Shown: one piece after another, positions 1-64,000 of the stretch
How positions within the stretch are numbered: the first letter of the stretch is position 1
How the letters are laid out: every line of letters begins with the position of its first letter
DNA from: Bacteroidia bacterium
Lineage (GTDB): Bacteria > Bacteroidota > Bacteroidia > Flavobacteriales_D > Sanyastnellaceae
DNA length: 64,000 bases
Direction of reading: 5' to 3'
Assembly: GCA_030427925.1 (NCBI GenBank)
Contig: JAUICJ010000005.1
Span: 1 to 64,000 of the forward strand
Made by a program: the position numbers and the translations under genes
The notes under the pieces: generated by a model
Databases searched by the model: none
What the model was told of the DNA's origin: nothing
The model's input: the letters and a program-made list of their open reading frames with translations, nothing else

Positions 1-3
1 GGT

Positions 4-1161
4 TCACTCGCCGACCACCGGAACGGCCTGTGCGGGCGCATGGTTCCCGAGGAAGACCGTGCCATGCCCTCCGAGGAGGGTTTGACCATCGGGCGCATCG
101 GCGGGCAACGTGTTGTACATGCCACCGAGCACCACGGAGTATCGGTTGTAAAGCCCTTCACCGTTCTCATCGATGGCGGTTTCCGAGCTCAGCCCTTGTC
201 CGCCCACCATGACGCAGTGCTCTCCGCGCAACGTGTTCAATCGGCCGCCTACGAGCGTTCCGTCCACGACCACATTTGAGTAGCCGCCCAAAATGGCCGC
301 GCCGTCGCCCGAGGCATCGGGGTGGATTTGGTTGTACTGCCCACCGAAACAGGCCGCATGCTCCCCGTTCACCTCGTGGTACCGACCGCCAAAGGCGCCT
401 GCCGCAAGGCCCAGCACCTCGTGGTGCACCCCGGCCGCAGCGACCGAGAACGTTCCCGAAGCCACGTTCACGTTGCCGCCGATGGCCACCGCTCCATTGC
501 CCGACGCCGTGTTCTGCTGACCGCCGATGACGACGCCGTGTTCTCCGAGCGTCGTGTTGTTGTTTCCACCGATGATGGCCGTGCGCGCCCCGTTGGTGAT
601 GTTGTTGACCCCCGTCACGATGCCATCGAAGCCGTAGGCGCGGTTGCTTTGGCCGATGAGGATGTTGTTCGTGGACGTGTATTGATGCGTCACGCCGAGG
701 AGGAAGTTGTGCGAGCCGGAGCGGTCGAGGTCCGGACCGCCGTCGTTGTAGCCGAGCCAGAGGTTGCCGAGGCCATTGGTGGCGTAGGTCGATCCGGAGG
801 CGTTGTCAATTTGGACGTTGGCGCCTGTGATTTGGACCAAATCCGATTCCGCATCCACCACCACGTACTCCGCCAACCCGGGCACCACCTGCGCCTCCAA
901 CGCGTCCACCTGCTCCTGCAGCGCTTCGATCGTGGCCACCAGCCCGCTGATCACCGCCCCCAATTCCGCTCCATCCACCAAGACGGGATCCGCAGAAAAG
1001 TCCCCGCCAAACACGGAAAGCAGCGATGTCAAATCCGTTACCCCGATGAGCTCATTCGCATCCACATCCGGGTTGTACGGCAATTCCAATTCCACAGCAG
1101 GCGTCTGAGCGCTCACCATCAGCGCCCCGAGCAAGGAGGCGAACAAGAAAACACGTTTCAT
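4..1161 (-). CDS. Exported protein with coiled coil and YadA-head-like repeats
   Basis: 385 residues. Residues 1-19 are a signal peptide (MKRVFLFASLLGALMVSAQ). Residues about 30-55 (PDVDANELIGVTDLTSLLSVF) resemble one degenerate dockerin/EF-hand motif. Residues about 66-92 form a short heptad coiled coil (ISGLVATIEALQEQVDALEA). From about 130 to 375 there are glycine-rich repeats of the type [AV]xxGGxxNxxxGxxG, for example AVAIGGNVNVASG, as in the beta-roll heads of YadA-like trimeric adhesins. There is no membrane-anchor domain and no T9SS type A domain, so it may be a released or otherwise tethered trimeric fibre; that is inference. The gene is complete, with its stop close to the window edge. 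Its partner genes lie outside the window or are absent. Confidence 0.75.
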   Translation of the reverse strand: MKRVFLFASLLGALMVSAQTPAVELELPYNPDVDANELIGVTDLTSLLSVFGGDFSADPVLVDGAELGAVISGLVATIEALQEQVDALEAQVVPGLAEYVVVDAESDLVQITGANVQIDNASGSTYATNGLGNLWLGYNDGGPDLDRSGSHNFLLGVTHQYTSTNNILIGQSNRAYGFDGIVTGVNNITNGARTAIIGGNNNTTLGEHGVVIGGQQNTASGNGAVAIGGNVNVASGTFSVAAAGVHHEVLGLAAGAFGGRYHEVNGEHAACFGGQYNQIHPDASGDGAAILGGYSNVVVDGTLVGGRLNTLRGEHCVMVGGQGLSSETAIDENGEGLYNRYSVVLGGMYNTLPADAPDGQTLLGGHGTVFLGNHAPAQAVPVVGE

Positions 1162-1198
1162 GGCGGTAATAAATGTATTTATACCGCAATATATGGCA

Positions 1199-3082
1199 TT
1201 AGGCGGTTTGTTTCGAGACCAGCACCAATGCCGACACCACTTCGGGGTTCAACAGCGTGGAGGTATCCCCGAGTTCATCGGCCCGTCCTTCGGCGATTTT
1301 CCGCAGGATGCGCCGCATGATTTTGCCGGACCGCGTCTTCGGCAATCCAGGTACAACCAGCACGCGATCCGGGCGCGCCACCCGCCCGATGCCCTCCACC
1401 ACCGAGTCACACGCCTCCTGCGCCACCGCCGTTCCACTGCCCACCACGAAAGCGCAAATGCCCTGCCCCTTGATGTCGTGCGGGTAGCCGACCACCGCGC
1501 TTTCCACTACACCGGGCGCTTGGTTGATGGCCTCCTCGATCTCCGCCGTTCCGAAGCGGTGGCCGGACACGTTGATGACGTCGTCGACGCGGCCGATGAT
1601 GCGGAACATCCCGTCCGCATCGCGCTTCGCCCCGTCGCCCGTGAAGTAATGCCCGGGGTGGGTGCTGAAGTACGTTAAGCGGCACCGCTCGTGGTCGCCC
1701 CACGTCGTGCGGAGGATGCTCGGCCACGGGTGCTTGAAGCACAAGTGCCCCTCCTCCCCTGCGGCCTCGATTTCCGAACCGTCAGCGCGCAGCAGCACCG
1801 GCTGGATGCCCGGCAGCGGGTAGCCCGCGTGCCCCGGCTTCATCGGACTCAAGCCCCCGAGACCGGACAGCATGATGCCCCCGGTTTCGGTTTGCCAAAA
1901 CGTGTCCACAATCGGACACCGCCCTTCCCCCACGACCCGGTGGTACCAGTGCCACGCCTCGTCGTTGATGGGTTCGCCCACCGTCCCGAGCACCTTCAAC
2001 GCACTCAAATCGTGCCGCTTCACCGGCTCGTCCCCGTGCACCATCAACGCCCGGATCGCCGTGGGCGCGGTGTAGAAATGCGTCACCCCGTAATGCGCGC
2101 ACGCCGCCCAAAACCGGTCCACATCCGGGAACGTCGGCACCCCCTCGAACATCACCTGCGTCGCCCCAGCGAGCAACGGCCCGTACGCCAGGTAGCTGTG
2201 CCCCGTGATCCACCCGATGTCGGCCGTGCACCAGAACACGTCGCCCTCGCTGTACTGGAACACGTTCACGAAGGAGTAGGCCGTGTAGACCATGTAGCCC
2301 CCGTGGGTGTGGACCACGCCTTTCGGTTTGCCGGTCGAGCCCGAGGTGTAAAGGATGAACAAGGGATCCTCGGCGTTCATGGGCTCCGCAGGACAAACCC
2401 CGCCCCGCCCATCCACCGCATCCGCCCACGCCACATCCCGGCCAGCCTCCATGCCCACCGGCTCCCCGGTGCACGGGAAGACCCAAACCTTCCGCACCGA
2501 CGGGCACCCGCCGAGCGCCTCGTCCACCACCGGCTTCAACGGAATCGTCTTCGCCCCGCGCTGCACCCCATCGGCCGTCAGAACGGCAACGGCGCCGGCA
2601 TCGTTGATCCGGTCCGCCAACGCGTGCGCGCTGAAGCCCGCGAAGACCACGCTGTGAATCGCCCCGATCCGCGCGCACGCCAGCACCGCGAACAGGAGTT
2701 CGGGCACCATCGGCATGTACAGCACGATGCGGTCGCCCCGCCCGAAGCCCTGCGCTTTGAGCCCGTTCGCCACGCGGCACACCTCGTCGTGCAGTTGCTG
2801 GTAGGTGAAGGACCGGCGGGGAGAAGCGGGGTCGTTGGGTTCCCAGTGAATGGCGGTTTGGCCTGCACGCGAAGCCAAATGCCGATCCAGCACATTCTCC
2901 GTGATGTTCACCACGCCATCCGCGAACCACCGCACCGACGGCCCCTCAAAATCCCACGAGCACACCTCCGTAAACGGCTTCTGCCAAGCAAACCCGCGGG
3001 CCACCTCCGCCCAAAACCCCTCCGGATCTTCCACGCTCCGGCGGTAGGCGTTTTCATACGCGTTCAACGATTCAAGCTTCAT
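1199..3082 (-). CDS. acs: Acetyl-CoA synthetase (AMP-forming)
   Basis: 627 residues, the usual length. It activates acetate with ATP and CoA to acetyl-CoA through acetyl-AMP, in the cytosol. Visible motifs are the P-loop-like YTSGSTGKPKGVVHTHGG around residue 245-262, the hinge region GRVDDVINVSGHRFGTAEIE, and the C-terminal PKTRSGKIMRR, whose lysine is the catalytic and acetylation-regulated residue in this family. The start (MKLESLNAYENAYRR) overlaps the end of the upstream DUF779 gene by 11 bases, which suggests translational coupling. Together with the aldehyde dehydrogenase upstream it would complete conversion of acetaldehyde to acetyl-CoA. The family call is secure; substrate preference for acetate over propionate is by homology. 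Confidence 0.96.
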   Translation of the reverse strand: MKLESLNAYENAYRRSVEDPEGFWAEVARGFAWQKPFTEVCSWDFEGPSVRWFADGVVNITENVLDRHLASRAGQTAIHWEPNDPASPRRSFTYQQLHDEVCRVANGLKAQGFGRGDRIVLYMPMVPELLFAVLACARIGAIHSVVFAGFSAHALADRINDAGAVAVLTADGVQRGAKTIPLKPVVDEALGGCPSVRKVWVFPCTGEPVGMEAGRDVAWADAVDGRGGVCPAEPMNAEDPLFILYTSGSTGKPKGVVHTHGGYMVYTAYSFVNVFQYSEGDVFWCTADIGWITGHSYLAYGPLLAGATQVMFEGVPTFPDVDRFWAACAHYGVTHFYTAPTAIRALMVHGDEPVKRHDLSALKVLGTVGEPINDEAWHWYHRVVGEGRCPIVDTFWQTETGGIMLSGLGGLSPMKPGHAGYPLPGIQPVLLRADGSEIEAAGEEGHLCFKHPWPSILRTTWGDHERCRLTYFSTHPGHYFTGDGAKRDADGMFRIIGRVDDVINVSGHRFGTAEIEEAINQAPGVVESAVVGYPHDIKGQGICAFVVGSGTAVAQEACDSVVEGIGRVARPDRVLVVPGLPKTRSGKIMRRILRKIAEGRADELGDTSTLLNPEVVSALVLVSKQTA

Positions 3083-3419
3083 GGATCAGGGCAGATTGGA
3101 TGATGAAACGAACGCCGTAGGGAATTTCGATGCTGAAACTCGACCCGCGGCCGGGGGTTACGCCCAAGGTAAGGCGCGTGTGCTTCCAGTATTCGAACTG
3201 GTCCTTTGCCATGTAAAACGGGTGGCCACCGTGGACTTCGCCCAGCAACACGTCGGAATCGCCGACCTTGAATTCGCCGCGCGGGAAGCACATCGGCTGG
3301 CTCCCGTCGCAGCACCCACCGGACTGATGAAACATGAGGGGACCGTGGTCCGCGACCAACCGGTCGATCCATACTGCGGCCTCTTCCGTCCAGGCCAGGC
3401 GTTGCACCGTTGCATTCAT
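3072..3419 (-). CDS. DUF779 family protein
   Basis: 115 residues. The sequence matches the small DUF779 family: an N-terminal stretch (RLVADHGPLMFHQSGGCCDG), a CC pair followed by SQPMC, and the central FYMAKDQFEYWKHT. The biochemical role of the family is not established, but it is typically encoded beside acetaldehyde/aldehyde dehydrogenases of the ExaC type, exactly as here. The cysteines in GGCCDG and PMC could bind metal; that is inference. It sits between the aldehyde dehydrogenase (after a hairpin) and acs, overlapping acs by 11 bases, so it is probably cotranslated with acs. Confidence 0.9.
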   Translation of the reverse strand: MNATVQRLAWTEEAAVWIDRLVADHGPLMFHQSGGCCDGSQPMCFPRGEFKVGDSDVLLGEVHGGHPFYMAKDQFEYWKHTRLTLGVTPGRGSSFSIEIPYGVRFIIQSALIHEA

Positions 3420-3431
3420 GTTGCTGAAGTT

Positions 3432-3467
3432 AAAAAAAGGGGGACGAGCCGAAGCGCCGCCCCCCCC
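3432..3467 (-). terminator. Intrinsic terminator or attenuator after the aldehyde dehydrogenase
   Basis: On the minus strand a G-run (complement of 3460-3467) pairs with a C-run (complement of 3439-3443) around a TTCG loop and is followed by seven T residues (complement of 3432-3438). It lies between the aldehyde dehydrogenase stop and the DUF779 start. It should therefore reduce read-through into DUF779-acs, or separate the two transcription units. Confidence 0.75.
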
Positions 3468-3486
3468 TCTTGCAGGTTCGCGTTGA

Positions 3487-5010
3487 TCAGAAGAAACCGA
3501 GCTTCTCCTTGCTGTAGGAGATGAGCATGTTCTTGGTTTGGCGGTAGTGGTTGAGCATCATCTTGTGCGTCTCCCGGCCAAATCCACTCTTCTTGTACCC
3601 CCCGAACGGCGCATGCGCTGGATAAGCGTGGTAGCAGTTCACCCACACGCGCCCCGCCTCGATCGCCCGCGGCAACACGTACAGCTCATGCGCATCGCGC
3701 GTCCAAACGCCCGCACCCAAGCCGTACATCGTGTCGTTCGCAATCTCGATGGCTTCCTCGAGCGTCTTGAACGTGGTCACGCACGTCACCGGCCCGAAGA
3801 TCTCCTCCTGGAACACGCGCATCTTGTTGTGGCCCTTGAGGATGGTGGGCTGGATGTAGTACCCGCCGTCGAGTTCCCCTTCGAGCTGGGCGGGAGCGCC
3901 GCCGGTCAGGACTTCCGCGCCTTCCTGCTTGCCGATCTCGATGTAGTTCAGGATCTTCTCGTATTGGTCGTTCGAGGCCTGCGCCCCCATCATCGTGCTG
4001 GCGTCGAGCGGGTGCCCCATTTTGATGGCTTTCGTCCGCGCGATGACCCGTTCCATGAAGGGCTCGTAAATGTCCTCGTGGACCAAAATCCGCGACGGGC
4101 ACGTGCACACTTCCCCCTGATTCAAGGCGAACATCACCGCCCCTTCGACGCATTTGTCCAAAAACGCATCGTCCGCATCCATCACGCTCGGCATGAAGAT
4201 GTTCGGGCTCTTGCCGCCGAGCTCCATCGTGACGGGCACGAGGTTTTCCGAGGCGTACTGCATGATGAGGCGTCCGGTCGTGGTTTCGCCCGTGAAGGCC
4301 ACCTTCGCCACGCGCGGGCTCGTCGCCAACGGCTTGCCCGCTTCAATGCCGAAGCCGGTCACCACGTTCAGCACGCCCGCCGGCAGCAAATCGCCGATGA
4401 GCTCCATCAGGACCATGAGGCTCGTCGGCGTTTGTTCCGCCGGCTTCACCACGGTGCAGCAGCCCGCGGCCAGCGCCGGAGCGATCTTCCAAGCGGCCAT
4501 CAGGATCGGGAAGTTCCACGGAATGATTTGGGCCACCACGCCGAGCGGCTCGTGCAGGTTGATGCTCACGGTCGTGGCGTCGTGCTCCGAAATCGAACCC
4601 TCCTCCGAGCGCAACACGCCCGCGAAGTAGCGGAAGTGGTCGATGGCGAGCGGAAGGTCGGCCGCCGTGGTTTCGCGGATGCCCTTGCCGTTGTCGGTGG
4701 CTTCAATGGCCGCGAGCAGGTCCAGGTTTTCCTCCATCCGGTCCGCGATGCGCAGCAGGATGTTCGAGCGGGAAGCCGCCGCCATCGTGCTCCATGCCGG
4801 GAACGCCTTGTGCGCCGCGTCGAGCGCCTTTTCGATGTCGGTCGCATTGCCGCGCGCCGCTTCGCACCAAACCTGGCCCGTGATGGGGCTGATGTTTTCA
4901 AAGTAGGCGCCGCTCGAAGGGGCGACCCATTCGCCGCCGATGTAGTGATCGTAGCGGGCTTTCACTTTTGGCAACGCGATGGTTGCGGGTTGTTCCAAGG
5001 TAGCTTCCAT
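3487..5010 (-). CDS. NAD-dependent aldehyde dehydrogenase (ExaC/AldB-like)
   Basis: 507 residues from the start [17 protein letters not shown]; the open frame extends further upstream but runs into the divergent regulator. It oxidises aldehydes, probably acetaldehyde, to the acid with NAD(P). Visible features are [19 protein letters not shown] (cofactor-binding region), the general-base segment [12 protein letters not shown], and the catalytic cysteine in [11 protein letters not shown]. The CTCPSR form and the C-terminal [21 protein letters not shown] are typical of the acetaldehyde dehydrogenase ExaC/AldB/AcoD group. It lies upstream of DUF779 and acs and is divergent from an AraC regulator, suggesting an inducible alcohol or acetoin carbon route. 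Confidence 0.93.
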
Positions 5011-5130
5011 GGGGAGGTGAGTTGGTAATGGGTTGTGGCACAATCGCCAAGGCCAAATCACGCCCCCCTTCCCCGAAAAAAATTTCGATTTTGTTTCAAA
5101 AAATGCGCAACCTGTGCTCAATCGTGTCCG

Positions 5131-6087
5131 ATGCACACATTTTGGTTCATCTTTCGACTCGTGAAGCACAAATTGACCCCCGTCGGGCTCTCCTCCCCGG
5201 AACACATGCAAACCCTCGTCGAACACCGGCGCGTAGTCGACATGGAGACGTGCCAGCTCAACGTGTTCGAAACACACGAACGCGCGAGCCAGGTGCAGTT
5301 GGAATTTGGCGACCTCTTGCTGACGAGCATGCTGCGCGGAAAGAAGGTGATGCACCTGCCCGGGCGCGATGCATTCGACTACCTGCCCGGCGAATCGGTG
5401 GTGGTGCGGCCGAACGAGACGATGCTCATCGACTTTCCCGACGCCACGGCCGAAGAACCGACCCAGTGCATCGCCCTAGCGATGTCAAAGGACGCCATCA
5501 ACTCGACGCTGGACTTGCTGAACGAACAGTTTCCTTTGTTGGGGGAGCACGAGACGTGGCAAGTGAGTGGGGATTTGGTCCACCTCCACCAGGACGCGCA
5601 ACTGGTCGACGTCATCCAGCGCATCATCCGCGTGGGCCTTTACGAGCAGGGGCGCCAAAAGGACGCGCTCGCCTCCCTGACGCTGCAGGAGCTGCTCGTT
5701 CGGCTGATGCAAACCGGCGCGCGCAAACTCTTCGCGGAGGAGCACGGTTCGCTCGCCAGCCGCCATCCCCTCGGCGCCGTCGTGGACTACATCGATCACC
5801 ACCTGCACGAGCCGCTCGACTGCACGACGCTCGCGGGCATCGCGTGCATGAGCCGGCCGCACTTCCAGCGGAAGTTCAAGGAGGCGTTCGGCTGGACCCC
5901 GGCAGAATACGTGCAGCACGCGCGCCTCGAAACGGCCCGGAAGCTGCTCGTCGACGAAGCCCTCACCGTGAACGAAGTCGCCTACGCAGTGGGCTTTCGC
6001 GGCCCGAGCCCGTTCATCCGGGCCTTCCGCCAAAGCGAGGGCGTAACACCGAAGCGGTATCAAATGTCCCGTCGCGTAATTCACTGA
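5131..6087 (+). CDS. AraC family transcriptional regulator
   Basis: About 318 residues from ATG 5131. GTG 5161 is an equally plausible start, because homologues begin close to [14 protein letters not shown] 5206 is later but possible. The N-terminal part is a sensor domain beginning near [20 protein letters not shown]. The C-terminal ~100 residues carry two helix-turn-helix motifs ([20 protein letters not shown] and [20 protein letters not shown]) ending in VTPKRYQ, the AraC/XylS signature. It is divergent from the aldehyde dehydrogenase gene, with about 120-150 bases between the starts, so it most likely activates that operon in response to an alcohol or aldehyde. The inducer is not visible in the sequence. 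Confidence 0.9.
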
Positions 6088-6146
6088 CCACCTTTCCTTA
6101 ACTTCCTCGTGATGAACGGCTGAACTGCCCGCCGCACCTTGGGGGC

Positions 6147-6860
6147 ATGGGCAAGATCCGATTCTTCTTGTTGGTTTCGCTGATCTTGGCGGCGGCTTGG
6201 ACGGACCAAATCATGCCCCACCAAGCTCCCGTCCCCGCCCTCAATCCGCAGTTGACGGCGGTGCTTGCTTCATTCGACGCCACCCCGTTGAACATACAGC
6301 CCCAACGGCGCGCCGAATTGGACGCTCTGGCTGAATGGGCAGCGAACGAATGGCTGCGCCACGGAGCGGTTGACCTCACCTTCATCGGCACGCGCAACAG
6401 CCGAAGCAGCCAACTGGCGCAGTGGTGGGCGACTGCGGCGACGGCTCATTTCGGGTTGGAGGGAATCCATGCATACAGCGGCGGAACGGAGGCCACGGTC
6501 TTCCATGCCGAAACCGTGGCGGCACTTCGCAGGGCGGGGTTCGTCGTCGCGGAAGAAGGGACGGGAGCGACCCCGGTGTACCGGGTGCGGTGGAGCGACG
6601 AGGGCGCGGGCGCACCCGGATTCAGCAAGCGGTACACCGACCCGGTCAACCCCGCGACGGGCTTCGCCGCCGTGATGACGTGCAGCGACGCCGACGAAGG
6701 GTGTCCCGTTGTGGTCGGGGCGGCTGCGCGGTTTGTCCTGCCGCATGCCTGTGATGGGGCTTCGTTGGACGCCGCAGCTGGCGACGACCAGTGCCGCCAA
6801 ATCGGGCACGAAATGCATTACCTCATGGGGCGCGTGGCGGATTGGGTGGCGGCGAACTGA
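6147..6860 (+). CDS. Low-molecular-weight phosphatase/ArsC-fold protein lacking catalytic residues
   Basis: 237 residues. The body matches the Bacteroidota protein-tyrosine-phosphatase-like family related to LMW-PTP and arsenate reductase. Landmarks are the P-loop region TFIGTRNSRSSQLAQWW, then AVMTCSDADEGCPVVVGA and the C-terminal IGHEMHYLMGRV. The canonical P-loop is C-x5-R; here the nucleophile position is Gly81 and the arginine position is Ser87. The region that should hold the catalytic Asp-Pro reads LPHACDGASLD. It is therefore predicted to be catalytically inactive. The N-terminus MGKIRFFLLVSLILAAAW looks like a signal peptide or membrane anchor, unusual for this cytosolic family; ATG 6213 is an alternative, unanchored start. 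It is followed after 42 bases by a TPR-HTH regulator. Confidence 0.75.
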   Translation: MGKIRFFLLVSLILAAAWTDQIMPHQAPVPALNPQLTAVLASFDATPLNIQPQRRAELDALAEWAANEWLRHGAVDLTFIGTRNSRSSQLAQWWATAATAHFGLEGIHAYSGGTEATVFHAETVAALRRAGFVVAEEGTGATPVYRVRWSDEGAGAPGFSKRYTDPVNPATGFAAVMTCSDADEGCPVVVGAAARFVLPHACDGASLDAAAGDDQCRQIGHEMHYLMGRVADWVAAN

Positions 6861-6902
6861 AGTTGCGGTGGCGACACCGCGTCATGCATTAGCTTTACCG
6901 CC

Positions 6903-8534
6903 ATGTTCAACGCTTCGCGGTTCGTGATGGGTGGGTTCGTGCTGTTCGCTGCATCGGCGATGGGAGCGGACCGCATGGACAGTTTGTTGCGGGTTTGGCG
7001 GGATGAGGGGCGCGGCTTTGAAGAGCGGCTGAATGCGCTCAACGAGGGGTATCGCGCATTTCATGCCGTGCATCCCGACACGTTTTTCGTGGAGCTGGAG
7101 CGGTTGCAGCGGATGGCCGAGGAGGCCGATCGGCCCTTGATTTGGGCTGAAAGCCTTCTCCGGAAAGGGGGATTGCTCAACTACCAAGGCCAAAACCAAG
7201 CCGCGCTCCTCGCCTACGCTGAAGCCGAAGCCCCCCTCATCCAGCTCGGGGACAGCCTCCGACTCGGGACGCTGGCGGCAAACCGAGGCAACGTCCACGC
7301 CGCCATGGGCGATTACATCCTCGCCTTGGAGCAGTTTTCCAACGCGCTGCGATGCTACGAAGCCGTGGGGCACGTGCCCGGCCAGCACACGACCCGGATG
7401 GCGCTGGGATCGATGTTCATGCTGCTGAACGATGACACACGCGCCCTGTCCTATTACGAGGCGTTGGAGCCGGAATTGCGGGAACGCCCCGAATCGGAAT
7501 ACCAGCTGGGCCTGTTGTACACGAACCTGGGCTGGTGCCACCGTGAACTCGGGGAACTCGAATTGGCCCAGCGTTTCTTGGAGCTGGGGCTGGCGTCGCA
7601 TCGGAAATTCCAATCCGGCTTTCACGAGGCCAAATGCCTTGCCAACCTTGCGCGCGTCCACCTCGACGCCGGTGAATGGAGCCAGGCGGAATCCCGAGCC
7701 CTCGAAAGCATCGCTTTGTACCAGCAACTTGGGGCGGAGCGCTCCGGGTTCGAAACCGAAGTCCTGTTGGTGGAGGTTGAGCTGCGCGCGGGGCGTCCTC
7801 AATCCGCATTGGATTTGGGGAAACCACTGCTTCCCAAATTGACTGAGCCTTCACCCCTTCAAACCCTGTACAAAGCGCTTTACGATGCGCACAAAGCTCT
7901 GGGTCAAAATGCCTCTGCGCTGTACATGCTTGAGCAACACCAGGCTTTTCGGGACAGCGTCCTCGCCTTGAAGAACAGCCACATCGTAGCACGCGTTGCC
8001 TACGAAAAGGACGTGGAGCACCAACTGCACGTGGTGCGGATGGAGGGGCGCCGGGAGCAGGACCGACTGCGCATTCAGCAACTGCGCCTCGTTTTGGGCT
8101 TGGTGATCGGGTTTGGTGCGGCGATTTCGTTGCTCATTGCCTACTTCGTTCGTTTTCGGGCCGACCAGCGGTTGCGGCGGAAGGCGCTGCTGCACGAAAT
8201 TGATTCGCTGAAATCTGCGTTGAAGCAGGCCGACTTGGCGAATCCGGAGGCGGGCGGTTTGGACCGAGAACAAATCGAACACCGGTTGGGGCGCACATTG
8301 AACCCCACGGACTGGAAGGTGTTGAACATCCTGCTCGAAGATCCGACGGTAACGAACGCAGTCATCGCCGAGCGGGCCTTCATGAGCGTCGACGGCATCG
8401 GCTCGTCCTTGCGGAGGATGTACCAGTACTTTGAAGTGACGGAGACGAAGTACAAGAAAATCGCCTTGTTGCGCGCCGCCATGACGTTGTCCGCTTCAGA
8501 TTCTGGGGAAGGTGCTGGTTTTCAAAGTGCATGA
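6903..8534 (+). CDS. TPR-transmembrane-HTH signalling protein
   Basis: 543 residues. There is a signal-like N-terminus (FVMGGFVLFAASAMGA). Tetratricopeptide-type helical repeats cover about residues 50-390 (for example YQLGLLYTNLGWCHRELGE and AGEWSQAESRALESIALYQQ). One transmembrane helix is at about 395-417 (LVLGLVIGFGAAISLLIAYF). A cytosolic coiled linker follows, then a C-terminal LuxR-like helix-turn-helix region (LNPTDWKVLNILLEDPTVTN, with VDGIGSSLRRMYQYF). This TPR-membrane-HTH layout is common in Bacteroidota and is thought to link an envelope signal to transcription; the target genes are unknown. The start is preceded by TAGCTTTA, a plausible -7 element, about 10 bases upstream. Confidence 0.8.
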   Translation: MFNASRFVMGGFVLFAASAMGADRMDSLLRVWRDEGRGFEERLNALNEGYRAFHAVHPDTFFVELERLQRMAEEADRPLIWAESLLRKGGLLNYQGQNQAALLAYAEAEAPLIQLGDSLRLGTLAANRGNVHAAMGDYILALEQFSNALRCYEAVGHVPGQHTTRMALGSMFMLLNDDTRALSYYEALEPELRERPESEYQLGLLYTNLGWCHRELGELELAQRFLELGLASHRKFQSGFHEAKCLANLARVHLDAGEWSQAESRALESIALYQQLGAERSGFETEVLLVEVELRAGRPQSALDLGKPLLPKLTEPSPLQTLYKALYDAHKALGQNASALYMLEQHQAFRDSVLALKNSHIVARVAYEKDVEHQLHVVRMEGRREQDRLRIQQLRLVLGLVIGFGAAISLLIAYFVRFRADQRLRRKALLHEIDSLKSALKQADLANPEAGGLDREQIEHRLGRTLNPTDWKVLNILLEDPTVTNAVIAERAFMSVDGIGSSLRRMYQYFEVTETKYKKIALLRAAMTLSASDSGEGAGFQSA

Positions 8535-8591
8535 GCCGAATCGCGCCCAACGTTCACGTGCACGGGTGCGCCCCATTCACCCCTAGACGTG

Positions 8592-8622
8592 TTGCTCAAC
8601 TCCCGTTACATCCCCACCTTGC
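8592..8622 (+). promoter_or_regulatory. Bacteroidota-type promoter of the T9SS cargo gene at 8627
   Basis: TTG at 8592-8594, a 20-base spacer, then CACCTTGC at 8615-8622 (consensus TAnnTTTG, two to three mismatches). The ATG is only four bases past the box, so the transcript would be nearly leaderless. The spacing fits the -33/-7 architecture of Bacteroidota sigma-ABfr promoters. Confidence 0.45.
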
Positions 8623-8626
8623 GGAC

Positions 8627-9370
8627 ATGAAAATCACCTTTCACCCCCTTGCTCAACGAGCGTCGCTCGTGATGAGTTTTGCCTTTTTCGGAATGGTTCA
8701 TTGGGCCGCTGCCCAAGTGACCACGTCGGTGGATTGCGTCCTCATGGGACTCGTCGTCAACGTGGGATCCCAGGAGAACGACATCAGCCTTTATCACCCG
8801 GGAGGCTATTTGACCTCGCCGCCGAGCGAGAACACCATGGAATGGCTGTTCACGGATTCCGAGGGCAACGTCATCTACGAAGAAACGTTGGTGAACGAGA
8901 ACTTTGTTTCCTTCAATCACTCGGTGCCGTTGATGGACACGATTTTCGTTTCGGTGCTGTTGACGAACGATTCTGCGGTGCTGAATGGGAACCCGGTGGC
9001 GTGCTGGATTGAGGATTACTTGGTTTGGGTCGAAACGGAAGTGATTCCGGGGACGTTCGTGGGCGCTTGGACGTTGGGGGGCAGCGTGGGGCAGGACGTG
9101 AGCGAAACTACGGGGATGACGGCCTTGGCTCCCGCGGCGCTTGAGCTCTACCCGCAGCCGGCGAGCGATCGCTTGACCTTGGCGGGGTTGCCCGCTTCGG
9201 GGCAGTTGGTGATCCGGGATTTGGCCGGCCAAACCGTTCACCTCCAGCAAGTCACTTCTCCGCAGGTGGTGCTGGACCTCGCAGCGCTGCAGCCGGGGAT
9301 GTACGTGGTCCAAATCCTGAACCGCGCCGGAGAACCGCTCCATGCCCGCCGCATGGTCGTGGCTCGCTGA
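8627..9370 (+). CDS. T9SS-sorted exported protein of unknown function
   Basis: 247 residues from ATG 8627, chosen because it directly precedes a signal peptide (AQRASLVMSFAFFGMVHWAAAQ). The frame is open further upstream, to 8531. The middle part is a beta-rich region without a recognised domain. The C-terminal ~75 residues are a T9SS type A sorting domain: LELYPQPASDRLTLAG, VIRDLAGQTV, and LQPGMYVVQIL followed by a basic end. Such proteins are exported through Sec, cross the outer membrane by the T9SS, and are released or attached to A-LPS after domain removal. It lies 20 bases before an EF-hand exported protein and may share its transcript. Confidence 0.8.
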   Translation: MKITFHPLAQRASLVMSFAFFGMVHWAAAQVTTSVDCVLMGLVVNVGSQENDISLYHPGGYLTSPPSENTMEWLFTDSEGNVIYEETLVNENFVSFNHSVPLMDTIFVSVLLTNDSAVLNGNPVACWIEDYLVWVETEVIPGTFVGAWTLGGSVGQDVSETTGMTALAPAALELYPQPASDRLTLAGLPASGQLVIRDLAGQTVHLQQVTSPQVVLDLAALQPGMYVVQILNRAGEPLHARRMVVAR

Positions 9371-9390
9371 TTTGACCTACCTTCTCGGGC

Positions 9391-10479
9391 ATGCTTTGCA
9401 GAACAGGCCTTTCCATCCTGCTGTCGGCTTACCTGATGGGGTCGACCCCTGCCGTTTCCCAAACCCCGTGCGAATGGTTTGACCACAATGGCGATGGCTT
9501 CTTGGGCGCCAACACCTGGCTCTACGTCCTGGGTCAATACGGTGCCGATGGGGAGCTCGACTTGGACGGGGACGGGTGGGTCGATGCGGACGATGTCCTG
9601 AGCTTCATGCCGTATTTCGGGCACAGCTGTCCGGTGGCGTGGCACGACACGACGGCCACGCCTCACCTGTTGGGCTTGGTGCTGGTCGAGTGGGCCACCG
9701 CTTCTGAGGACCTCGCGTCGTTGAGCGATGTGCTGCCCGCTGGAACGACGACGTATCGGCTCTATGCGCACGTGGCGGACCCTTCCGATCGCATCCTCGG
9801 CGGCTTCGGGACGGATTCGGCTCCGATGAGCGTGTCGACGGATGGGGTGTTCTTTGGGTTCGGATCGGAAGGGCCAGATGATTCGCAGTTGGCGAGCGAT
9901 GTGAATCCCCTGTTCTACGGGTTCGCGCCGGCAATGGAATACAACACGTGGTTGACGCTGGGGGAAGAACCGGGAACCACCGATGTCCTTTCCATGGCGG
10001 CAATGACCGCCCCTTTGTCCGCTGACGCGTCCACCATCGGCTGGTCCGATGCGATCGGGGGCGTTTGGTTCAACTCGGCCAGCATCGACACGCCCCAAGC
10101 CGAGGAGGGCCTCATCCTCATCGGGCAGTTCACACCGGTGGGCGGGACGTTCCTCACGGGAACGTTGAACCTGCTGCTCGAATCGTACGCGAATGGGGAG
10201 CACGAGATTGAACGCGTCGAAGGGTTGACCTTCGGAACGGACAACCTCGCGGTGCTCGGATGCATGGATGCGGAAGCGGCAAACTTCAATCCTGCAGCCA
10301 CGTTTCCTTCGGGGTCTTGCTTCATCGAAGGAGACTTCGATGGGAACGGGGAAATCGGGTTGTCCGATTTCTTGGATCTCCTTGAGCAATTCGGATGCAC
10401 CGACTGCCCCGGTGGCGACTTCAATGACGACGGAGTCGTCAACGTTCAGGACATCCTGCTTTTTTTGACGTGGCTTTGA
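9391..10479 (+). CDS. Exported protein with paired dockerin-like EF-hand modules
   Basis: 362 residues with a signal peptide (GLSILLSAYLMGSTPAVSQ). Right after it come two EF-hand-like loops (DHNGDGFLGANTW and DLDGDGWVDADDVLSFMPYF). The protein ends in another pair (DFDGNGEIGLSDFLDLLEQF and DFNDDGVVNVQDILLFLTWL) separated by GCTDCPGG. These follow the dockerin type I calcium-loop pattern (DxNxDGxVxxxD followed by a hydrophobic helix). The middle part has no recognised domain; GCMDAEAANFNPAATF resembles the CxDxxAxNYNPxA motif common in exported Bacteroidota proteins. There is no T9SS domain. A -7-like box TACCTTCT lies at 9378-9385, five bases before the ATG. Confidence 0.75.
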   Translation: MLCRTGLSILLSAYLMGSTPAVSQTPCEWFDHNGDGFLGANTWLYVLGQYGADGELDLDGDGWVDADDVLSFMPYFGHSCPVAWHDTTATPHLLGLVLVEWATASEDLASLSDVLPAGTTTYRLYAHVADPSDRILGGFGTDSAPMSVSTDGVFFGFGSEGPDDSQLASDVNPLFYGFAPAMEYNTWLTLGEEPGTTDVLSMAAMTAPLSADASTIGWSDAIGGVWFNSASIDTPQAEEGLILIGQFTPVGGTFLTGTLNLLLESYANGEHEIERVEGLTFGTDNLAVLGCMDAEAANFNPAATFPSGSCFIEGDFDGNGEIGLSDFLDLLEQFGCTDCPGGDFNDDGVVNVQDILLFLTWL

Positions 10480-10657
10480 AGCCTCAGCCGAAGGTGTTCC
10501 GGGCGTCCGAGTTCGGTGCGGCTGCGCCTTGATTTGGTCGATGAGCCTGGGAGGTTCTTGGCTTCCATTCTTGAGGGGAAATTTACCTGCGAACGGTTCG
10601 GCAACGGGGCACAGTGATGCGCTTGAACCCAGGACGTGTTTGAGGTGTTTGTGCACC

Positions 10658-11200
10658 ATGATGACGACTTCTTTCTTCGCGCTGTGGGCGTGCCTTTGGC
10701 CTTTTTCTTTGGGGTCCAAACCGGCGGCGATTGACTTCACGTTGGTGGAAGGCCAAACCTGGCGCCCCCTCAACGACAACGTCATGGGCGGGCGATCCTC
10801 GGGGGCAATCACGTGGTCCGATGCGGGGATGAGCTGGTCCGGGGCCACGCGACTCGAAAACAACGGGGGATTCAGTTCCGTCCGGTCGCCTTGGGGCAGC
10901 TCGGATTTCAGCGACCTGAAGTCCATCACCATCACCTGTCGAGGAACGGGAGGTCCGTTCAAACTCACCTTGGAGACTTCCCGGACTTGGTACTTGCCCT
11001 ATGCGTTTGCGGCCCTCGAACCGGAAAGCGAATGGTCGGAAATCACCCTTCCCCTCAAGGACTTTCGCTGGAGCCAAGCCTTCATCGGCGACACCGGATT
11101 CACCCCATCGCTGAGCAACGTGCTGCGCGTTGGCCTCATGAAATACGACGGAACGGCGCAACCCTTCCAACTCGAAGTCGCGAGCATCCGGTTCGACTGA
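10658..11200 (+). CDS. CIA30 family protein (NDUFAF1-like domain)
   Basis: 180 residues from ATG 10658 (MMTTSFFALWACLWPFSL, a probable signal peptide or anchor). The rest matches the CIA30 beta-sandwich: WRPLNDNVMGGRSSG near the start, then the ENNGGFSSVRSPWGSSDFSD region and the terminal FQLEVASIRFD. The eukaryotic relative helps assemble complex I; bacterial members are mostly uncharacterised and probably bind a ligand or sugar. The export signal suggests a periplasmic role. About 180 bases precede it, in which I see only weak promoter-like sequence. It converges with the acylase gene, with nine bases between the stops. Confidence 0.85.
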   Translation: MMTTSFFALWACLWPFSLGSKPAAIDFTLVEGQTWRPLNDNVMGGRSSGAITWSDAGMSWSGATRLENNGGFSSVRSPWGSSDFSDLKSITITCRGTGGPFKLTLETSRTWYLPYAFAALEPESEWSEITLPLKDFRWSQAFIGDTGFTPSLSNVLRVGLMKYDGTAQPFQLEVASIRFD

Positions 11201-11209
11201 ACACCGAGC

Positions 11210-13543
11210 TCAGTTGGGTACGATGCGCGCTGCAGCCGTCGTGTGCGCTTCAATGTCCGCCCGGTCCATCCGCTGCTTGCGGAACAGCCCATTGTGGTAA
11301 AGGGGCGCTTGATCGGCGTAGAATGGACTGAACACGTTGCCGGATTGGCCGGTCGGCAAGACGCTCTCTGCTCCCGCCACGTCGGCAAAGTCGATGCCGA
11401 TGCGCATGGAAGGACCCGAGAACACCCCGTAATCCACGTCGCGCTTCAGCTTGAATTCGTATTTGTTCAGGGCATCCTTCGCAGCAGGCAACGCGAAGGG
11501 ACCGACACTCAGCCACTCCCCCACCACCGGCACATCGGCCATGGCGTGGCGGTGCGTGACGGTGTGCAACTTGCCATAATGCCACGCGGCCGCATCCGCT
11601 CCCAATGCCGCCGTCAGGTCCGCTCGCGCAGCCCGCAAAGCTGCCGCCACCACCGTGGAAGCGCCTTCCCTCTCGGGCGTCCGCACATCGTCCCACCACG
11701 GAGAATCCGAAGCCCGAAGCAACCGCGGGAACGTGTTCTCACTCACGATGGTCCGGTGCCACGCCTCAAACCGCTCCGCATCCTCGAATTCATCGGCCAT
11801 GGCGCCTTCGATGATGCGGTACATCCACCGATAATACAGCGTGGGCGCCACGTCCTCAACCCCATGCTCGCCGTTCCATCCGATGAGAAACGGCTCCACC
11901 TCCTCGCCCGCTGCCTGCGCCATCGCCACCATCCGACGCGCGTTCTCCGCATACACGGGCGACCGGTCATCGAGTTGAATGCGCTGGGCGTCGGCGACGG
12001 TCCAGTCGTTTTTCGGCGCGGACAACGCTTGGAAGATGCCCGCAGCCCGGGTGTTCCCGGAATAGTAATGGCCCGGGTAACGCATGGAATCGCGGGGCTC
12101 GGGCGCGTTGTTTGCCGAGTAGACGAATCCGCGGGACGGATTGACGGTTTGGGGATTGCGGTCAAACGCGTACCAACCGGTAGGATCGTTCGCAGGATCT
12201 GTGCCGTCGATGGCCGTTTTCGTGTCGACGTGATCGGGGCGGATGGGGAGTTTCGCACTGGCCCACCAACCGATGTTGCCCTCTGCGTCGCCGTACATCA
12301 TGTTCACCCCTGGGGCGTGGATGAGCGAGGCGTGGTGGGCAAAATCGTCGATGCCGTGTCCGCGCGAAAACCCGTAAAACGCTTCGGGAATGCGGTTTTC
12401 GGGGTATTGCGTGTACGCCCACCACATGGACAGGCTGTCCTCGATGAGCGGGCCGTGGTGGGTCTTCCGGACTTCAAAGGTCACGGGTTCGCCCCCGGCC
12501 ACGTCGATGGTTTCTTGGGTAATCGCGAGGTCGCGCCATTCGCCGCCGTGCAGGTAGCGGTCGCCGTCGATGTGCTCGCGGTAGAGGTCGATGTCGTCGT
12601 TGACGAACATGGTGATGCCCCACGCGTGATCGCGAGTGTGGCCGATGACCGGAAATGGAATGCCCGCGAGGTGGTTGCCGTAGTATTCGAGTGTGGGGGT
12701 CACGAGGTGGGCTTCATACCAAACCGAAGGCTGGGCAAATGCCATGTGCGCATCGTTGCAAAACAGCACCTCCCCCGACGCCGTCCGCTCCCCGCTCAGC
12801 ACCCAAGCGTTCGAACCAAGCCACTGCGGGACCGGCCGAAGGGCGTCCAAGCGGCTGACGCGCCCGGCCAAGCGACTGAGGTCGGCGGGAGTGGCGTTGG
12901 GGATGCGCGTGAATCCGGTTTGGTCCACCGCCAAGAGGGAATAGCGAGCCGAATCGAGGTGGTGCTTCATCCAGTCCAACACCGGTTCCGTCTTCAAATG
13001 AATCGCGAACGAATACGCCATGAATCCCGCCGCGCAGTAAACATCCCGGGTCGAAAACGGCTCGGGCTGCGCGCCCAACAGGCGGTATTCCAGCGGCCGC
13101 GCTCCCGACTCCACATACGCATTCACGCCTTCCAAGTAGGCCTCCAGGACCGCCTTCAATGAATCGGGTGCCTCTGCATCGAAGCGAGCCGCCTCCTTCA
13201 CCGCGACTTCGCGCATGCCCAGCGTGCGCAGGTAGCGGTCATTTTCAACCAAGTCCGCTCCCAGCAACGCCGACAACTCGCCCGCTCCGGCTCGGCGCAG
13301 CAAGTCCATTTGCCAAAGCCGTTCCGACGCGTGGACGTACCCCAATGCAAACACCGCATCCGCTTCGCGATCCGCGTAAATGTGCGGAACACCGTGGTCA
13401 TCAAACAGAACCTCCACCGGGGCGCTGATCGACGCCGCTTCCACGGAAAATTCGTAATCGGGCTGGAGGCTGCTGTACTGCACCACCAACCAAGCAATCC
13501 CCGCCATTGCGGCCACGAGGAGGACCCGGAGCAAGTTCTTCAT
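11210..13543 (-). CDS. Penicillin acylase family hydrolase
   Basis: 777 residues. An N-terminal hydrophobic segment (LLRVLLVAAMAGIAWLVV) is an export signal or anchor. The precursor matches the Ntn-hydrolase penicillin/AHL acylase family: DDHGVPHIYADREADAVFALGY near residue 48-69 and HASERLWQMDLLRR. The alpha/beta junction is at QWLGSNAWVLSG, where Ser244 would become the N-terminal nucleophile after self-cleavage. Downstream, CNDAHMAF, PVIGHTRDHAWGITMFVNDD and the terminal region PTGQSGNVFSPFYADQ are typical. It would cleave amide-linked acyl groups in the periplasm; the substrate (beta-lactam, acyl-homoserine lactone or another amide) cannot be decided. It is single-gene and convergent with the CIA30 gene. 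Confidence 0.92.
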   Translation of the reverse strand: MKNLLRVLLVAAMAGIAWLVVQYSSLQPDYEFSVEAASISAPVEVLFDDHGVPHIYADREADAVFALGYVHASERLWQMDLLRRAGAGELSALLGADLVENDRYLRTLGMREVAVKEAARFDAEAPDSLKAVLEAYLEGVNAYVESGARPLEYRLLGAQPEPFSTRDVYCAAGFMAYSFAIHLKTEPVLDWMKHHLDSARYSLLAVDQTGFTRIPNATPADLSRLAGRVSRLDALRPVPQWLGSNAWVLSGERTASGEVLFCNDAHMAFAQPSVWYEAHLVTPTLEYYGNHLAGIPFPVIGHTRDHAWGITMFVNDDIDLYREHIDGDRYLHGGEWRDLAITQETIDVAGGEPVTFEVRKTHHGPLIEDSLSMWWAYTQYPENRIPEAFYGFSRGHGIDDFAHHASLIHAPGVNMMYGDAEGNIGWWASAKLPIRPDHVDTKTAIDGTDPANDPTGWYAFDRNPQTVNPSRGFVYSANNAPEPRDSMRYPGHYYSGNTRAAGIFQALSAPKNDWTVADAQRIQLDDRSPVYAENARRMVAMAQAAGEEVEPFLIGWNGEHGVEDVAPTLYYRWMYRIIEGAMADEFEDAERFEAWHRTIVSENTFPRLLRASDSPWWDDVRTPEREGASTVVAAALRAARADLTAALGADAAAWHYGKLHTVTHRHAMADVPVVGEWLSVGPFALPAAKDALNKYEFKLKRDVDYGVFSGPSMRIGIDFADVAGAESVLPTGQSGNVFSPFYADQAPLYHNGLFRKQRMDRADIEAHTTAAARIVPN

Positions 13544-13733
13544 TGCCGTGAATGTACGGCGGATTGCACCGTTGGACCCGCAGGGCTCGCATGGCTCTGA
13601 AGGAACGGCTGTCGTCCCGGCAGGGATTGTCTACACCGCCTTGTTCACCAACCGATCAACCGCGCCCACCCCGTTGTTCGTTCAGGCATTTTCGACGCCC
13701 ACGGCACCCTGCGGATGACCGCGGGTGAGCGAC

Positions 13734-13973
13734 TCAACCGATGATGTTGCGAACGTCTTTGAAAAAGTTCCGCAGCGCCTCTTTCGGCTCGATGCCCTCC
13801 TGTTCTGCTTGGGCCAAAATCCGCTTCGCCCCCAAAATGTTCGTCAACCGATCACCCAATTCCGCGACGTCATTGGCCTCATCGTCCATCGAGGCGTAAA
13901 CCTCCTGCTCCAAGGCATCCAACCCCGCCACATCGTATTCCGCAATCAACTTCCGGATGGCTCCTGCATTCAT
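13734..13973 (-). CDS. Small conserved protein coupled to thioredoxin
   Basis: 79 residues, acidic and helical, with no cysteine and no signal peptide. It resembles a small Bacteroidota family usually encoded directly after a thioredoxin (DUF6952-like; the assignment is from memory of the family pattern AKRILAQAEQEG). Its ATG overlaps the thioredoxin stop in an ATGA, so the two are translationally coupled. The function is unknown. The roughly 190 bases between it and the acylase gene hold no feature I can support. Confidence 0.7.
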   Translation of the reverse strand: MNAGAIRKLIAEYDVAGLDALEQEVYASMDDEANDVAELGDRLTNILGAKRILAQAEQEGIEPKEALRNFFKDVRNIIG

Positions 13974-14275
13974 GACGCCACCGAGTTTGCAAGTTCCGTC
14001 ACGCGGTCCTTCTTGGCCGTCGAAAACTCCTCGACGAGTTGGCCGCCCTTGAATCCGGCGAAGTACGGGAGGTCATTGATTTTGAAGGCCTCCTTGACGT
14101 CCATGAATTCTTCCACATCCACGTCGATGAAGGTCACGTCTCCGTACGCCTCGTCCGCCTTCAAGCCGTTTACGTGAGGAGCGAGCAGCTTGCACACCCC
14201 ACACCAGGAGGCGTGAAATCGAATGAAGAGCCGGGGTTTGGTCTTGATTTCTTGAATGAGATCGGGCAGTTTCAT
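13970..14275 (-). CDS. Thioredoxin family protein
   Basis: 101 residues from MKLPDLIQEIKTK; an in-frame upstream extension to 14329 lacks family sequence. It is a thioredoxin fold with the redox motif ASWCGVCKLLAPHV. The usual proline between the cysteines is replaced by Gly-Val (WCGVC rather than WCGPC), which typically alters redox potential. The cis-proline is in NDLPYFAGF. Without a signal peptide it is cytosolic, probably reducing protein disulfides or a peroxiredoxin. It forms a two-gene operon with the downstream 79-residue protein through an ATGA overlap. Confidence 0.88.
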   Translation of the reverse strand: MKLPDLIQEIKTKPRLFIRFHASWCGVCKLLAPHVNGLKADEAYGDVTFIDVDVEEFMDVKEAFKINDLPYFAGFKGGQLVEEFSTAKKDRVTELANSVAS

Positions 14276-14476
14276 GGCAAAGGATTTAAAGGGTAAAACA
14301 ATTCCCGCTCGGCGCGGTTCATGGTCCAATGACCAGCGGCAAATTTACCGCGGACCGATGTGGCGTGCGGGATTGATTTCATCCAAAACGTCGATTGCTC
14401 ATTGACTGCATCAATCACGTTTCTGAACCGGGCGCATCCGATTGGCAGACAACGGAACAAGCCCGCCCGTGTGCGC

Positions 14477-15358
14477 TCAATTGGGACAGAGCTCCGAGAA
14501 ATCGCTCAGCAGGACGAGCATGTCCCCCACGCTGACCACCCCGTCGTGGTTGATGTCGGAAGGGCACAATTGGGTTTGGCTCATCAAGTCGAGGGCCAAA
14601 TCCACCGCGTCTGGCCGGCCGTTGCCATCCGTATCGATCTGCATCGGATCGGTGCCAAACAGGGTGACTTCCTCGCCATCGGTGAGTCCATCGCCATCGG
14701 TGTCGGGGTCGTTGGCATCGGTTCCCCATTCGTATTCGGCTTGGTCGGTGAGTCCGTCTTCGTCGGAATCCGTTCCGGTTTCGCCATCGCCACCCGTGCC
14801 GTCTTCGCTGCCCGTGCCATCGTCGCCGCTGCCGCCCGTGCCGTCTTCACCGCCGCCGCCCGTGCCGTCACCGCTGCCGCCGCTCGTGCCGTCTTCGCCA
14901 CCACTGCCCGTGCCGTCTTCGCCGCTGCCGCCCGTGCCGTCTTCGCCGCCGCCGCCCGTGCCGTCTTCGCCGCTGCCGCCCGTGCCGACTTCGCCGCCGC
15001 CACCCGTGCCGTCTTCACCGCCGCCGCCCGTGCCTTCTTCGCCGCCGCCGCCCGTGCCATCGTCGCCGCTGCCTCCCGTGCCGTCTTCGCCGCCACCGCT
15101 CGTGCCGTCACCGCTGCCGGTGCCGTCGTCGCTCGCACAGAACCACGGTCCCACCGTTGGGAACCCCAAACACGCCGCATAACAGGGGTTGGGCACTTGA
15201 ACGCCTTCCCCCTCCACGATCATGACGCAAACGGGCCCGCCTTCGGCATCCGCACAATCCACGCATTCGGCAAGCGCCGATTCCAAATCAAAATCACCCT
15301 GCGAAAGGCACGAAAAGGTCATCCCAAGCGCCGCAAATGCAAAAATCCAATGCTTCAT
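14477..15358 (-). CDS. Exported Gly/Asp/Glu-repeat protein with TSP3 and Cys-flanked EF-hand C-terminus
   Basis: 293 residues from MKHWIFAFAALGMTFSC, a signal peptide; upstream codons are non-coding in character. Residues 32-74 hold six cysteines with PVCV, NPCYAACLGF and WFC, a Kazal-like spacing. Residues about 78-196 are a Gly-rich acidic stalk of GGSGEDGT/GGGGEDGT units. Residues 197-250 are thrombospondin type 3 calcium repeats (DSDEDGLTDQAEYEWGTD and DTDGDGLTDGEEV). The end is a dockerin-like loop bracketed by cysteines (CPSDINHDGVVSVGDMLVLL, then SDFSELCPN). The last ~90 residues closely match the end of the protein at 17771-19294. There is no T9SS domain. A calcium-stabilised surface stalk is the best inference. 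Confidence 0.75.
   Translation of the reverse strand: MKHWIFAFAALGMTFSCLSQGDFDLESALAECVDCADAEGGPVCVMIVEGEGVQVPNPCYAACLGFPTVGPWFCASDDGTGSGDGTSGGGEDGTGGSGDDGTGGGGEEGTGGGGEDGTGGGGEVGTGGSGEDGTGGGGEDGTGGSGEDGTGSGGEDGTSGGSGDGTGGGGEDGTGGSGDDGTGSEDGTGGDGETGTDSDEDGLTDQAEYEWGTDANDPDTDGDGLTDGEEVTLFGTDPMQIDTDGNGRPDAVDLALDLMSQTQLCPSDINHDGVVSVGDMLVLLSDFSELCPN
14771..15127 (-). repeat. Tandem repeat encoding GGxGEDGT units
   Basis: About 350 bases of imperfect 21-24-base units encoding glycine-rich acidic heptapeptides (GGGGEDGT, GGSGEDGT, GGSGDDGT). Unit sequences vary by synonymous and single-residue changes, so the array is old enough to have diverged but still prone to slippage. It creates a long spurious open frame on the opposite strand. 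Confidence 0.85.
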
Positions 15359-15400
15359 GCCGACAAAGTAGACCGCGATTTGGCCTTTCACCAAAAAATC

Positions 15401-16693
15401 TCAGTGCCGAATGACCAGGCGACCGCCCAACCCGGGAAATCCGGGCAGGAACCAGTGGTACAGGCCATTCGCCAAACCGGCAGCGTCCACCTCCCCAAGC
15501 GCCGACGCTTTCAACCGATGCACCGCCCCGCGTACATCCACCAACCCGACTTCCCTCACCTGAACGCCCTCCTCACACACCACCTTGAATCGGTCCGAAG
15601 CCGGATTCGGGTAAGCCATCGATTCGCCTCGGGCGGAAGGGCGCACGGCAGAGGTGCAATTGGGGGCATCGGCTTCCGCTTCGAACAAGCTTCCGCTTTC
15701 CACCCACCAGCGCATCCAGTTTCCGCCGATTCCCGAATGCCAGTCGTTCAAGTCGAAACCATTCGCCCCGTCCGGCGTGCCCTTCACGTGATACACGGCG
15801 ACGGCTTGTCCCGCAAGGTTCCACTCGAGCGGTGCTCCCGGCGCGCAAGCTTCCGGCACCGCGGGCGACACTTCGCAATTGGGCGCCAAAAAGTAGGCGT
15901 TGTCATCGTAAACAGGATGCTCCCCAAACACCCGAGCCCATCCCGTCTCATCGACGCAAACCGCCGTGTATTCATCGCACGCAATCCCGCGAGCCAGGGC
16001 TCCGTAATCCGTGAGCGTGCGCGCCAAAAACACCACGTGCCTTCCCTTCCGATCCGGGGAATCGTAATGCGTGTCCGTCACCACCTCCTCCAAATACGGA
16101 ACGTGCAAAAACGCCGCTGAATCCACCGTGACGTTCCCGTCGTAGGGCGCGTTCAGCGCGGTGGCCGATGTCACCGTACCGTTCGCTGCGCTGAAGTAGT
16201 GGCCGCCGAGGATGGCCATGCCCGCGCTGGTGCCGCCGACCACCACATTCCGTTCCGCGATGCCCTCGTTGATGAGATCGGCCACCGGGGTGTCACGCCA
16301 AAACTGCACGTAATCCCATTGATCGCCGCCCGCGAACCAAATGCCTTCCGCGCGTTGAATGCGCTCGTGCACTTCTGGAAGGTAGGCGGCTGCTTGGCCA
16401 GAAAACACCAAGGTCTCGACGGAATTAAGATCCACCCCGAGTTCATTGAAAAGGTAGTTGTTGTAGCCGTCGCTGCCCGAAGCGCGAAGGACCAACACGT
16501 CGCCGCCGTCGACCCGTTCGAGGAACCACGTCATGGCCTGGTCGTCTTCACTGGCTCCGCCCATCAAGCACACGCCGCCGAGGGGAGTCGTCACGGCATC
16601 GGATGGGTTGCCCGTGAAGTATGAAACGTAGCCCTGTCCCGCTGCCCATCCGGCGGTGATGTGGAGCCAAACAACGCACAGCATCGACCTCAT
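15401..16693 (-). CDS. Cyanophycinase-like peptidase (S51) with T9SS sorting domain
   Basis: 430 residues from MRSMLCVVWLHITAGWAAGQ, a signal peptide; the longer frame upstream overlaps the neighbouring small gene. The catalytic part matches peptidase S51/cyanophycinase: CLMGGASEDDQAM, LVLRASGSDGYNNYLF, GIWFAGGDQWDYVQFW, and the nucleophile elbow VVVGGTSAGMAILGG with the presumed catalytic serine. The C-terminal ~75 residues are a type A sorting domain (MAYPNPASDRFKVV, then GLVDVRGAVHRLKA and LANGLYHW). It would be a secreted serine hydrolase acting on peptides or on beta-aspartyl polymers such as cyanophycin; the substrate is inference. Its start overlaps the upstream small membrane gene in ATGA, indicating coupled translation. 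Confidence 0.87.
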   Translation of the reverse strand: MRSMLCVVWLHITAGWAAGQGYVSYFTGNPSDAVTTPLGGVCLMGGASEDDQAMTWFLERVDGGDVLVLRASGSDGYNNYLFNELGVDLNSVETLVFSGQAAAYLPEVHERIQRAEGIWFAGGDQWDYVQFWRDTPVADLINEGIAERNVVVGGTSAGMAILGGHYFSAANGTVTSATALNAPYDGNVTVDSAAFLHVPYLEEVVTDTHYDSPDRKGRHVVFLARTLTDYGALARGIACDEYTAVCVDETGWARVFGEHPVYDDNAYFLAPNCEVSPAVPEACAPGAPLEWNLAGQAVAVYHVKGTPDGANGFDLNDWHSGIGGNWMRWWVESGSLFEAEADAPNCTSAVRPSARGESMAYPNPASDRFKVVCEEGVQVREVGLVDVRGAVHRLKASALGEVDAAGLANGLYHWFLPGFPGLGGRLVIRH

Positions 16694-16896
16694 CGCCCTG
16701 GGTTTTGGGCATGCGAAAAGGAACCGAGGAGAAGGAATGCTGCCCCGAAAAGCAGTCCCAGCACGCCGACTCCCACATTGAACAGCTGCTCCGCCGCCAT
16801 CCACCGATTCAACTTGAACGCAACGCCCGCTAACGCAAGCGCCAAACCGACCAAAATCAATGCGAGGCACGCGCGTTGGGTTCGGATCTTATTCAT
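16690..16896 (-). CDS. Small two-helix membrane protein
   Basis: 68 residues. Two hydrophobic helices (ALILVGLALALAGVAF and VGVGVLGLLFGAAFLLL) flank the loop KLNRWMAAEQLFN. It is clearly related to the 58-residue protein at 22705-22881, which shares GxAFKLNxxMxAExxFNxGV. The helix-loop pattern faintly recalls the transmembrane part of GldL-like proteins (LGxxFKIxHWPGA), but it is too short to assign. The stop overlaps the start of the secreted S51 peptidase in ATGA. A -7-like TACCTTCG lies about seven bases upstream of its ATG on the minus strand. Confidence 0.75.
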   Translation of the reverse strand: MNKIRTQRACLALILVGLALALAGVAFKLNRWMAAEQLFNVGVGVLGLLFGAAFLLLGSFSHAQNPGR

Positions 16897-17058
16897 GGAA
16901 ACGAAGGTACGTTTTGACTTTTTACTGTCTGCGTAACAGGCCCCTTAGGAAACACCGATCGATGGAGCATCCTGCTTCGGGGCACCTGCTCGGTGATGAC
17001 CGTCGGGTATTTAACCTACCTTCGGCACGTGTATTCATATGAAATCAAATAAGTTAAG

Positions 17059-17706
17059 ATGAAAAAATTCCATCTAGTTCTTGTCTTGCTGGGGGCTTAT
17101 TCCATGGTTTTTAGCCAAGCAGAAAACGAGCGTTGGGGATTCAACAACGTCCCCGATCACTCCACCGTCAATCAAATGTCCGGGCCGCGCTTTGGGTTCA
17201 CCTATTTATCGGAGGGCAGCACCGCGCAGTACCTCAACCGCGTGCATCAGATGGACTCGCTCGAATATTCGGAATTCGGCGCCTTGCCTTTCACTTACAC
17301 CACGCAGTACGGTTGGCAATGGGAATCGCGCTTTGCGGACACGGGCGGCCCCGTTGTTGGCTTGGTCGAATGGATTGCGCTCATCGGCGGCATGGAAAAA
17401 GGGATGTTCCTGCCATCTTTTTCCAGCTTGGTGGGAATCCGTTCGCAAAGTGGCTTCGAGTTCGCCACGGGGCCGTCGCTTTCCTTAACGGGTTTGGGCT
17501 TCGTCTTTGCGCTCGGATACAACTACACGAAGGGCGATTTGAATTTGCCCATCAACATCGCATTGGTTCCGGACAAACAAGGCCCGCGCAACTCCGGAAT
17601 GTCCGACTTGATGGGTGCACACGAAGACTTTCAAGCCATCGCCCTTCGCAACACGGGCTACCGCCTGAACCTCTCAGTCGGTTTCAACCTTCAAAAGGCA
17701 AACTGA
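17059..17706 (+). CDS. Exported outer-membrane-type protein, unknown function
   Basis: 215 residues with a clear signal peptide (KKFHLVLVLLGAYSMVFSQ). The mature part alternates polar and hydrophobic residues and ends in YRLNLSVGFNLQKAN, consistent with a small outer-membrane beta-barrel. It matches a Bacteroidota conserved-hypothetical pattern (RFGFTYLSEG, FEFATGPSLSLTGLGFVFA). TACCTTCG upstream, at about 17019, is a plausible -7 box. A hairpin with flanking A and T runs follows the stop and is shared with the convergent gene. Confidence 0.75.
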   Translation: MKKFHLVLVLLGAYSMVFSQAENERWGFNNVPDHSTVNQMSGPRFGFTYLSEGSTAQYLNRVHQMDSLEYSEFGALPFTYTTQYGWQWESRFADTGGPVVGLVEWIALIGGMEKGMFLPSFSSLVGIRSQSGFEFATGPSLSLTGLGFVFALGYNYTKGDLNLPINIALVPDKQGPRNSGMSDLMGAHEDFQAIALRNTGYRLNLSVGFNLQKAN

Positions 17707-17722
17707 CCCCCATCGAAACAAC

Positions 17723-17753
17723 AAAAAAGGCACGCCTCACAGCGTGCCTTTTT
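17723..17753. terminator. Bidirectional intrinsic terminator
   Basis: AAAAAGGCACGC and GCGTGCCTTTTT form a 12-base perfect stem around CTCACA. It lies between two convergent genes (ends at 17706 and 17771), with A/T runs suited to termination from either side. Confidence 0.88.
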
Positions 17754-17770
17754 CATTTCAAACCGTAAGG

Positions 17771-19294
17771 TCAGAGACCGGTGGGAGCTGGGCAAGCCAC
17801 TCCGAAATCCACCAAGAACAACAACATGTCGGCAATGGAAACCATGCCATCGCGGTTGATGTCACTCGGGCACGGATTCACTTGGGCCAACAAGGCGTAG
17901 GCCAAATCAACTGGATCCAAAATTCCGTTGCCATCGGTGTCTGGCGAAATCGGTGACAAGTTGAACTTGTTGACTTCATCGCCATCGCTCAACCCGTCGC
18001 CGTCGGTATCGGAATTGTTGGCATCGGTAGCGTACAACACCTCGTCATCATCGGACAAACCGTCGTCGTCCAAATCGTTGTCATCGTCCTCTTCCATGCC
18101 GTCGTCATCGCCGTCGTCATCGCCGTCGTCATCCCCATCGTCGTCGCCATCGTCGTCGCCATCGTCGTCACTGGCATAAGCCGCGAAACCAGCCTCGTAA
18201 TCGACGCACGCGGCGCTGTCCCCTGCCAAACAAGCCTCAGCCAGCGTGGCCAAATCACAAGCAGCATCCAGACCGGTTGAATCCTCCGCGCATTCCAACT
18301 GAAGCCACGCGAGGGTTTCCTCAAGGGTCCAGTCATCTTGGAGGTCGTCATCGTCCGATTCGTCATCATCATCCGATTCGTCATCATCATCCGACTCGTC
18401 GTCATCGTCTGACTCGTCGTCATCGTCCGACTCATCGTCATCATCCGACTCGTCGTCATCGTCCGACTCGTCATCGTCATCCGACTCGTCGTCATCGTCC
18501 GATTCGTCGTCGTCATAAGCGTAGCCTGCAAACGCAATGTCATAGTCAACGCACGCGGTGCTGTCGCCCGCCAAACAGGATTCAGCCAGAATCGCAAGGT
18601 CACATGCTGCATCCAATCCCGTGGAATCTTCAGCGCATTCCAACTGAAGCCAAGCGAGCGCTTCTTCCAATGTCCAGTCGCTTTGCAAATCGTCATCGGA
18701 GAAGGCGTCGTCCGAATCATCGTCCGCGTCGTCGGTTCCATCCGACGAATCATCGTCCGCGTCGTCCGTTTCATCCGTCGTGTCATCGTTGACGTCGTCG
18801 ACTCCATCGGTCGCCTCGTACGAGGCAACGAACGCGTCGAGCTCTGCACAAGCGACCGAATCTCCCGACACACAGGACATTGCCGTGGCGATCCAATCGC
18901 AGTAGGGTTCCACACCCGTGGTATCTTCAGCACATTCGACTTCCAACCAAGCGAGGAGGTCTTCAGGCGTACCACCATCAAGGGAATCATCGCCTGCAAC
19001 ATCATCACCGCCGTTGGCATCCACGTCTGTGGAATCGTTCAATTCATCCCAAGCGACCGCCCAGAGCGAGGCGCAGGATGCAGAATCTCCTGCTTGGCAT
19101 GACAGCGCCACATCCAACCAAATGCACGAATCGTCAACACCAACGGTGTCGTCCGCGCATTCCGTTTGGAGGGACGCAATCAGGTTAGACAGGTCGTCTG
19201 AAGTTTGGCCCGAAGCGTTCGGAGAGAAAAAAGACAGGCATGCGAGGACCAGGAAGGTCCCGACAAACCGGAGTTGCAGAGCGTGTGGACTCAT
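17771..19294 (-). CDS. Exported acidic protein with four Cys modules and TSP3/EF-hand C-terminus
   Basis: 507 residues from MSPHALQLRFVGTFLVLACL, a signal peptide. Four copies of a ~50-residue module start near residues 35, 110, 207 and 322. Each has cysteines spaced C-x10-C-x8-C-x7-C and the pattern CxEDxxGxxxxC, and ends in GDSxxC; copies 3 and 4 are almost identical. Between modules are acidic linkers, including nine ESDDDD units and six DDDG units. The C-terminus has TSP3 repeats (DTDGDGLSDGDEV and DTDGNGILDPVDL) and the Cys-flanked EF-hand CPSDINRDGMVSIADMLLFL. It shares this cassette with the protein at 14477-15358. There is no T9SS type A domain. The repeated module does not match a family I recognise. 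A calcium-binding surface protein is inferred. Confidence 0.75.
   Translation of the reverse strand: MSPHALQLRFVGTFLVLACLSFFSPNASGQTSDDLSNLIASLQTECADDTVGVDDSCIWLDVALSCQAGDSASCASLWAVAWDELNDSTDVDANGGDDVAGDDSLDGGTPEDLLAWLEVECAEDTTGVEPYCDWIATAMSCVSGDSVACAELDAFVASYEATDGVDDVNDDTTDETDDADDDSSDGTDDADDDSDDAFSDDDLQSDWTLEEALAWLQLECAEDSTGLDAACDLAILAESCLAGDSTACVDYDIAFAGYAYDDDESDDDDESDDDDESDDDDESDDDDESDDDDESDDDDESDDDDESDDDDESDDDDLQDDWTLEETLAWLQLECAEDSTGLDAACDLATLAEACLAGDSAACVDYEAGFAAYASDDDGDDDGDDDGDDDGDDDGDDDGMEEDDDNDLDDDGLSDDDEVLYATDANNSDTDGDGLSDGDEVNKFNLSPISPDTDGNGILDPVDLAYALLAQVNPCPSDINRDGMVSIADMLLFLVDFGVACPAPTGL
18098..18169 (-). repeat. Six 12-base units encoding DDDG
   Basis: Six tandem 12-base units encode Asp-Asp-Asp-Gly in the linker between the fourth Cys module and the TSP3 region. 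Three units share one codon arrangement and three another, suggesting duplication in blocks. Confidence 0.85.
18344..18505 (-). repeat. Nine 18-base units encoding ESDDDD
   Basis: Nine near-perfect 18-base units encode Glu-Ser-Asp-Asp-Asp-Asp between the third and fourth Cys modules. Differences between units are synonymous (GAC/GAT, TCG/TCA-type) only, so amino-acid sequence is conserved while DNA drifts. Copy number is likely to vary by slippage. Confidence 0.9.
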
Positions 19295-19426
19295 GGGAAT
19301 TGGTTTTGGTTGGTTTGCAAACTTCAGGGGGTACGTTCCCATGCACAATGACCTTGGCCCTCCGTATGTTAAGCCTACGTTAACAAGTGGCTTTCTCACT
19401 GAAAAACAGCCGGCTGCATGCCAACA

Positions 19427-20404
19427 TCACGCCACAGCAAAGCGCTGCACGGCGTTCCTGACCCCACCGGGCGAAGCCGCCGACACCTGCAGCACGTACC
19501 CTCCTCTGCCCAAACCCAAACGTACACAGTCGAGTTCAATGCGGTGGTTCCCCGCAGCAAACGGGTGCGATGGTGCTTGATGAACGCACCGCCCTTGCAG
19601 ATCGAATACGCGCCAGCTCACCTCCGCGGGATGCCAAAGCGTCAGCGGGAAGGCGGTGCGGTCGGTGCACGGGTTGGGGGCGTTCGGGTGGAGCACCATG
19701 AGCTGGGCAGTTTGGGCCTCCTCATAGCCGACGCCCACGAGCCCCTCCCCTTCCACGGTCGCTTCGAAGGTGCTCACGTATTCCCCAGCGGCACCGTCCC
19801 ATTCGAGGCTCGCCACTTGCAACGCATAGCCATCCGCAAACACCCCGTCTTGGTCGGCCGTCATCGGGTCCGGACCCGAGGGATACAACGCGGCGTGATC
19901 GAGATGGGCTTGGACGATCGCGTCATGCGGCCAGGTCCACTGGGAAACTGCGCTGTACGCGCTGCTGACATGGACTTGGAAATGCACGTGGGTCACGCGC
20001 CCGGGGTACCAGCCGGGCACGATGGTGAGGAACTCGCATTCGCCGTTTTCGTCCGTGATTTGGTAGCCTCGGCAATGGGTCAAACCCGCCTGCGTGCCGT
20101 ACCCCGAGTAATTTCCATTCGCATCGCAATGCCAAACATTCACCCGCACCCCCACCATCGGCTCGCAGTTGTCCGCCCCCATGATCCGGACCTTTTGGCG
20201 CAGCGGCACGCCCGTCCGATCCTCCCGAATGTCCTGCCGAAAGTAGTACGTGTTGTCCGTGAGGTCGAGCGGAAACGGACCGGCGGTTTCGCTCGGAATC
20301 AGCACGCAATTGCTCGCTCTGCCGCCAGCTGTTGAACGGGCAAACGCCTGCAGCGGAAGCATCGTGGCACCGCCCACGGCCGAAAGGAATTGAGATCGCT
20401 TCAT
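19427..20404 (-). CDS. T9SS-secreted intradiol ring-cleavage dioxygenase
   Basis: 325 residues from ATG 20404. The N-terminus MKRSQFLSAVGGATML with FARS resembles a Tat-like signal (KRSQFL instead of RRxFL). The core matches intradiol dioxygenases: SETAGPFPLDL near residue 38; NVWHCDANGNYSGYG with ligand Tyr99; FLTIVPGWYPGR with Tyr133; and THVHF with His139 and His141. This Tyr2His2 set binds ferric iron. Substrates in the family are catechols or protocatechuate. The C-terminal ~85 residues form a T9SS-type sorting domain (HPNAPNPCTDRTAF, then VFDLQGRCVH and LGRGGYVLQVSA). The gene is divergent from a cupredoxin-fasciclin gene. An extracellular aromatic-cleaving oxygenase is the inference. 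Confidence 0.87.
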   Translation of the reverse strand: MKRSQFLSAVGGATMLPLQAFARSTAGGRASNCVLIPSETAGPFPLDLTDNTYYFRQDIREDRTGVPLRQKVRIMGADNCEPMVGVRVNVWHCDANGNYSGYGTQAGLTHCRGYQITDENGECEFLTIVPGWYPGRVTHVHFQVHVSSAYSAVSQWTWPHDAIVQAHLDHAALYPSGPDPMTADQDGVFADGYALQVASLEWDGAAGEYVSTFEATVEGEGLVGVGYEEAQTAQLMVLHPNAPNPCTDRTAFPLTLWHPAEVSWRVFDLQGRCVHQAPSHPFAAGNHRIELDCVRLGLGRGGYVLQVSAASPGGVRNAVQRFAVA

Positions 20405-20485
20405 GCACAAGGATAGCCATTGAACTCATTTCATCGTGAAGTGTTTTCTTAATGTCACACAAACACCCCATATCCACTCGAACCG

Positions 20486-22702
20486 ATGCTGCGCTGTACT
20501 GCTCTTTGTTTGGCCCTTGCGGCTCTGCTCCCGCTTTCCACCTCGGCTCAATGCGAAGCGACTTCGACCGTTTACCTCACGGATTACCTCTTCACACCGG
20601 ATTTCCTCACCGTGAACGTGGGGGACACCGTGGCGTTCGTCAACGCGGACGGGATCCACAACGTGGACGGCACGGCGGCAACGAACCCGGTGCCGTTTTT
20701 CCTCGATGAAGTGGAGGGCGACATCGAGGGCGTGTGCATGGGCACGGTGGTGTTCGACACCCCCGGCACGTACACGTACGAGTCGTCCATCGGGGTGCAG
20801 CCCGAGTTGGGCATGACCGGGACCATCGTGGTGGATGCGGTGACGTTGACGGATCGGCTGTTCGAATTCTGGGGCGGCGGCGAACTGGAGGCGTTGGACG
20901 CGTTCCTCTCGAGCTACGTGTTCACGGCGTATTTCAGTTCGAGCTTCTTGCAAGGGTCGGAGAATCCGGGGTGGCTGGGCGACGTCGATTTGGATGGCAA
21001 TGAGCCGTTTACGGTGTTCGTACCGGTGGATGACGCGGTGGGCGAGCTGATGGAGCTGATGAACTTGGGCCAGTTCGACCTGGCCGCGTTTTACGACATG
21101 CCAGCGGCGTTGCGCTATCACATCGTGCCCGGGGTGGTTTTGGCCTCGGACCTCGAAGATGGCATGGTGCTGCCCACGGTGGAAGGCCAAAACCTGTCCA
21201 TCACCCTCACCGACGGCGGCGCCTTCGTCAACGACGCGCAGATCCTCACCACGGACCTCACTGCGTTCAACGGTGTGCTGCACCTGATCGACAAAATCCT
21301 CGCGCCCCCCGGCTACCCCAGCGCGACGACGTGGGACGCCATCGTGCAGAGCCCCGACCACACCATCTTCGAGCAGGCGCTCCTCAACGAGGGGCTCGAC
21401 GAGGCCCTGCGCGGCCAGCCCATTCTGAACGACAACGAGCCCGCCGAAGGACCGTTCACGGTCTTCGCCCCGACGGACGACGCCTTCATCGCGTTCGCAG
21501 AGGAAAACGGTTTCGCGAGCGTGGAAGCGCTCCTGAGTTCGCAGTTCATGGACGACATCGTATCTACCCATTTGGTGGAAGCCGAATATGCCAGCGGAGA
21601 TTTGTTCAATGGCCAAACCCTCATTTCCTACAACAACACCCCCGTCAACATCGCGGTCAACGCGGAAGGCATCGCGGCGAACACGGCCGCGGTCAGCACC
21701 CCTGACATCCTCGCCTACAACGGCGTCGTGCACTCCCTCGGCGAAGTCATGCCGTTCGCCTTCCCACCCGCCGAAGGCACGTGCGGCAGCTGGACGGTCA
21801 ACCTGTTTTCGGACGCCGATTGGGGGCCCGGTTGGGGCGGCTCCATCCTCAGCGTATTCGCGGACGGCAACCTCATCGCCTCCGAGACGAAGACCACGAA
21901 CGGCCCGGAGTCCTTCTCCATTCCCGTCGATGAAAACACGCGGGTCGACTTCGTGTTCGTTTTCGGGGGAGAGACGGGCGCCTACGGTTACGACGTGGTC
22001 GATGGCAGCGGCGACCTGCTCTTCAGCTCGGCGGGTTCCGTGAACTTCAACGGCCTGACCACGCCTCCTCGGAGCGTCTACGGCCTGAAGCCGTGTGGCG
22101 AGGCGCCGAGCTGCGGGTTCGTTGAAATCGCGTTCACGGACCAGTCACAAGACGGCTGGTTCGGAGGCAACCTAGCGGTTTACTCGGGGCCGGAATTGGA
22201 AGCCAACGTCTTCTTCAACCCCGACTTCGATGGCGACGGGTTCGCCGACTACCTACCGTTCTCGGAGCGTCGGGTGCTCGTGGCGGTGGAGGAAGGCGAA
22301 GTGAATTTCGTCGTGAACCCGCCCGGGGCCTTTGCGGAGCTTTGCGGGTACGTGGTGCGCGACCCCGAGGGGAATGTGGTGGTGGACGAAACGAGCACGA
22401 CGGAAGCGCCGCCGAGCACGTACGGGGTTGAAATTTGTGCGACGTCGTCCGTGGACGATGCGGAAGGGGGTTCCCTGAATTTGTTTCCGAATCCGGTGGG
22501 GGATTTGGCCCAAATCACAGGGCTCCACCCCACAGACAACTGGGAAATCGAAGTGCGCAGCATCGACGGGAAAGTGGTCCACCGCCAACGCGGCACCGGC
22601 CCCACGGCCCTCCACCTCGCCCACTTACAGGCCGGTTTCTACACCCTACGCCTCAGCCGGCCCAACGCACTCGACGCGACCCTGCAGTTCATCAAAGGCT
22701 GA
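20486..22702 (+). CDS. Exported cupredoxin-like and fasciclin-domain protein with T9SS domain
   Basis: 738 residues. A signal peptide (LCLALAALLPLSTSAQ) is followed at about residues 24-118 by a plastocyanin-like domain (DYLFTPDFLTVNVGDTVAFV, then GIHNVDG and PGTYTYES). His in IHN and the later GVCMGTV region could form a type-1 copper site, though not all ligands are evident. Two fasciclin (FAS1) domains follow at about 120-275 and 278-430 (FTVFVPVDDAVGELM and FTVFAPTDDAFIAFAEENG, each ending in FNGVLHLIDKIL or YNGVVHSLGEVM). A beta-rich region precedes the terminal type A domain (NLFPNPVGDLAQITGL, LQAGFYTLRLSR). It is probably an adhesive, cell-surface protein. The start is 81 bases from the divergent dioxygenase gene. 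Confidence 0.87.
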   Translation: MLRCTALCLALAALLPLSTSAQCEATSTVYLTDYLFTPDFLTVNVGDTVAFVNADGIHNVDGTAATNPVPFFLDEVEGDIEGVCMGTVVFDTPGTYTYESSIGVQPELGMTGTIVVDAVTLTDRLFEFWGGGELEALDAFLSSYVFTAYFSSSFLQGSENPGWLGDVDLDGNEPFTVFVPVDDAVGELMELMNLGQFDLAAFYDMPAALRYHIVPGVVLASDLEDGMVLPTVEGQNLSITLTDGGAFVNDAQILTTDLTAFNGVLHLIDKILAPPGYPSATTWDAIVQSPDHTIFEQALLNEGLDEALRGQPILNDNEPAEGPFTVFAPTDDAFIAFAEENGFASVEALLSSQFMDDIVSTHLVEAEYASGDLFNGQTLISYNNTPVNIAVNAEGIAANTAAVSTPDILAYNGVVHSLGEVMPFAFPPAEGTCGSWTVNLFSDADWGPGWGGSILSVFADGNLIASETKTTNGPESFSIPVDENTRVDFVFVFGGETGAYGYDVVDGSGDLLFSSAGSVNFNGLTTPPRSVYGLKPCGEAPSCGFVEIAFTDQSQDGWFGGNLAVYSGPELEANVFFNPDFDGDGFADYLPFSERRVLVAVEEGEVNFVVNPPGAFAELCGYVVRDPEGNVVVDETSTTEAPPSTYGVEICATSSVDDAEGGSLNLFPNPVGDLAQITGLHPTDNWEIEVRSIDGKVVHRQRGTGPTALHLAHLQAGFYTLRLSRPNALDATLQFIKG

Positions 22703-22704
22703 GG

Positions 22705-22881
22705 TCATTTCCCGCGAACGAGCTGGATCACCCAGGCAACCAGTCCGATCACGACCAAGGCCACCCCGGCATTGAATGCCGTTTCAGCACCCATGAGGTG
22801 ATTCAATTTGAAGGCGAGGCCGGTCAGGAGCAACGCGCATCCCAACAGCCCGAGAATTAAGGCGGTTTTCGATGGTTTCAT
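22705..22881 (-). CDS. Small two-helix membrane protein, paralogue of the one at 16690
   Basis: 58 residues: MKPSKTALILGLLGCALLL, then TGLAFKLNHLMGAETAFNAG and a second helix VALVVIGLVAWVIQLV ending RGK. It shares GxAFKLNxxMxAExxFNxGV with the 68-residue protein at 16690-16896. The reading frame is complete, and TATCTTGT lies six bases upstream of the ATG, a good -7 match. It is convergent with the fasciclin gene, with two bases between the stops. The role is unknown. Confidence 0.72.
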   Translation of the reverse strand: MKPSKTALILGLLGCALLLTGLAFKLNHLMGAETAFNAGVALVVIGLVAWVIQLVRGK

Positions 22882-22896
22882 ACGGACAAGATAACT

Positions 22897-23973
22897 TCAA
22901 TTCCAAGGCCCACCGCGCCGCACGTTCACCAGCACCTCCCCGTCCAGCCGATACAGCCCGCCCGTCAGCCCAAACCACATCCGCCCCGCACGATCTTGGT
23001 AAATGGAATTGCAGCCGAAGTGAAAGTCAGGAAGCTCGGGTTCGGTGCGCGTGAACGCTTGGAACGTTTCGCCGTCGTACCGGTAGATGCATTCGAACGT
23101 GGCCCCGATCCACACGTTCCCGTTGCGGTCTTCGTACACGGAATAGATTTCGTTCCCCGTTAAGCCGGGAACGTCGGGGAACGTGGTGACCGTTTCGCCG
23201 TCCCAACGGCACAGGGCGCCGCGCTTTTCCTGCGGATCAAGGTGCCAATGGAAGCAGCTGAGCCACAGGTTGCCTTCACGGTCTTCGAGGTGCACCGACA
23301 CGTTGTTCGTGGGCAGCCCGTCCGCCGTGGTAAGCTGATGGAACGCCTCGCCGTCCCAGCGGTAAGCGCCTTGATCGGACGTGCCAAACCACAGGTCGCC
23401 GCCCCGCGTTTCGCACAGGTTCATGGGCTCGTAGCCGGTGCGGTTCGTACGCGGCAGGCTGATTTCAGGCAATGGAAACGGCTCGAACTCCCCGTTCACG
23501 TCGCGGTGGAACTGGCCGTTCGATTGGACCCAAAGGGCGCCACTGGCGTCGAAAAACGGACCGACAGGATTGGGCGGGAAGCCGACGGGATGCTCGGCCC
23601 TGCGCAATGCCGTCCCGTCCCACTTCATCAGCGCAGACGCCCCGCCCATGTCCTCCTCTGCTGACACGAACCACAACACGCCCTCTGGATCGAGCGTCAA
23701 GCCGGTCACGCGATCGCCCACCAAGCCATCTGCTGCATGGAAGGAGCGCAACGACATCCCGTCCCACCGCATGGCACCGCTCGCTACGGAACCGATCCAC
23801 AGGTTGCCGTCAGCATCTTCAATCGGCCCCAATGGGTATTCGGCTACCTGAAGTTGGGCGGCGGCATCAAACGGCGTCGGAGCCCCATCAGTGGCCACTG
23901 AGTCCGCAGAGGAAGGGGCGCTTTCGCATCCCAGCGCCGGCCATGCGAGCAGGCACAAGAGGATTCGCATCAT
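22897..23973 (-). CDS. Beta-propeller (Reg_prop-like) lipoprotein
   Basis: 358 residues. Signal MMRILLCLLAWPALGC carries a lipobox (ALGC), so the protein is lipidated. The rest is a series of ~45-residue propeller blades with the two-component-regulator propeller signature: DGNLWIGSVASGAMRWDG, PEGVLWFV, GGDLWFGTSDQGAYRWDG, EGNLWLSC, NGNVWIGATFECIYRYDG and AGRMWFGLTGGLYRLDG. In Bacteroidota such blades form the periplasmic sensor of hybrid two-component systems; here no kinase domain follows, and none lies nearby. It may be a free-standing ligand-binding propeller. A perfect -7 element lies 17 bases upstream of the start. Confidence 0.85.
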   Translation of the reverse strand: MMRILLCLLAWPALGCESAPSSADSVATDGAPTPFDAAAQLQVAEYPLGPIEDADGNLWIGSVASGAMRWDGMSLRSFHAADGLVGDRVTGLTLDPEGVLWFVSAEEDMGGASALMKWDGTALRRAEHPVGFPPNPVGPFFDASGALWVQSNGQFHRDVNGEFEPFPLPEISLPRTNRTGYEPMNLCETRGGDLWFGTSDQGAYRWDGEAFHQLTTADGLPTNNVSVHLEDREGNLWLSCFHWHLDPQEKRGALCRWDGETVTTFPDVPGLTGNEIYSVYEDRNGNVWIGATFECIYRYDGETFQAFTRTEPELPDFHFGCNSIYQDRAGRMWFGLTGGLYRLDGEVLVNVRRGGPWN

Positions 23974-23990
23974 GGAACGGGTTTTGGGTT

Positions 23991-24029
23991 CAAAGGTATG
24001 GCCGGGACTTCCGATGCACCCTACCTTGC
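23991..24029. promoter_or_regulatory. Back-to-back -7 elements of a divergent promoter
   Basis: The minus strand reads TACCTTTG (complement of 23991-23998), a perfect TAnnTTTG for the propeller lipoprotein gene. The plus strand reads TACCTTGC at 24022-24029 for the glycosyltransferase gene, five bases from its ATG at 24034. Only 23 bases separate the two boxes, so both promoters cannot easily be occupied together. No convincing -33 TTG is seen for either. Confidence 0.5.
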
Positions 24030-24033
24030 CGAC

Positions 24034-25227
24034 ATGCGGATCCTGTTGATGTCATTGGGGAGCCGGGGGGACATGGAGCCGTTCCTCGCGCTCGGAGCAG
24101 AACTCAAGGCCGAAGGGCACGTGGTGGGGTGTTGCATGCCCGCTCAGTTCGAGACCCTTGCGCGGGAAGTTTCCGACCAGTTCCATCCGGAAGATGCGGC
24201 GTTTCTCGAACTGCTCGATGCGCCTGAGGTGCGCCAAATCATCGGGCAAGTGGGCAGCGTTTGGTCCCGCCTGTTGACGGTGCTCCGGTTGATCCCGAAA
24301 ACGAAACCCCTGCAACAGCAGGTCATCCGCGATCAAGCCGAAGCCGTCGCCCGATTCCGTCCCGACGAAATCGTCTTCCACATCAAGTGCATCTACCCGG
24401 TGCTTTGGGCCATCCAAACGGGAGGAAAAGCCCGGATCCTGAGCCCGATGCCCTGCCTCATCCACCCGACCGGCGTTTACCCGCACATCGCCTTCGGGAA
24501 GCCGCGCGGAGCCTGGTGGAACCGATTCACCTACACGTTGGCGAATTGGGCGCTGATTCGGCAGAGCATCTTGGGCTATGGTCGGTCGTTCATCTGCGAG
24601 CAAGGCTGGTCCGTGAGCCATCGCCGCCTCGCTCGGTTCTTCGCGGATGAAGTCGAGGTGGAATACGCGTTCGATGAGCGCTTGTTTCCCCGGCCCGCGG
24701 ATTGGCCTGCGCAGGCGGCCATTACGAGGTTTCGCGAGCGGGACAAGTTGCAAGGTAAAGGCCTCAAGCCGGAAGTGGAGGCGTTTTTGGAGCAACATGA
24801 CCAAATCCTGTATGTGGGCTTTGGCAGCATGGTGAATGCCCATCCCCAACGCGTCGCCACCGACATCATCGAAGTGGCCCAAGCGGCCGGCCTTGCGGTC
24901 CTCCTCAATCGGTCCTGGGGCGGCATCGAGCCGCCTGCATCCCTCCCCAGCCATGTGCTCGCCGTGGACGACGTGCCCTTTGACGGGTTGTTCCCCCGCA
25001 TCCAAGCAGCCATCCACCACGGCGGATCGGGAACCACGCACAGCGCGCTCCGCTGCGGCCTCCCCCAGGCCATCATCCCGCACATCGCCGACCAGTTCTT
25101 TTGGTCCCGCCAAGTGGTCAGCGCGGGCTTCGGAGTGGAAGGCTTCCCGATCAACGAATGGAGCAAAGTCCGGTTTGCCCGCGTCGTGGACGCGCTACTC
25201 CCCCACATGCAGTCCGTCCAGCCCTGA
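24034..25227 (+). CDS. Glycosyltransferase family 1, UDP-glucosyltransferase-like
   Basis: 397 residues from ATG 24034 (MRILLMSLGSRGDMEPFLA). It matches the sterol/macrolide glycosyltransferase-type GT-B fold. The N-terminal SRGDMEPFLALGAELKAEGH is the acceptor-side signature. The C-terminal donor region has DQILYVGFGSMVN, then VPFDGLFPRIQAAIHHGGSG, TTHSALRCGLPQAIIPHIAD and QFFWSRQVV. It would transfer a sugar from a nucleotide donor to a lipid or small molecule; neither is identifiable. No transmembrane segment or signal is seen. The gene is followed by a hairpin shared with tRNA-Glu. Confidence 0.9.
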   Translation: MRILLMSLGSRGDMEPFLALGAELKAEGHVVGCCMPAQFETLAREVSDQFHPEDAAFLELLDAPEVRQIIGQVGSVWSRLLTVLRLIPKTKPLQQQVIRDQAEAVARFRPDEIVFHIKCIYPVLWAIQTGGKARILSPMPCLIHPTGVYPHIAFGKPRGAWWNRFTYTLANWALIRQSILGYGRSFICEQGWSVSHRRLARFFADEVEVEYAFDERLFPRPADWPAQAAITRFRERDKLQGKGLKPEVEAFLEQHDQILYVGFGSMVNAHPQRVATDIIEVAQAAGLAVLLNRSWGGIEPPASLPSHVLAVDDVPFDGLFPRIQAAIHHGGSGTTHSALRCGLPQAIIPHIADQFFWSRQVVSAGFGVEGFPINEWSKVRFARVVDALLPHMQSVQP

Positions 25228-25262
25228 GTGCGGTTCCAACCGTGACCTCGGCACCAGGCATA

Positions 25263-25292
25263 AAAAAAGGCACCCGTTCATGGTGCCTTTTT
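25263..25292. terminator. Bidirectional terminator between glycosyltransferase and tRNA-Glu
   Basis: AAAAAGGCACC and GGTGCCTTTTT form an 11-base perfect stem around CGTTCAT. It lies after the glycosyltransferase stop on the plus strand and just past the tRNA 3' end on the minus strand. Confidence 0.88.
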
Positions 25293-25296
25293 GATG

Positions 25297-25368
25297 TAGC
25301 CCGTAGGGGATTTGAACCCCTGCTACCAGGATGAAAACCTGGCGTCCTAACCCCTAGACGAACGGGCC
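25297..25368 (-). tRNA. tRNA-Glu (anticodon UUC)
   Basis: The reverse complement folds as a cloverleaf: acceptor stem GGCCCGT with ACGGGCT (G1-U72 wobble), D arm GTC/GAC around AGGGGTTA, anticodon stem CCAGG/CCTGG with loop TTTTCAT (anticodon TTC), and T arm AGGGG/CCCCT around TTCAAAT. The 3' CCA is not encoded. A terminator follows immediately. Confidence 0.95.
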
Positions 25369-25438
25369 GTTTGGGAGCGCAAATATACGTTGCTCATTGC
25401 TTTCGACAAGCATCTCCCCAAAAAAAATTTCACTTTCC

Positions 25439-25912
25439 TCAACCGAGGTACGCGCGGTACATCCACACCAGCTTTTCCTGCTCACGGATGTAGTCGCTCA
25501 TCAAGGCGGAAGTGCCCTCGTCACTGGCCTCCGTGGCCAAGGCCAACAGCGCCCGTTCGCGAACAAGCAACACCGAAAACCCCGCCACGCAGTGCTTCAT
25601 CGCCTCGGTACCGTCCGTCACGTTGCGGACCACCGGCACGTCGCTGTGCTTCACGTAATCCTCGAATGCATGGAGCGGTTGGGCATCCAGCGTCAAAATT
25701 CGCTCAGCCACCTCATCGATCTTCAGGATGAGGTCGTTGTAGAGCTCCTCGAACTTCAGGTGCAGCTCGAAAAAGTCCCGGCCGCGGATGTTCCAATGGA
25801 AGCCGCGGGCGTTTTGGTAGAAAATGTGCAAATCGGCCAAGAGCTGGTTGAGCCCTGTGGCGAGTTGGTTGGCGGCCTGAGCGTTCAGGCCAATGGGCAA
25901 ATTGGAATCCAT
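25439..25912 (-). CDS. dps: Dps-family ferritin-like DNA protection protein
   Basis: 157 residues, standard Dps length. Four-helix ferritin-like fold with the intersubunit ferroxidase signature: FYQNARGFHWNIRG (ligand His), then DFFELHLKFEELYND (Asp and Glu ligands). Dps dodecamers oxidise and store iron with hydrogen peroxide and protect DNA under starvation. The basic N-terminal DNA-binding tail is absent, so a mainly iron-detoxifying role is possible. The upstream gene on the same strand is proS, with a 66-base gap. Confidence 0.92.
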   Translation of the reverse strand: MDSNLPIGLNAQAANQLATGLNQLLADLHIFYQNARGFHWNIRGRDFFELHLKFEELYNDLILKIDEVAERILTLDAQPLHAFEDYVKHSDVPVVRNVTDGTEAMKHCVAGFSVLLVRERALLALATEASDEGTSALMSDYIREQEKLVWMYRAYLG

Positions 25913-25978
25913 GACGCGAAGGTCGGGAACCCGCCGCGAAAGCGGGCGACCGGCGTCATCGAAAACGTCGATGCGCCA

Positions 25979-27451
25979 TCAATAGGCGCGAGCGAACAGA
26001 ACGCGTTGGGCGGACGGTGCGCCGGTGCGGATGCACTGACCGGGCGTGGTGTCGCCGTCGAGGGGGATGCACCGGATGGTCGCCTTCGTTTCTTTCTTGA
26101 TGAGGTCTTCCGTTTCGGAGGTGCCGTCCCAGTGGGCGCTCACGAAGCCGCCGCGATCGAGGGCGGCGATGAAGTCGTCCCAGGTGTCGACCACGGAGGT
26201 GGTTTCCGTGGTGCGCGCGGCGGCGCGGGCGAGCAGGTTGTCCTGGATTTCCGCGAGGAGGGACTGGACGTGGGCGACGATGCCTTCGGACGGCACGTAA
26301 GACTTTTCCTTCGTGTCGCGGCGGGCCACTTCGATGGTGCCGCCGGCGAGGTCGCGCGGTCCCATCGCGAGGCGCACGGGTACGCCTTTGAGTTCGTATT
26401 CGGCGAACTTCCAGCCCGAACGCTTCGTGTCGTCGTCGTCGAGCTTGACGCGGATGCCCGCGGCCTTGAGGTCGTCCGCGATGGATTTGAGGGCGGCGAC
26501 GATTTCGGCCATTTGGTCTTCCCCTTTGTAAATGGGCACGAGGACCACTTCAATGGGAGCGAGCTTGGGCGGCAGCACGAGGCCGGCGTCGTCGGAGTGG
26601 GTCATGATGAGGGCGCCCATCAAGCGGGTGGACACGCCCCAAGAGGTGGCCCAAACAAGTTCCTGGCCGCCGTCGCGCGTGGCGAATTTGACGTCGAAAG
26701 CGCGGGCGAAGTTTTGGCCCAAAAAGTGCGAAGTGCCCGCCTGCAACGCCTTGCCATCCTGCATCATCGCCTCGATGCAATACGTGTCCTCGGCCCCCGC
26801 AAACCGCTCGTTCACCGACTTCACGCCCTTCACCACCGGCATGGCCATCCAGCCCTCCGCGAAATTCGCGTACACGTCGAGCATCCGGCGCGCCTCTTCC
26901 ACGGCCTCCTCCTTCGTCTCGTGGGCTGTATGCCCCTCTTGCCAAAGGAATTCCGCCGTCCGCAAGAACAACCGCGTCCGCATCTCCCAACGCACCACGT
27001 TCGCCCATTGGTTGATCAACAGCGGCAAGTCGCGGTACGACTGGATCCAATCTTTATACGTGTTCCAAATGATGGTCTCCGACGTCGGCCGCACGACCAG
27101 TTCCTCCTCCAACTTCGCCGACGGATCGACCACCACGCCGTTGCCATTCGGATCGTTCATGAGCCGGTAGTGGGTGACCACCGCGCATTCCTTCGCGAAG
27201 CCTTCGACGTGGGCCGCTTCCTTCGACAGGTAGCTTTTCGGGATGAACAGCGGGAAGTAGGCGTTGACGTGGCCGGTTTCCTTGAACATGCCGTCGAGCA
27301 CGCTTTGCATCCGCTCCCAGATGGCGAAGCCGTAAGGCTTGATGACCATGCAGCCCTTGACATCGCTGTGTTGGGCCAAATCGGCTTGCGCGACGAGTTC
27401 GTTGTACCACTTGCTGTAGTCGGTTCCGCGGGGGGTGAGCTTGGAGGCCAT
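25979..27451 (-). CDS. proS: Prolyl-tRNA synthetase (short, archaeal/eukaryotic-like type)
   Basis: 490 residues from [20 protein letters not shown]; the frame upstream of this is not family sequence. Class II synthetase of the short type without the bacterial editing insertion. Motif 1 region: [18 protein letters not shown]; motif 2: [19 protein letters not shown]; motif 3: [20 protein letters not shown]. Then the anticodon-binding domain ([20 protein letters not shown]) and a C-terminal domain ending in FARAY. It charges tRNA-Pro. This type is the usual one in Bacteroidota. Confidence 0.96.
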
Positions 27452-27579
27452 GATTCGGGGTTTGGTATGCTTTTTGCTCTTTTTATGCCAAATCCACTCA
27501 CGGGTTGCGAGCGATTTCACCCCGCGAAAGTACCGAATTTCCTACCTTGCAGGAAGCCTCAAGCACGAACGATTCCACC

Positions 27580-28620
27580 ATGATGCACCAATTGCCCTCC
27601 TTCCCCACTGTTTTGCCCGCTCTCGCCGCGGTGGCGGGCGGGCTGTTGTTCACCCTTTCTGGCTGTGCGCCGGGATCATTCGGCGTCACGTCCGGACTGG
27701 AAACCGATGAAGTGTACCTGCAGCGCGGGGAAGCGTTCGTCACGGATGCGGAGTACCTGGCGTTCGCGATGGAACAAGCCGGCGTCAGCAATTCCGGCGA
27801 CGATTACTACGATGCGGACCGAGCGGCAATGAGCGCGCGTTCCGGCCGTCAATTCACCCCGTTCTCGAATTCGCTGCTCGGCATGTCCACCCCGTACGGC
27901 ACGTTCGGGACGGGCTGGGGCAGTCCGTACGGTGGATTCGGCGCTTCTCCCTTTGGCATGAACTCCTGGGGCTACAACCCTTACGGAAGCTGGGGCAATC
28001 CCTACGGCATGGGCGCCTACAACCCTTATGGTACTTGGGGGTACAACCCCTACTCCATGTACGGATACAACCCCTACGGTTTCAACCCTTACGGTCCCTC
28101 GTGGGGCGGTGGCGGTTGGGTCGGCAACAACGGCGGCTGGACCGACAACAGCGGGTTCAATGTGACGAGCGGGCCGCGCATCCCCATCATTTCCTCGACT
28201 TCGGTCAATTCTAATTTGGGATCGACGGGGTTGTTGGTGGAGCCGAGAACGTTCGAAGAGCGTCCGAAATTGGTGACGAACGAGGTGATGGACCAAGCAC
28301 TCGGAAGAAACGTGGACTTGGATGTCGTGGCGCCCCCCCCTCCGCCCGCAACCCGGAACGACAGCAATCCGTGGGAACGCATGTTGTCTTCTCCCAGCAT
28401 TCCGGAAGAATTCCGTGAACCGTATACTCCGTCCACGAGCCCGCGCACGGAGCCGAGTTACCGAGCGCCAGAACCGAGTTCACCCGGGCGCCAGGTCACT
28501 CCGCCGCGGACGCCGTCGAGGCCCTCCACCAGCCCGTCGAGGCCCTCCACCAGCCCGAACCGCCCCTCAGGTGGCAGCCGCACGCCCAGTGCTCCATCAC
28601 GCAGTGGCCGCGGGGGATGA
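27580..28620 (+). CDS. Gly/Tyr/Asn/Pro-rich lipoprotein
   Basis: 346 residues from MMHQLPSFPT. The signal ends with GGLLFTLSGC, a good lipobox, so it is predicted to be lipidated. Residues about 115-205 are rich in G, Y, N, P, S and W with NPYG/YNPYG repeats (for example GYNPYGSWGNPYGMGAYNPY). The C-terminal 70 residues are Pro/Ser/Thr/Arg-rich ([20 protein letters not shown]). This low-complexity pattern is seen in many Bacteroidota lipoproteins of unknown role. Its stop overlaps the start of the OmpP1-type porin in ATGA, so the two are probably one functional unit in the outer membrane. A TACCTTGC box lies upstream near 27544-27551. Confidence 0.75.
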   Translation: MMHQLPSFPTVLPALAAVAGGLLFTLSGCAPGSFGVTSGLETDEVYLQRGEAFVTDAEYLAFAMEQAGVSNSGDDYYDADRAAMSARSGRQFTPFSNSLLGMSTPYGTFGTGWGSPYGGFGASPFGMNSWGYNPYGSWGNPYGMGAYNPYGTWGYNPYSMYGYNPYGFNPYGPSWGGGGWVGNNGGWTDNSGFNVTSGPRIPIISSTSVNSNLGSTGLLVEPRTFEERPKLVTNEVMDQALGRNVDLDVVAPPPPPATRNDSNPWERMLSSPSIPEEFREPYTPSTSPRTEPSYRAPEPSSPGRQVTPPRTPSRPSTSPSRPSTSPNRPSGGSRTPSAPSRSGRGG

Positions 28621-30077
28621 GGTACGCACTGATGCTGGTTGCGCTGTTGTCCGCCTCGGCGGGGAACAGCCAAAACGAAATGGACATCCTGCGCTACAGC
28701 CAGCAGGAGGTGTCGGGGACGTTGCGGAATTTGGGGATGGGTGGAACGATGGGCGCGGTGGGAGCGGATTTGTCCTGTGCGTTCAGCAATCCAGCGGGGT
28801 TGGGCCTCTATCGGCGTGGGGACGTGGGATTCAATTGGGGATTTGCCGGGGCTTCCACGCGCTTGACATACGAGAGCCTGAGCCAACGCGGAAACGCGAG
28901 CAACGCTCCCGTCACGAACGCGGGGATTGCCATCACGTATCCGAGTGTGGATCCGGATTGGCCGTTCGTGACCCTCGCCATCGCTTACCAAAAGCGTGCA
29001 GAACTCCATCAACAAATCCTCGCCCAGGGCGCGGTCATCGACGGCAGCTTAGCGGATTTGTTCCTGAATCAAGCGGATGGCCTGCTCCCGAGCCAACTGA
29101 ATGCCTTCACCTCAGCCCCAGCTTGGAACAGCTTTTTGTTGGATGGCGACCCGTCCGTCCCTGCTTGCGAAACGTGTTACGTCTCCGCCATGGAAGGCGC
29201 TGGCGGGGCCCTGACCTCCAAGCGCATTGACCGGGAAGGGTCGGTGGGCGAAACGGCCATTTCCTTCGCAGCGAACTACCGGCACCGCCTGTACCTGGGC
29301 GGAAGCGTCGGCCTGCCGCGCATCGTGTTCTCGGAACAAACGCTTCACGAGGAGCAGCCCCTATCGGACACGTTAGCATTGAACCGATGGAACTTCAATG
29401 AGCGCCTCGACATCGAAGGGTCTGGGGTCAACTTGCGCATCGGGGCCATTTGGTCGGTCTCCAGTTGGATGCGCGTGGGGGTGAACTATGCAACGCGGTC
29501 GCGCTTGAGCTTGCGCGACACGTATTCGACCGACCTGACCACCCAGTGGAACGACGGAACGACGCTGGAATCCTCGAGCCCGCTGAACCAGCATGAATAC
29601 CTCATTTACACTCCGTCCCGGCTGGCCGTGAACGCTGCCATCATCCTGGGCAAGTACGGGGTCATCGCTGCCGAATACGAACGCACCGATTACCGTCAAG
29701 GGGAGCTGCGCCCTGCCGCATTTTCCGGCCCCTCCGCATACGACTACGAAACGGAGAACGAAGTGGCACAAGGGCTCTACAGCGTTTCGCACGCCGCCCG
29801 AGTGGGTGCAGAATTCCGAATCGCGAACAACCACCGCGTTCGCCTCGGGGCGGGCATGTCCCCGTCGCCGTACGGGAGCGACACGGAAACCACGAATGCC
29901 ACGCGGTACCACGGATCGCTCGGCTGGGCCTACCGCGGCGAAACGTGGTACGGGGGGGCCAGCTATGTGCTGTCGATATGGGAAGAGAACCTCTACCCGT
30001 GGGGCATTCCCAGCGACCCGGCGCGACTAGCTCGTCAGAACGGCATGTTCACGATCGGCGTTGGAGCGCGGCTCTGA
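28617..30077 (+). CDS. OmpP1/FadL-type outer-membrane transport protein
   Basis: 486 residues. Signal peptide YALMLVALLSASAGNSQ; mature N-terminus NEMDILRYSQQEVSGTLRNL, then the family motif GMGGTMGAVGADLSCAFSNP and AGLGLYRRGDVGF, characteristic of OmpP1/FadL/TodX-like long-chain or hydrophobic-substrate channels in Bacteroidota. The C-terminus GMFTIGVGARL ends in an aliphatic residue as barrels often do. It starts inside the stop codon of the upstream lipoprotein and is followed by a terminator. Substrate is unknown. Confidence 0.85.
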   Translation: MRYALMLVALLSASAGNSQNEMDILRYSQQEVSGTLRNLGMGGTMGAVGADLSCAFSNPAGLGLYRRGDVGFNWGFAGASTRLTYESLSQRGNASNAPVTNAGIAITYPSVDPDWPFVTLAIAYQKRAELHQQILAQGAVIDGSLADLFLNQADGLLPSQLNAFTSAPAWNSFLLDGDPSVPACETCYVSAMEGAGGALTSKRIDREGSVGETAISFAANYRHRLYLGGSVGLPRIVFSEQTLHEEQPLSDTLALNRWNFNERLDIEGSGVNLRIGAIWSVSSWMRVGVNYATRSRLSLRDTYSTDLTTQWNDGTTLESSSPLNQHEYLIYTPSRLAVNAAIILGKYGVIAAEYERTDYRQGELRPAAFSGPSAYDYETENEVAQGLYSVSHAARVGAEFRIANNHRVRLGAGMSPSPYGSDTETTNATRYHGSLGWAYRGETWYGGASYVLSIWEENLYPWGIPSDPARLARQNGMFTIGVGARL

Positions 30078-30085
30078 TGAGCCTA

Positions 30086-30128
30086 CGAAAAAACCCCGGC
30101 TCGTCGTTGACGGACCGGGGTTTTTTCG
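30086..30128. terminator. Bidirectional intrinsic terminator
   Basis: CGAAAAAACCCCGG and CCGGGGTTTTTTCG form a 14-base perfect inverted repeat around a 15-base loop, between convergent genes ending at 30077 and 30144. Confidence 0.92.
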
Positions 30129-30143
30129 TTGAACCGGAGCGAA

Positions 30144-30944
30144 TCAGGCTGTGACCTTCGCGAGTTCCTTGTTGATGATCGCCGTCATCCGTTCGCGTTC
30201 TTCTTCAGCCAATTCGTGATCGACCAAAATCCGACCGCTGTGCTCGTCAACGATGATGCGCTTGCGCTGTGCGATGTCAATGATGCGCTGTGGCGGGATC
30301 TTGATGTAAGAACCGGCACTCGCCTCGCGCTCAATCGGCACAATGGCCAAGCCGTTTTTCGCCGCTCCACGAATCCGACGGTATGAAGCGAGCAACCGGG
30401 GCTCAATTCCTTCGGCCAACGATTCACTCAACTTCGAAAGGGCATCCTCCTCAGCTTGCGTTTCCTCAACGATGGCTTGGAGTTCGGTGCGCTTGCTCTC
30501 GAGGTCTTCTTGCTTCAACTGGAGCACGTCCTTCACCTCGGTGACCTTCGCCTCGAGGTCTTCGAGCTTCGCCTTGTTCTCGCGGATGCGCTTCTCGCAC
30601 AACTCGATTTCGAGGGTTTGGTACTCGATTTCTTTGTTGAGCGATTCGAATTCGCGGTTGTTCCGAACGTTGTTTTGCTGCTCGGTGTACTTGGCGATGA
30701 GCGCCTTGCTTTCCACGATTTCGTTTTGGTAAGCGGCGATGCTTTGCTGGACAAAATCCACCTCACCTTGGGCCTTCTCGAGGCGGGTGTTCAGGCCTTC
30801 GATTTGGTCTTCAGCATCTTGCACCTCCAATGGCAGCTCCCCGCGCAGCACGCGGATGCGGTCAATGCGGGAGTCGATGATCTGCAAATCGAAGAGGGCG
30901 CGCAGCTTGTCTTCGGCGGTGGTGACTTTCGTTGTTTTCGCCAT
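30144..30944 (-). CDS. Coiled-coil protein of the CdsZ/zinc-ribbon (DUF164) family, ribbon cysteines lost
   Basis: 266 residues. Residues about 12-185 form a long helical hairpin coiled coil (KLRALFDLQIIDSRIDRIRV through QAEEDALSKL). The end corresponds to the C4 zinc-ribbon of this family, in which homologues carry CGGCF...IPPQ and CEHCGRIL. Here the two pairs read EASAGSYIKIPPQ and VDEHSGRILV, so all four cysteines are replaced (Ser, Ser, Asp, Ser), while the IPPQ and GRIL framework is kept. It should not bind zinc there. Family members are linked to nucleic-acid or translation-related roles, poorly characterised. It is downstream of, and probably cotranscribed with, the Nif3-like gene (six bases apart). 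Confidence 0.85.
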   Translation of the reverse strand: MAKTTKVTTAEDKLRALFDLQIIDSRIDRIRVLRGELPLEVQDAEDQIEGLNTRLEKAQGEVDFVQQSIAAYQNEIVESKALIAKYTEQQNNVRNNREFESLNKEIEYQTLEIELCEKRIRENKAKLEDLEAKVTEVKDVLQLKQEDLESKRTELQAIVEETQAEEDALSKLSESLAEGIEPRLLASYRRIRGAAKNGLAIVPIEREASAGSYIKIPPQRIIDIAQRKRIIVDEHSGRILVDHELAEEERERMTAIINKELAKVTA

Positions 30945-30950
30945 GGCGGG

Positions 30951-32081
30951 TCAGAAGGTGTGGACAGGGTTAGGGTTCTCCTGCGAGATGAGGAGGGCAA
31001 AATTAGGGAATTTTCCCGTGAATTGCTCCTTTAAATGTGTGTAGACCAAATCCGTAACGTGCCACTCGCTCTCATAGTGCCCCACATCGGCAATCAAGAG
31101 CCGTCCCTCGGCCCCAAAAAACTCGTGGTACTTGAAATCTGCCGTGACGAACGCATCCGCTCCCGCCGCAATCGCATCGCCCAAAAGGAAGCTTCCCGAG
31201 CCCCCGCACAGTGCGACGCGCCGCACCGGCCGACCGGTCCAATCCGTGTGCTTGATGACGCCGCAACCCAGCGCCTCCTTCACGCGACGCAAGAACTCCA
31301 CCTCCTCCAACGGTTCGGGCAACTCCCCCACCATGCCCGCTCCGATGCCCTGATGGGCCTGCTCCATGGGAAACACACCGTGCGCCACCTCCTCGTAAGG
31401 ATGAGCGGCGCGCGCCGCAGCCAGCACCGCGGGCACCTGCCAATCTTCCACGACCACCTCGGTGCGGACCTCCTGCACGCGCTCGCGCTGTCCCACCACA
31501 CCGATGGCGGGTTGCGCCCCGTCGAGCGGACGAAAGGTGCCTTCCCCATTGAGGTGGAATCCGCATTCATCGTACCGGCCCACCTTTCCCGCTCCTGCAG
31601 CGTACATGGCATCAGCGACCTGTTCGACCGCCGGCATCGGGGTGTACACCACGACCTGCTTCAAACGGGACCGCATGGGACGCAGAATGCGCAAGGTGTG
31701 GGCATCGAGGCCCAACCGAGCGGCCAGGCCTCGGTTCACCCCATCGGATACGTTGTCGAGGTTCGTATGCACCGCGATGAGCGCGATGCCGTGGCGGATG
31801 GCCGCTTCGACCGTCCGTTGCACATGGTCAGAGCCGGTGAATCGCTTCAGTCCCTTGAAGATGATCGGGTGGTGCGACACGATGAGTTGCGCGCCGACGC
31901 GGGCCGCCTCTTCAACGACCGCCTCGGTGCAGTCGAGGGAGATGAGCACGGTGGAGACCTGGGCGTTGATTTGGCCGACCAACAGGCCCGAATTGTCGTA
32001 AGACTCTTGCAGCGAAGGCGGGGCCCACGCATGCAACGCCTCCAAAATGTGGCGAATCGTCAAGGATTTTGCATCTTGCAT
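30951..32081 (-). CDS. Nif3-like dinuclear metal centre protein
   Basis: 376 residues from MQDAKSLTIRHILEALHAWA. N- and C-terminal halves form the NIF3/YbgI family fold. Metal ligands are visible in LIVSHHPIIFKGLK, AVHTNLDNVSDGVN and LLIADVGHYESE. A central insertion (about 130-240) corresponds to the PII-like domain found in Bacteroidota and Firmicutes members (VVVYTPMPAVEQVADAMYAAG, AAHPYEEVAHGVF). The annotated activity GTP cyclohydrolase 1 type 2 is weakly supported; the true role is uncertain. A perfect TATCTTTG lies six bases upstream of the start, and the gene is divergent from lpxK with 29 bases between starts. Confidence 0.92.
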   Translation of the reverse strand: MQDAKSLTIRHILEALHAWAPPSLQESYDNSGLLVGQINAQVSTVLISLDCTEAVVEEAARVGAQLIVSHHPIIFKGLKRFTGSDHVQRTVEAAIRHGIALIAVHTNLDNVSDGVNRGLAARLGLDAHTLRILRPMRSRLKQVVVYTPMPAVEQVADAMYAAGAGKVGRYDECGFHLNGEGTFRPLDGAQPAIGVVGQRERVQEVRTEVVVEDWQVPAVLAAARAAHPYEEVAHGVFPMEQAHQGIGAGMVGELPEPLEEVEFLRRVKEALGCGVIKHTDWTGRPVRRVALCGGSGSFLLGDAIAAGADAFVTADFKYHEFFGAEGRLLIADVGHYESEWHVTDLVYTHLKEQFTGKFPNFALLISQENPNPVHTF

Positions 32082-32086
32082 GTGCG

Positions 32087-32094
32087 CAAAGATA
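32087..32094 (-). promoter_or_regulatory. -7 element of the Nif3-like gene (near-leaderless)
   Basis: The minus strand reads TATCTTTG, an exact TAnnTTTG. The ATG begins six bases after it, which leaves almost no 5' leader. A -33 TTG at canonical spacing is not evident. Confidence 0.5.
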
Positions 32095-32110
32095 ACCGCC
32101 TGCTTCCGCA

Positions 32111-33178
32111 GTGAAACCCTACCGCCCACGCCCCTCCCTCGCCCCGCTTGCCGCGCTTCACGCGCTGGTGTTGCACGTGCGGCACGCGGCCTTTGATTGG
32201 GGCCTGTTGCGGAGTCAGCGAGCGGCCATCCGGACGTGGGTCGTGGGCAACATCACGGTCGGAGGCACGGGCAAATCGCCTCATGTCCGGTTGATTGTGA
32301 AGGAATTGGAGTCGATGTTGGGCGTGGGAAAGGTGGGCATCTTGAGCCGCGGTTACGGTCGGGAAGGCGCGGGGTTCGAGTGGGTGAGCTTGGCGAGTTC
32401 GCCGGCTTCAGTGGGCGATGAACCGCTGATGTTGAAACGCCAAATGCCGGCCACGCCCGTTGCCGTTTGTGCCGATCGGGTAGCCGGGGTTTCGAACATG
32501 AAGGCCGATCGGCCCGAGCTCGAGTGGGTGGTGCTCGACGATGCGTTGCAGCACCGACGATTGCGGGCGGACACCTCTACGGTCTTGCTCGACGCCACGC
32601 AGCCCATCACCAAGGACCGGCTCATTCCCGCAGGGCGACTTCGGGACGTCAGAAGCGCGATCAAACGCGCGGATTCGGCACTGTTGACGCGGGTTTCAGG
32701 AAACGAGGAACAAGCCCGGGCGGAATGCGGATGGCCCGATGGCCGGCCGATTTGGGCCACAACGATGCGCGAAGGTGGGCTGCAACCGTGGTCGCAAGCG
32801 GCGCTCGACCGGCCGGTTCCTTCGCCGCGAGCGGCGGCTTCTGAGCGCGCACGGGTGGTTGCCGTGGCGGGCATTGCGCGGCCCGAGCGCTTCATGGACG
32901 CTTTGGCCCATGGATACCAAATCGTGCGGCGCGAAGCCTACCCCGACCACCATTCATTTTCACAAACCGAAGTGAAACAGTGGCTCGCTGCTTACGACAC
33001 CGACGGCATTGTGGGCATCATCACCACCGAAAAAGATGCCACGCGCTTGGAACCGTTTCGGTACCGGCTCAACCGCATTCCCGTTTACTACGTTCCGCTG
33101 ATTGCCGAATGGATCGATGCGGAGGGTGCCCGATCCTGGATCCGTGAAACCGTTGCGCGGAACGTCGCCAAAAAATGA
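32111..33178 (+). CDS. lpxK: Tetraacyldisaccharide 4'-kinase
   Basis: 355 residues, starting with GTG at 32111 (KPYRPRPSLAPLAALHALVL). It phosphorylates the lipid A disaccharide precursor at the 4' position on the inner-membrane inner face. Visible motifs: Walker A VGNITVGGTGKSPHVRLI, GILSRGYGREGAGF, and the catalytic segment VVLDDALQHRRLRAD. The N-terminal hydrophobic helix for membrane attachment is short. It heads a plus-strand cluster with an exported thioredoxin and lpxH. Confidence 0.94.
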   Translation: MKPYRPRPSLAPLAALHALVLHVRHAAFDWGLLRSQRAAIRTWVVGNITVGGTGKSPHVRLIVKELESMLGVGKVGILSRGYGREGAGFEWVSLASSPASVGDEPLMLKRQMPATPVAVCADRVAGVSNMKADRPELEWVVLDDALQHRRLRADTSTVLLDATQPITKDRLIPAGRLRDVRSAIKRADSALLTRVSGNEEQARAECGWPDGRPIWATTMREGGLQPWSQAALDRPVPSPRAAASERARVVAVAGIARPERFMDALAHGYQIVRREAYPDHHSFSQTEVKQWLAAYDTDGIVGIITTEKDATRLEPFRYRLNRIPVYYVPLIAEWIDAEGARSWIRETVARNVAKK

Positions 33179-33191
33179 AGATATTTGACCT

Positions 33192-34388
33192 ATGGAAGCA
33201 ACGCAACAACGACGGACTGCGGGGTGGGGGTGGATTGCGGTCGTGATCGCCCTCGCCTTTACGGCCTGTGGAACCCAGGAATCGACAGAATCCACGCAAA
33301 CCATTGCATTGGCTGAGCGCACCATGCCGGTGCCCGCTGGTGTGATTGAGGGAACCGTCGATCAGCCGAATGCGCGCATCGAATTGCGGACGTACAAGAA
33401 CGGTCGGTTGACGCCATTGATGAAGACCACCGCGGATGCGGAAGGGGCGTTTCGGTTGGAGGTGAAGCGGGATTTGGCCTACGACTTCCATCAGCTTGTG
33501 GTGAATGGCGCGCATCCTGTGGTGCTCATCATGGACGCCACCTACGGCGTGAAGCTCGACCTGAAAATTCCTGCGAGCGGCTACATCACGGACGCCCAAA
33601 TCGAAGGCTCCCCCGAATCTGAAATGTTGGCCACCTACTACAACAAGGCCATTCCGCTGCAGCTGCAACTGCAAAATGCGATGAATCGCAAAGACCAGGC
33701 GCTCGCTGCTTCGCTGCGGAGACAACTCCAAGAGTACGCGATGGACTGGGCTACGCCCCGCGCTCACCTTCCGAGTGCGATGGGTGCATTGGAGCATTTG
33801 GACGCGGACCTGCATCGTCCGCTCATGGTGTCCATCATGAACGCGAACCAATCGCGGATGGGCACCAACGAATACTATCAGTACTTGGAAAACAACGTGG
33901 TCAACAAGCCGAAGCCGCGCAAAGTGGCCACTCCGCCACCCGCAGCGCAATCCAATGGTGCGGGATTGGGCCCCGGAGATGCCGCGCCTGACATCCAAAT
34001 GGCCGGAACGAATGGCGAGCTGTTGAAGCTGTCGGACTTGCGGGGCAAGGTGGTGTTGATCGATTTCTGGGCTTCGTGGTGCGGTCCGTGCCGACGGGAA
34101 AACCCACACGTGGTGAACGCCTATCGCCAATACGGCCCGAAGGGCTTTGAGGTCTTCTCGGTCTCGTTGGATAAAACCCGCGACCCTTGGTTGAAGGCCA
34201 TCGAGCAAGACGGCTTGATTTGGCCAAATCACGTCTCGGACCTTGCGGGCTGGCAAAATGAGGCCGCACGCCTTTACGGGGTGAGCAGCATCCCGCACAC
34301 GGTCTTGATTGACCGCGAAGGCAACATCATTGCGCGCAACTTGCGCGGAAGGGCATTGACGGCCCAGCTGGCCCAGTTGTTCCCCTGA
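33192..34388 (+). CDS. TlpA-like thiol-disulfide lipoprotein
   Basis: 398 residues. The hydrophobic signal WGWIAVVIALAFTAC ends in a plausible lipobox (FTAC), so the protein is likely anchored in the envelope. Residues about 45-230 resemble the DUF4369-type N-terminal domain of Bacteroidota thioredoxins. The C-terminal 120 residues are an AhpC/TSA-TlpA thioredoxin fold: LKLSDLRGKVVLIDFWASWC, with active-site Cys297 and Cys300 (WCGPC), and cis-Pro in SSIPHTVLID. It would reduce or isomerise disulfides in periplasmic proteins. It lies 13 bases after lpxK and 11 before lpxH. Confidence 0.9.
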   Translation: MEATQQRRTAGWGWIAVVIALAFTACGTQESTESTQTIALAERTMPVPAGVIEGTVDQPNARIELRTYKNGRLTPLMKTTADAEGAFRLEVKRDLAYDFHQLVVNGAHPVVLIMDATYGVKLDLKIPASGYITDAQIEGSPESEMLATYYNKAIPLQLQLQNAMNRKDQALAASLRRQLQEYAMDWATPRAHLPSAMGALEHLDADLHRPLMVSIMNANQSRMGTNEYYQYLENNVVNKPKPRKVATPPPAAQSNGAGLGPGDAAPDIQMAGTNGELLKLSDLRGKVVLIDFWASWCGPCRRENPHVVNAYRQYGPKGFEVFSVSLDKTRDPWLKAIEQDGLIWPNHVSDLAGWQNEAARLYGVSSIPHTVLIDREGNIIARNLRGRALTAQLAQLFP

Positions 34389-34399
34389 CAGCCCGGACG

Positions 34400-35182
34400 T
34401 TGACCACGCCCTGCATTTACCTCGCATCGGATTTGCACCTCGGTGCGCCCAATGCAGCTTCGAGCCGTGATCGGGAGCGCAAATTGGTTCGTTGGCTGGA
34501 GGAAGTGGCGGCGGGAACGGGGTGTGCACAGGGCCGTCCAGCTACGGCCATTCATTTGGTGGGCGACCTGTTCGACTTTTGGTTTGAATACCGGCACGCG
34601 GTGCCGAAAGGCGGGGTTCGCCTGATGGGGACGATTGCACGGCTGACCGACTCGGGCCTGCCTGTTCATTTTCATGTCGGGAACCACGACCTGTGGACGT
34701 TCGGGTATTTGGCCGACGAACTCGGGGTAATTGTGCACCGAACTCCGAGTTGGTTTCGCGTGGGCGAGCACGACGTCCTCATCGGGCACGGAGACGGCAT
34801 CGGCCCGGGAGACGAAGGTTATAAACGCCTGAAGCGCGTTTTCTCATCGCCCTCGTTGCAACGGTGTTTTCGTTGGATTCACCCGGACTGGGGAATTGGT
34901 CTCGCCCTTCGCTGGTCCCAAATGAGTCGCGGAAAAAGCGATCTCCCCCCCGACCTGAGCCGTCCGGAAGGCGAATGGATTTGGCATTTCTGCAAGGAAC
35001 AGGTAGCGGAACACCCGTCGGGTGCTGCGTGTTTCTTCGGCCACCGACACCACCCCATGGAACTGGCCGTGCCGCGTCCCGACGGAACGAACGTCCCCTA
35101 CATCAACCTTGGCGACTGGATAGGCCACTTCACTTTCGGTTGTTTCACAGAGGGCACTGCCCATTTGCTGCATTTTCACTGA
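34400..35182 (+). CDS. lpxH: UDP-2,3-diacylglucosamine diphosphatase
   Basis: 260 residues. The start is TTG at 34400 (TTPCIYLASDLHLGAPNA), because no ATG or GTG precedes the essential first metal motif in frame. It hydrolyses UDP-2,3-diacylglucosamine to lipid X and UMP. Calcineurin-like metallophosphatase motifs are complete: ASDLHLG, HLVGDLFDFWFEY, FHVGNHDLW, IGHGDGIG and FFGHRHHPM. It supplies the step upstream of LpxB, and with LpxK covers two lipid A reactions in this cluster. A terminator follows. Confidence 0.93.
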   Translation: MTTPCIYLASDLHLGAPNAASSRDRERKLVRWLEEVAAGTGCAQGRPATAIHLVGDLFDFWFEYRHAVPKGGVRLMGTIARLTDSGLPVHFHVGNHDLWTFGYLADELGVIVHRTPSWFRVGEHDVLIGHGDGIGPGDEGYKRLKRVFSSPSLQRCFRWIHPDWGIGLALRWSQMSRGKSDLPPDLSRPEGEWIWHFCKEQVAEHPSGAACFFGHRHHPMELAVPRPDGTNVPYINLGDWIGHFTFGCFTEGTAHLLHFH

Positions 35183-35187
35183 AACAA

Positions 35188-35216
35188 AAAGGGCTCCGCT
35201 GCATGCGGAGCCCTTT
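35188..35216. terminator. Bidirectional terminator between lpxH and the propeller gene
   Basis: AAAGGGCTCCGC and GCGGAGCCCTTT form a 12-base perfect stem around TGCAT between convergent genes ending at 35182 and 35237. Confidence 0.9.
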
Positions 35217-35236
35217 ACGAATATCTTATCTCAGGA

Positions 35237-38200
35237 TCAGTTGCGCAATTGAACCTGCGCGACTTCGTGCACGTTGCCGTTGGTCATGCGCAAGATGTAC
35301 GTTCCGGAAGGCAAGCTCGCCACATCCAACGTCAGCGTCGTCCCCGCGTAACCGTTTTCTTGTTCCTGGAATACCACTCGGCCCATCAAGTCGAAAAGTT
35401 CCACTTGGACTTGGCCTTGGACGCGCTCCGTCCGAACATTCAACAGCCCTTGAGTCGAAGGGTTCGGGAAGACCAACAACGAGCTGACCGACTGCTGCTC
35501 CACCTGTTCTTCCTCCTCTACGCCGAGGAACAAATCAGAACGGAAGATGCCACGACCATGCGTTCCGGCATAAATCGCTCCTTGGTTCGATGGCGTGATC
35601 CAGCGAGAGGGTCCGCGCCATTGCTGCTTCAGGTCAAAGACGGGAGCACCGACTCCGCTGGGCGCTCCGGTGTTTTCGGTGGTGTACGTCCAATCATCCC
35701 CGCCATTGTCGGTTGCATAAGTGCCGAATTCAGTTCCGACCAAGATGGTTTGGCCCGAAGGATCCATCGCATCGATGACCACATCGTAGCACGGCATCCG
35801 CGACAACTCGCCCGAGGCGTACCAAATGTTCGACCACGTCGGGTTGTCGTCCAATGCATTGAACGACTCCCGCACCTTGCCTTGAGCCGACGTTCCATAG
35901 CCACCGACAGTGATGACCACGTGGTTCGGATTGTTCGGGTCGACCGCGATGCCCGTGATGGCGGCACCTGCAGATTCGATTTCCTTCCGCATGTTCGTTG
36001 GCACGTCCTCTTGCGACCAAATGGTCTCCAAATCGTCGAAGCGATACAGTTTACCGTCCCAGCCGCTCACGAACATGTAGTTCCCAGCCTCCGGCTCCAC
36101 GTTCACCGTGAATTCGATGGCCTTCGTTCCACCGCCCGCGGGCGCATTGTCCAAGCGAATCCAGTCAGGCGTTGTGTTGAAATTCAACCCATCACGGGTA
36201 ATCCAAATGCCCTCAGAGCCCACAAAACCCGTAGCCGTGATGGTGGTGTACGGATCGCGTACTTTCAAGCGCCCCGGCATGTCCGTGAACACATCGCTGG
36301 CATGAAAATACATGGTGTCGCAAGACTCCGAATACTCGTATACATCAACCGTTATGAAGGTGGTATCCGTCGACGCTACGTACACCACGTATTCGTCGAT
36401 TTGTTCCACGTAGACGCTATCGAAAACCTGAGTGATGGACTCGATGACTTCCTCCGTGCCCACCCAAACACTGTCCGTGATGCACTCGATGACCTCTTCG
36501 GCGGTCTGGGGTTCCAACCAGAAATAATCCGGATCCTCAGTCAACGGCGCCTCCAACAACCGCTCAGGGCGGACGATTTCATCGTAGTAGGGCAGTTCTA
36601 CGCCCTCGGGCAGGGTGTAATCAAACGGCAAGTTCAAGTTGCTCGTATTCAGCGTGAACGTGCTATCCGTAACGGTTACGCCATGTGGGTTCACCAGAAT
36701 GACCTCACGCTGCGAATCCTGGTCGTCCGTGTTCTCGTACAAGCGAACTACGCTGTAGAATTGACCCACTTCGCCAGATTCATTGAGGAGTTCCAACACG
36801 TCCTCATCCCAGAAATTGCCGTAGTTGTTGAAGTTCCCCGGTGCAATGTTTCCTCGGACCAACCCTCCGTATTGTGACGTCGCCATCCAAGCCGTAGTTC
36901 CGTCAGGGGTTTCCGTGATTTGGGAAATGGCGCAGTCGAATCCGTCTCCGCCGTTCACCTCGATGCCTTCTTGGTCGCTCAAGAAGGTTCCATTCGCTGG
37001 GATGAAGAGGGAACCGTTGTCCTGTGTACCGCCCAAAACCGCCGAATGGGCGCTGTGGTCAATGCCATAGAATTGGGTGATTGAAAAGTCGCGGTTGCAC
37101 TCGATGTAGGTCTCGCCTGCGTCCAAGCTTTTGTACAATCCCCCGTCCGTGGCCACGTACATCACACCCGCTGGGGTGAAGATGATTTCGTGGATGTCTG
37201 CGTGCACGTCGAAATTCGCGCCCGGAAGATCAAACGAAAAAGCCGCCAATTCCGCTTGCTGCGCAGGGCCTGAACGCCAAATCTCAATCCCGCCGACGTA
37301 AGCCATTTCAGGGTTTCCTTTCACGACCCCCAAAGCCAAATCATAAACACCTTGAGCGCGCGGGAGTGGAGTCAACTCATCCAGCCCATCGGGCCAAATC
37401 TCTTCCCAAGTAAACCCTCCGTCTGCGCTGTGATACAACCCACCAAACAAGCGCTGGCTATTGGCGTACAACGCGTAAGCGTGGTTCGGGTCATCAGGAG
37501 AAACATCGACGCGAGCCCGGCTCAAACCGCTTTGCGGCAACAAATTCCCACCGGATCCGCTCACCGAAGAGAACGTTCCGAAGTCCGTTCCATTGCTGCG
37601 ATACACGCGTCCATTGCTCAATGCGACCAACATGTAAGAGCCGTCAGCCGCCACAGCGATGTCACCAGCGGGATTCGAGGGCAATCCATCGCCCGCATTT
37701 TCCGTCAGCTCGCCGTTTTCGATGTAGCCAAAGCCAGCATCACCGGCGAAGTAAACCCGGTTCGGGTTATTGGGATCCGCGACCAACGCGTCAGTTGCCG
37801 TGAAGTCACCCGAGCCCAAAACGCCCGGGTCCGTTCCTTCAACGATTTCCCATGTTTCTCCCAAATCCGTCGAACGCCAAATGCCTCGGCCTCGGAATCC
37901 GCTGGCGCCTTCTCCTCCCCCGTTGTCGAACTGCGAGCCCGTACCCACGTAGAGGTCACCGTTACCTGCATACGCAATGGAAGCCACCATCGGCACGGGG
38001 AACGACTTCACCTGAACCCAATGATTCGCGGCGTCCGTGGTCTTCCAAAGTCCACCGCTCACTCCGCCAGAAAAGAGCACTTGCTCGGACACGGCGCAGA
38101 TCGCACGAACCCGTCCTCCAATGTTATCGGGGCCCATTTCATTCCAAAAGTGCTCCGTCGCCTTGGTCGCCGCTGCAGCGTCCTTTGCAGCGCGCTCGAT

Positions 38201-38452
38201 GACCGCCTCCTCCAACTGCCGCAACCCAGCAGCATTGATTTCGCCGGTTTCGATGTCCGCCAACATCATTTTGCGGATTTCGTAAGCGCCATCGGGGCTG
38301 TAAGCCGGGGCCGACTGCGCCGCTGGCACATACGCAGCAACGCGCGTGGCGGGCGTTTCAGCAACCGAATCGGTGAGCAACGCGCTCAATCCGTACACGG
38401 CGCCAAAGGCCAAAGCCGCGGGAATCACAAGGTATTTGGATTGCATGGTCAT
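35237..38452 (-). CDS. Large BNR/sortilin-like propeller protein with T9SS domain
   Basis: 1071 residues. Signal peptide or anchor near YLVIPAALAFGAVYGLSALL. Sialidase/BNR-type propeller blades follow: GGRVRAICAV, SGGVSGGLWKTTDAANHW, RGRGIWRSTDLGETWEIVEG, GLYHSADGGFTWEEIW, GLYKSLDAGETYIEC and GTYATDNGGDDWTYTTE (SxDxGxTW-type Asp-box motifs). The end is a type A sorting domain (SLLVFPNPSTQGLLNVRTER, VELFDLMGRVVF, LPSGTYILRM). This layout is common among Bacteroidota gliding or surface proteins that resemble VPS10/xyloglucanase propellers; whether it is enzymatic is not clear. An acidic stretch around residues 560-720 interrupts the blades. TAACTTTC upstream of the start is a plausible -7 box. 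Confidence 0.87.
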   Translation of the reverse strand: MTMQSKYLVIPAALAFGAVYGLSALLTDSVAETPATRVAAYVPAAQSAPAYSPDGAYEIRKMMLADIETGEINAAGLRQLEEAVIERAAKDAAAATKATEHFWNEMGPDNIGGRVRAICAVSEQVLFSGGVSGGLWKTTDAANHWVQVKSFPVPMVASIAYAGNGDLYVGTGSQFDNGGGEGASGFRGRGIWRSTDLGETWEIVEGTDPGVLGSGDFTATDALVADPNNPNRVYFAGDAGFGYIENGELTENAGDGLPSNPAGDIAVAADGSYMLVALSNGRVYRSNGTDFGTFSSVSGSGGNLLPQSGLSRARVDVSPDDPNHAYALYANSQRLFGGLYHSADGGFTWEEIWPDGLDELTPLPRAQGVYDLALGVVKGNPEMAYVGGIEIWRSGPAQQAELAAFSFDLPGANFDVHADIHEIIFTPAGVMYVATDGGLYKSLDAGETYIECNRDFSITQFYGIDHSAHSAVLGGTQDNGSLFIPANGTFLSDQEGIEVNGGDGFDCAISQITETPDGTTAWMATSQYGGLVRGNIAPGNFNNYGNFWDEDVLELLNESGEVGQFYSVVRLYENTDDQDSQREVILVNPHGVTVTDSTFTLNTSNLNLPFDYTLPEGVELPYYDEIVRPERLLEAPLTEDPDYFWLEPQTAEEVIECITDSVWVGTEEVIESITQVFDSVYVEQIDEYVVYVASTDTTFITVDVYEYSESCDTMYFHASDVFTDMPGRLKVRDPYTTITATGFVGSEGIWITRDGLNFNTTPDWIRLDNAPAGGGTKAIEFTVNVEPEAGNYMFVSGWDGKLYRFDDLETIWSQEDVPTNMRKEIESAGAAITGIAVDPNNPNHVVITVGGYGTSAQGKVRESFNALDDNPTWSNIWYASGELSRMPCYDVVIDAMDPSGQTILVGTEFGTYATDNGGDDWTYTTENTGAPSGVGAPVFDLKQQWRGPSRWITPSNQGAIYAGTHGRGIFRSDLFLGVEEEEQVEQQSVSSLLVFPNPSTQGLLNVRTERVQGQVQVELFDLMGRVVFQEQENGYAGTTLTLDVASLPSGTYILRMTNGNVHEVAQVQLRN

Positions 38453-38556
38453 TGAATTTCCTTAATCAGGTGACGCGAAAGTTACGACAATCGCCCTCTT
38501 TCCACGAGAATCGTCAAGGCGCTCGCCAAAAAATGACCGAATCTTGACGCGAACGT

Positions 38557-39420
38557 TTAGAGAACGTGTTTTTCGGCGTGGTAAGAAGACCGAACCAATG
38601 GTCCACTTTCCACGTGGCGGAAGCCCATTTTCTTGCCCAATTCGCCCAATTCGGCAAAGACATCCGGGTGAATGAATTCGTGCACGGGAAGGTGCTTCGG
38701 CGTCGGTTGAAGGTATTGCCCGAGCGTCACCACTTGGCAATTCACAGACCGCAGGTCCTCCATCGCTTCGACCACTTCGTCGAAGGTTTCTCCCAAGCCG
38801 AGCATCACGCCGGATTTGGTGCGCAGATTTGCTTGAGCCAACCGGCGCAGGACTTCAAGGCTGCGGTCGTATTTGGCCTGAATGCGCACCTCCTTCGTCA
38901 AGCGCCTCACGGTCTCGAGGTTGTGGGAAACCACTTCGGGAGCTGCTTGGATGATGCGCGCGAGGTTCTCCCATTTGCCGGCGAAGTCGGGGATGAGGGT
39001 TTCCATCGTGGTGCCCGGGCTTTGGGCGCGGATGGCGCGAACGGTTTGGGCCCAGATCTCGCTGCCGCCATCCGGCAAATCATCGCGGTCTACGCTCGTA
39101 ATGACCGCATGCTTCACCCCCATCAACTTCACCGAACGCGCCACGCGACCGGGCTCAAAGGGATCCGCCTCCAAGGGCCGGCCCGTTGCAACGTTGCAGA
39201 ATCCGCAGCTGCGGGTGCAAATGTTGCCCAGGATCATGAACGTCGCAGTGCCCTCGCCCCAGCACTCGCCCATGTTGGGGCAGTGACCGCTCTCGCAGAT
39301 GGTGTGCAATTTGTGCTCGGACACGATTTCGCGCACATTGCGGTAGCTCTCTCCCGTGGGCAGTTTCACGCGCAGCCATTTGGGCTTCGGAACGCGCTGA
39401 TGATTCAAAGGTGCACTCAT
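38557..39420 (-). CDS. lipA: Lipoyl synthase
   Basis: 287 residues. Radical SAM enzyme inserting two sulfurs into protein-bound octanoyl chains. Auxiliary cluster: [12 protein letters not shown] (C-x4-C-x5-C). Radical-SAM cluster: CTRSCGFC (C-x3-C-x2-C). The terminal RSSYHAEK motif supplies the serine ligand of the auxiliary cluster. It serves pyruvate and 2-oxoglutarate dehydrogenases and glycine cleavage. It starts nine bases after the upstream outer-membrane gene, so the two may be cotranscribed. Confidence 0.96.
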
Positions 39421-39429
39421 GGCATGCGG

Positions 39430-40221
39430 TTATCGGGTCCAGCGACGCCCCACTTGGAGCTTCGCGTGAAGGGTGAGGAAGAAGCGCGAGTTTTGGTCAA
39501 ACTTCTCGGCCAAAATTTCCGGCTTCCGCAAGAAAACATCGGCATCAACGCCGATGTTCAACGAGCGCATGATCTCGCGCTGATTGCCGTATTCAAATTC
39601 AAAGCTGTAGCCCGCGTGCACTCCCGGAATGAAGGCCAATTCATTGAGCCCGTTCGCCCAAGAGGCCTGACCGAAAATGTCATCCGAAAAGTGGCGATTG
39701 GGATCGTACCGCTCAACGAGGATGCTCGTGTACGGAATGTCGGGGTATCCGATTTCCAGGTAAATCGGCTTTTCGATGCCGAGGCTGAGCCCCCAAAGGA
39801 ACAGCGTGCTGAAGCGCACCGCGTCCTTTCGGATTTTCTCTGAATGCAAGTGCTGCGTGCCAGTGAGCAGGCGCAAGGCATGAAACGCATTCACCTTTCC
39901 GTAGACGTAGGCCGCGCCATCGTCGTACACTGGATTGCTCGTCTTTTCCTCCTTAGGATTCCGGAGGTAGGCCAAATCCGCAACCCACATCCGCACGTGC
40001 GTTCCATCTTTGTAGACGCCGCGCGCGAAGGAGAGTCCCGCCCCCTGGGTATGCAGCAGGAGGCCCCACGACATCTCGTCGGTCACGCGGGTAAATTCCC
40101 CGGCGCCTTCGTAGGCGCCGCCGGCGCTGGTCGCTGTTTGGCCCGAAGCCTCGACGCCCCAAACGAAGGCGAAGGACGCCAGCACAGCGCGCAGCACGGG
40201 GATGGGATTGGGGCGCAACAT
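39430..40221 (-). CDS. Exported conserved Bacteroidota protein, probable beta-barrel
   Basis: 263 residues with signal peptide VLRAVLASFAFVWGVEASGQ. The mature part is beta-rich and matches a conserved-hypothetical pattern (MSWGLLLHTQGAGLSFARGV, ADLAYLRNPKEEKTSNPVYD, GKVNAFHALRLLTG, FIPGVHAGYSFEFEYG) ending in LHAKLQVGRRWTR, consistent with an outer-membrane barrel. I do not recognise a function. It lies upstream of lipA and is divergent from the OsmC gene, with a perfect TAACTTTG -7 box four bases before its ATG. Confidence 0.78.
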   Translation of the reverse strand: MLRPNPIPVLRAVLASFAFVWGVEASGQTATSAGGAYEGAGEFTRVTDEMSWGLLLHTQGAGLSFARGVYKDGTHVRMWVADLAYLRNPKEEKTSNPVYDDGAAYVYGKVNAFHALRLLTGTQHLHSEKIRKDAVRFSTLFLWGLSLGIEKPIYLEIGYPDIPYTSILVERYDPNRHFSDDIFGQASWANGLNELAFIPGVHAGYSFEFEYGNQREIMRSLNIGVDADVFLRKPEILAEKFDQNSRFFLTLHAKLQVGRRWTR

Positions 40222-40225
40222 GAAA

Positions 40226-40233
40226 CAAAGTTA
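40226..40233 (-). promoter_or_regulatory. -7 element upstream of the barrel gene
   Basis: The minus strand reads TAACTTTG, an exact TAnnTTTG, with the ATG four bases downstream. No TTG is found at the expected -33 spacing. Confidence 0.5.
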
Positions 40234-40286
40234 CGTGGTGAATCTTGAAATCTTGCTTCACCTTTGCAAACGTCAACCCTTACTTC

Positions 40287-40709
40287 ATGGACGCATTCAA
40301 TCCCCAATACACGCTGACGTACCAAGGCGACCTTCGCACCGAAATGACGCACGTGGCCTCGAATTCCCGGGTCATTACGGACGCCCCGGTCGACAACCAC
40401 GGAAAAGGTGCGGCCTTCTCGCCGACGGACCTGACGAGTGCGGCGCTCGCGAGTTGCATGATGACCATGGTGGGCATCAAGGCGAACGACATGGGGCTGT
40501 CCGTGACTTCGATGGAAGCTCGGGTGGAAAAGACGATGGGAAGCGGGCCCCGGCGCATTGTGCGAATCGCCGTGGAGCTCGTCCTCGACGTTCCGGAAGC
40601 AGGTGAGCGGGAGCGCAAGGTGCTCGAAGCTACGGCACGTGCATGCCCCGTGGCGCAATCGCTGCACCCGGACATTGATCAAGCGGTGTGCTTGATGTGG
40701 AAGGAATGA
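40287..40709 (+). CDS. OsmC/Ohr family peroxide-resistance protein
   Basis: 140 residues from MDAFNPQYTLTYQGDLRTEM. The family fold is shown by FSPTDLTSAALASCMMTMVG, with the first reactive cysteine, and ATARACPVAQSLH, with the second. These two cysteines reduce organic or fatty-acid hydroperoxides with dihydrolipoyl-type or thiol donors. The nearby lipA gene is therefore suggestive, because lipoyl groups feed Ohr-type enzymes in some bacteria; the link is inference. CACCTTTG near 40258 could be a -7 box. Confidence 0.92.
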   Translation: MDAFNPQYTLTYQGDLRTEMTHVASNSRVITDAPVDNHGKGAAFSPTDLTSAALASCMMTMVGIKANDMGLSVTSMEARVEKTMGSGPRRIVRIAVELVLDVPEAGERERKVLEATARACPVAQSLHPDIDQAVCLMWKE

Positions 40710-40725
40710 ATCCGGTTTGGCCTGC

Positions 40726-40845
40726 TTATTCCGCGCAAACCACCTCCGCATCCGCATAGGCAGAACAGGAGTGGCTCATCGTGCACGAAGCGAGCAAAAC
40801 GGAAACGGCCAAGGCGGCCAACGCGAAGGAGAGGAACTTTTTCAT
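40726..40845 (-). CDS. Tiny lipoprotein
   Basis: 39 residues: MKKFLSFALAALAVSVLLAS then CTMSHSCSAYADAEVVCAE. The lipobox LLASC and basic start make a canonical lipoprotein signal; the mature part is only 19 residues with three cysteines. It is complete and sits convergent with the OsmC gene. Small Bacteroidota proteins ending in CSAYAD-like sequences are known but unnamed. The role is unknown. Confidence 0.65.
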   Translation of the reverse strand: MKKFLSFALAALAVSVLLASCTMSHSCSAYADAEVVCAE

Positions 40846-40944
40846 GAGCTTGCCAAAAATCGCCATCCTCCATTAACGCATTCCCACCGAGAAGGTTTCA
40901 TTGTGAACAGGTTGGCTGTGAATTAAAGTTCCGAACTTAGCGAC

Positions 40945-42171
40945 ATGAAGCGGATTGCACATTGGATCGGGTGCTGCGTGGTGGTGGCGTGGGGCTGTTC
41001 TACCGGAATGCCTTCGACCCAAACCGCAGCACGGAAGCCATACGATTGGGAGGCAAAGCTGTTGCATCCGGAACTTTCCACGATTCGGCTTTCGCCGGAT
41101 TCGGCTGCGGTGTTCGTGCGATTGGACCGGTCGGAACTGCTGTACTTGCGGGAAACTCCTCAAGCGCCATTCACTGCGGTCGTGCAAGTGGACCTCGGGC
41201 CGATGCGCTGGGAATTGCGCGATACGCTCGAAGACGCGATGCCGGTGGAGCTCGATGCGGTGTGGCGCGTGGCCGTTGGGGACCTCGATAGCACGGTGGC
41301 GAGAGGCGATGGGGTGCAGGTGCCGTTTACGGTGCGCGACGTGGCGCGGAATGCCGAAGTGACGGGGTGGTGGGAGTTGGCACCCGGGCACCAAACCCTG
41401 AACCGGTTCGATGCGGACGGTTGGGCGTTGGCTGGGCGGGATGTGCCCGCTGGGGACACGTTGTATTTGCAGGGACCGGGGGGACTGGCATGGGTTTGGG
41501 CGCAAGCTCGGCCGGAAGCGCAGTTGCCGAGCCCTCCGTTCACGGCGTTCAGCGACCCGCTGGCGGACTTGGTGCCGCAGGTGGTGGACACGCTGTTTGC
41601 GGACGAGGCGGGGCGGTTCGCCTTCGTAGTGCCGGAAGGGACGTCCCTTTTGAGGAGTACGGCGTTGGGGTTCGAGTTCGTGGTGCACGGGAGGCGGCAG
41701 GATTTCCCTTTTGTCCGGAAAGTGCCGTACTTGATTGAGACAACCCGGTACATCACGAGCCGGACCGAGTATGAACGCATGACGGCGAGCGACGACCCGA
41801 AAGGTGCGCTGGATGGGTTTTGGCTCGATTGTGGAAACGACCAAGATCGAGGCAAGAACCTGATTGAAACGTACTACGGCCGCGTGGAAGAGGCGAATCG
41901 CTACTTTTCTGGATTGCAAGAAGGCTGGCGGACGGACCGGGGGATGGTGCACATCGTGTTCGGGGTGCCCAACAAAGTCCGGCGATCGGGGCGTTCGGAG
42001 TGGTGGATTTATGGGGAAGAAGGGAATGCGAACACGCTGACGTTCAGTTTTCGGCATGCGCCGACGAGCTTGGACCCGAACCGGTATGTTCTCGACCGCA
42101 GCATCCAATTCCGACCGGCTTGGGACCGCATGGTCACGAGTTGGCGAAATGGGCGAATCCAAGGGGACTGA
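40945..42171 (+). CDS. GWxTD domain lipoprotein
   Basis: 408 residues. The signal IGCCVVVAWGCSTG contains a lipobox (AWGC). The C-terminal third carries the GWxTD signature (EGWRTDRGMVHIVFG), followed by SEWWIYGEEGNANTLTFSF and a final FRPAWDRMVTSWRNGRIQ. The GWxTD family is widespread in Bacteroidota envelopes and has no established role. The N-terminal beta-rich half has no recognised domain. It is followed by rlmB after 41 bases. Confidence 0.88.
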   Translation: MKRIAHWIGCCVVVAWGCSTGMPSTQTAARKPYDWEAKLLHPELSTIRLSPDSAAVFVRLDRSELLYLRETPQAPFTAVVQVDLGPMRWELRDTLEDAMPVELDAVWRVAVGDLDSTVARGDGVQVPFTVRDVARNAEVTGWWELAPGHQTLNRFDADGWALAGRDVPAGDTLYLQGPGGLAWVWAQARPEAQLPSPPFTAFSDPLADLVPQVVDTLFADEAGRFAFVVPEGTSLLRSTALGFEFVVHGRRQDFPFVRKVPYLIETTRYITSRTEYERMTASDDPKGALDGFWLDCGNDQDRGKNLIETYYGRVEEANRYFSGLQEGWRTDRGMVHIVFGVPNKVRRSGRSEWWIYGEEGNANTLTFSFRHAPTSLDPNRYVLDRSIQFRPAWDRMVTSWRNGRIQGD

Positions 42172-42212
42172 CTTGGGGTTTGGGGCGTACTTTCGGCACG
42201 AAATTTCTGCCC

Positions 42213-43025
42213 ATGTCCTTTGACGCTCCCTCTCCGCGTGGTCGCCGTTCCGATGCGCCCCGCCGTACGTTTGAAAACCGACGGCCCGCCCCTGAAAAAG
42301 GGACCTACGTCATCGGCATGCACCCGGTTTTGGAAGCCCTCGAAGCGGGGAAGGAATTCCAACGCGTGCTCATCCAACGCGATGAAAAAGGCGAACGCAC
42401 GGGCGAACTGCTTCAAGCCCTTCGCCAGCACCACATTCCGGTGCAGCGCGTGCCTCGAGAAAAGCTCGACCGCATCACGAGGAAGAACCACCAAGGGGTC
42501 ATCGCCTTCCTCTCCCCCATTGCCTTTCAGCCCCTTGAAGAACTGATTGCGCGGGCTTACGAAGCGGGAGAAGCGCCGTTGTTCGTGATGCTCGATGGCG
42601 TAACCGATGTGCGCAACCTCGGGGCCATCGCGCGGTCCGCGGAATGCTTCGGTGCGACAGGACTCGTCATTCCCACGCAGGGCGTGGCCCCGATTCAAGA
42701 GGACGCCATCAAGTCGTCATCCGGTGCCCTCGTGAGGCTGCCCGTCTCCCGCGTGGAAAGCGTCGCTGCAGCGGCGGAAATGATGGAGGCCAACGGCATC
42801 ACAACGTACGCGCTGACGGAGAAGGCTGCTGAGCCCATGACCAAAATCCCCGTTCCTCGGCCCGCCTGCTTGGTGCTGGGGGATGAAGAACGGGGAATTT
42901 CGTCGCAGGTGATGGCTGCGTGCAGCCACCGATTGTTCGTTCCGATGGCGGGTCAAACCGCCAGCCTCAACGTGTCCGTGGCCGCGGGCATTGCCCTTTA
43001 CCACGTCCTGGCGTCCAACAGCTGA
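42213..43025 (+). CDS. rlmB: 23S rRNA (guanosine-2'-O-)-methyltransferase, TrmH/RlmB type
   Basis: 270 residues from MSFDAPSPRGRRSDAPRRTF; the frame is open upstream inside the GWxTD gene. An N-terminal substrate-binding domain (YVIGMHPVLEALEAGKEFQR, HHIPVQRVPREKLDRIT) precedes the SPOUT knot: LDGVTDVRNLGAIARSAECF, LVLGDEERGISSQV and TASLNVSVAAGIALYHVL. It methylates a ribose in 23S rRNA using S-adenosylmethionine. TACTTTCG about 16 bases before the ATG is a plausible -7 box. The stop abuts that of the convergent enolase gene directly. Confidence 0.92.
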   Translation: MSFDAPSPRGRRSDAPRRTFENRRPAPEKGTYVIGMHPVLEALEAGKEFQRVLIQRDEKGERTGELLQALRQHHIPVQRVPREKLDRITRKNHQGVIAFLSPIAFQPLEELIARAYEAGEAPLFVMLDGVTDVRNLGAIARSAECFGATGLVIPTQGVAPIQEDAIKSSSGALVRLPVSRVESVAAAAEMMEANGITTYALTEKAAEPMTKIPVPRPACLVLGDEERGISSQVMAACSHRLFVPMAGQTASLNVSVAAGIALYHVLASNS

Positions 43026-44315
<1,290 letters not shown>

Positions 44316-44376
44316 TCAGGTTGGATGCCGGGCCAGGAACCGGCGTGGGTCTCTCATTCAAACCCGCGAAGGCGCC

Positions 44377-44406
44377 GCAAGTTACGGCGCGAATGCGGAC
44401 CGTCAA
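44377..44406 (-). promoter_or_regulatory. Enolase promoter (-33 TTG, -7 TAACTTGC)
   Basis: On the minus strand TTG (complement of 44404-44406), a 19-base spacer, then TAACTTGC (complement of 44377-44384) match the Bacteroidota -33/-7 architecture. The site overlaps the last bases of carA and leaves a leader of about 65-70 bases to the enolase ATG. Confidence 0.6.
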
Positions 44407-45518
44407 ACCTCGACAGCAGCGCGCATGTTCGCCACGAAATCGTCGAACAAGTAGCGGCTGTCATGCGGCCCTGCCGACGCTTCTGGGTGGTATTGCACGG
44501 AAAACACCGGGCGGTCTTTCAAGGCAATGCCAGCCACCGTGTCGTCGTTGAGGTGGATGTGCGTGAGCTCGATTTCCGGATGGGCGTCGAGGCTTGCATG
44601 GTCGACGACGAAGCCGTGGTTTTGGGAGGTGATTTCGCTTTTTCCTGTTCGAAGGTTCTTCACCGGATGGTTCACTCCGCGGTGACCGTTGAACATCTTC
44701 ACGGTTTGGAGGCCTTGGCTGAGGGCGAGGACTTGGTGTCCAAGGCAAATGCCAAACACCGGGGTGCCCGAAGCGACGATTTGGCCTACCACCTCGATGA
44801 CATCGGGCATGGCGGCAGGATCTCCCGGGCCGTTCGAGAGCATGTATCCGGAAGGCCCCCACGCTTGCATCTCGGCAAACGACGTGGACTTCGGGAAAAC
44901 ACGCACCCGGCACCCACGGTCCGCGAGGCACTGGGCAATGCTTCGCTTCAGCCCGAGGTCCAAAAGCGCCACCTTCAAACCATCCACCGGCCCCAAGTCG
45001 TACGCCTCCGCCGTCGTGACCCGGCTGCTGAGCTCCAGGCCCTGCATGCTCGGGGCTGAAGCGAGCCGGGCTGTCAATTCATCATCCGCCAAGCCCTCCG
45101 AGGAAATGATGGCGTTCATGGCGCCGTGCTCTCTGATGTGACGAACCAACGCGCGCGTGTCCACTCCAGCGATGCCCACCAAACCATCGGCTTCAAGGAA
45201 CTGCTGCAGCTCCGTTACATTGCCCGCTCGGCTTCCGAAGGGGCTGAAGTTCTTCACCACGAGGCCTGATAGCTGAACTCGAGATGATTCCGACTCGGTC
45301 GGCAGCGTGCCGTAATTGCCGATGTGGGCGGTGGCCATGACCAGGATTTGGCCGTGGTAGCTGGGATCCGTGAAGATCTCTTGGTAACCGTACATGCCGG
45401 TGTTGAAGGCGATTTCACCGAGGGTGGTGCCGGTGGATCCAATGGCTTCTCCCTCAAACCGCGTTCCGTCTTGCAACAGGAGCACGGCGGGAATTTTAGG
45501 GGGGGCGGGATTTGGCAT
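44403..45518 (-). CDS. carA: Carbamoyl-phosphate synthase, small (glutaminase) subunit
   Basis: 371 residues. Releases ammonia from glutamine for the large subunit in pyrimidine and arginine synthesis. The N-terminal domain starts AVLLLQDGTRFEGEAIGSTG and contains GVDTRALVRHIREHGAMNA. The C-terminal class I glutamine amidotransferase domain has the nucleophile in VFGICLGHQVLALS and the His/Glu dyad in VQYHPEASAGPHDS. The large subunit is not in the window. An exact TATCTTTG box lies four bases upstream of the ATG. The ribosomal array ends about 110 bases upstream on the same strand, behind a terminator. Confidence 0.96.
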   Translation of the reverse strand: MPNPAPPKIPAVLLLQDGTRFEGEAIGSTGTTLGEIAFNTGMYGYQEIFTDPSYHGQILVMATAHIGNYGTLPTESESSRVQLSGLVVKNFSPFGSRAGNVTELQQFLEADGLVGIAGVDTRALVRHIREHGAMNAIISSEGLADDELTARLASAPSMQGLELSSRVTTAEAYDLGPVDGLKVALLDLGLKRSIAQCLADRGCRVRVFPKSTSFAEMQAWGPSGYMLSNGPGDPAAMPDVIEVVGQIVASGTPVFGICLGHQVLALSQGLQTVKMFNGHRGVNHPVKNLRTGKSEITSQNHGFVVDHASLDAHPEIELTHIHLNDDTVAGIALKDRPVFSVQYHPEASAGPHDSRYLFDDFVANMRAAVEV

Positions 45519-45522
45519 GGCG

Positions 45523-45530
45523 CAAAGATA
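45523..45530 (-). promoter_or_regulatory. -7 element of carA (near-leaderless)
   Basis: The minus strand reads TATCTTTG, an exact TAnnTTTG, ending four bases before the carA ATG. The nearest TTG upstream is 23 bases from the box, slightly longer than optimal. Confidence 0.5.
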
Positions 45531-45582
45531 CTTCGTGCAGTTGGGGGAATCCGCAACGGAATGCTAAGACGTTATTCACGAA

Positions 45583-45608
45583 AAAGGGGAGCACTGGGCT
45601 CCCCTTTC
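45583..45608 (-). terminator. Terminator of the ribosomal protein array
   Basis: GGGGAGC and GCTCCCC form a 7-base G/C stem extended by three A-T pairs; on the minus strand it is followed by TTTTT. It lies 20 bases past the rplQ stop and separates the 33-gene array from carA. Confidence 0.88.
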
Positions 45609-45628
45609 AATTCAGTTCATCATGGAAA

Positions 45629-46171
45629 TCAGGCCTTCGGCTCTTCTGATTCCGTTGCGTCAGCTGCGGGCGACTCCGGTGCTGATTCCTCAGCGGCTGG
45701 AGCTTCTTCCACTGCTGGTGCTTCAGCCACCGGTGCTGTTTCAGCAGCTTTAGCAGCTCCGCCCCGACGTGAACGACGTGAGCGCTTCTTCTTGCCCTCC
45801 GTGCCGTAGATGTCGTTGAAATCGACGAGCTCGATCATGCACATTTCCGCGTTGTCACCCAACCGGTTGCCCGTGCGGATGATGCGGGTGTATCCTCCAT
45901 CGCGGGTCGCAACTTTCGGTCCTACGGAACGGAACAACTCCGTCACCGCAAATTTGTTGCCCAATTGCGAAAACACCACGCGACGGCTGTGGGTCGTGTC
46001 TTCTTTCGAACGCGTTACCAACGGCTCGACGAAGGAACGCAACGCCTTGGCCTTCGCCACGGTGGTCATGATCCGCTTGTGTTCGATGAGCGAGCAGGCC
46101 ATGTTGGAGAGCATCGCTTTCCGGTGTCCCTTTTGGCGGGAGAGGTGATTGAATTTCTTGTTGTGACGCAT
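45629..46171 (-). CDS. rplQ: Ribosomal protein L17
   Basis: 180 residues. The conserved core is residues 1-120 ([40 protein letters not shown]). The last ~55 residues are an Ala/Glu/Pro-rich acidic tail ([20 protein letters not shown] and onward), an extension common in Bacteroidota. L17 binds 23S rRNA near the exit tunnel. It is the last gene of the array, four bases after rpoA. Confidence 0.97.
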
Positions 46172-46175
46172 GGCT

Positions 46176-47168
46176 TCACTCTTTGTCCAATTTGTACTTG
46201 CTGACGTCCATTCCGAAAGTCAGGCTCTTGCTTTCGACCAAATCCTCAAGCTCCGTCAACGACTTCTTACCGAAGTTGCGGAATTTGAGCAGGTCATTCT
46301 TGTTGTAGGAAACCAAGTCTCCCAATGATTCAATGTCCGCAGCTTTCAAGCAATTGAGGGCGCGCACACTGAGGTCCATGTCGCTGAGTTTCGTTTTCAG
46401 CAACTGGCGCATGTGCAAGCTGCTTTCGTCAAACTCCTCGGCCTCTACGCGCTCCTCCAATTCCAAGGAAATGCGCTCGTCAGAGAACAACATGAAGTGT
46501 TGAATGAGGATCTTCGCCGACTCCTGCAGCGCGTCCTTTGGGCTGATGCTCCCGTCGCAGTCGATTTCAAGCACCAACTTCTCGTAGTCGGTGCGTTGCT
46601 CAACGCGGTAGTTCTCAACGGCATACTTCACATTGCGAATCGGCGTGAAAATCGCGTCGATTGCAATGGTACCGAGGGGGGCATCTTCCAACTTATTCTC
46701 CTCTGCTTGAACGTAACCTCGGCCCTTGCCGATGGTCAACTCCAACGTGAGGGTCACACTCGGGTCCATGGTGCAGATGACCAAATCGGAATTCATCACC
46801 TGGAACGCGCTCGTGAATTTACCGATGTCACCAGCCGTCATTTGGTCTTGGCCCGAGACCGTCACCACGACCGTTTCCGAGTCCGCGGTTTCGATTTGAC
46901 GCTTGAAGCGCACTTGCTTCAAGTTGAGGATCATGTCCGTCACATCGTTGGAAACGCCCTTGATGGTGCTGAACTCGTGCTCAACGCCATCAATGCGAAC
47001 GTTCGTAATGGCGAACCCCTCCAAGCTGGAGAGCAGGATGCGCCGCAGTGCATTGCCCACCGTGATGCCAAAGCCTGGCTCCAACGGTCGGAATTCGAAA
47101 CGGCCCGAGAACTCCGAAGAGTCCAACATCACCACCTTATCGGGTTTTTGGAAATCAAGAATTGCCAT
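46176..47168 (-). CDS. rpoA: RNA polymerase alpha subunit
   Basis: 330 residues. N-terminal assembly domain with [18 protein letters not shown]-type sequence ([20 protein letters not shown]) and the C-terminal DNA-binding domain with [20 protein letters not shown] and [20 protein letters not shown] (HhH fold contacting UP elements and activators). It assembles the core polymerase. It lies between rpsD and rplQ as in the classical alpha operon. Confidence 0.97.
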
Positions 47169-47188
47169 GTTCGATGTGGGTTTCAGGA

Positions 47189-47794
47189 TTACTTAGAGTA
47201 CAATTCCACGATCAGCTGCTCCTTGATGGACTCCGGAATCTGATCCCGAGTCGGAACGCTGATGAAGCTTCCCGTCATCTCCTTGTTGTCCCAAGACAAC
47301 CAGTCATGACGTTGGGTGGAACCTGCGAGCGAGCTGGAAATCGCCATGAGCGACTTGCTCTTCTCCCGCACACCGACTACATCGCCAGGACGCAAACGGT
47401 AGCTCGGAATGTTCACAACATGCCCGTTCACGGTAATGTGACGGTGCGAAACGAGCTGACGTGCTCCCCGACGCGTCGGGGCGACGCCCAACCGGTAAAC
47501 GACATTGTCCAAACGGCTTTCACAGAATTGGAGCAGAATCTCACCGGTAATGCCCGGGCGTGCGTTCGCCGCCTTAAACATGTTAGAGAATTGCTTCTCC
47601 AAAATGCCGTAAGTGTACTTCGCCTTTTGCTTCTCCGCCAATTGGTTGGAATACTCGGATTCCTTCTTGCGACGGCGGTTGTTGCCGTGTTGACCCGGGC
47701 CGTAGGGACGGCGCTCAAGCGCCTTATCTGGGCCAAAAATGGGGTCTTTGAAACGACGGCTGATCTTCGATTTGGGTCCGCGATAACGTGCCAT
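47189..47794 (-). CDS. rpsD: Ribosomal protein S4
   Basis: 201 residues, normal length. [20 protein letters not shown], the S4 core [20 protein letters not shown], and the S4 RNA-binding domain [20 protein letters not shown] followed by [20 protein letters not shown]. It is a primary 16S rRNA binder that nucleates 30S assembly. In many bacteria S4 represses the alpha operon; no such site was identified here. Confidence 0.97.
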
Positions 47795-47830
47795 ATCAGT
47801 TCTTCAATGCTTTAATTCGACGATGAGAAA

Positions 47831-48214
47831 TTAGACGCGACGGCGCTTAGGCGGACGGCATCCATTGTGAGGGAGACCCGTGGCATCAATGATTTCGATG
47901 ATTTCGATGCCCATGTTGTGGAGCGCACGCATCGCGCTTTCACGGCCAGCACCCGGCCCTTTCACGTATGCGCGGATTTTGCGCAAGCCCAATTCATGAG
48001 CTTCCTTACCACAATCCTCAGCCGCCACCTGTGCAGCGTAAGGCGTGTTCTTCTTCGAACCCCGGAAACCCATCTTGCCGGCGCTCGACCAAGAAATCAC
48101 TTGGCCTTGGTTGTTCGTAAGGGAAATGATGATGTTGTTGAAAGAAGAGTGGATGTGGACCTGCCCAAGGGCTTCCACAACGACCTTCTTCTTCTTTTTG
48201 ACGTTCTTCGCCAT
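47831..48214 (-). CDS. rpsK: Ribosomal protein S11
   Basis: 127 residues. Core motifs [60 protein letters not shown] and the end [18 protein letters not shown]. It forms the 30S platform with S7 near the E site. It follows rpsM after 59 bases. Confidence 0.97.
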
Positions 48215-48273
48215 CGTCGTAATGTTTAGAGGTGATCAGCCTTTCGGCTCGTTATCTTCCCGATGCTATCGGA

Positions 48274-48642
48274 TTATTTCTTCTTGTTCGCCACAGTCTT
48301 CCGACGGCCCTTCCGGGTGCGGGAGTTGTTCTTCGTGCGTTGTCCACGGAGCGGCAAACCGTTCCGGTGACGGATTCCGCGGTAACAACCGATGTCCATC
48401 AAACGCTTGATGTGCGATTGTACTTCAGAACGCAATTCGCCTTCTACCTTGAAACCGGTAGCAATGGCGTTACGGATGCCGCTGATTTCGTCATCCGACC
48501 AGTCCTGGACTTTCTTGTCCTCGGACACACCAGCCTCACTGAGGATTTGGGCAGCGCGGCTGCGACCAATTCCGTAGATGTAGGTCAGTGCAATGACCCC
48601 GCGCTTGTTGCTGGGGATATCAATACCTGCAATACGTGCCAT
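48274..48642 (-). CDS. rpsM: Ribosomal protein S13
   Basis: 122 residues from [20 protein letters not shown]; earlier in-frame codons are outside the family. Helix-two-turn-helix region [20 protein letters not shown] and the basic end [20 protein letters not shown]. It lies in the 30S head and contacts the 50S at bridges B1a and B1b and the P-site tRNA. Confidence 0.97.
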
Positions 48643-48671
48643 AATTGATGGGTTTAACACGACATCAAGGC

Positions 48672-48788
48672 TCAGCCTTGACGTTGCTTCATTTTAGGAT
48701 TCTTCTTGTTGATGACGTAGAGACGTCCTTTGCGACGGACGATTTTGCAATCGTCGGTGCGCTTCTTAAGTGATGCACGAACTTTCAT
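48672..48788 (-). CDS. rpmJ: Ribosomal protein L36 (cysteine-poor form)
   Basis: 38 residues: [20 protein letters not shown] then [18 protein letters not shown]. The zinc-binding form has three cysteines and a histidine; here only Cys14 remains, so this is the C-minus type that does not bind zinc. It binds 23S rRNA in the large subunit. It sits between infA and rpsM, the usual place. Confidence 0.95.
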
Positions 48789-48795
48789 GGTGCTA

Positions 48796-49017
48796 TTATT
48801 TCTTGTATCGGAAACTGATCCGTCCTTTGGTTAGGTCGTAAGGAGACATCTCCACCTTGACGCGGTCTCCCGGCAGGATTTTGATGTAATACATCCGCAT
48901 CTTGCCGGAAATGTGGGCCGTGATGATGTGACCATTCTCCAGTTCCACACGGAACATGGCGTTGGATAACGCTTCGAGGATGGTCCCGTCTTGGGTGATG
49001 GACGTTTGTTTCGCCAT
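48796..49017 (-). CDS. infA: Translation initiation factor IF-1
   Basis: 73 residues, standard length. Single OB fold: [40 protein letters not shown] and [20 protein letters not shown]. It occupies the 30S A site during initiation with IF-2 and IF-3. It lies 5 bases after map and 7 before rpmJ. Confidence 0.97.
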
Positions 49018-49022
49018 ATGGC

Positions 49023-49826
49023 TTAACTCTTGACTGATCGTTTGTTTAACACTTCTTCTATGGCCTCAAAACTCGAAAGCACTTCTGCTTTGCCGGAACG
49101 CACTACAACGTCGTGCTCGAAATGCGCACTCACGAGTCGGTCAGCTGTGACAATTGTCCAACCGTCTTCCTCCTGATGCACTTCGCGACGCCCCAGGTTG
49201 ATCATGGGTTCGATGGCGAGCACCATCCCATCCATCAATCGGGGTCCGTTTCCGCGGCGGCCAAAATTAGGGACTTCTGGGGCTTCATGCAGCTCTTTTC
49301 CCAAACCATGTCCAACCAATTCACGAACCACCCCGTAGCCGTGGCTTTCAGCGTGATGCTGACACGCCCAACCGATGTCACCGATGCGTTTGCCTACCAC
49401 CGCTTGTTCGATGGCCAGAGCCAAACACTCTTTGGTGACATCTAAGAGTTTCTGCACTTCCGGTGCGATTTCCCCGACAGCAAACGTGTAAGCGCTGTCG
49501 CCGTAAAAACCGTTTTTCAACACGCCACAATCCACGGAAACCACATCGCCCTCTTCCAAGGGACGATGATTCGGAATTCCATGCACCACCGCCTCATTGA
49601 CTGAAGTGCACAGGGTATTGGGGAATCCCCCATACCCCTTGAATCCCGGCTCGGCACCGTGATCGCGGATGAAGGCTTCAGCAACCGCATCCAACTCCAA
49701 GGTGGTTACCCCCGGACGAATGTGCTCAGCCACTGCCGCCAACGTACTTCCGACAAGCAAAGAACTCTCCCGAATGAGCTCGACCTCTTCGATCGTTTTA
49801 ATCCGAACGCGTCGACCGAACCCCAT
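49023..49826 (-). CDS. map: Methionine aminopeptidase, type I
   Basis: 267 residues. Removes the initiator methionine from nascent proteins. The dinuclear metal site is visible: Asp in [20 protein letters not shown], His in [20 protein letters not shown], and Glu in [13 protein letters not shown] and later FEHDVVV region. The N-terminus is [20 protein letters not shown]. It lies between secY and infA; adenylate kinase, often next to secY, is not present here. Confidence 0.96.
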
Positions 49827-49829
49827 TCC

Positions 49830-51188
49830 TTAAATCCCGTTGATTCCTCCCACTGGAGAATTCGTGCGACCGCGCATCTTGCCCGAAGACAAGAAACTTT
49901 GGTACTTCCGCTCCAACAGGTGAACCTCAATTTGCTGCAACGTGTCGAGGATGACCCCCACCATGATGAGCAACGATGTCCCCCCGAAGTAAATCGCAAA
50001 TCCTTGAGCGTTCGTCAAGCCCAAGCCATACACCACCGCTGGCAAAATGGCCAAGAGGCCCAAGAAAACCGCGCCAGGCAACGTGATGTTGCTCAACACC
50101 GTTTCCAAGTACTGCTTTGTCGGGTGTCCGGGCTTGATGCCTGGAATGAACGCACTTTGGCGCTTCAAGTCGTCCGCCATTTGACCTGGATTCACGGTGA
50201 TTGCCGTGTAGAAGTAGGTGAAAATGACGATCATCAAGAAGAACAGGATGTTGTAGGCCAAACCGTTGAAATCGGACAAGCTCGACATCACCGCGCTGCC
50301 CTCAAAGAATTCGCTTTGGCTCAAGTAGAGCGGAACGAACATGATGGCTTGAGCGAAAATGATCGGCATGACGCCGGAAGCGTTGACCTTCATCGGAATG
50401 AACTCACGAGCACCCGATCCTTGTGGCAAGTGCGATCCCGTGCTCGCTTGAGCCTTCGCCATTTGAACAGGAACCTTGCGCAACGCCTGCACCAATGCAA
50501 CCGAGGCACCGATGACCACGAGCAAAATTGCCAACTCAACAAGGAAGAAGTACAGCGAAGTGTTCGGGTGGTTCAATTCCTGAATGATGGACTGCGGGAA
50601 CGTCGCGATGATCCCGATCATGATGAGCAAGGAAATGCCGTTTCCAATGCCACGCTCGGTGATGCGCTCGCCCAACCACATGATGACCAAGGTGGACGCC
50701 ACGAGGATGAGCACAGCACTGAACCACCAAAAGGCCGAGGGATCCACCACTGCACCGCGAACGGACACAACCGATGACGCCAAATACCCCGGTGCTTGCA
50801 CAAGGGTAATGGCAATGGTCAAAAACCGCGTCCACTGGTTCAGTTTGTTCCGGCCACTTTCGCCATCGGTCTGCATCTTTTGGACTGCAGGAACGGCGAT
50901 TCCAAGCAACTGAATGATGATGGACGCCGAGATGTACGGCATGATGCCCAACGCGAAGATGGAGGCCCGGCTGAACGCGCCGCCGGTGAACAACGACAAC
51001 AGGGCGCCAAGGCCTTCTTCACCTCCAGCCGAATTCAGGCTTTCCTTGAGGACGTCGCTGTTCACACCCGGCAACACAATGAACGAGCCCAAGCGGTAGA
51101 TCAAAATCAACCCCAAGGTCACGCCAATCTTCTTGCGAAGCTGCTCGTGGTGCCAGATGTTCTGGATGTTTTGGAAAAAGTTCTTCAT
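49830..51188 (-). CDS. secY: Preprotein translocase subunit SecY
   Basis: 452 residues from MKNFFQNIQNIWHHEQLRKK; the frame extends upstream without family sequence. Ten transmembrane helices are expected; several are clear (IGVTLGLILIYRLGSFIVLP, GIMPYISASIIIQLLGIAVP, FLVELAILLVVIGASVALVQ, LPGAVFLGLLAILPAVVYGL). The plug region TGGAFSRASIFALGIMPYIS and the cytosolic loop EFIPMKVNASGVMPIIFAQA are conserved. It forms the SecYEG channel that also exports all signal-peptide proteins in this window. Confidence 0.97.
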   Translation of the reverse strand: MKNFFQNIQNIWHHEQLRKKIGVTLGLILIYRLGSFIVLPGVNSDVLKESLNSAGGEEGLGALLSLFTGGAFSRASIFALGIMPYISASIIIQLLGIAVPAVQKMQTDGESGRNKLNQWTRFLTIAITLVQAPGYLASSVVSVRGAVVDPSAFWWFSAVLILVASTLVIMWLGERITERGIGNGISLLIMIGIIATFPQSIIQELNHPNTSLYFFLVELAILLVVIGASVALVQALRKVPVQMAKAQASTGSHLPQGSGAREFIPMKVNASGVMPIIFAQAIMFVPLYLSQSEFFEGSAVMSSLSDFNGLAYNILFFLMIVIFTYFYTAITVNPGQMADDLKRQSAFIPGIKPGHPTKQYLETVLSNITLPGAVFLGLLAILPAVVYGLGLTNAQGFAIYFGGTSLLIMVGVILDTLQQIEVHLLERKYQSFLSSGKMRGRTNSPVGGINGI

Positions 51189-51198
51189 GGCGCGGAAT

Positions 51199-51645
51199 TT
51201 ACAGCGCAATGGCTTGCCCGCCGGCACCCTCAATCGCCGCCTGAGCAGTGGCTGAGAATTTGTGGGCTTCGATTTTCACGCCTGCAGTCAATTCACCTCG
51301 GCCGAGGATTTTGACCAAATCACGCTTACCCGCCAAACCGTTGTCTTGCAACGTCTGGATGGTCACCTCAGAGAGGGACTTGCGCGTGATCAATTCTTGC
51401 AAGGTATCCAAGTTGATTCCTTTGTATTCAACCCGGTTGGGGTTGCGGAATCCAAACTTCGGAACGCGGCGCTGGAGGGGCATTTGTCCGCCTTCAAAAC
51501 CGATTTTGCTCTTGTAGCCGGAACGCGATTTGGCACCTTTGTGGCCGCGCGTCGAAGTGCCTCCGTGTCCGGAGCCTTCACCGCGTCCAACTCGCTTGCG
51601 CTGCTTCCGAGAACCTTGAGCGTACTTGAGGTTACTGAGATTCAT
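51199..51645 (-). CDS. rplO: Ribosomal protein L15
   Basis: 148 residues. Basic, Gly-rich N-terminus (RKQRKRVGRGEGSGHGGTST, RGHKGAKSRSGYKSKIGFEG), then PLQRRVPKFGFRNPNRVEY and a C-terminal globular domain ending in GAGGQAIAL. It binds 23S rRNA late in 50S assembly. It is 20 bases after rpmD and 10 before secY. Confidence 0.97.
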   Translation of the reverse strand: MNLSNLKYAQGSRKQRKRVGRGEGSGHGGTSTRGHKGAKSRSGYKSKIGFEGGQMPLQRRVPKFGFRNPNRVEYKGINLDTLQELITRKSLSEVTIQTLQDNGLAGKRDLVKILGRGELTAGVKIEAHKFSATAQAAIEGAGGQAIAL

Positions 51646-51665
51646 GGTCTATGCTGGTTACGATG

Positions 51666-51845
51666 TTATTTTTCTTCCACTCGGATCAGGTGGCTCACTT
51701 TGCGCACCATGCCCAAAATCTGGGGAGTCGCTTCGTGTTCTACCGGATTGTGGAGTTTCTTGATGCCGAGCGCCGCGATGGTCGCCTTCTGGCGAGCGGG
51801 GCGGTTGATGGCACTGCGTACTTGGGTGATGACGATTTTTGCCAT
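51666..51845 (-). CDS. rpmD: Ribosomal protein L30
   Basis: 59 residues from MAKIVITQVRSAINRPARQK, then ATIAALGIKKLHNPVEHEAT and a terminal VRKVSHLIRVEEK. This is the short bacterial form. The longer frame upstream overlaps rpsE and is not family sequence. Confidence 0.96.
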   Translation of the reverse strand: MAKIVITQVRSAINRPARQKATIAALGIKKLHNPVEHEATPQILGMVRKVSHLIRVEEK

Positions 51846-51855
51846 GATGCTGAGC

Positions 51856-52398
51856 TTATCCGTTGAATACTTTAGAAACGGAGATGCCTCGCAACTGGGC
51901 CACATCTTCGGCGCTGCGGAGAGCCTTCAAAGCATTGAAGGTCGCCTTTACGACGTTGTGCGGGTTGGAAGAGCCCAATGACTTGGCCAAGACATCCGTG
52001 ATGCCCGCGCTCTCCAAAACGGCACGCATGGCACCTCCAGCAATCACACCCGTACCCGGTGATGCCGGGCGGATCATGACGTGAGCACCTGCGTAGCGCA
52101 TTTCCTGTGCGTGCGGAATGGTTCCTTTGATCAAAGGCACCGCAATCATGTTCTTCTTGGCATCATCGATGCCTTTCTGAATTGAGGTGGCGACTTCGCG
52201 GCTCTTGCCCAAACCATGCCCCACTTTTCCCTTCTCATCTCCCACCACCATGATGGCGCTGAAGCTGAAGGTCCGGCCCCCTTTGGTGGTCTTCGCCACC
52301 CGGTTGATGCCGACCAAGCGTTCCTTCAAATCCGGATCGCCCGTACGCGACTGTTGTTGCTGGTCGCCGCGTCCTTTGCGTTGTTGACGTTGTTCCAT
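51856..52398 (-). CDS. rpsE: Ribosomal protein S5
   Basis: 180 residues. The N-terminus [16 protein letters not shown] is a Gln-rich extension. Double-stranded RNA-binding region [20 protein letters not shown], then [20 protein letters not shown] and [20 protein letters not shown]. It acts in decoding fidelity and mRNA unwinding at the entry tunnel. Confidence 0.97.
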
Positions 52399-52405
52399 CT
52401 TCTGC

Positions 52406-52759
52406 TTAGAATTTCAATCCGCCCTCGCGAGCAGCTTCTGCCAATTGTTTCACACGACCGTGGTAGAGGTAGCCGTTCCGGTCAAAAATGACCGACTCGA
52501 TGCCCGCACCCTTCGCCTTCTCTGCGATGGCCTTTCCAACCACAGCGGCCTGCTCGACTTTCGCGATGCCCTTAGCGGCATCCAATCCCAACGAACCAGC
52601 TGAGGCCAACGTGCGGCCAGTGGAGTCGTCGATGATTTGGGCGTAAATCTGCTTGTTGCTGCGGAACACCGACAACCGAGGACGCTCGCTCGTGCCGAGA
52701 ACCTTGCCGCGAACGCGGCGCTTGATGCGCTCCCGCGCAAATGTTTTCTTCGTTCCCAT
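52406..52759 (-). CDS. rplR: Ribosomal protein L18
   Basis: 117 residues. [55 protein letters not shown], and the end [19 protein letters not shown] are the L18 family pattern. It binds 5S rRNA with L5. It lies seven bases before rpsE. Confidence 0.97.
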
Positions 52760-52768
52760 GATGTTCGG

Positions 52769-53320
52769 TTATTTGGAAGCGGTCTTACCTGCCTTGCGAC
52801 GGATCAACTCATTCTTGTAGCGGACACCTTTGCCTTTGTAAGGCTCTGGCTTGCGCAACGAACGAATCTTCGATGCGACCGCACCTACGAGCTGCTTGTC
52901 GTGAGACGTCAGTTTTACAAAAGGATTCGCTCCTTTCTTGGTATCTGCCTCCACCGTGATTTCGCTTGGAAGCATGAAAACAATGGGGTGGCTGTAGCCC
53001 AAGGCCAAGGTCAATTCCTGGCCTGCGCTCGACGCACGGTAACCCACACCGACGAGTTCCAACTCGATGGTGTAGCCTTCGGTCACGCCCACGACCATGT
53101 TGTTCACCAAGGAACGGTACAAACCGTGCTTGGAGCGGTGGTCTTTGTGGTCGGACGGACGTGCGAACGTCACTGTGTTGTCCTCAACCTGAATGTCGAT
53201 CACCGGATCGATTTCCTGCTGAAGTTCTCCTTTCGGCCCCTTCACAGTGACCAACTGATCCACGATGCTGACGGTGACGCCGCTGGGGATGTTGATCGGG
53301 GATTTTCCAATTCGAGACAT
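52769..53320 (-). CDS. rplF: Ribosomal protein L6
   Basis: 183 residues. MSRIGKSPINIPSGVTVSIV and VTVKGPKGELQQEIDPVIDI form the first domain; the second ends in KPEPYKGKGVRYKNELIRRK. It lies near the base of the L7/L12 stalk and the sarcin-ricin loop, where EF-G and EF-Tu bind. The next gene is rplR. Confidence 0.97.
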   Translation of the reverse strand: MSRIGKSPINIPSGVTVSIVDQLVTVKGPKGELQQEIDPVIDIQVEDNTVTFARPSDHKDHRSKHGLYRSLVNNMVVGVTEGYTIELELVGVGYRASSAGQELTLALGYSHPIVFMLPSEITVEADTKKGANPFVKLTSHDKQLVGAVASKIRSLRKPEPYKGKGVRYKNELIRRKAGKTASK

Positions 53321-53341
53321 GACTGGTATCGTTCTGGGTGA

Positions 53342-53740
53342 TCAGTAAACGGTGCAAACAAGTTCGCCACCGATGTTCATTTTGCGGGCTTCTTTGTCGG
53401 TCATCAACCCCTTCGAGGTGCTGACGATGCAAACGCCCAAACCATTCAACACGCGCGGCAATTCATCCGCACCAGCATACTTCCGCAAACCGGGGGTGCT
53501 CACACGCTGAATCTTGGTAATCGCAGGACGCTTTGACTTCGAGTCATAACGCAATGCAATCTTGATGGTTCCTTGGTGACCCTCCTCTACAAACTTGTAG
53601 TTGAGGATGTACCCTTTATCGAACAAGATTTTCGTCATCTCCTTCTTCATGTTTGAAGCGGGGATTTCGACGACCTTGTGACCCGCTGACTGCGCATTCC
53701 GAATGCGCGTCAAGTAATCTGCAATGGGATCTGTAAACAT
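53342..53740 (-). CDS. rpsH: Ribosomal protein S8
   Basis: 132 residues. MFTDPIADYLTRIRNAQSAG, IPASNMKKEMTKILFDKGYI, and the C-terminal GLGVCIVSTSKGLMTDKEAR with NIGGELVCTVY. Primary 16S rRNA binder in the central domain. In E. coli S8 is the repressor of the spc operon; no repression site was identified here. Confidence 0.97.
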   Translation of the reverse strand: MFTDPIADYLTRIRNAQSAGHKVVEIPASNMKKEMTKILFDKGYILNYKFVEEGHQGTIKIALRYDSKSKRPAITKIQRVSTPGLRKYAGADELPRVLNGLGVCIVSTSKGLMTDKEARKMNIGGELVCTVY

Positions 53741-53758
53741 CTCTGTTCGTCTTTAGGG

Positions 53759-54028
53759 TTACCAGCTGGCCTTCTTCACGCCAGGAATCTTCCCTGCGAG
53801 AGCCATTTTGCGGAAAAGCACGCGCGAAATGCCGAACTGGCGCATGTAGCCACGGGGACGACCCGTGATTTGGCAACGGTTGTGCATGCGAACGGCCGCG
53901 CTGTTCGGCGGCAATTTTTGCAGAGCATCCCAATCCCCTGCAGCTTTGAGGGCCGCGCGCTTTGCAGCGTATCGAGCGACCATACGAGCGCGCTTGCGCT
54001 CACGGGCTTTCATTGATTCTTTAGCCAT
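53759..54028 (-). CDS. rpsN: Ribosomal protein S14 (zinc-independent form)
   Basis: 89 residues, the long C-minus form: [40 protein letters not shown] and [20 protein letters not shown]. It lacks the CxxC...CxxC zinc motif of the 61-residue form. It sits in the 30S head near the A site. It is three bases after rplE. Confidence 0.97.
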
Positions 54029-54031
54029 GAC

Positions 54032-54583
54032 TCAGTTCTTTTTGAAGGGGAATCCAAAACCTTCGAGCAGCGCCTTCGCTTCCTCGTCGGTCCGAGCGGA
54101 TGTCACAATCGTGATGTCCATTCCGTTGAAGTACTTCACTTCGTCCAAGTTGATCTCGGGGAAGATGATTTGTTCTTTCACGCCGAAGGTGAAGTTTCCG
54201 CGACCATCGAAACCTTTCGGCTTGATGCCCTGGAAGTCACGCGTCCGCGGAAGCGAAATGGCGATGAGTCGGTCCAAGAACTCGTACATGCGCTCACGAC
54301 GCAGGGTCACCCGTGCGCCGATGGGCATGCCTTTCCGAAGCTTAAAGTTCGAAACGTCCTTAGTGGAAATGGTCTGAACGGCTTTTTGACCGGAGATTCG
54401 GGTCATTTCATCCATCGCCGATTCGATGATTTTCTTATCGGCAATGGCCTTACCCAAACCCTGGTTCAGGCAAATCTTCGTGATGCGAGGTACCTGCATC
54501 ACCGAGGAGTACTCGAAACGCTCTTTGAGCGCCGGTACCAGTTGCTCGTTGTATTGAGCTTGGAGGCGTGGTTGGTAACTCAT
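54032..54583 (-). CDS. rplE: Ribosomal protein L5
   Basis: 183 residues from ATG 54583, preceded by an in-frame GTG. Signature [40 protein letters not shown] and [20 protein letters not shown]. It binds 5S rRNA and the P-site tRNA region in the central protuberance. Its ATG shares one base with the rplX stop. Confidence 0.97.
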
Positions 54584-54903
54584 CACTTGATTTCCTCGTT
54601 GGTTTTCTTGGAATAACGAACCAGCTTGCCTTCGTCGTTGCGACGACGGCCCACCCGCGTTGCATTGCCCTTGCCGTCGACGACCATCACATTCGAGATG
54701 TGAATCCCGGCCTCCTTTTCGACAATGCCGCCTTGCGGGTTCGCAGCACCTGGCTTCTGGTGCCGCTTCACAATGTTGACGCCTTCAACAAAGACCCGAT
54801 CGGTCTTGCGATCGACACTCAACACGGTGCCTTGCTTGCCTTTGCTTCCGCCCGACAACACCTTTACGGTATCTCCTTTCTTTACTTTAAATCGCTTGAA
54901 CAT
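54583..54903 (-). CDS. rplX: Ribosomal protein L24
   Basis: 106 residues from [20 protein letters not shown]; upstream in-frame codons are not family sequence. The KOW motif is in the first 40 residues ([20 protein letters not shown]), then [20 protein letters not shown] and the basic end. It initiates 50S assembly at the 5' end of 23S rRNA. Confidence 0.97.
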
Positions 54904-54913
54904 GTCGATCGGA

Positions 54914-55282
54914 TTAAAGCACCTCAGGCGCAAGTGAGACAATTTTCATGAAATCCTTCTCGCGAAGCTCCCGTGCGACCGGGCCGAAGATGCGCGTACC
55001 GCGCATTTCGCCGGCTGCATTGAGCAGCACGATGGCGTTGTCGTCGAAACGGATGTACGATCCGTCCGGGCGACGCACTTCCTTGCGCGTCCGCACAACA
55101 ACACCAGTGGATACCGTTCCCTTCTTCACGTTTCCGTTGGGCGTTGCATCCTTGATCGCAACCACCACTTTATCGCCAATGCTGGCGTAGCGGCGGCGTG
55201 TACCGCCCAACACACGGATGCACAAGGCTTCCTTCGCTCCGGTGTTGTCGGCCACTTTCATGCGGCTTTCTTGCTGTATCAT
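54914..55282 (-). CDS. rplN: Ribosomal protein L14
   Basis: 122 residues, standard length. [60 protein letters not shown] and the terminal [18 protein letters not shown]. It contacts the 30S at bridge B5/B8 and is the docking site of silencing factor RsfS. Confidence 0.97.
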
Positions 55283-55320
55283 AATTGATTAGCCTTAACT
55301 GTTTCGTTTCCTAGAGCGGC

Positions 55321-55602
55321 TTACTTCGCGCGCTCGATGATTTCGGCCACGCGCCAGCACTTCCGCTTGCTCAGCGGACGTGTTTCCATGATCCGCACCG
55401 TGTCACCCACGTTGCAATCATTGGCTTCGTCGTGTGCCATGAATTTGCTCGTCTTCTTGACGAACTTCCCGTACTTGGCGTGCTTCTCCTTCCGTTCGAC
55501 TACCACCGTGATGGATTTGTCCATGGATGTTGAAGAAACAACGCCGATCCGCTCCTTCCGGAGGTTGCGGGCGGGAGCCGCTGGGGTCATCTCAGTGCTC
55601 AT
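55321..55602 (-). CDS. rpsQ: Ribosomal protein S17
   Basis: 93 residues, slightly longer than usual through the N-terminus [13 protein letters not shown]. The OB-fold core is [60 protein letters not shown] and [18 protein letters not shown]. Its start overlaps the rpmC stop in ATGA. Confidence 0.97.
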
Positions 55603-55799
55603 GCGTTGGCTTTCTTACGCGAGTTCAACTCAGTCAAGAGGCGAGCGATGTCACGCTTCTTGTTTACGATTGCCTTTGGGCTTTCCAAACCGGCCACCGT
55701 GTGGTTGAACCGCAATTTGGCCAAGGCAGTTTGCTCCAATTCGATGCGCTCATTCAAATCCGCATCCGAGAGCTTCCGGATTTCTGCATTTTCAATCAT
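55599..55799 (-). CDS. rpmC: Ribosomal protein L29
   Basis: 66 residues: two helices, [20 protein letters not shown] and [20 protein letters not shown], ending in [19 protein letters not shown]. It lies near the tunnel exit, where trigger factor and SRP bind. ATGA overlaps link it to both rplP and rpsQ. Confidence 0.97.
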
Positions 55800-56218
55800 G
55801 AGTGCGCGTAATCAGGGCGTACAACAAACTTGCATTTCACAGGAAGCTTCTGAGCTCCCAAACGGAGGGCCTCCATCGCGGTGTCCATCGGAACGCCGTC
55901 CACTTCAAAGAGGACGCGACCCGGACGAACAGGAGCAACCCAGTGGCTCGGAGCTCCCTTACCCTTACCCATACGAACCTCTGCAGGCTTCGATGTGATG
56001 GGCTTGTCTGGGAAGATTCGGATCCACACCTTTCCCTCACGCTTCATGTAACGGTTGATGGCGATACGAGACGCCTCGATTTGCCGCGACGTAATGAAGC
56101 CGACCTCCAGGGTCTTGATTCCAAACGAACCGTACGCGATGTTCGCACCGCGTTGCGCGTTGCCACGCACACGGCCCTTCTGCATCTTCCGGAACTTGGT
56201 TCTTTTTGGCTGTAACAT
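55796..56218 (-). CDS. rplP: Ribosomal protein L16
   Basis: 140 residues. [60 protein letters not shown] and the end [20 protein letters not shown]. It helps shape the A site and the binding of aminoacyl-tRNA. Confidence 0.97.
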
Positions 56219-56239
56219 AACCTTGCTGTCTTTTACTTA

Positions 56240-56959
56240 TTAGCGGCGGGGACGACGTCCTCCTCCGGGGCGGCGATCGGTGCCGCGGCGTTCGTTCGTT
56301 TTCTTCTGTGCCGGCACCGGAGACAGGTCACGCTTACCGTAAACCTCACCACGGCAAATCCAGCACTTCACACCAATCCGACCGTAAGTCGTGTGTGCCT
56401 CAACCAAAGCATAGTCGATGTCCGCACGGAAGGTGTGCAATGGAATGCGTCCCTCCTTGTATGACTCCGAACGTGCAATTTCAGCACCGTTCACCCGGCC
56501 AGCGATGTTCACCTTGATGCCCTCTGCGCCCATGCGCATCGTGCCTGCAATGGCCATTTTAATGGCGCGGCGGTGAGAAATACGCGCTTCGATTTGGCGA
56601 GCAATGCTTTCCGCAACGAGGCGTGCATCCAACTCAGGACGCTTGATTTCGAAGATGTTGATTTGGACTTCCTTGCCCGTCAACTTCTTCAACTCTTCAC
56701 GGAGCTTGTCCACCTCCGTTCCACCCTTGCCGATGATCACGCCGGGACGAGCCGTCTTGATGGTCACCGTCACCAACTTGAGCGTGCGCTCGATGATGAT
56801 GCTGGAAACGTTCGCTTTGCGCAAACGCGCCATCAAGTACTCGCGGATTTTTTCGTCCTCCACCAACTTCTCAGTGTAGTCCTTTCCGCCGTACCAGTTG
56901 GAATCCCATCCCCGGATGAAACCGAGGCGATTGCCGATTGGATTTGTCTTCTGTCCCAT
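56240..56959 (-). CDS. rpsC: Ribosomal protein S3
   Basis: 239 residues. [20 protein letters not shown], the KH domain [20 protein letters not shown] with GKGG, and the C-terminal domain [20 protein letters not shown]. The last ~25 residues form an Arg/Gly-rich tail ([16 protein letters not shown]). S3 lines the mRNA entry tunnel with S4 and S5. Confidence 0.97.
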
Positions 56960-56962
56960 GAA

Positions 56963-57361
56963 TTATTGCTTGGCGGAATCTACGATGATGGTCACGTGGT
57001 TGCTGCGCTTCCGAATGCGGTGTGCGCGGCCTTGAGGAGCGGTTTGAAGGCGCTTGAGCATTCGGCCGCCATCAACGAAGATGTCACGGACGATCAAATC
57101 GCTCTCTTCAGGACGCTGCCCTTCGTTCTTGGCCTCCCAGTTGGCAATGGCCGAACGGAGCAACTTCTCCAAACGAACCGAGGCCTCACGTGAGCTGAAC
57201 TTCAGCACGTTCAATGCTTGGAATGCTCCCATGCCACGCACCGTATCGGCAACGAGGCGCATCTTGCGGGGGGACGTCGGGCAATCGTTCAATTTCGCGA
57301 TTGCCACGCTCTTCATTTCTTCTTTGCGCGCGTCAGCGGCAATTCTCTTACGTTTTCCCAT
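56963..57361 (-). CDS. rplV: Ribosomal protein L22
   Basis: 132 residues. [40 protein letters not shown], and the tunnel-lining hairpin near [21 protein letters not shown]22 narrows the exit tunnel and is a macrolide resistance site. A short basic N-terminal extension ([16 protein letters not shown]) precedes the core. Confidence 0.97.
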
Positions 57362-57367
57362 GACAAA

Positions 57368-57643
57368 TTAGCGCTTCTTGTCCTTCTTGTCCGCGTGGCC
57401 ACGGAAGGTGCGGGTGGGTGAAAATTCTCCGAGCTTGTGTCCCACCATGTTCTCCGTAACAAAAACGGGGATGAACTGGCGGCCGTTGTGAACGGCGATG
57501 GTCAAGCCGACGAAGTCTGGCGTGATGGTGCTTGAGCGAGACCAAGTTTTGATCACCGCCTTCTTTCCGGAAGCCTGCATGGCTTCCACACGTTGTACCA
57601 ACTTATAGTGGATAAACGGGGGTTTCTTGAGTGAACGAGCCAT
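57368..57643 (-). CDS. rpsS: Ribosomal protein S19
   Basis: 91 residues. [60 protein letters not shown] and [20 protein letters not shown]. It lies in the 30S head with S13, at the bridge to L5. Confidence 0.97.
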
Positions 57644-57648
57644 GGTGC

Positions 57649-58470
57649 TTACTTCTTCCGACGTTCAATGATAAACTTGCTGCTATTCTTGCGCTTGTTA
57701 CGCGTCTTGTAGCCCTTCGACGGCAAGCCCTTGCGCGAACGCGGGTGACCACCTGAAGAACGACCCTCACCACCACCCATCGGGTGATCGACCGGGTTCA
57801 TCACCACGCCACGGACACGTGGGCGGCGACCCAACCAGCGGGAACGACCGGCTTTACCGGAAACTTGCTGGTTGTGCTCCGAGTTGCTGACGGTACCGAT
57901 GACGGCCATGCAAGTCACCAGGATTTGGCGAACCTCACCGCTGGGCAACTTGATGATGGCGTACTTGCCATCCCGAGCGTTCAACTGAGCGTAAGAACCT
58001 GCGCTGCGAGCGATGCACGCTCCTTTGCCTGGGTACAACTCGATGTTGTGGATGACGGTACCAAGCGGAATGTCGCTCAAGTACATGCAGTGGCCAACAT
58101 TCGGAGTCGCCTCCTTGCCGCTGTTGATGGTCATTCCCGGCTTCAAGCCGTTGGGAGCAACGATGTACCGCTTCTCTCCATCCGTGTACTCGACGAGGCA
58201 GATGCGCGCGCTGCGGTTGGGATCGTACTCGACCGTCAACACCGTAGCTTCCATGTGCTTGTCGCGCTTGAAGTCGATCAAACGATAGCGACGCTTGTGC
58301 CCGCCACCGCGGTAGCGCATCGTCATCTTTCCGCTGTCGTTCCGGCCACCCGTCTTCTTGAGGCTGCGGAGCAACGGCTTGTGCGGGGTATCGGTCGTGA
58401 TGTCGTCAAATTTCGACAACACTTTGTGACGGGTACCCGGCGTAATGGGGTTGAATTTACGAAGTGCCAT
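57649..58470 (-). CDS. rplB: Ribosomal protein L2
   Basis: 273 residues from [20 protein letters not shown]; the longer upstream frame overlaps rplW. The conserved C-terminal block is [20 protein letters not shown], with the histidine near the peptidyl transferase centre, then [21 protein letters not shown]2 is needed for subunit association and peptidyl transfer. Confidence 0.97.
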
Positions 58471-58474
58471 TTCC

Positions 58475-58768
58475 TCAGATGTTCTCGTAGAAGTCAATCA
58501 TCTCACCTTCGCCAATGCTGACGATGGCTTTCTTGTACTGGTTCGTGCGTCCCTTGACCATTCCGGTCTTCGTGAAACGCTGACGGGCCTTGCCGTCAAC
58601 CCGAACCGTACGAACGGACGTCACGGTCACACCGTATTCCGCCTCGATGGCCTTCTTGATTTCGATTTTGTTCGCACCGAGGGCCACAACAAAACCATAC
58701 GCATTGTTGCGCTCTTGGTCCGTGGTCATCTTCTCGGTAATCAGGGGTTTAATCAGGATCTGCTGCAT
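58475..58768 (-). CDS. rplW: Ribosomal protein L23
   Basis: 97 residues. [60 protein letters not shown] and a terminal [16 protein letters not shown]. It lies at the tunnel exit and is the main trigger factor docking site. Confidence 0.97.
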
Positions 58769-58776
58769 GGCCTTCC

Positions 58777-59403
58777 TTATTTGAGCAAGCCTTCGATGAC
58801 CTCGTGGGCGTTGTCCACAAGGACGAGGGATTTGCAGTTCATGATGTCGTAAGTGCTCAAATCGGTCGCGACCATGACGCGGTGCTTGGGCAAGTTGCGG
58901 CAGCTGCGGTAAACCGCATCGTTCGCAGCAGGCAACACAAAGAGCGTCTTCGTGTCAGCCAATTCCAAGTTCTTCAAAACCTGAGCGAACGACTTCGTGC
59001 TCGGCTTGTCCATGGAAATGCCTTCAACCACTTTGATGGCCTCGTCCTTCGCCTTGTAGCTGAGGGCGCTGCGGCGAGCCAATTGCTTGACCTTCCCGTT
59101 CAAACGGTGGGTGTAATCCCTCGGCTCAGGGCCGAAGATGTTACCTCCTCCGCGGTACAACGGGTTCTTGATGGAACCCGCACGTGCGGTACCGGTACCT
59201 TTCTGCTTCTTCAGCTTGCGCGTGGAACCAGAAACCACGCCACGGTGCAACGTGTCGTGCGTGCCTTGGCGCTGAGCTGCCATAAAACGCTTGACGTCCA
59301 AGTAAATGGCGTGATCGTTGGGCTCAATGGCGAAAACCGCGTCGCTCAACGTAACGGACTTTGCCGTTTTCGAGCCGTCGGTGCTGTATACGCTGAGTTT
59401 CAT
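58777..59403 (-). CDS. rplD: Ribosomal protein L4
   Basis: 208 residues. Loop region KKQKGTGTARAGSIKNPLYR and GGGNIFGPEPRDYTHRLNGK reaches the exit tunnel; the C-terminal domain has TKTLFVLPAANDAVYRSCRN. In E. coli L4 represses the S10 operon; no site was identified here. The start shares one base with the rplC stop. Confidence 0.97.
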   Translation of the reverse strand: MKLSVYSTDGSKTAKSVTLSDAVFAIEPNDHAIYLDVKRFMAAQRQGTHDTLHRGVVSGSTRKLKKQKGTGTARAGSIKNPLYRGGGNIFGPEPRDYTHRLNGKVKQLARRSALSYKAKDEAIKVVEGISMDKPSTKSFAQVLKNLELADTKTLFVLPAANDAVYRSCRNLPKHRVMVATDLSTYDIMNCKSLVLVDNAHEVIEGLLK

Positions 59404-60032
59404 TACGCTTCTGGCTTACGGATGATGATCATGGAACCCTTGTGTCCGGGGACGGCACCTTTGACGATGAGGACCCCCTCATCCGCCAAAACCTTCACCA
59501 CTTCGAGGTTCTCGATGGTGACGCGGCCGTTACCGGTTTGGCCTGCCATGCGCATGCCTTTGAAGACACGAGCCGGCGTCGAGGCAGCACCGACAGAACC
59601 CGGTGCACGCAGGCGGTTGTGCTGACCGTGGGTAGCTTGTCCGACACCGCCGAAGCCGTGGCGCTTCACTACACCTTGGAAGCCCTTACCCTTCGAAGTG
59701 CCTGAAATCGAAACGAATTCGCCCTCCGCAAACACGTCATCGACTTTCAATTCAGCACCTGGCTGAAGTTCACCTTCGAAGTTCTTGAACTCCACAAGCT
59801 TGCGCTTGGGCGCCACACCGGCGCGCTTAAAATGGCCTTGCATGGCCTTCGAAGTGCGCTTTTCAGAGCGCTCTCCGAAACCGAGTTGGATGGCTTCGTA
59901 GCCGTCCTTCTCAAGGGTACGAACTTGCGTTACTACGCAAGGACCAACCTCCAGAATGGTGCATGGGATGTTCTTCCCAGCGGCACTGTAGATGCTGGTC
60001 ATACCAATCTTCTTCCCTATGAGTCCGGGCAT
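59403..60032 (-). CDS. rplC: Ribosomal protein L3
   Basis: 209 residues. [20 protein letters not shown], the [16 protein letters not shown] segment with the loop near the peptidyl transferase centre, then [20 protein letters not shown] and the end [20 protein letters not shown]. An early 50S assembly protein. Confidence 0.97.
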
Positions 60033-60068
60033 GATCGTTGATTATGATGATGATGGACTGACGCGCTG

Positions 60069-60374
60069 TCAGACCTTGATTTCGACTTCCACTCCACTCG
60101 GCAATTCCAAGCGCATCAACGCATCCACCGTCTTCGAAGACGAGCTGTAGATGTCGATCAACCGCTTGTACGAGTTGAGTTCAAATTGTTCCCGGGCCTT
60201 CTTGTTCACGTGCGGTGAACGGAGGACCGTGTAAATGCGCTGGTGTGTCGGCAACGGAACTGGTCCGCTAATGACTGCTCCAGTGGCCGTAACGGTGCTC
60301 ACAATCTTCTTTGCCGACTTATCGACGAGGTTGTGGTCGTACGACTTGAGCTTGATGCGAATTTTCTGCGTCAT
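60069..60374 (-). CDS. rpsJ: Ribosomal protein S10
   Basis: 101 residues. [60 protein letters not shown] and the end [14 protein letters not shown]. It is a head protein of the 30S and also the NusE antitermination factor. It directly follows fusA, with no tuf between. Confidence 0.97.
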
Positions 60375-60391
60375 GATTTCTTCTTCTTGGC

Positions 60392-62491
60392 TTATCCCTT
60401 CGCGTCAGCGATGACTTTCTCTGCAACGTTGTTCGGTGCCTCAGCGAAGTGGCTGAACGACATCGAAGACGTCGCGCGTCCCGAGGTCAACGTGCGGAGA
60501 TCCGTAACGTAACCGAACATCTCTGACAACGGAACCTTTGCGTTCACGATCGTCTTGCCTGCGCGCTCGCCCGTTCCTTCGATGAGGGCACGGCGCTTGT
60601 TCAAGTCACCGATGACATCACCCATGTTTTCATCGGGGGTCACGACCTCCAACTGCATCATCGGCTCGAGGATCTTCGGTTGGCAATGCTTCACCGCGTT
60701 GCGGTAAGCCATTTTTGCTGCCAGTTCGAATGAGAGCTGGTCCGAGTCAACCGCGTGGAAGCTGCCGTCGATGAGTTCGACTGCCATGCTGTCCATTTGG
60801 TATCCGGCCAAGACGCCGTTCTTCATGGCCTCTTCAAAGCCCTTCTGAACAGAAGGAACGAATTCCTTCGGGACATTGCCCCCTTTCACCGAGTTGGTGA
60901 AGACCAAACCGGGCTTCTCCGGATCCGGTGAAGGACCGATTTTCACGATGATGTCCGCGAACTTACCGCGACCACCGGATTGCTTCTTATACACTTCACG
61001 GTGCTCCGTAGAGCCCGTGATGGCTTCCTTGTAATTCACCTGGGGAGCACCCTGGTTGCACTCAACCTTGAACTCACGACGCAAGCGGTCGACGAGGACT
61101 TCGAGGTGCAATTCGCCCATACCGGAGATGACGGTTTGACCGGTCTCTTCGTCGGTGCGGACGCGGAACGTTGGATCTTCCTCTGCCAGTTTGTACAAGC
61201 CGTTGGCCAATTTGTCCAAATCCGCCTGAGACTTCGGCTCGACAGCAATACCAATTACTGGCTCAGGGAAGCTCATGCTTTCCAAGACCACCTCGTGTCC
61301 CTCAGCACAAAGGGTATCGCCCGTCTTGATGTCCTTGAAACCGACCACAGCACCGATGTCCCCTGCCTCGAGCAATTCGATGGGGTTCTGCTTGTTCGAG
61401 TGCATTTGGAAGATGCGCGAAATCCGCTCTTTCTTGCCTGAACGCGTGTTCATCACATACGACCCTGCGGGGAGGGTGCCCGAGTAGGCTCGCACAAAGC
61501 AGAGGCGACCCACGAACGGGTCGGTAGCGATTTTAAAGGCCAAACCTGCAAACGGCTGGTCCGGGTCAGGTTTGCGGATGATTTCTGCATCCTCATCGCC
61601 CACCGCGTGGCCGACAATCGCGTCGACATCGTAAGGAGAGGGCAGGTACATCATCACCGCATCCAACATGGTCTGCACCCCTTTGTTCTTGAATGCTGAA
61701 CCGCAAAGAATCGGGGTGATTTTCATGTTGATCGTTGCCATGCGAATGGCGTTCTCAATTTCGTCCTGCGTCAAGCTATCCGGGTCCTCGAAGAACTTCT
61801 CCATCAAGGTGTCGTCCTGCTCTGCAACCGACTCAATGAGGTTGGCACGGTATTCCTCAACGGTCTCCAAGAGATCCGACGGGATTTCCACCTCCTCCCA
61901 AGTCATGCCCTTGTCCTCCTCGTTCCAAATGAAGGCTTTGTTTTGAATCAAATCCACCACACCACGGAAGTCGTCCTCCGCACCAATTGGAATCTGCAAA
62001 GGCACAGGATTCGCTCCCAACATCTCCCGAATCATCTTGAGGACGTTGAAGAAGTCGGCACCTGAACGGTCCATTTTGTTCACGAAACCGATGCGCGGGA
62101 CCTTGTACTTGTCCGCCAAGCCCCAGTTCGTTTCCGATTGCGGCTCAACGCCCGACACGGCACAAAACAACGCCACCGCGCCGTCGAGAACGCGCAGCGA
62201 ACGCTCCACCTCCACCGTGAAGTCCACGTGACCGGGGGTGTCGATGATGTTGATGCGGTATTGGTTGTCGCGGAAGTTCCAGAAGCACGTCGTAGCAGCG
62301 GACGTGATCGTGATGCCACGCTCCTGCTCTTGCTCCATCCAGTCCATCGTCGCTGCACCATCGTGCACCTCACCAATCTTGTGGGAGATGCCCGTGTAGT
62401 ACAGGATGCGTTCTGTGGTGGTCGTCTTTCCCGCATCCACGTGGGCCATGATGCCGATGTTGCGGGTAAAATTGAGGTCTCTCTTTGCCAT
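60392..62491 (-). CDS. fusA: Elongation factor G
   Basis: 699 residues. GTPase motifs: G1 [19 protein letters not shown]; switch region [14 protein letters not shown]3 [16 protein letters not shown]4 [12 protein letters not shown]. Domain IV has [20 protein letters not shown], and domain V ends in [20 protein letters not shown]. It translocates tRNAs and mRNA after peptide bond formation. It follows rpsG after 28 bases. Confidence 0.97.
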
Positions 62492-62519
62492 GATCGAGGC
62501 GATGTATCAGTTCAATGAA

Positions 62520-62987
62520 TCAGAAACGGAAGTGAGAGAATGCTTTGTTCGCCTCGGCCATGCGGTGCGTGTCCTCCTTCTTCTTGTAGGTGGCACCCTC
62601 TTCTTTTGAAGCCGCGATGATTTCGAAGGCCAAACGATCGGCCATCGTCTTCTCGTTCCGCTTGCGCGAGTACCCAATCATCCACTTCATCGCCAAGCTT
62701 TGGCGACGCGCGTCACGAATGGGTTGCGGGATTTGGAAGGTCGCACCACCGACACGGCGGCTGCGCACCTCCACACCCGGAGTGACGTTTTCCAATGCCT
62801 TCTTGAACACCTCGAGGCCATCCTCCCCGGTGCGCTCTTGGACACGGTCCATCGCCTTGTAGAAGATGTCGAATGCGACGCTTTTCTTGCCGTCCAACAT
62901 CAGGTTGTTCACGAAGCTCGTTACCAAGGTGCTGCCAAAACGTGGGTCAGGCAGGATCAGGTGCTTCTTGGGTGTTCTCCTTCTCAT
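62520..62987 (-). CDS. rpsG: Ribosomal protein S7
   Basis: 155 residues. MRRRTPKKHLILPDPRFGST, LVTSFVNNLMLDGKKSVAFD, ENVTPGVEVRSRRVGGATFQ and the terminal RMAEANKAFSHFRF. It organises the 30S head and the E site. It follows rpsL after six bases. Confidence 0.97.
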   Translation of the reverse strand: MRRRTPKKHLILPDPRFGSTLVTSFVNNLMLDGKKSVAFDIFYKAMDRVQERTGEDGLEVFKKALENVTPGVEVRSRRVGGATFQIPQPIRDARRQSLAMKWMIGYSRKRNEKTMADRLAFEIIAASKEEGATYKKKEDTHRMAEANKAFSHFRF

Positions 62988-62993
62988 AGCGGA

Positions 62994-63374
62994 TTACTTC
63001 TTTACTTTTGGACGCTTGGTTCCATACTTCGAACGACGCTGCGTGCGGCCTTCCACACCCGCGGTGTCCAATGCACCCCGAACGATGTGGTAACGCACAC
63101 CTGGGAGGTCCTTTACACGACCACCGCGCACCAAGACGATGCTGTGCTCTTGCAAGTTGTGACCTTCACCGCCGATGTAGGCGTTGACTTCGTTTCCGTT
63201 GGTGAGTCGCACACGAGCGACTTTCCGCATGGCGGAGTTCGGTTTCTTCGGCGTCGTCGTGTAAACACGGACGCACACTCCGCGACGCTGCGGACAAGAG
63301 TCCAAAGCGGCTGACTTGCTCGTCTGCGGCTTTGTAATGCGACCCTTACGGATGAGCTGCTGGATGGTAGGCAT
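62994..63374 (-). CDS. rpsL: Ribosomal protein S12
   Basis: 126 residues. [60 protein letters not shown] and the terminal basic [11 protein letters not shown]. The [10 protein letters not shown] segment holds the decoding-site lysine where streptomycin resistance arises; it is wild type here. It is the first gene of the array, 60 bases past the promoter -7 box. Confidence 0.97.
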
Positions 63375-63434
63375 CGTCCTATTGAATCAAGTTTCGGTTG
63401 TGCATAAATTGTTCTCCCCCACAATAAGGGGCTG

Positions 63435-63464
63435 CAAAAGTAACAGAGAACGTGTGAAAAACAA
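63435..63464 (-). promoter_or_regulatory. Promoter of the str-S10-spc-alpha array
   Basis: On the minus strand TTG (complement of 63462-63464), a 19-base spacer, then TACTTTTG (complement of 63435-63442), an exact TAnnTTTG. This is the best match in the window to the Bacteroidota -33/-7 consensus. The predicted start lies about 55 bases before the rpsL ATG. The spacer and upstream part are A/T-rich, as expected for a strong growth-rate promoter. The rest of the roughly 190-base divergent gap holds nothing else I can name. Confidence 0.8.
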
Positions 63465-63563
63465 TAGCCTACCGCTCCTTTTTCCCCACTTTCTTTCTCA
63501 CGACCAAAAAGTTGGCACCAAGATGATGGAGAATCCTCCGAAGCCAAGCGTTAACTTCGTGTC

Positions 63564-64000
63564 GTGGAATTCTTGAACGAACTGAACGAGGCGCAGCGCG
63601 CAGCCGCCACCCACGTGGACGGTCCGATGATGGTCATCGCCGGTGCGGGATCTGGGAAAACGCGGGTGTTGACGTACCGGATTGCCTATTTGATTGGGCG
63701 CGGAGTGGATCCGTTTTCGATTTTGGCCTTGACGTTCACGAACAAAGCCGCGCGCGAAATGAAGGAGCGGATCGGGAAAGTCATCGGCGACGGCGAAGCG
63801 AAGAACATCTGGATGGGCACGTTTCACAGCGTGTTTGCCCGCATCCTCCGAACGGAGGCCGAGCGCATCAATTACACCCGGAACTTCACCATTTACGACA
63901 CCGCCGACAGCCGTTCGCTCATCAAGGACATCATCAAGGGCCTCAACCTCGACGATAAGGTCTACAAGCCGGCCAGCGTTCAATCGCGGATTTCTGGGGC
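63564..64000 (+). CDS. uvrD: UvrD/PcrA-type ATP-dependent DNA helicase (partial)
   Basis: At least 145 residues, cut by the window edge. It starts with GTG at 63564 (EFLNELNEAQRAAATHVDG). Superfamily 1A motifs: Q-motif in LNEAQRAA; Walker A IAGAGSGKTRVLTYRIAYLI; motif Ia ILALTFTNKAAREMKERIGK; motif Ib MGTFHSVFARILRTEA. It unwinds DNA 3'-5' in nucleotide excision and mismatch repair or at blocked forks. It is divergent from the ribosomal array. Confidence 0.92.
   Translation, partial: MEFLNELNEAQRAAATHVDGPMMVIAGAGSGKTRVLTYRIAYLIGRGVDPFSILALTFTNKAAREMKERIGKVIGDGEAKNIWMGTFHSVFARILRTEAERINYTRNFTIYDTADSRSLIKDIIKGLNLDDKVYKPASVQSRISG

Follow-up and report, generated by a model that had tools for sequence, protein, structure and literature searches.

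The open reading frame (ORF) at positions 6147–6860 of the window, the whole stretch of 64,000 nucleotides that was analysed, lies 59 bp from the upstream AraC-family gene and 42 bp from the downstream TPR-HTH gene. Its reading frame is normal and its GC3 of 0.77 is similar to that of the adjacent genes. The locus comprises the following genes and features.

6147–6860, plus strand: probable catalytically dead, exported paralogue with the ArsC/LMW-PTP fold, 237 amino acids, as judged from sequence, alignments and a structure model.
6147–6215, plus strand: predicted signal peptide or anchor, approximately residues 1–23, without a lipobox Cys, identified by a crude signal test and homologous to a 20-residue start in a same-genus genome.
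6387–6410, plus strand: degenerate P-loop GTRNSRSS, residues 81–88, with Gly81 for Cys, Arg83 for His and Ser87 for Arg.
6678–6707, plus strand: retained redox segment TCSDADEGCP, residues 178–187, with Cys179 and Cys186 at the places of Cys82 and Cys89 of pI258 ArsC.
6738–6791, plus strand: degenerate D-loop region, residues 198–215, lacking, through deletion, the Tyr and the general-acid Asp of Y-x-D-P-K.
5035–6087, plus strand: AraC-family regulator, an upstream neighbour only; the synteny shared with the same-genus genome stops at 6076.
6903–8534, plus strand: TPR-HTH regulator, the downstream neighbour, whose conserved partner is the gene at 8531–9370.
8531–9370, plus strand: secreted protein with a Por secretion tail, found beside TPR-HTH at 8 of the 11 other loci examined.

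The NCBIfam arsenate-reductase models match the ORF only far under their cut-offs (arsC_pI258_fam, 13.9 bits against the 174.3 needed), and Pfam LMWPc is absent from the domain matches listed for it. A match to PF08940 (DUF1918) in the domain scan was under the cut-off and was disregarded. Scans for promoters, terminators and repeats gave no signal clearly exceeding chance.

Catalytic residues and predicted fold

Residues 80–88 of the window protein read I-G-T-R-N-S-R-S-S. The phmmer alignment to pI258 ArsC places Gly81 on Cys10, Ser87 on Arg16, Cys179 on Cys82 and Cys186 on Cys89. In a set of 128 homologous ORFs from 126 loci, the window ORF included, the P-loop is CTHNSRRS in 125, CTENSRRS in one (L021), CIHNSRRS in one (L113) and GTRNSRSS in the window copy, which is the only 1 of the 128 without the nucleophilic Cys and oxyanion Arg of the C-x5-R loop. 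The general-acid Asp of the DP loop is also missing, as the Tyr and Asp columns of Y-x-D-P-K are deleted and the Lys is replaced by His200. The second and third redox cysteines of thioredoxin-coupled ArsC are present as Cys179 and Cys186, in columns that are invariant in the family alignment; the other two cysteines of the protein are Cys202 and Cys216. These alignments bear out the preliminary description, made from the DNA letters, of a phosphatase-fold protein in which the C-x5-R Cys has become Gly and the Arg Ser, the DP loop is changed and the TCSDADEGCP segment is kept. A sequencing error at the Gly and Ser codons, which that description had raised against its own reading, is rejected, as is an assembly error: the P-loop substitutions affect three different codons, and residues are deleted in the D-loop, more than a single sequencing error could produce.

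In pI258 ArsC, the residue that attacks arsenate is Cys10, and the disulfide reduced by thioredoxin is the one carried by Cys82 and Cys89 (part of PMC6193951); in D. indicus ArsC2, Arg21 of the C-x5-R loop touches the bound arsenic species (part of PMC10483234). By this mechanism, ArsC chemistry could not be expected to start without the Cys and Arg, whatever the relay pair does. Taken together, sequence and mechanism make it nearly certain that the window protein has lost catalysis.

The Rossmann-like LMW-PTP fold is predicted to be retained. An AlphaFold2 model calculated from a 79-sequence alignment has a mean pLDDT of 87.5, with the input alignment consisting of active relatives that bias the model toward their fold. 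At E ≤ 0.001 the model matched 14 PDB entries, with ArsC structures ranking best. Foldseek and VIA-align placed D. indicus ArsC2 (8p5n) first, with a Z of 15.0, and pI258 ArsC at a Z of approximately 14, with LMW phosphatases ranking lower (YwlE at Z 13.9 and below), matches within 1 Z of each other being tied.

Relatives, export signal and genomic context

The source genome (2.95 Mb, 51 contigs, 99.5% complete) carries a second copy, L002 (C8:18645–19280), which is 46% identical to the window ORF and has an intact P-loop, FICTHNSRRSH. This paralogue passes Pfam LMWPc (29.6 bits against 23.2), does not pass arsC_pI258_fam, and is followed by an arsenite exporter gene, ACR3 (398 bits, with 283 required), and by a gene for a regulator of the ArsR family. 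With these two proteins as queries, no match was found across the whole window, and the window copy has no such arsenic-operon neighbour there. ACR3 or ArsR lies within 3 kb at 88 of 125 loci with intact members, made up of 69 of 80 named loci (the best 80 of 140) and 19 of 45 loci from the family and order searches, whose flanks covered no more than about 1.5 kb in either direction.

A quick tree placed the window ORF as sister to ten sequences of the genus g3 (SH-aLRT 84), with an end branch of 1.06 compared with a median end branch of 0.29. Neither ACR3 nor ArsR was found within the examined flanks of these sister-clade loci (0 of 10). The signal test, a crude hydrophobicity and lipobox check in which a few sequences (L053, L085 and L086) start at a far-upstream in-frame ATG, classed 24 of the 128 ORFs as lipoprotein-like and 23 more, including the window ORF, as signal-like. 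By the same crude test, nine of the ten members of the sister clade are lipoprotein-like and the tenth is signal-like, whereas the window copy is without the lipobox Cys. Being common to the nearest relatives, the N-terminal signal is not newly gained, contrary to the gain of a signal or anchor first proposed for this protein.

Intact, lipoprotein-like ArsC-like sequences with neither ACR3 nor ArsR in the examined flanks include those of genus g3 (L003, L004, L007, L008, L032–L035, L037 and L038, with L037 signal-like only) and others (L012, L017, L018, L041–L043, L045 and L046). At most of the g3 loci read, the ArsC-like gene adjoins a Nramp-transporter-like gene (at L033 the match, at 39.5 bits, is below the cut-off of 50). 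The g3 proteins and similar intact ones may be extracytoplasmic, lipid-anchored ArsC-like enzymes encoded outside ars operons. L051 (Marivirga atlantica), L009/L072 and L063 are lipoprotein-like ArsC sequences inside an ars cluster, with ACR3 and ArsR both within 3 kb, an odd setting for an enzyme thought to be cytoplasmic. The divergent L021 (G029:C53:11328–11885, minus strand) is lipoprotein-like, with the P-loop CTENSRRS and an altered redox segment, VLVCDQAQEACP; it drops 12 conserved columns yet retains the catalytic Cys and Arg and a DP loop.

The preliminary description had also called for a search for the same substitutions in related genomes. No orthologue carrying them was found among the matches listed for 114 family genomes and 399 order-level genomes, in the best 80 of 140 loci from a genome-contig search, or among 3 plasmid records; in the family and order searches a close orthologue would outrank the g3 matches, which are the best after the window ORF itself. 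The sole same-genus genome compared, G001 (87% complete, a draft of 420 contigs), has a truncated start only. It matches window positions 3085–6076 at 81% DNA identity, ending just inside the 3′ end of the AraC gene, directly after which it encodes MNAVRFFSLMGLIALAAWMD, aligning with MGKIRFFLLVSLILAAAWTD of the window protein from residue one with a score of 57. None of 5,000 shuffles reached this score (maximum 42), and 14 family signal peptides scored at most 31. After approximately 20 homologous codons the short ORF of G001 stops and the ArsC body is missing; a second HSP, covering residues 49–84 of the window protein, is weak and in another frame and was set aside. The next gene in G001 is a convergent sulfotransferase/DinB gene, the homologue of which lies on another contig in the window's genome. 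Probably, then, the genus ancestor already had the start of this gene at the same location, and the sister copy is missing the ArsC body, although a misassembly in the G001 draft is a possible cause of that absence. We infer that the role of the gene is expendable within the genus.

Strong homologues of the TPR-HTH gene occur in other genomes of the family. Within flanks of at most 1.5 kb, neither ArsC nor AraC lies beside any of the 11 other TPR-HTH loci examined (0 of 11), and 8 of these 11 keep a gene like that at 8531–9370, encoding the secreted protein. The conserved unit is the pair of TPR-HTH and secreted-protein genes (6903–9370), and the dead ArsC gene is outside it. The TPR-HTH regulator, proposed earlier as a partner, is accordingly not one on this evidence, and a functional link between it and the ArsC-like gene is unsupported.

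Distribution of losses and selection

The window ORF retains 44 and loses 14 of the 58 columns whose conservation among the other sequences reaches 85% or more. The losses are uneven, affecting 10 of 17 columns in the P- and D-loops and 4 of 41 elsewhere (Fisher p = 2 × 10^-4, or 0.0013 without the two deleted columns), with the division into loops drawn after the losses had been seen. The P-loop alone contributes 3 of its 8 conserved columns, and the clustering depends mainly on the D-loop, where the alignment is unsure around the deletion. Among the 127 other sequences pooled, 48 of 251 losses are in the loops and 203 elsewhere, compared with 10 of 14 in the window ORF (Fisher p = 6 × 10^-5). 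Divergent active sequences have 2 of 12 (L029), 1 of 12 (L021) and 1 of 10 (L044) of their losses in the loops; the exception among active sequences is L113, with 4 of 6. Such a distribution, with the rejection of neutrality described next, would suit a pseudoenzyme better than a wholly neutral relic.

A codon model of 12 sequences gave an ω of 0.10 on the window branch (0.29 with the branch length capped at 3) and a background of 0.07, dS on this branch being saturated and the branch also spanning the time before inactivation. The hypothesis ω = 1 was rejected on the branch (2ΔlnL = 13.8), with values of 9.8 when capped, 9.3 when capped without the catalytic loops and 10.7 when capped and restricted to residues 48 onward (p = 0.0002–0.002 across variants). 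Constraint is seen for the branch as a whole, before and after inactivation together. Together, the clustered losses and the codon test suggest that the fold was constrained as the active site was lost.

Interpretation and comparison with known systems

The gene would be best explained as a lineage-specific paralogue of an exported ArsC-like enzyme that has lost the nucleophilic Cys, the oxyanion Arg and the general-acid loop; because of these losses, neither arsenate reductase nor phosphatase activity is expected. By prediction the protein is exported and still folds, and any present role would be non-catalytic. Such a role could be binding through the retained surface, or thiol chemistry by the surviving Cys179 and Cys186, which in an oxidising periplasm may form just a structural disulfide. 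On balance, we favour a folded, non-catalytic exported paralogue with a minor or lineage-specific role over a relic, by a judgement somewhat better than even; the truncation in the sister and the lack of orthologues with the same changes argue that the role is expendable.

The gene could instead be a decaying relic, a redundant copy from which selection was lost recently and in which a stop codon is still to come. This is a substantial possibility, if not the probable one. It is consistent with what G001 has at the corresponding position, a bare 20-residue start that runs into a stop, with the intact copy L002 elsewhere in the genome, with the break in synteny at 6147–6860, where the sister's next gene is found elsewhere in the window's genome, and with the long branch in the tree. 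The uneven losses, the rejection of ω = 1 over the branch, and the normal reading frame and GC3 argue against it. The conserved fold without chemistry put forward in the preliminary description stands to the extent that the fold is predicted to be retained and the losses are concentrated in the catalytic loops; the sensor role attached to it does not. A sensor of phosphate, arsenate, sulfate or a phospho-ligand in the envelope, coupled to the TPR-HTH regulator, would draw on the P-loop backbone motif, Arg86 and the new Arg83, all of which remain, and on the position of the two genes on the same strand, 42 bp apart. It is very unlikely, as the C-x5-R arginine is Ser87 and the TPR-HTH gene keeps company elsewhere with the secreted-protein gene and not with ArsC; moreover, STYX is revived by a single Gly-to-Cys change, a sign that its site is otherwise intact, whereas that of the window protein is not (part of PMC10211241). 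Beyond the proximity of the genes, the sensor proposal has no support. An enzyme that still works with another nucleophile, for example Cys202 or Cys179, is just as improbable: four cysteines are available and some pseudoenzymes prove to have migrated residues (part of PMC10211241), but the nucleophile, the oxyanion Arg and the acid loop have been lost jointly. Oxyanion chemistry might also have given way, in the periplasm, to a role resting on thiols alone or on binding, in which Cys179 and Cys186 would act as a redox switch or offer a docking site to a thioredoxin-like protein of the envelope, an unlikely course but a little less so than these last two.

With a folded, non-catalytic paralogue as the favoured reading, the practical upshot is a warning against annotating 6147–6860 as a phosphatase, an arsenate reductase or a sensor. 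A search of the open-access literature turned up no account of a catalytically dead ArsC-fold protein and no paper pairing 'arsenate reductase' with 'pseudoenzyme', and a clear case would add the ArsC fold to the folds with pseudoenzymes. The intact, lipid-anchored-looking relatives outside ars operons may be the more interesting question.

The predicted fold resembles that of the thioredoxin-coupled ArsC proteins of S. aureus pI258, B. subtilis and D. indicus (ArsC2), with Z-scores of 13.8–15.0 and an rmsd of 2.0–2.6 Å over 125–131 residues, and the relay cysteines at the Cys82 and Cys89 places are shared with them. Unlike these enzymes, to which its identity is only about 20%, the window protein has no nucleophilic Cys10, no Arg16 and no acid loop, and its N terminus adds an export signal and a helical extension. 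The same extension, together with direct homology, links it to the intact 'protein-tyrosine-phosphatase' family of Bacteroidota ars clusters, which includes L002 and the members of which retain the C-x5-R Cys and Arg and mostly Y-x-D-P-K, whereas the window copy does not. Another parallel is STYX, a pseudophosphatase of the HCX5R loop in which, as in the window protein, the Cys of the C-x5-R motif has become Gly. STYX belongs to the dual-specificity class and regains activity through one Gly-to-Cys change, as part of PMC10211241 describes, whereas the window protein has lost the arginine and the acid loop as well.
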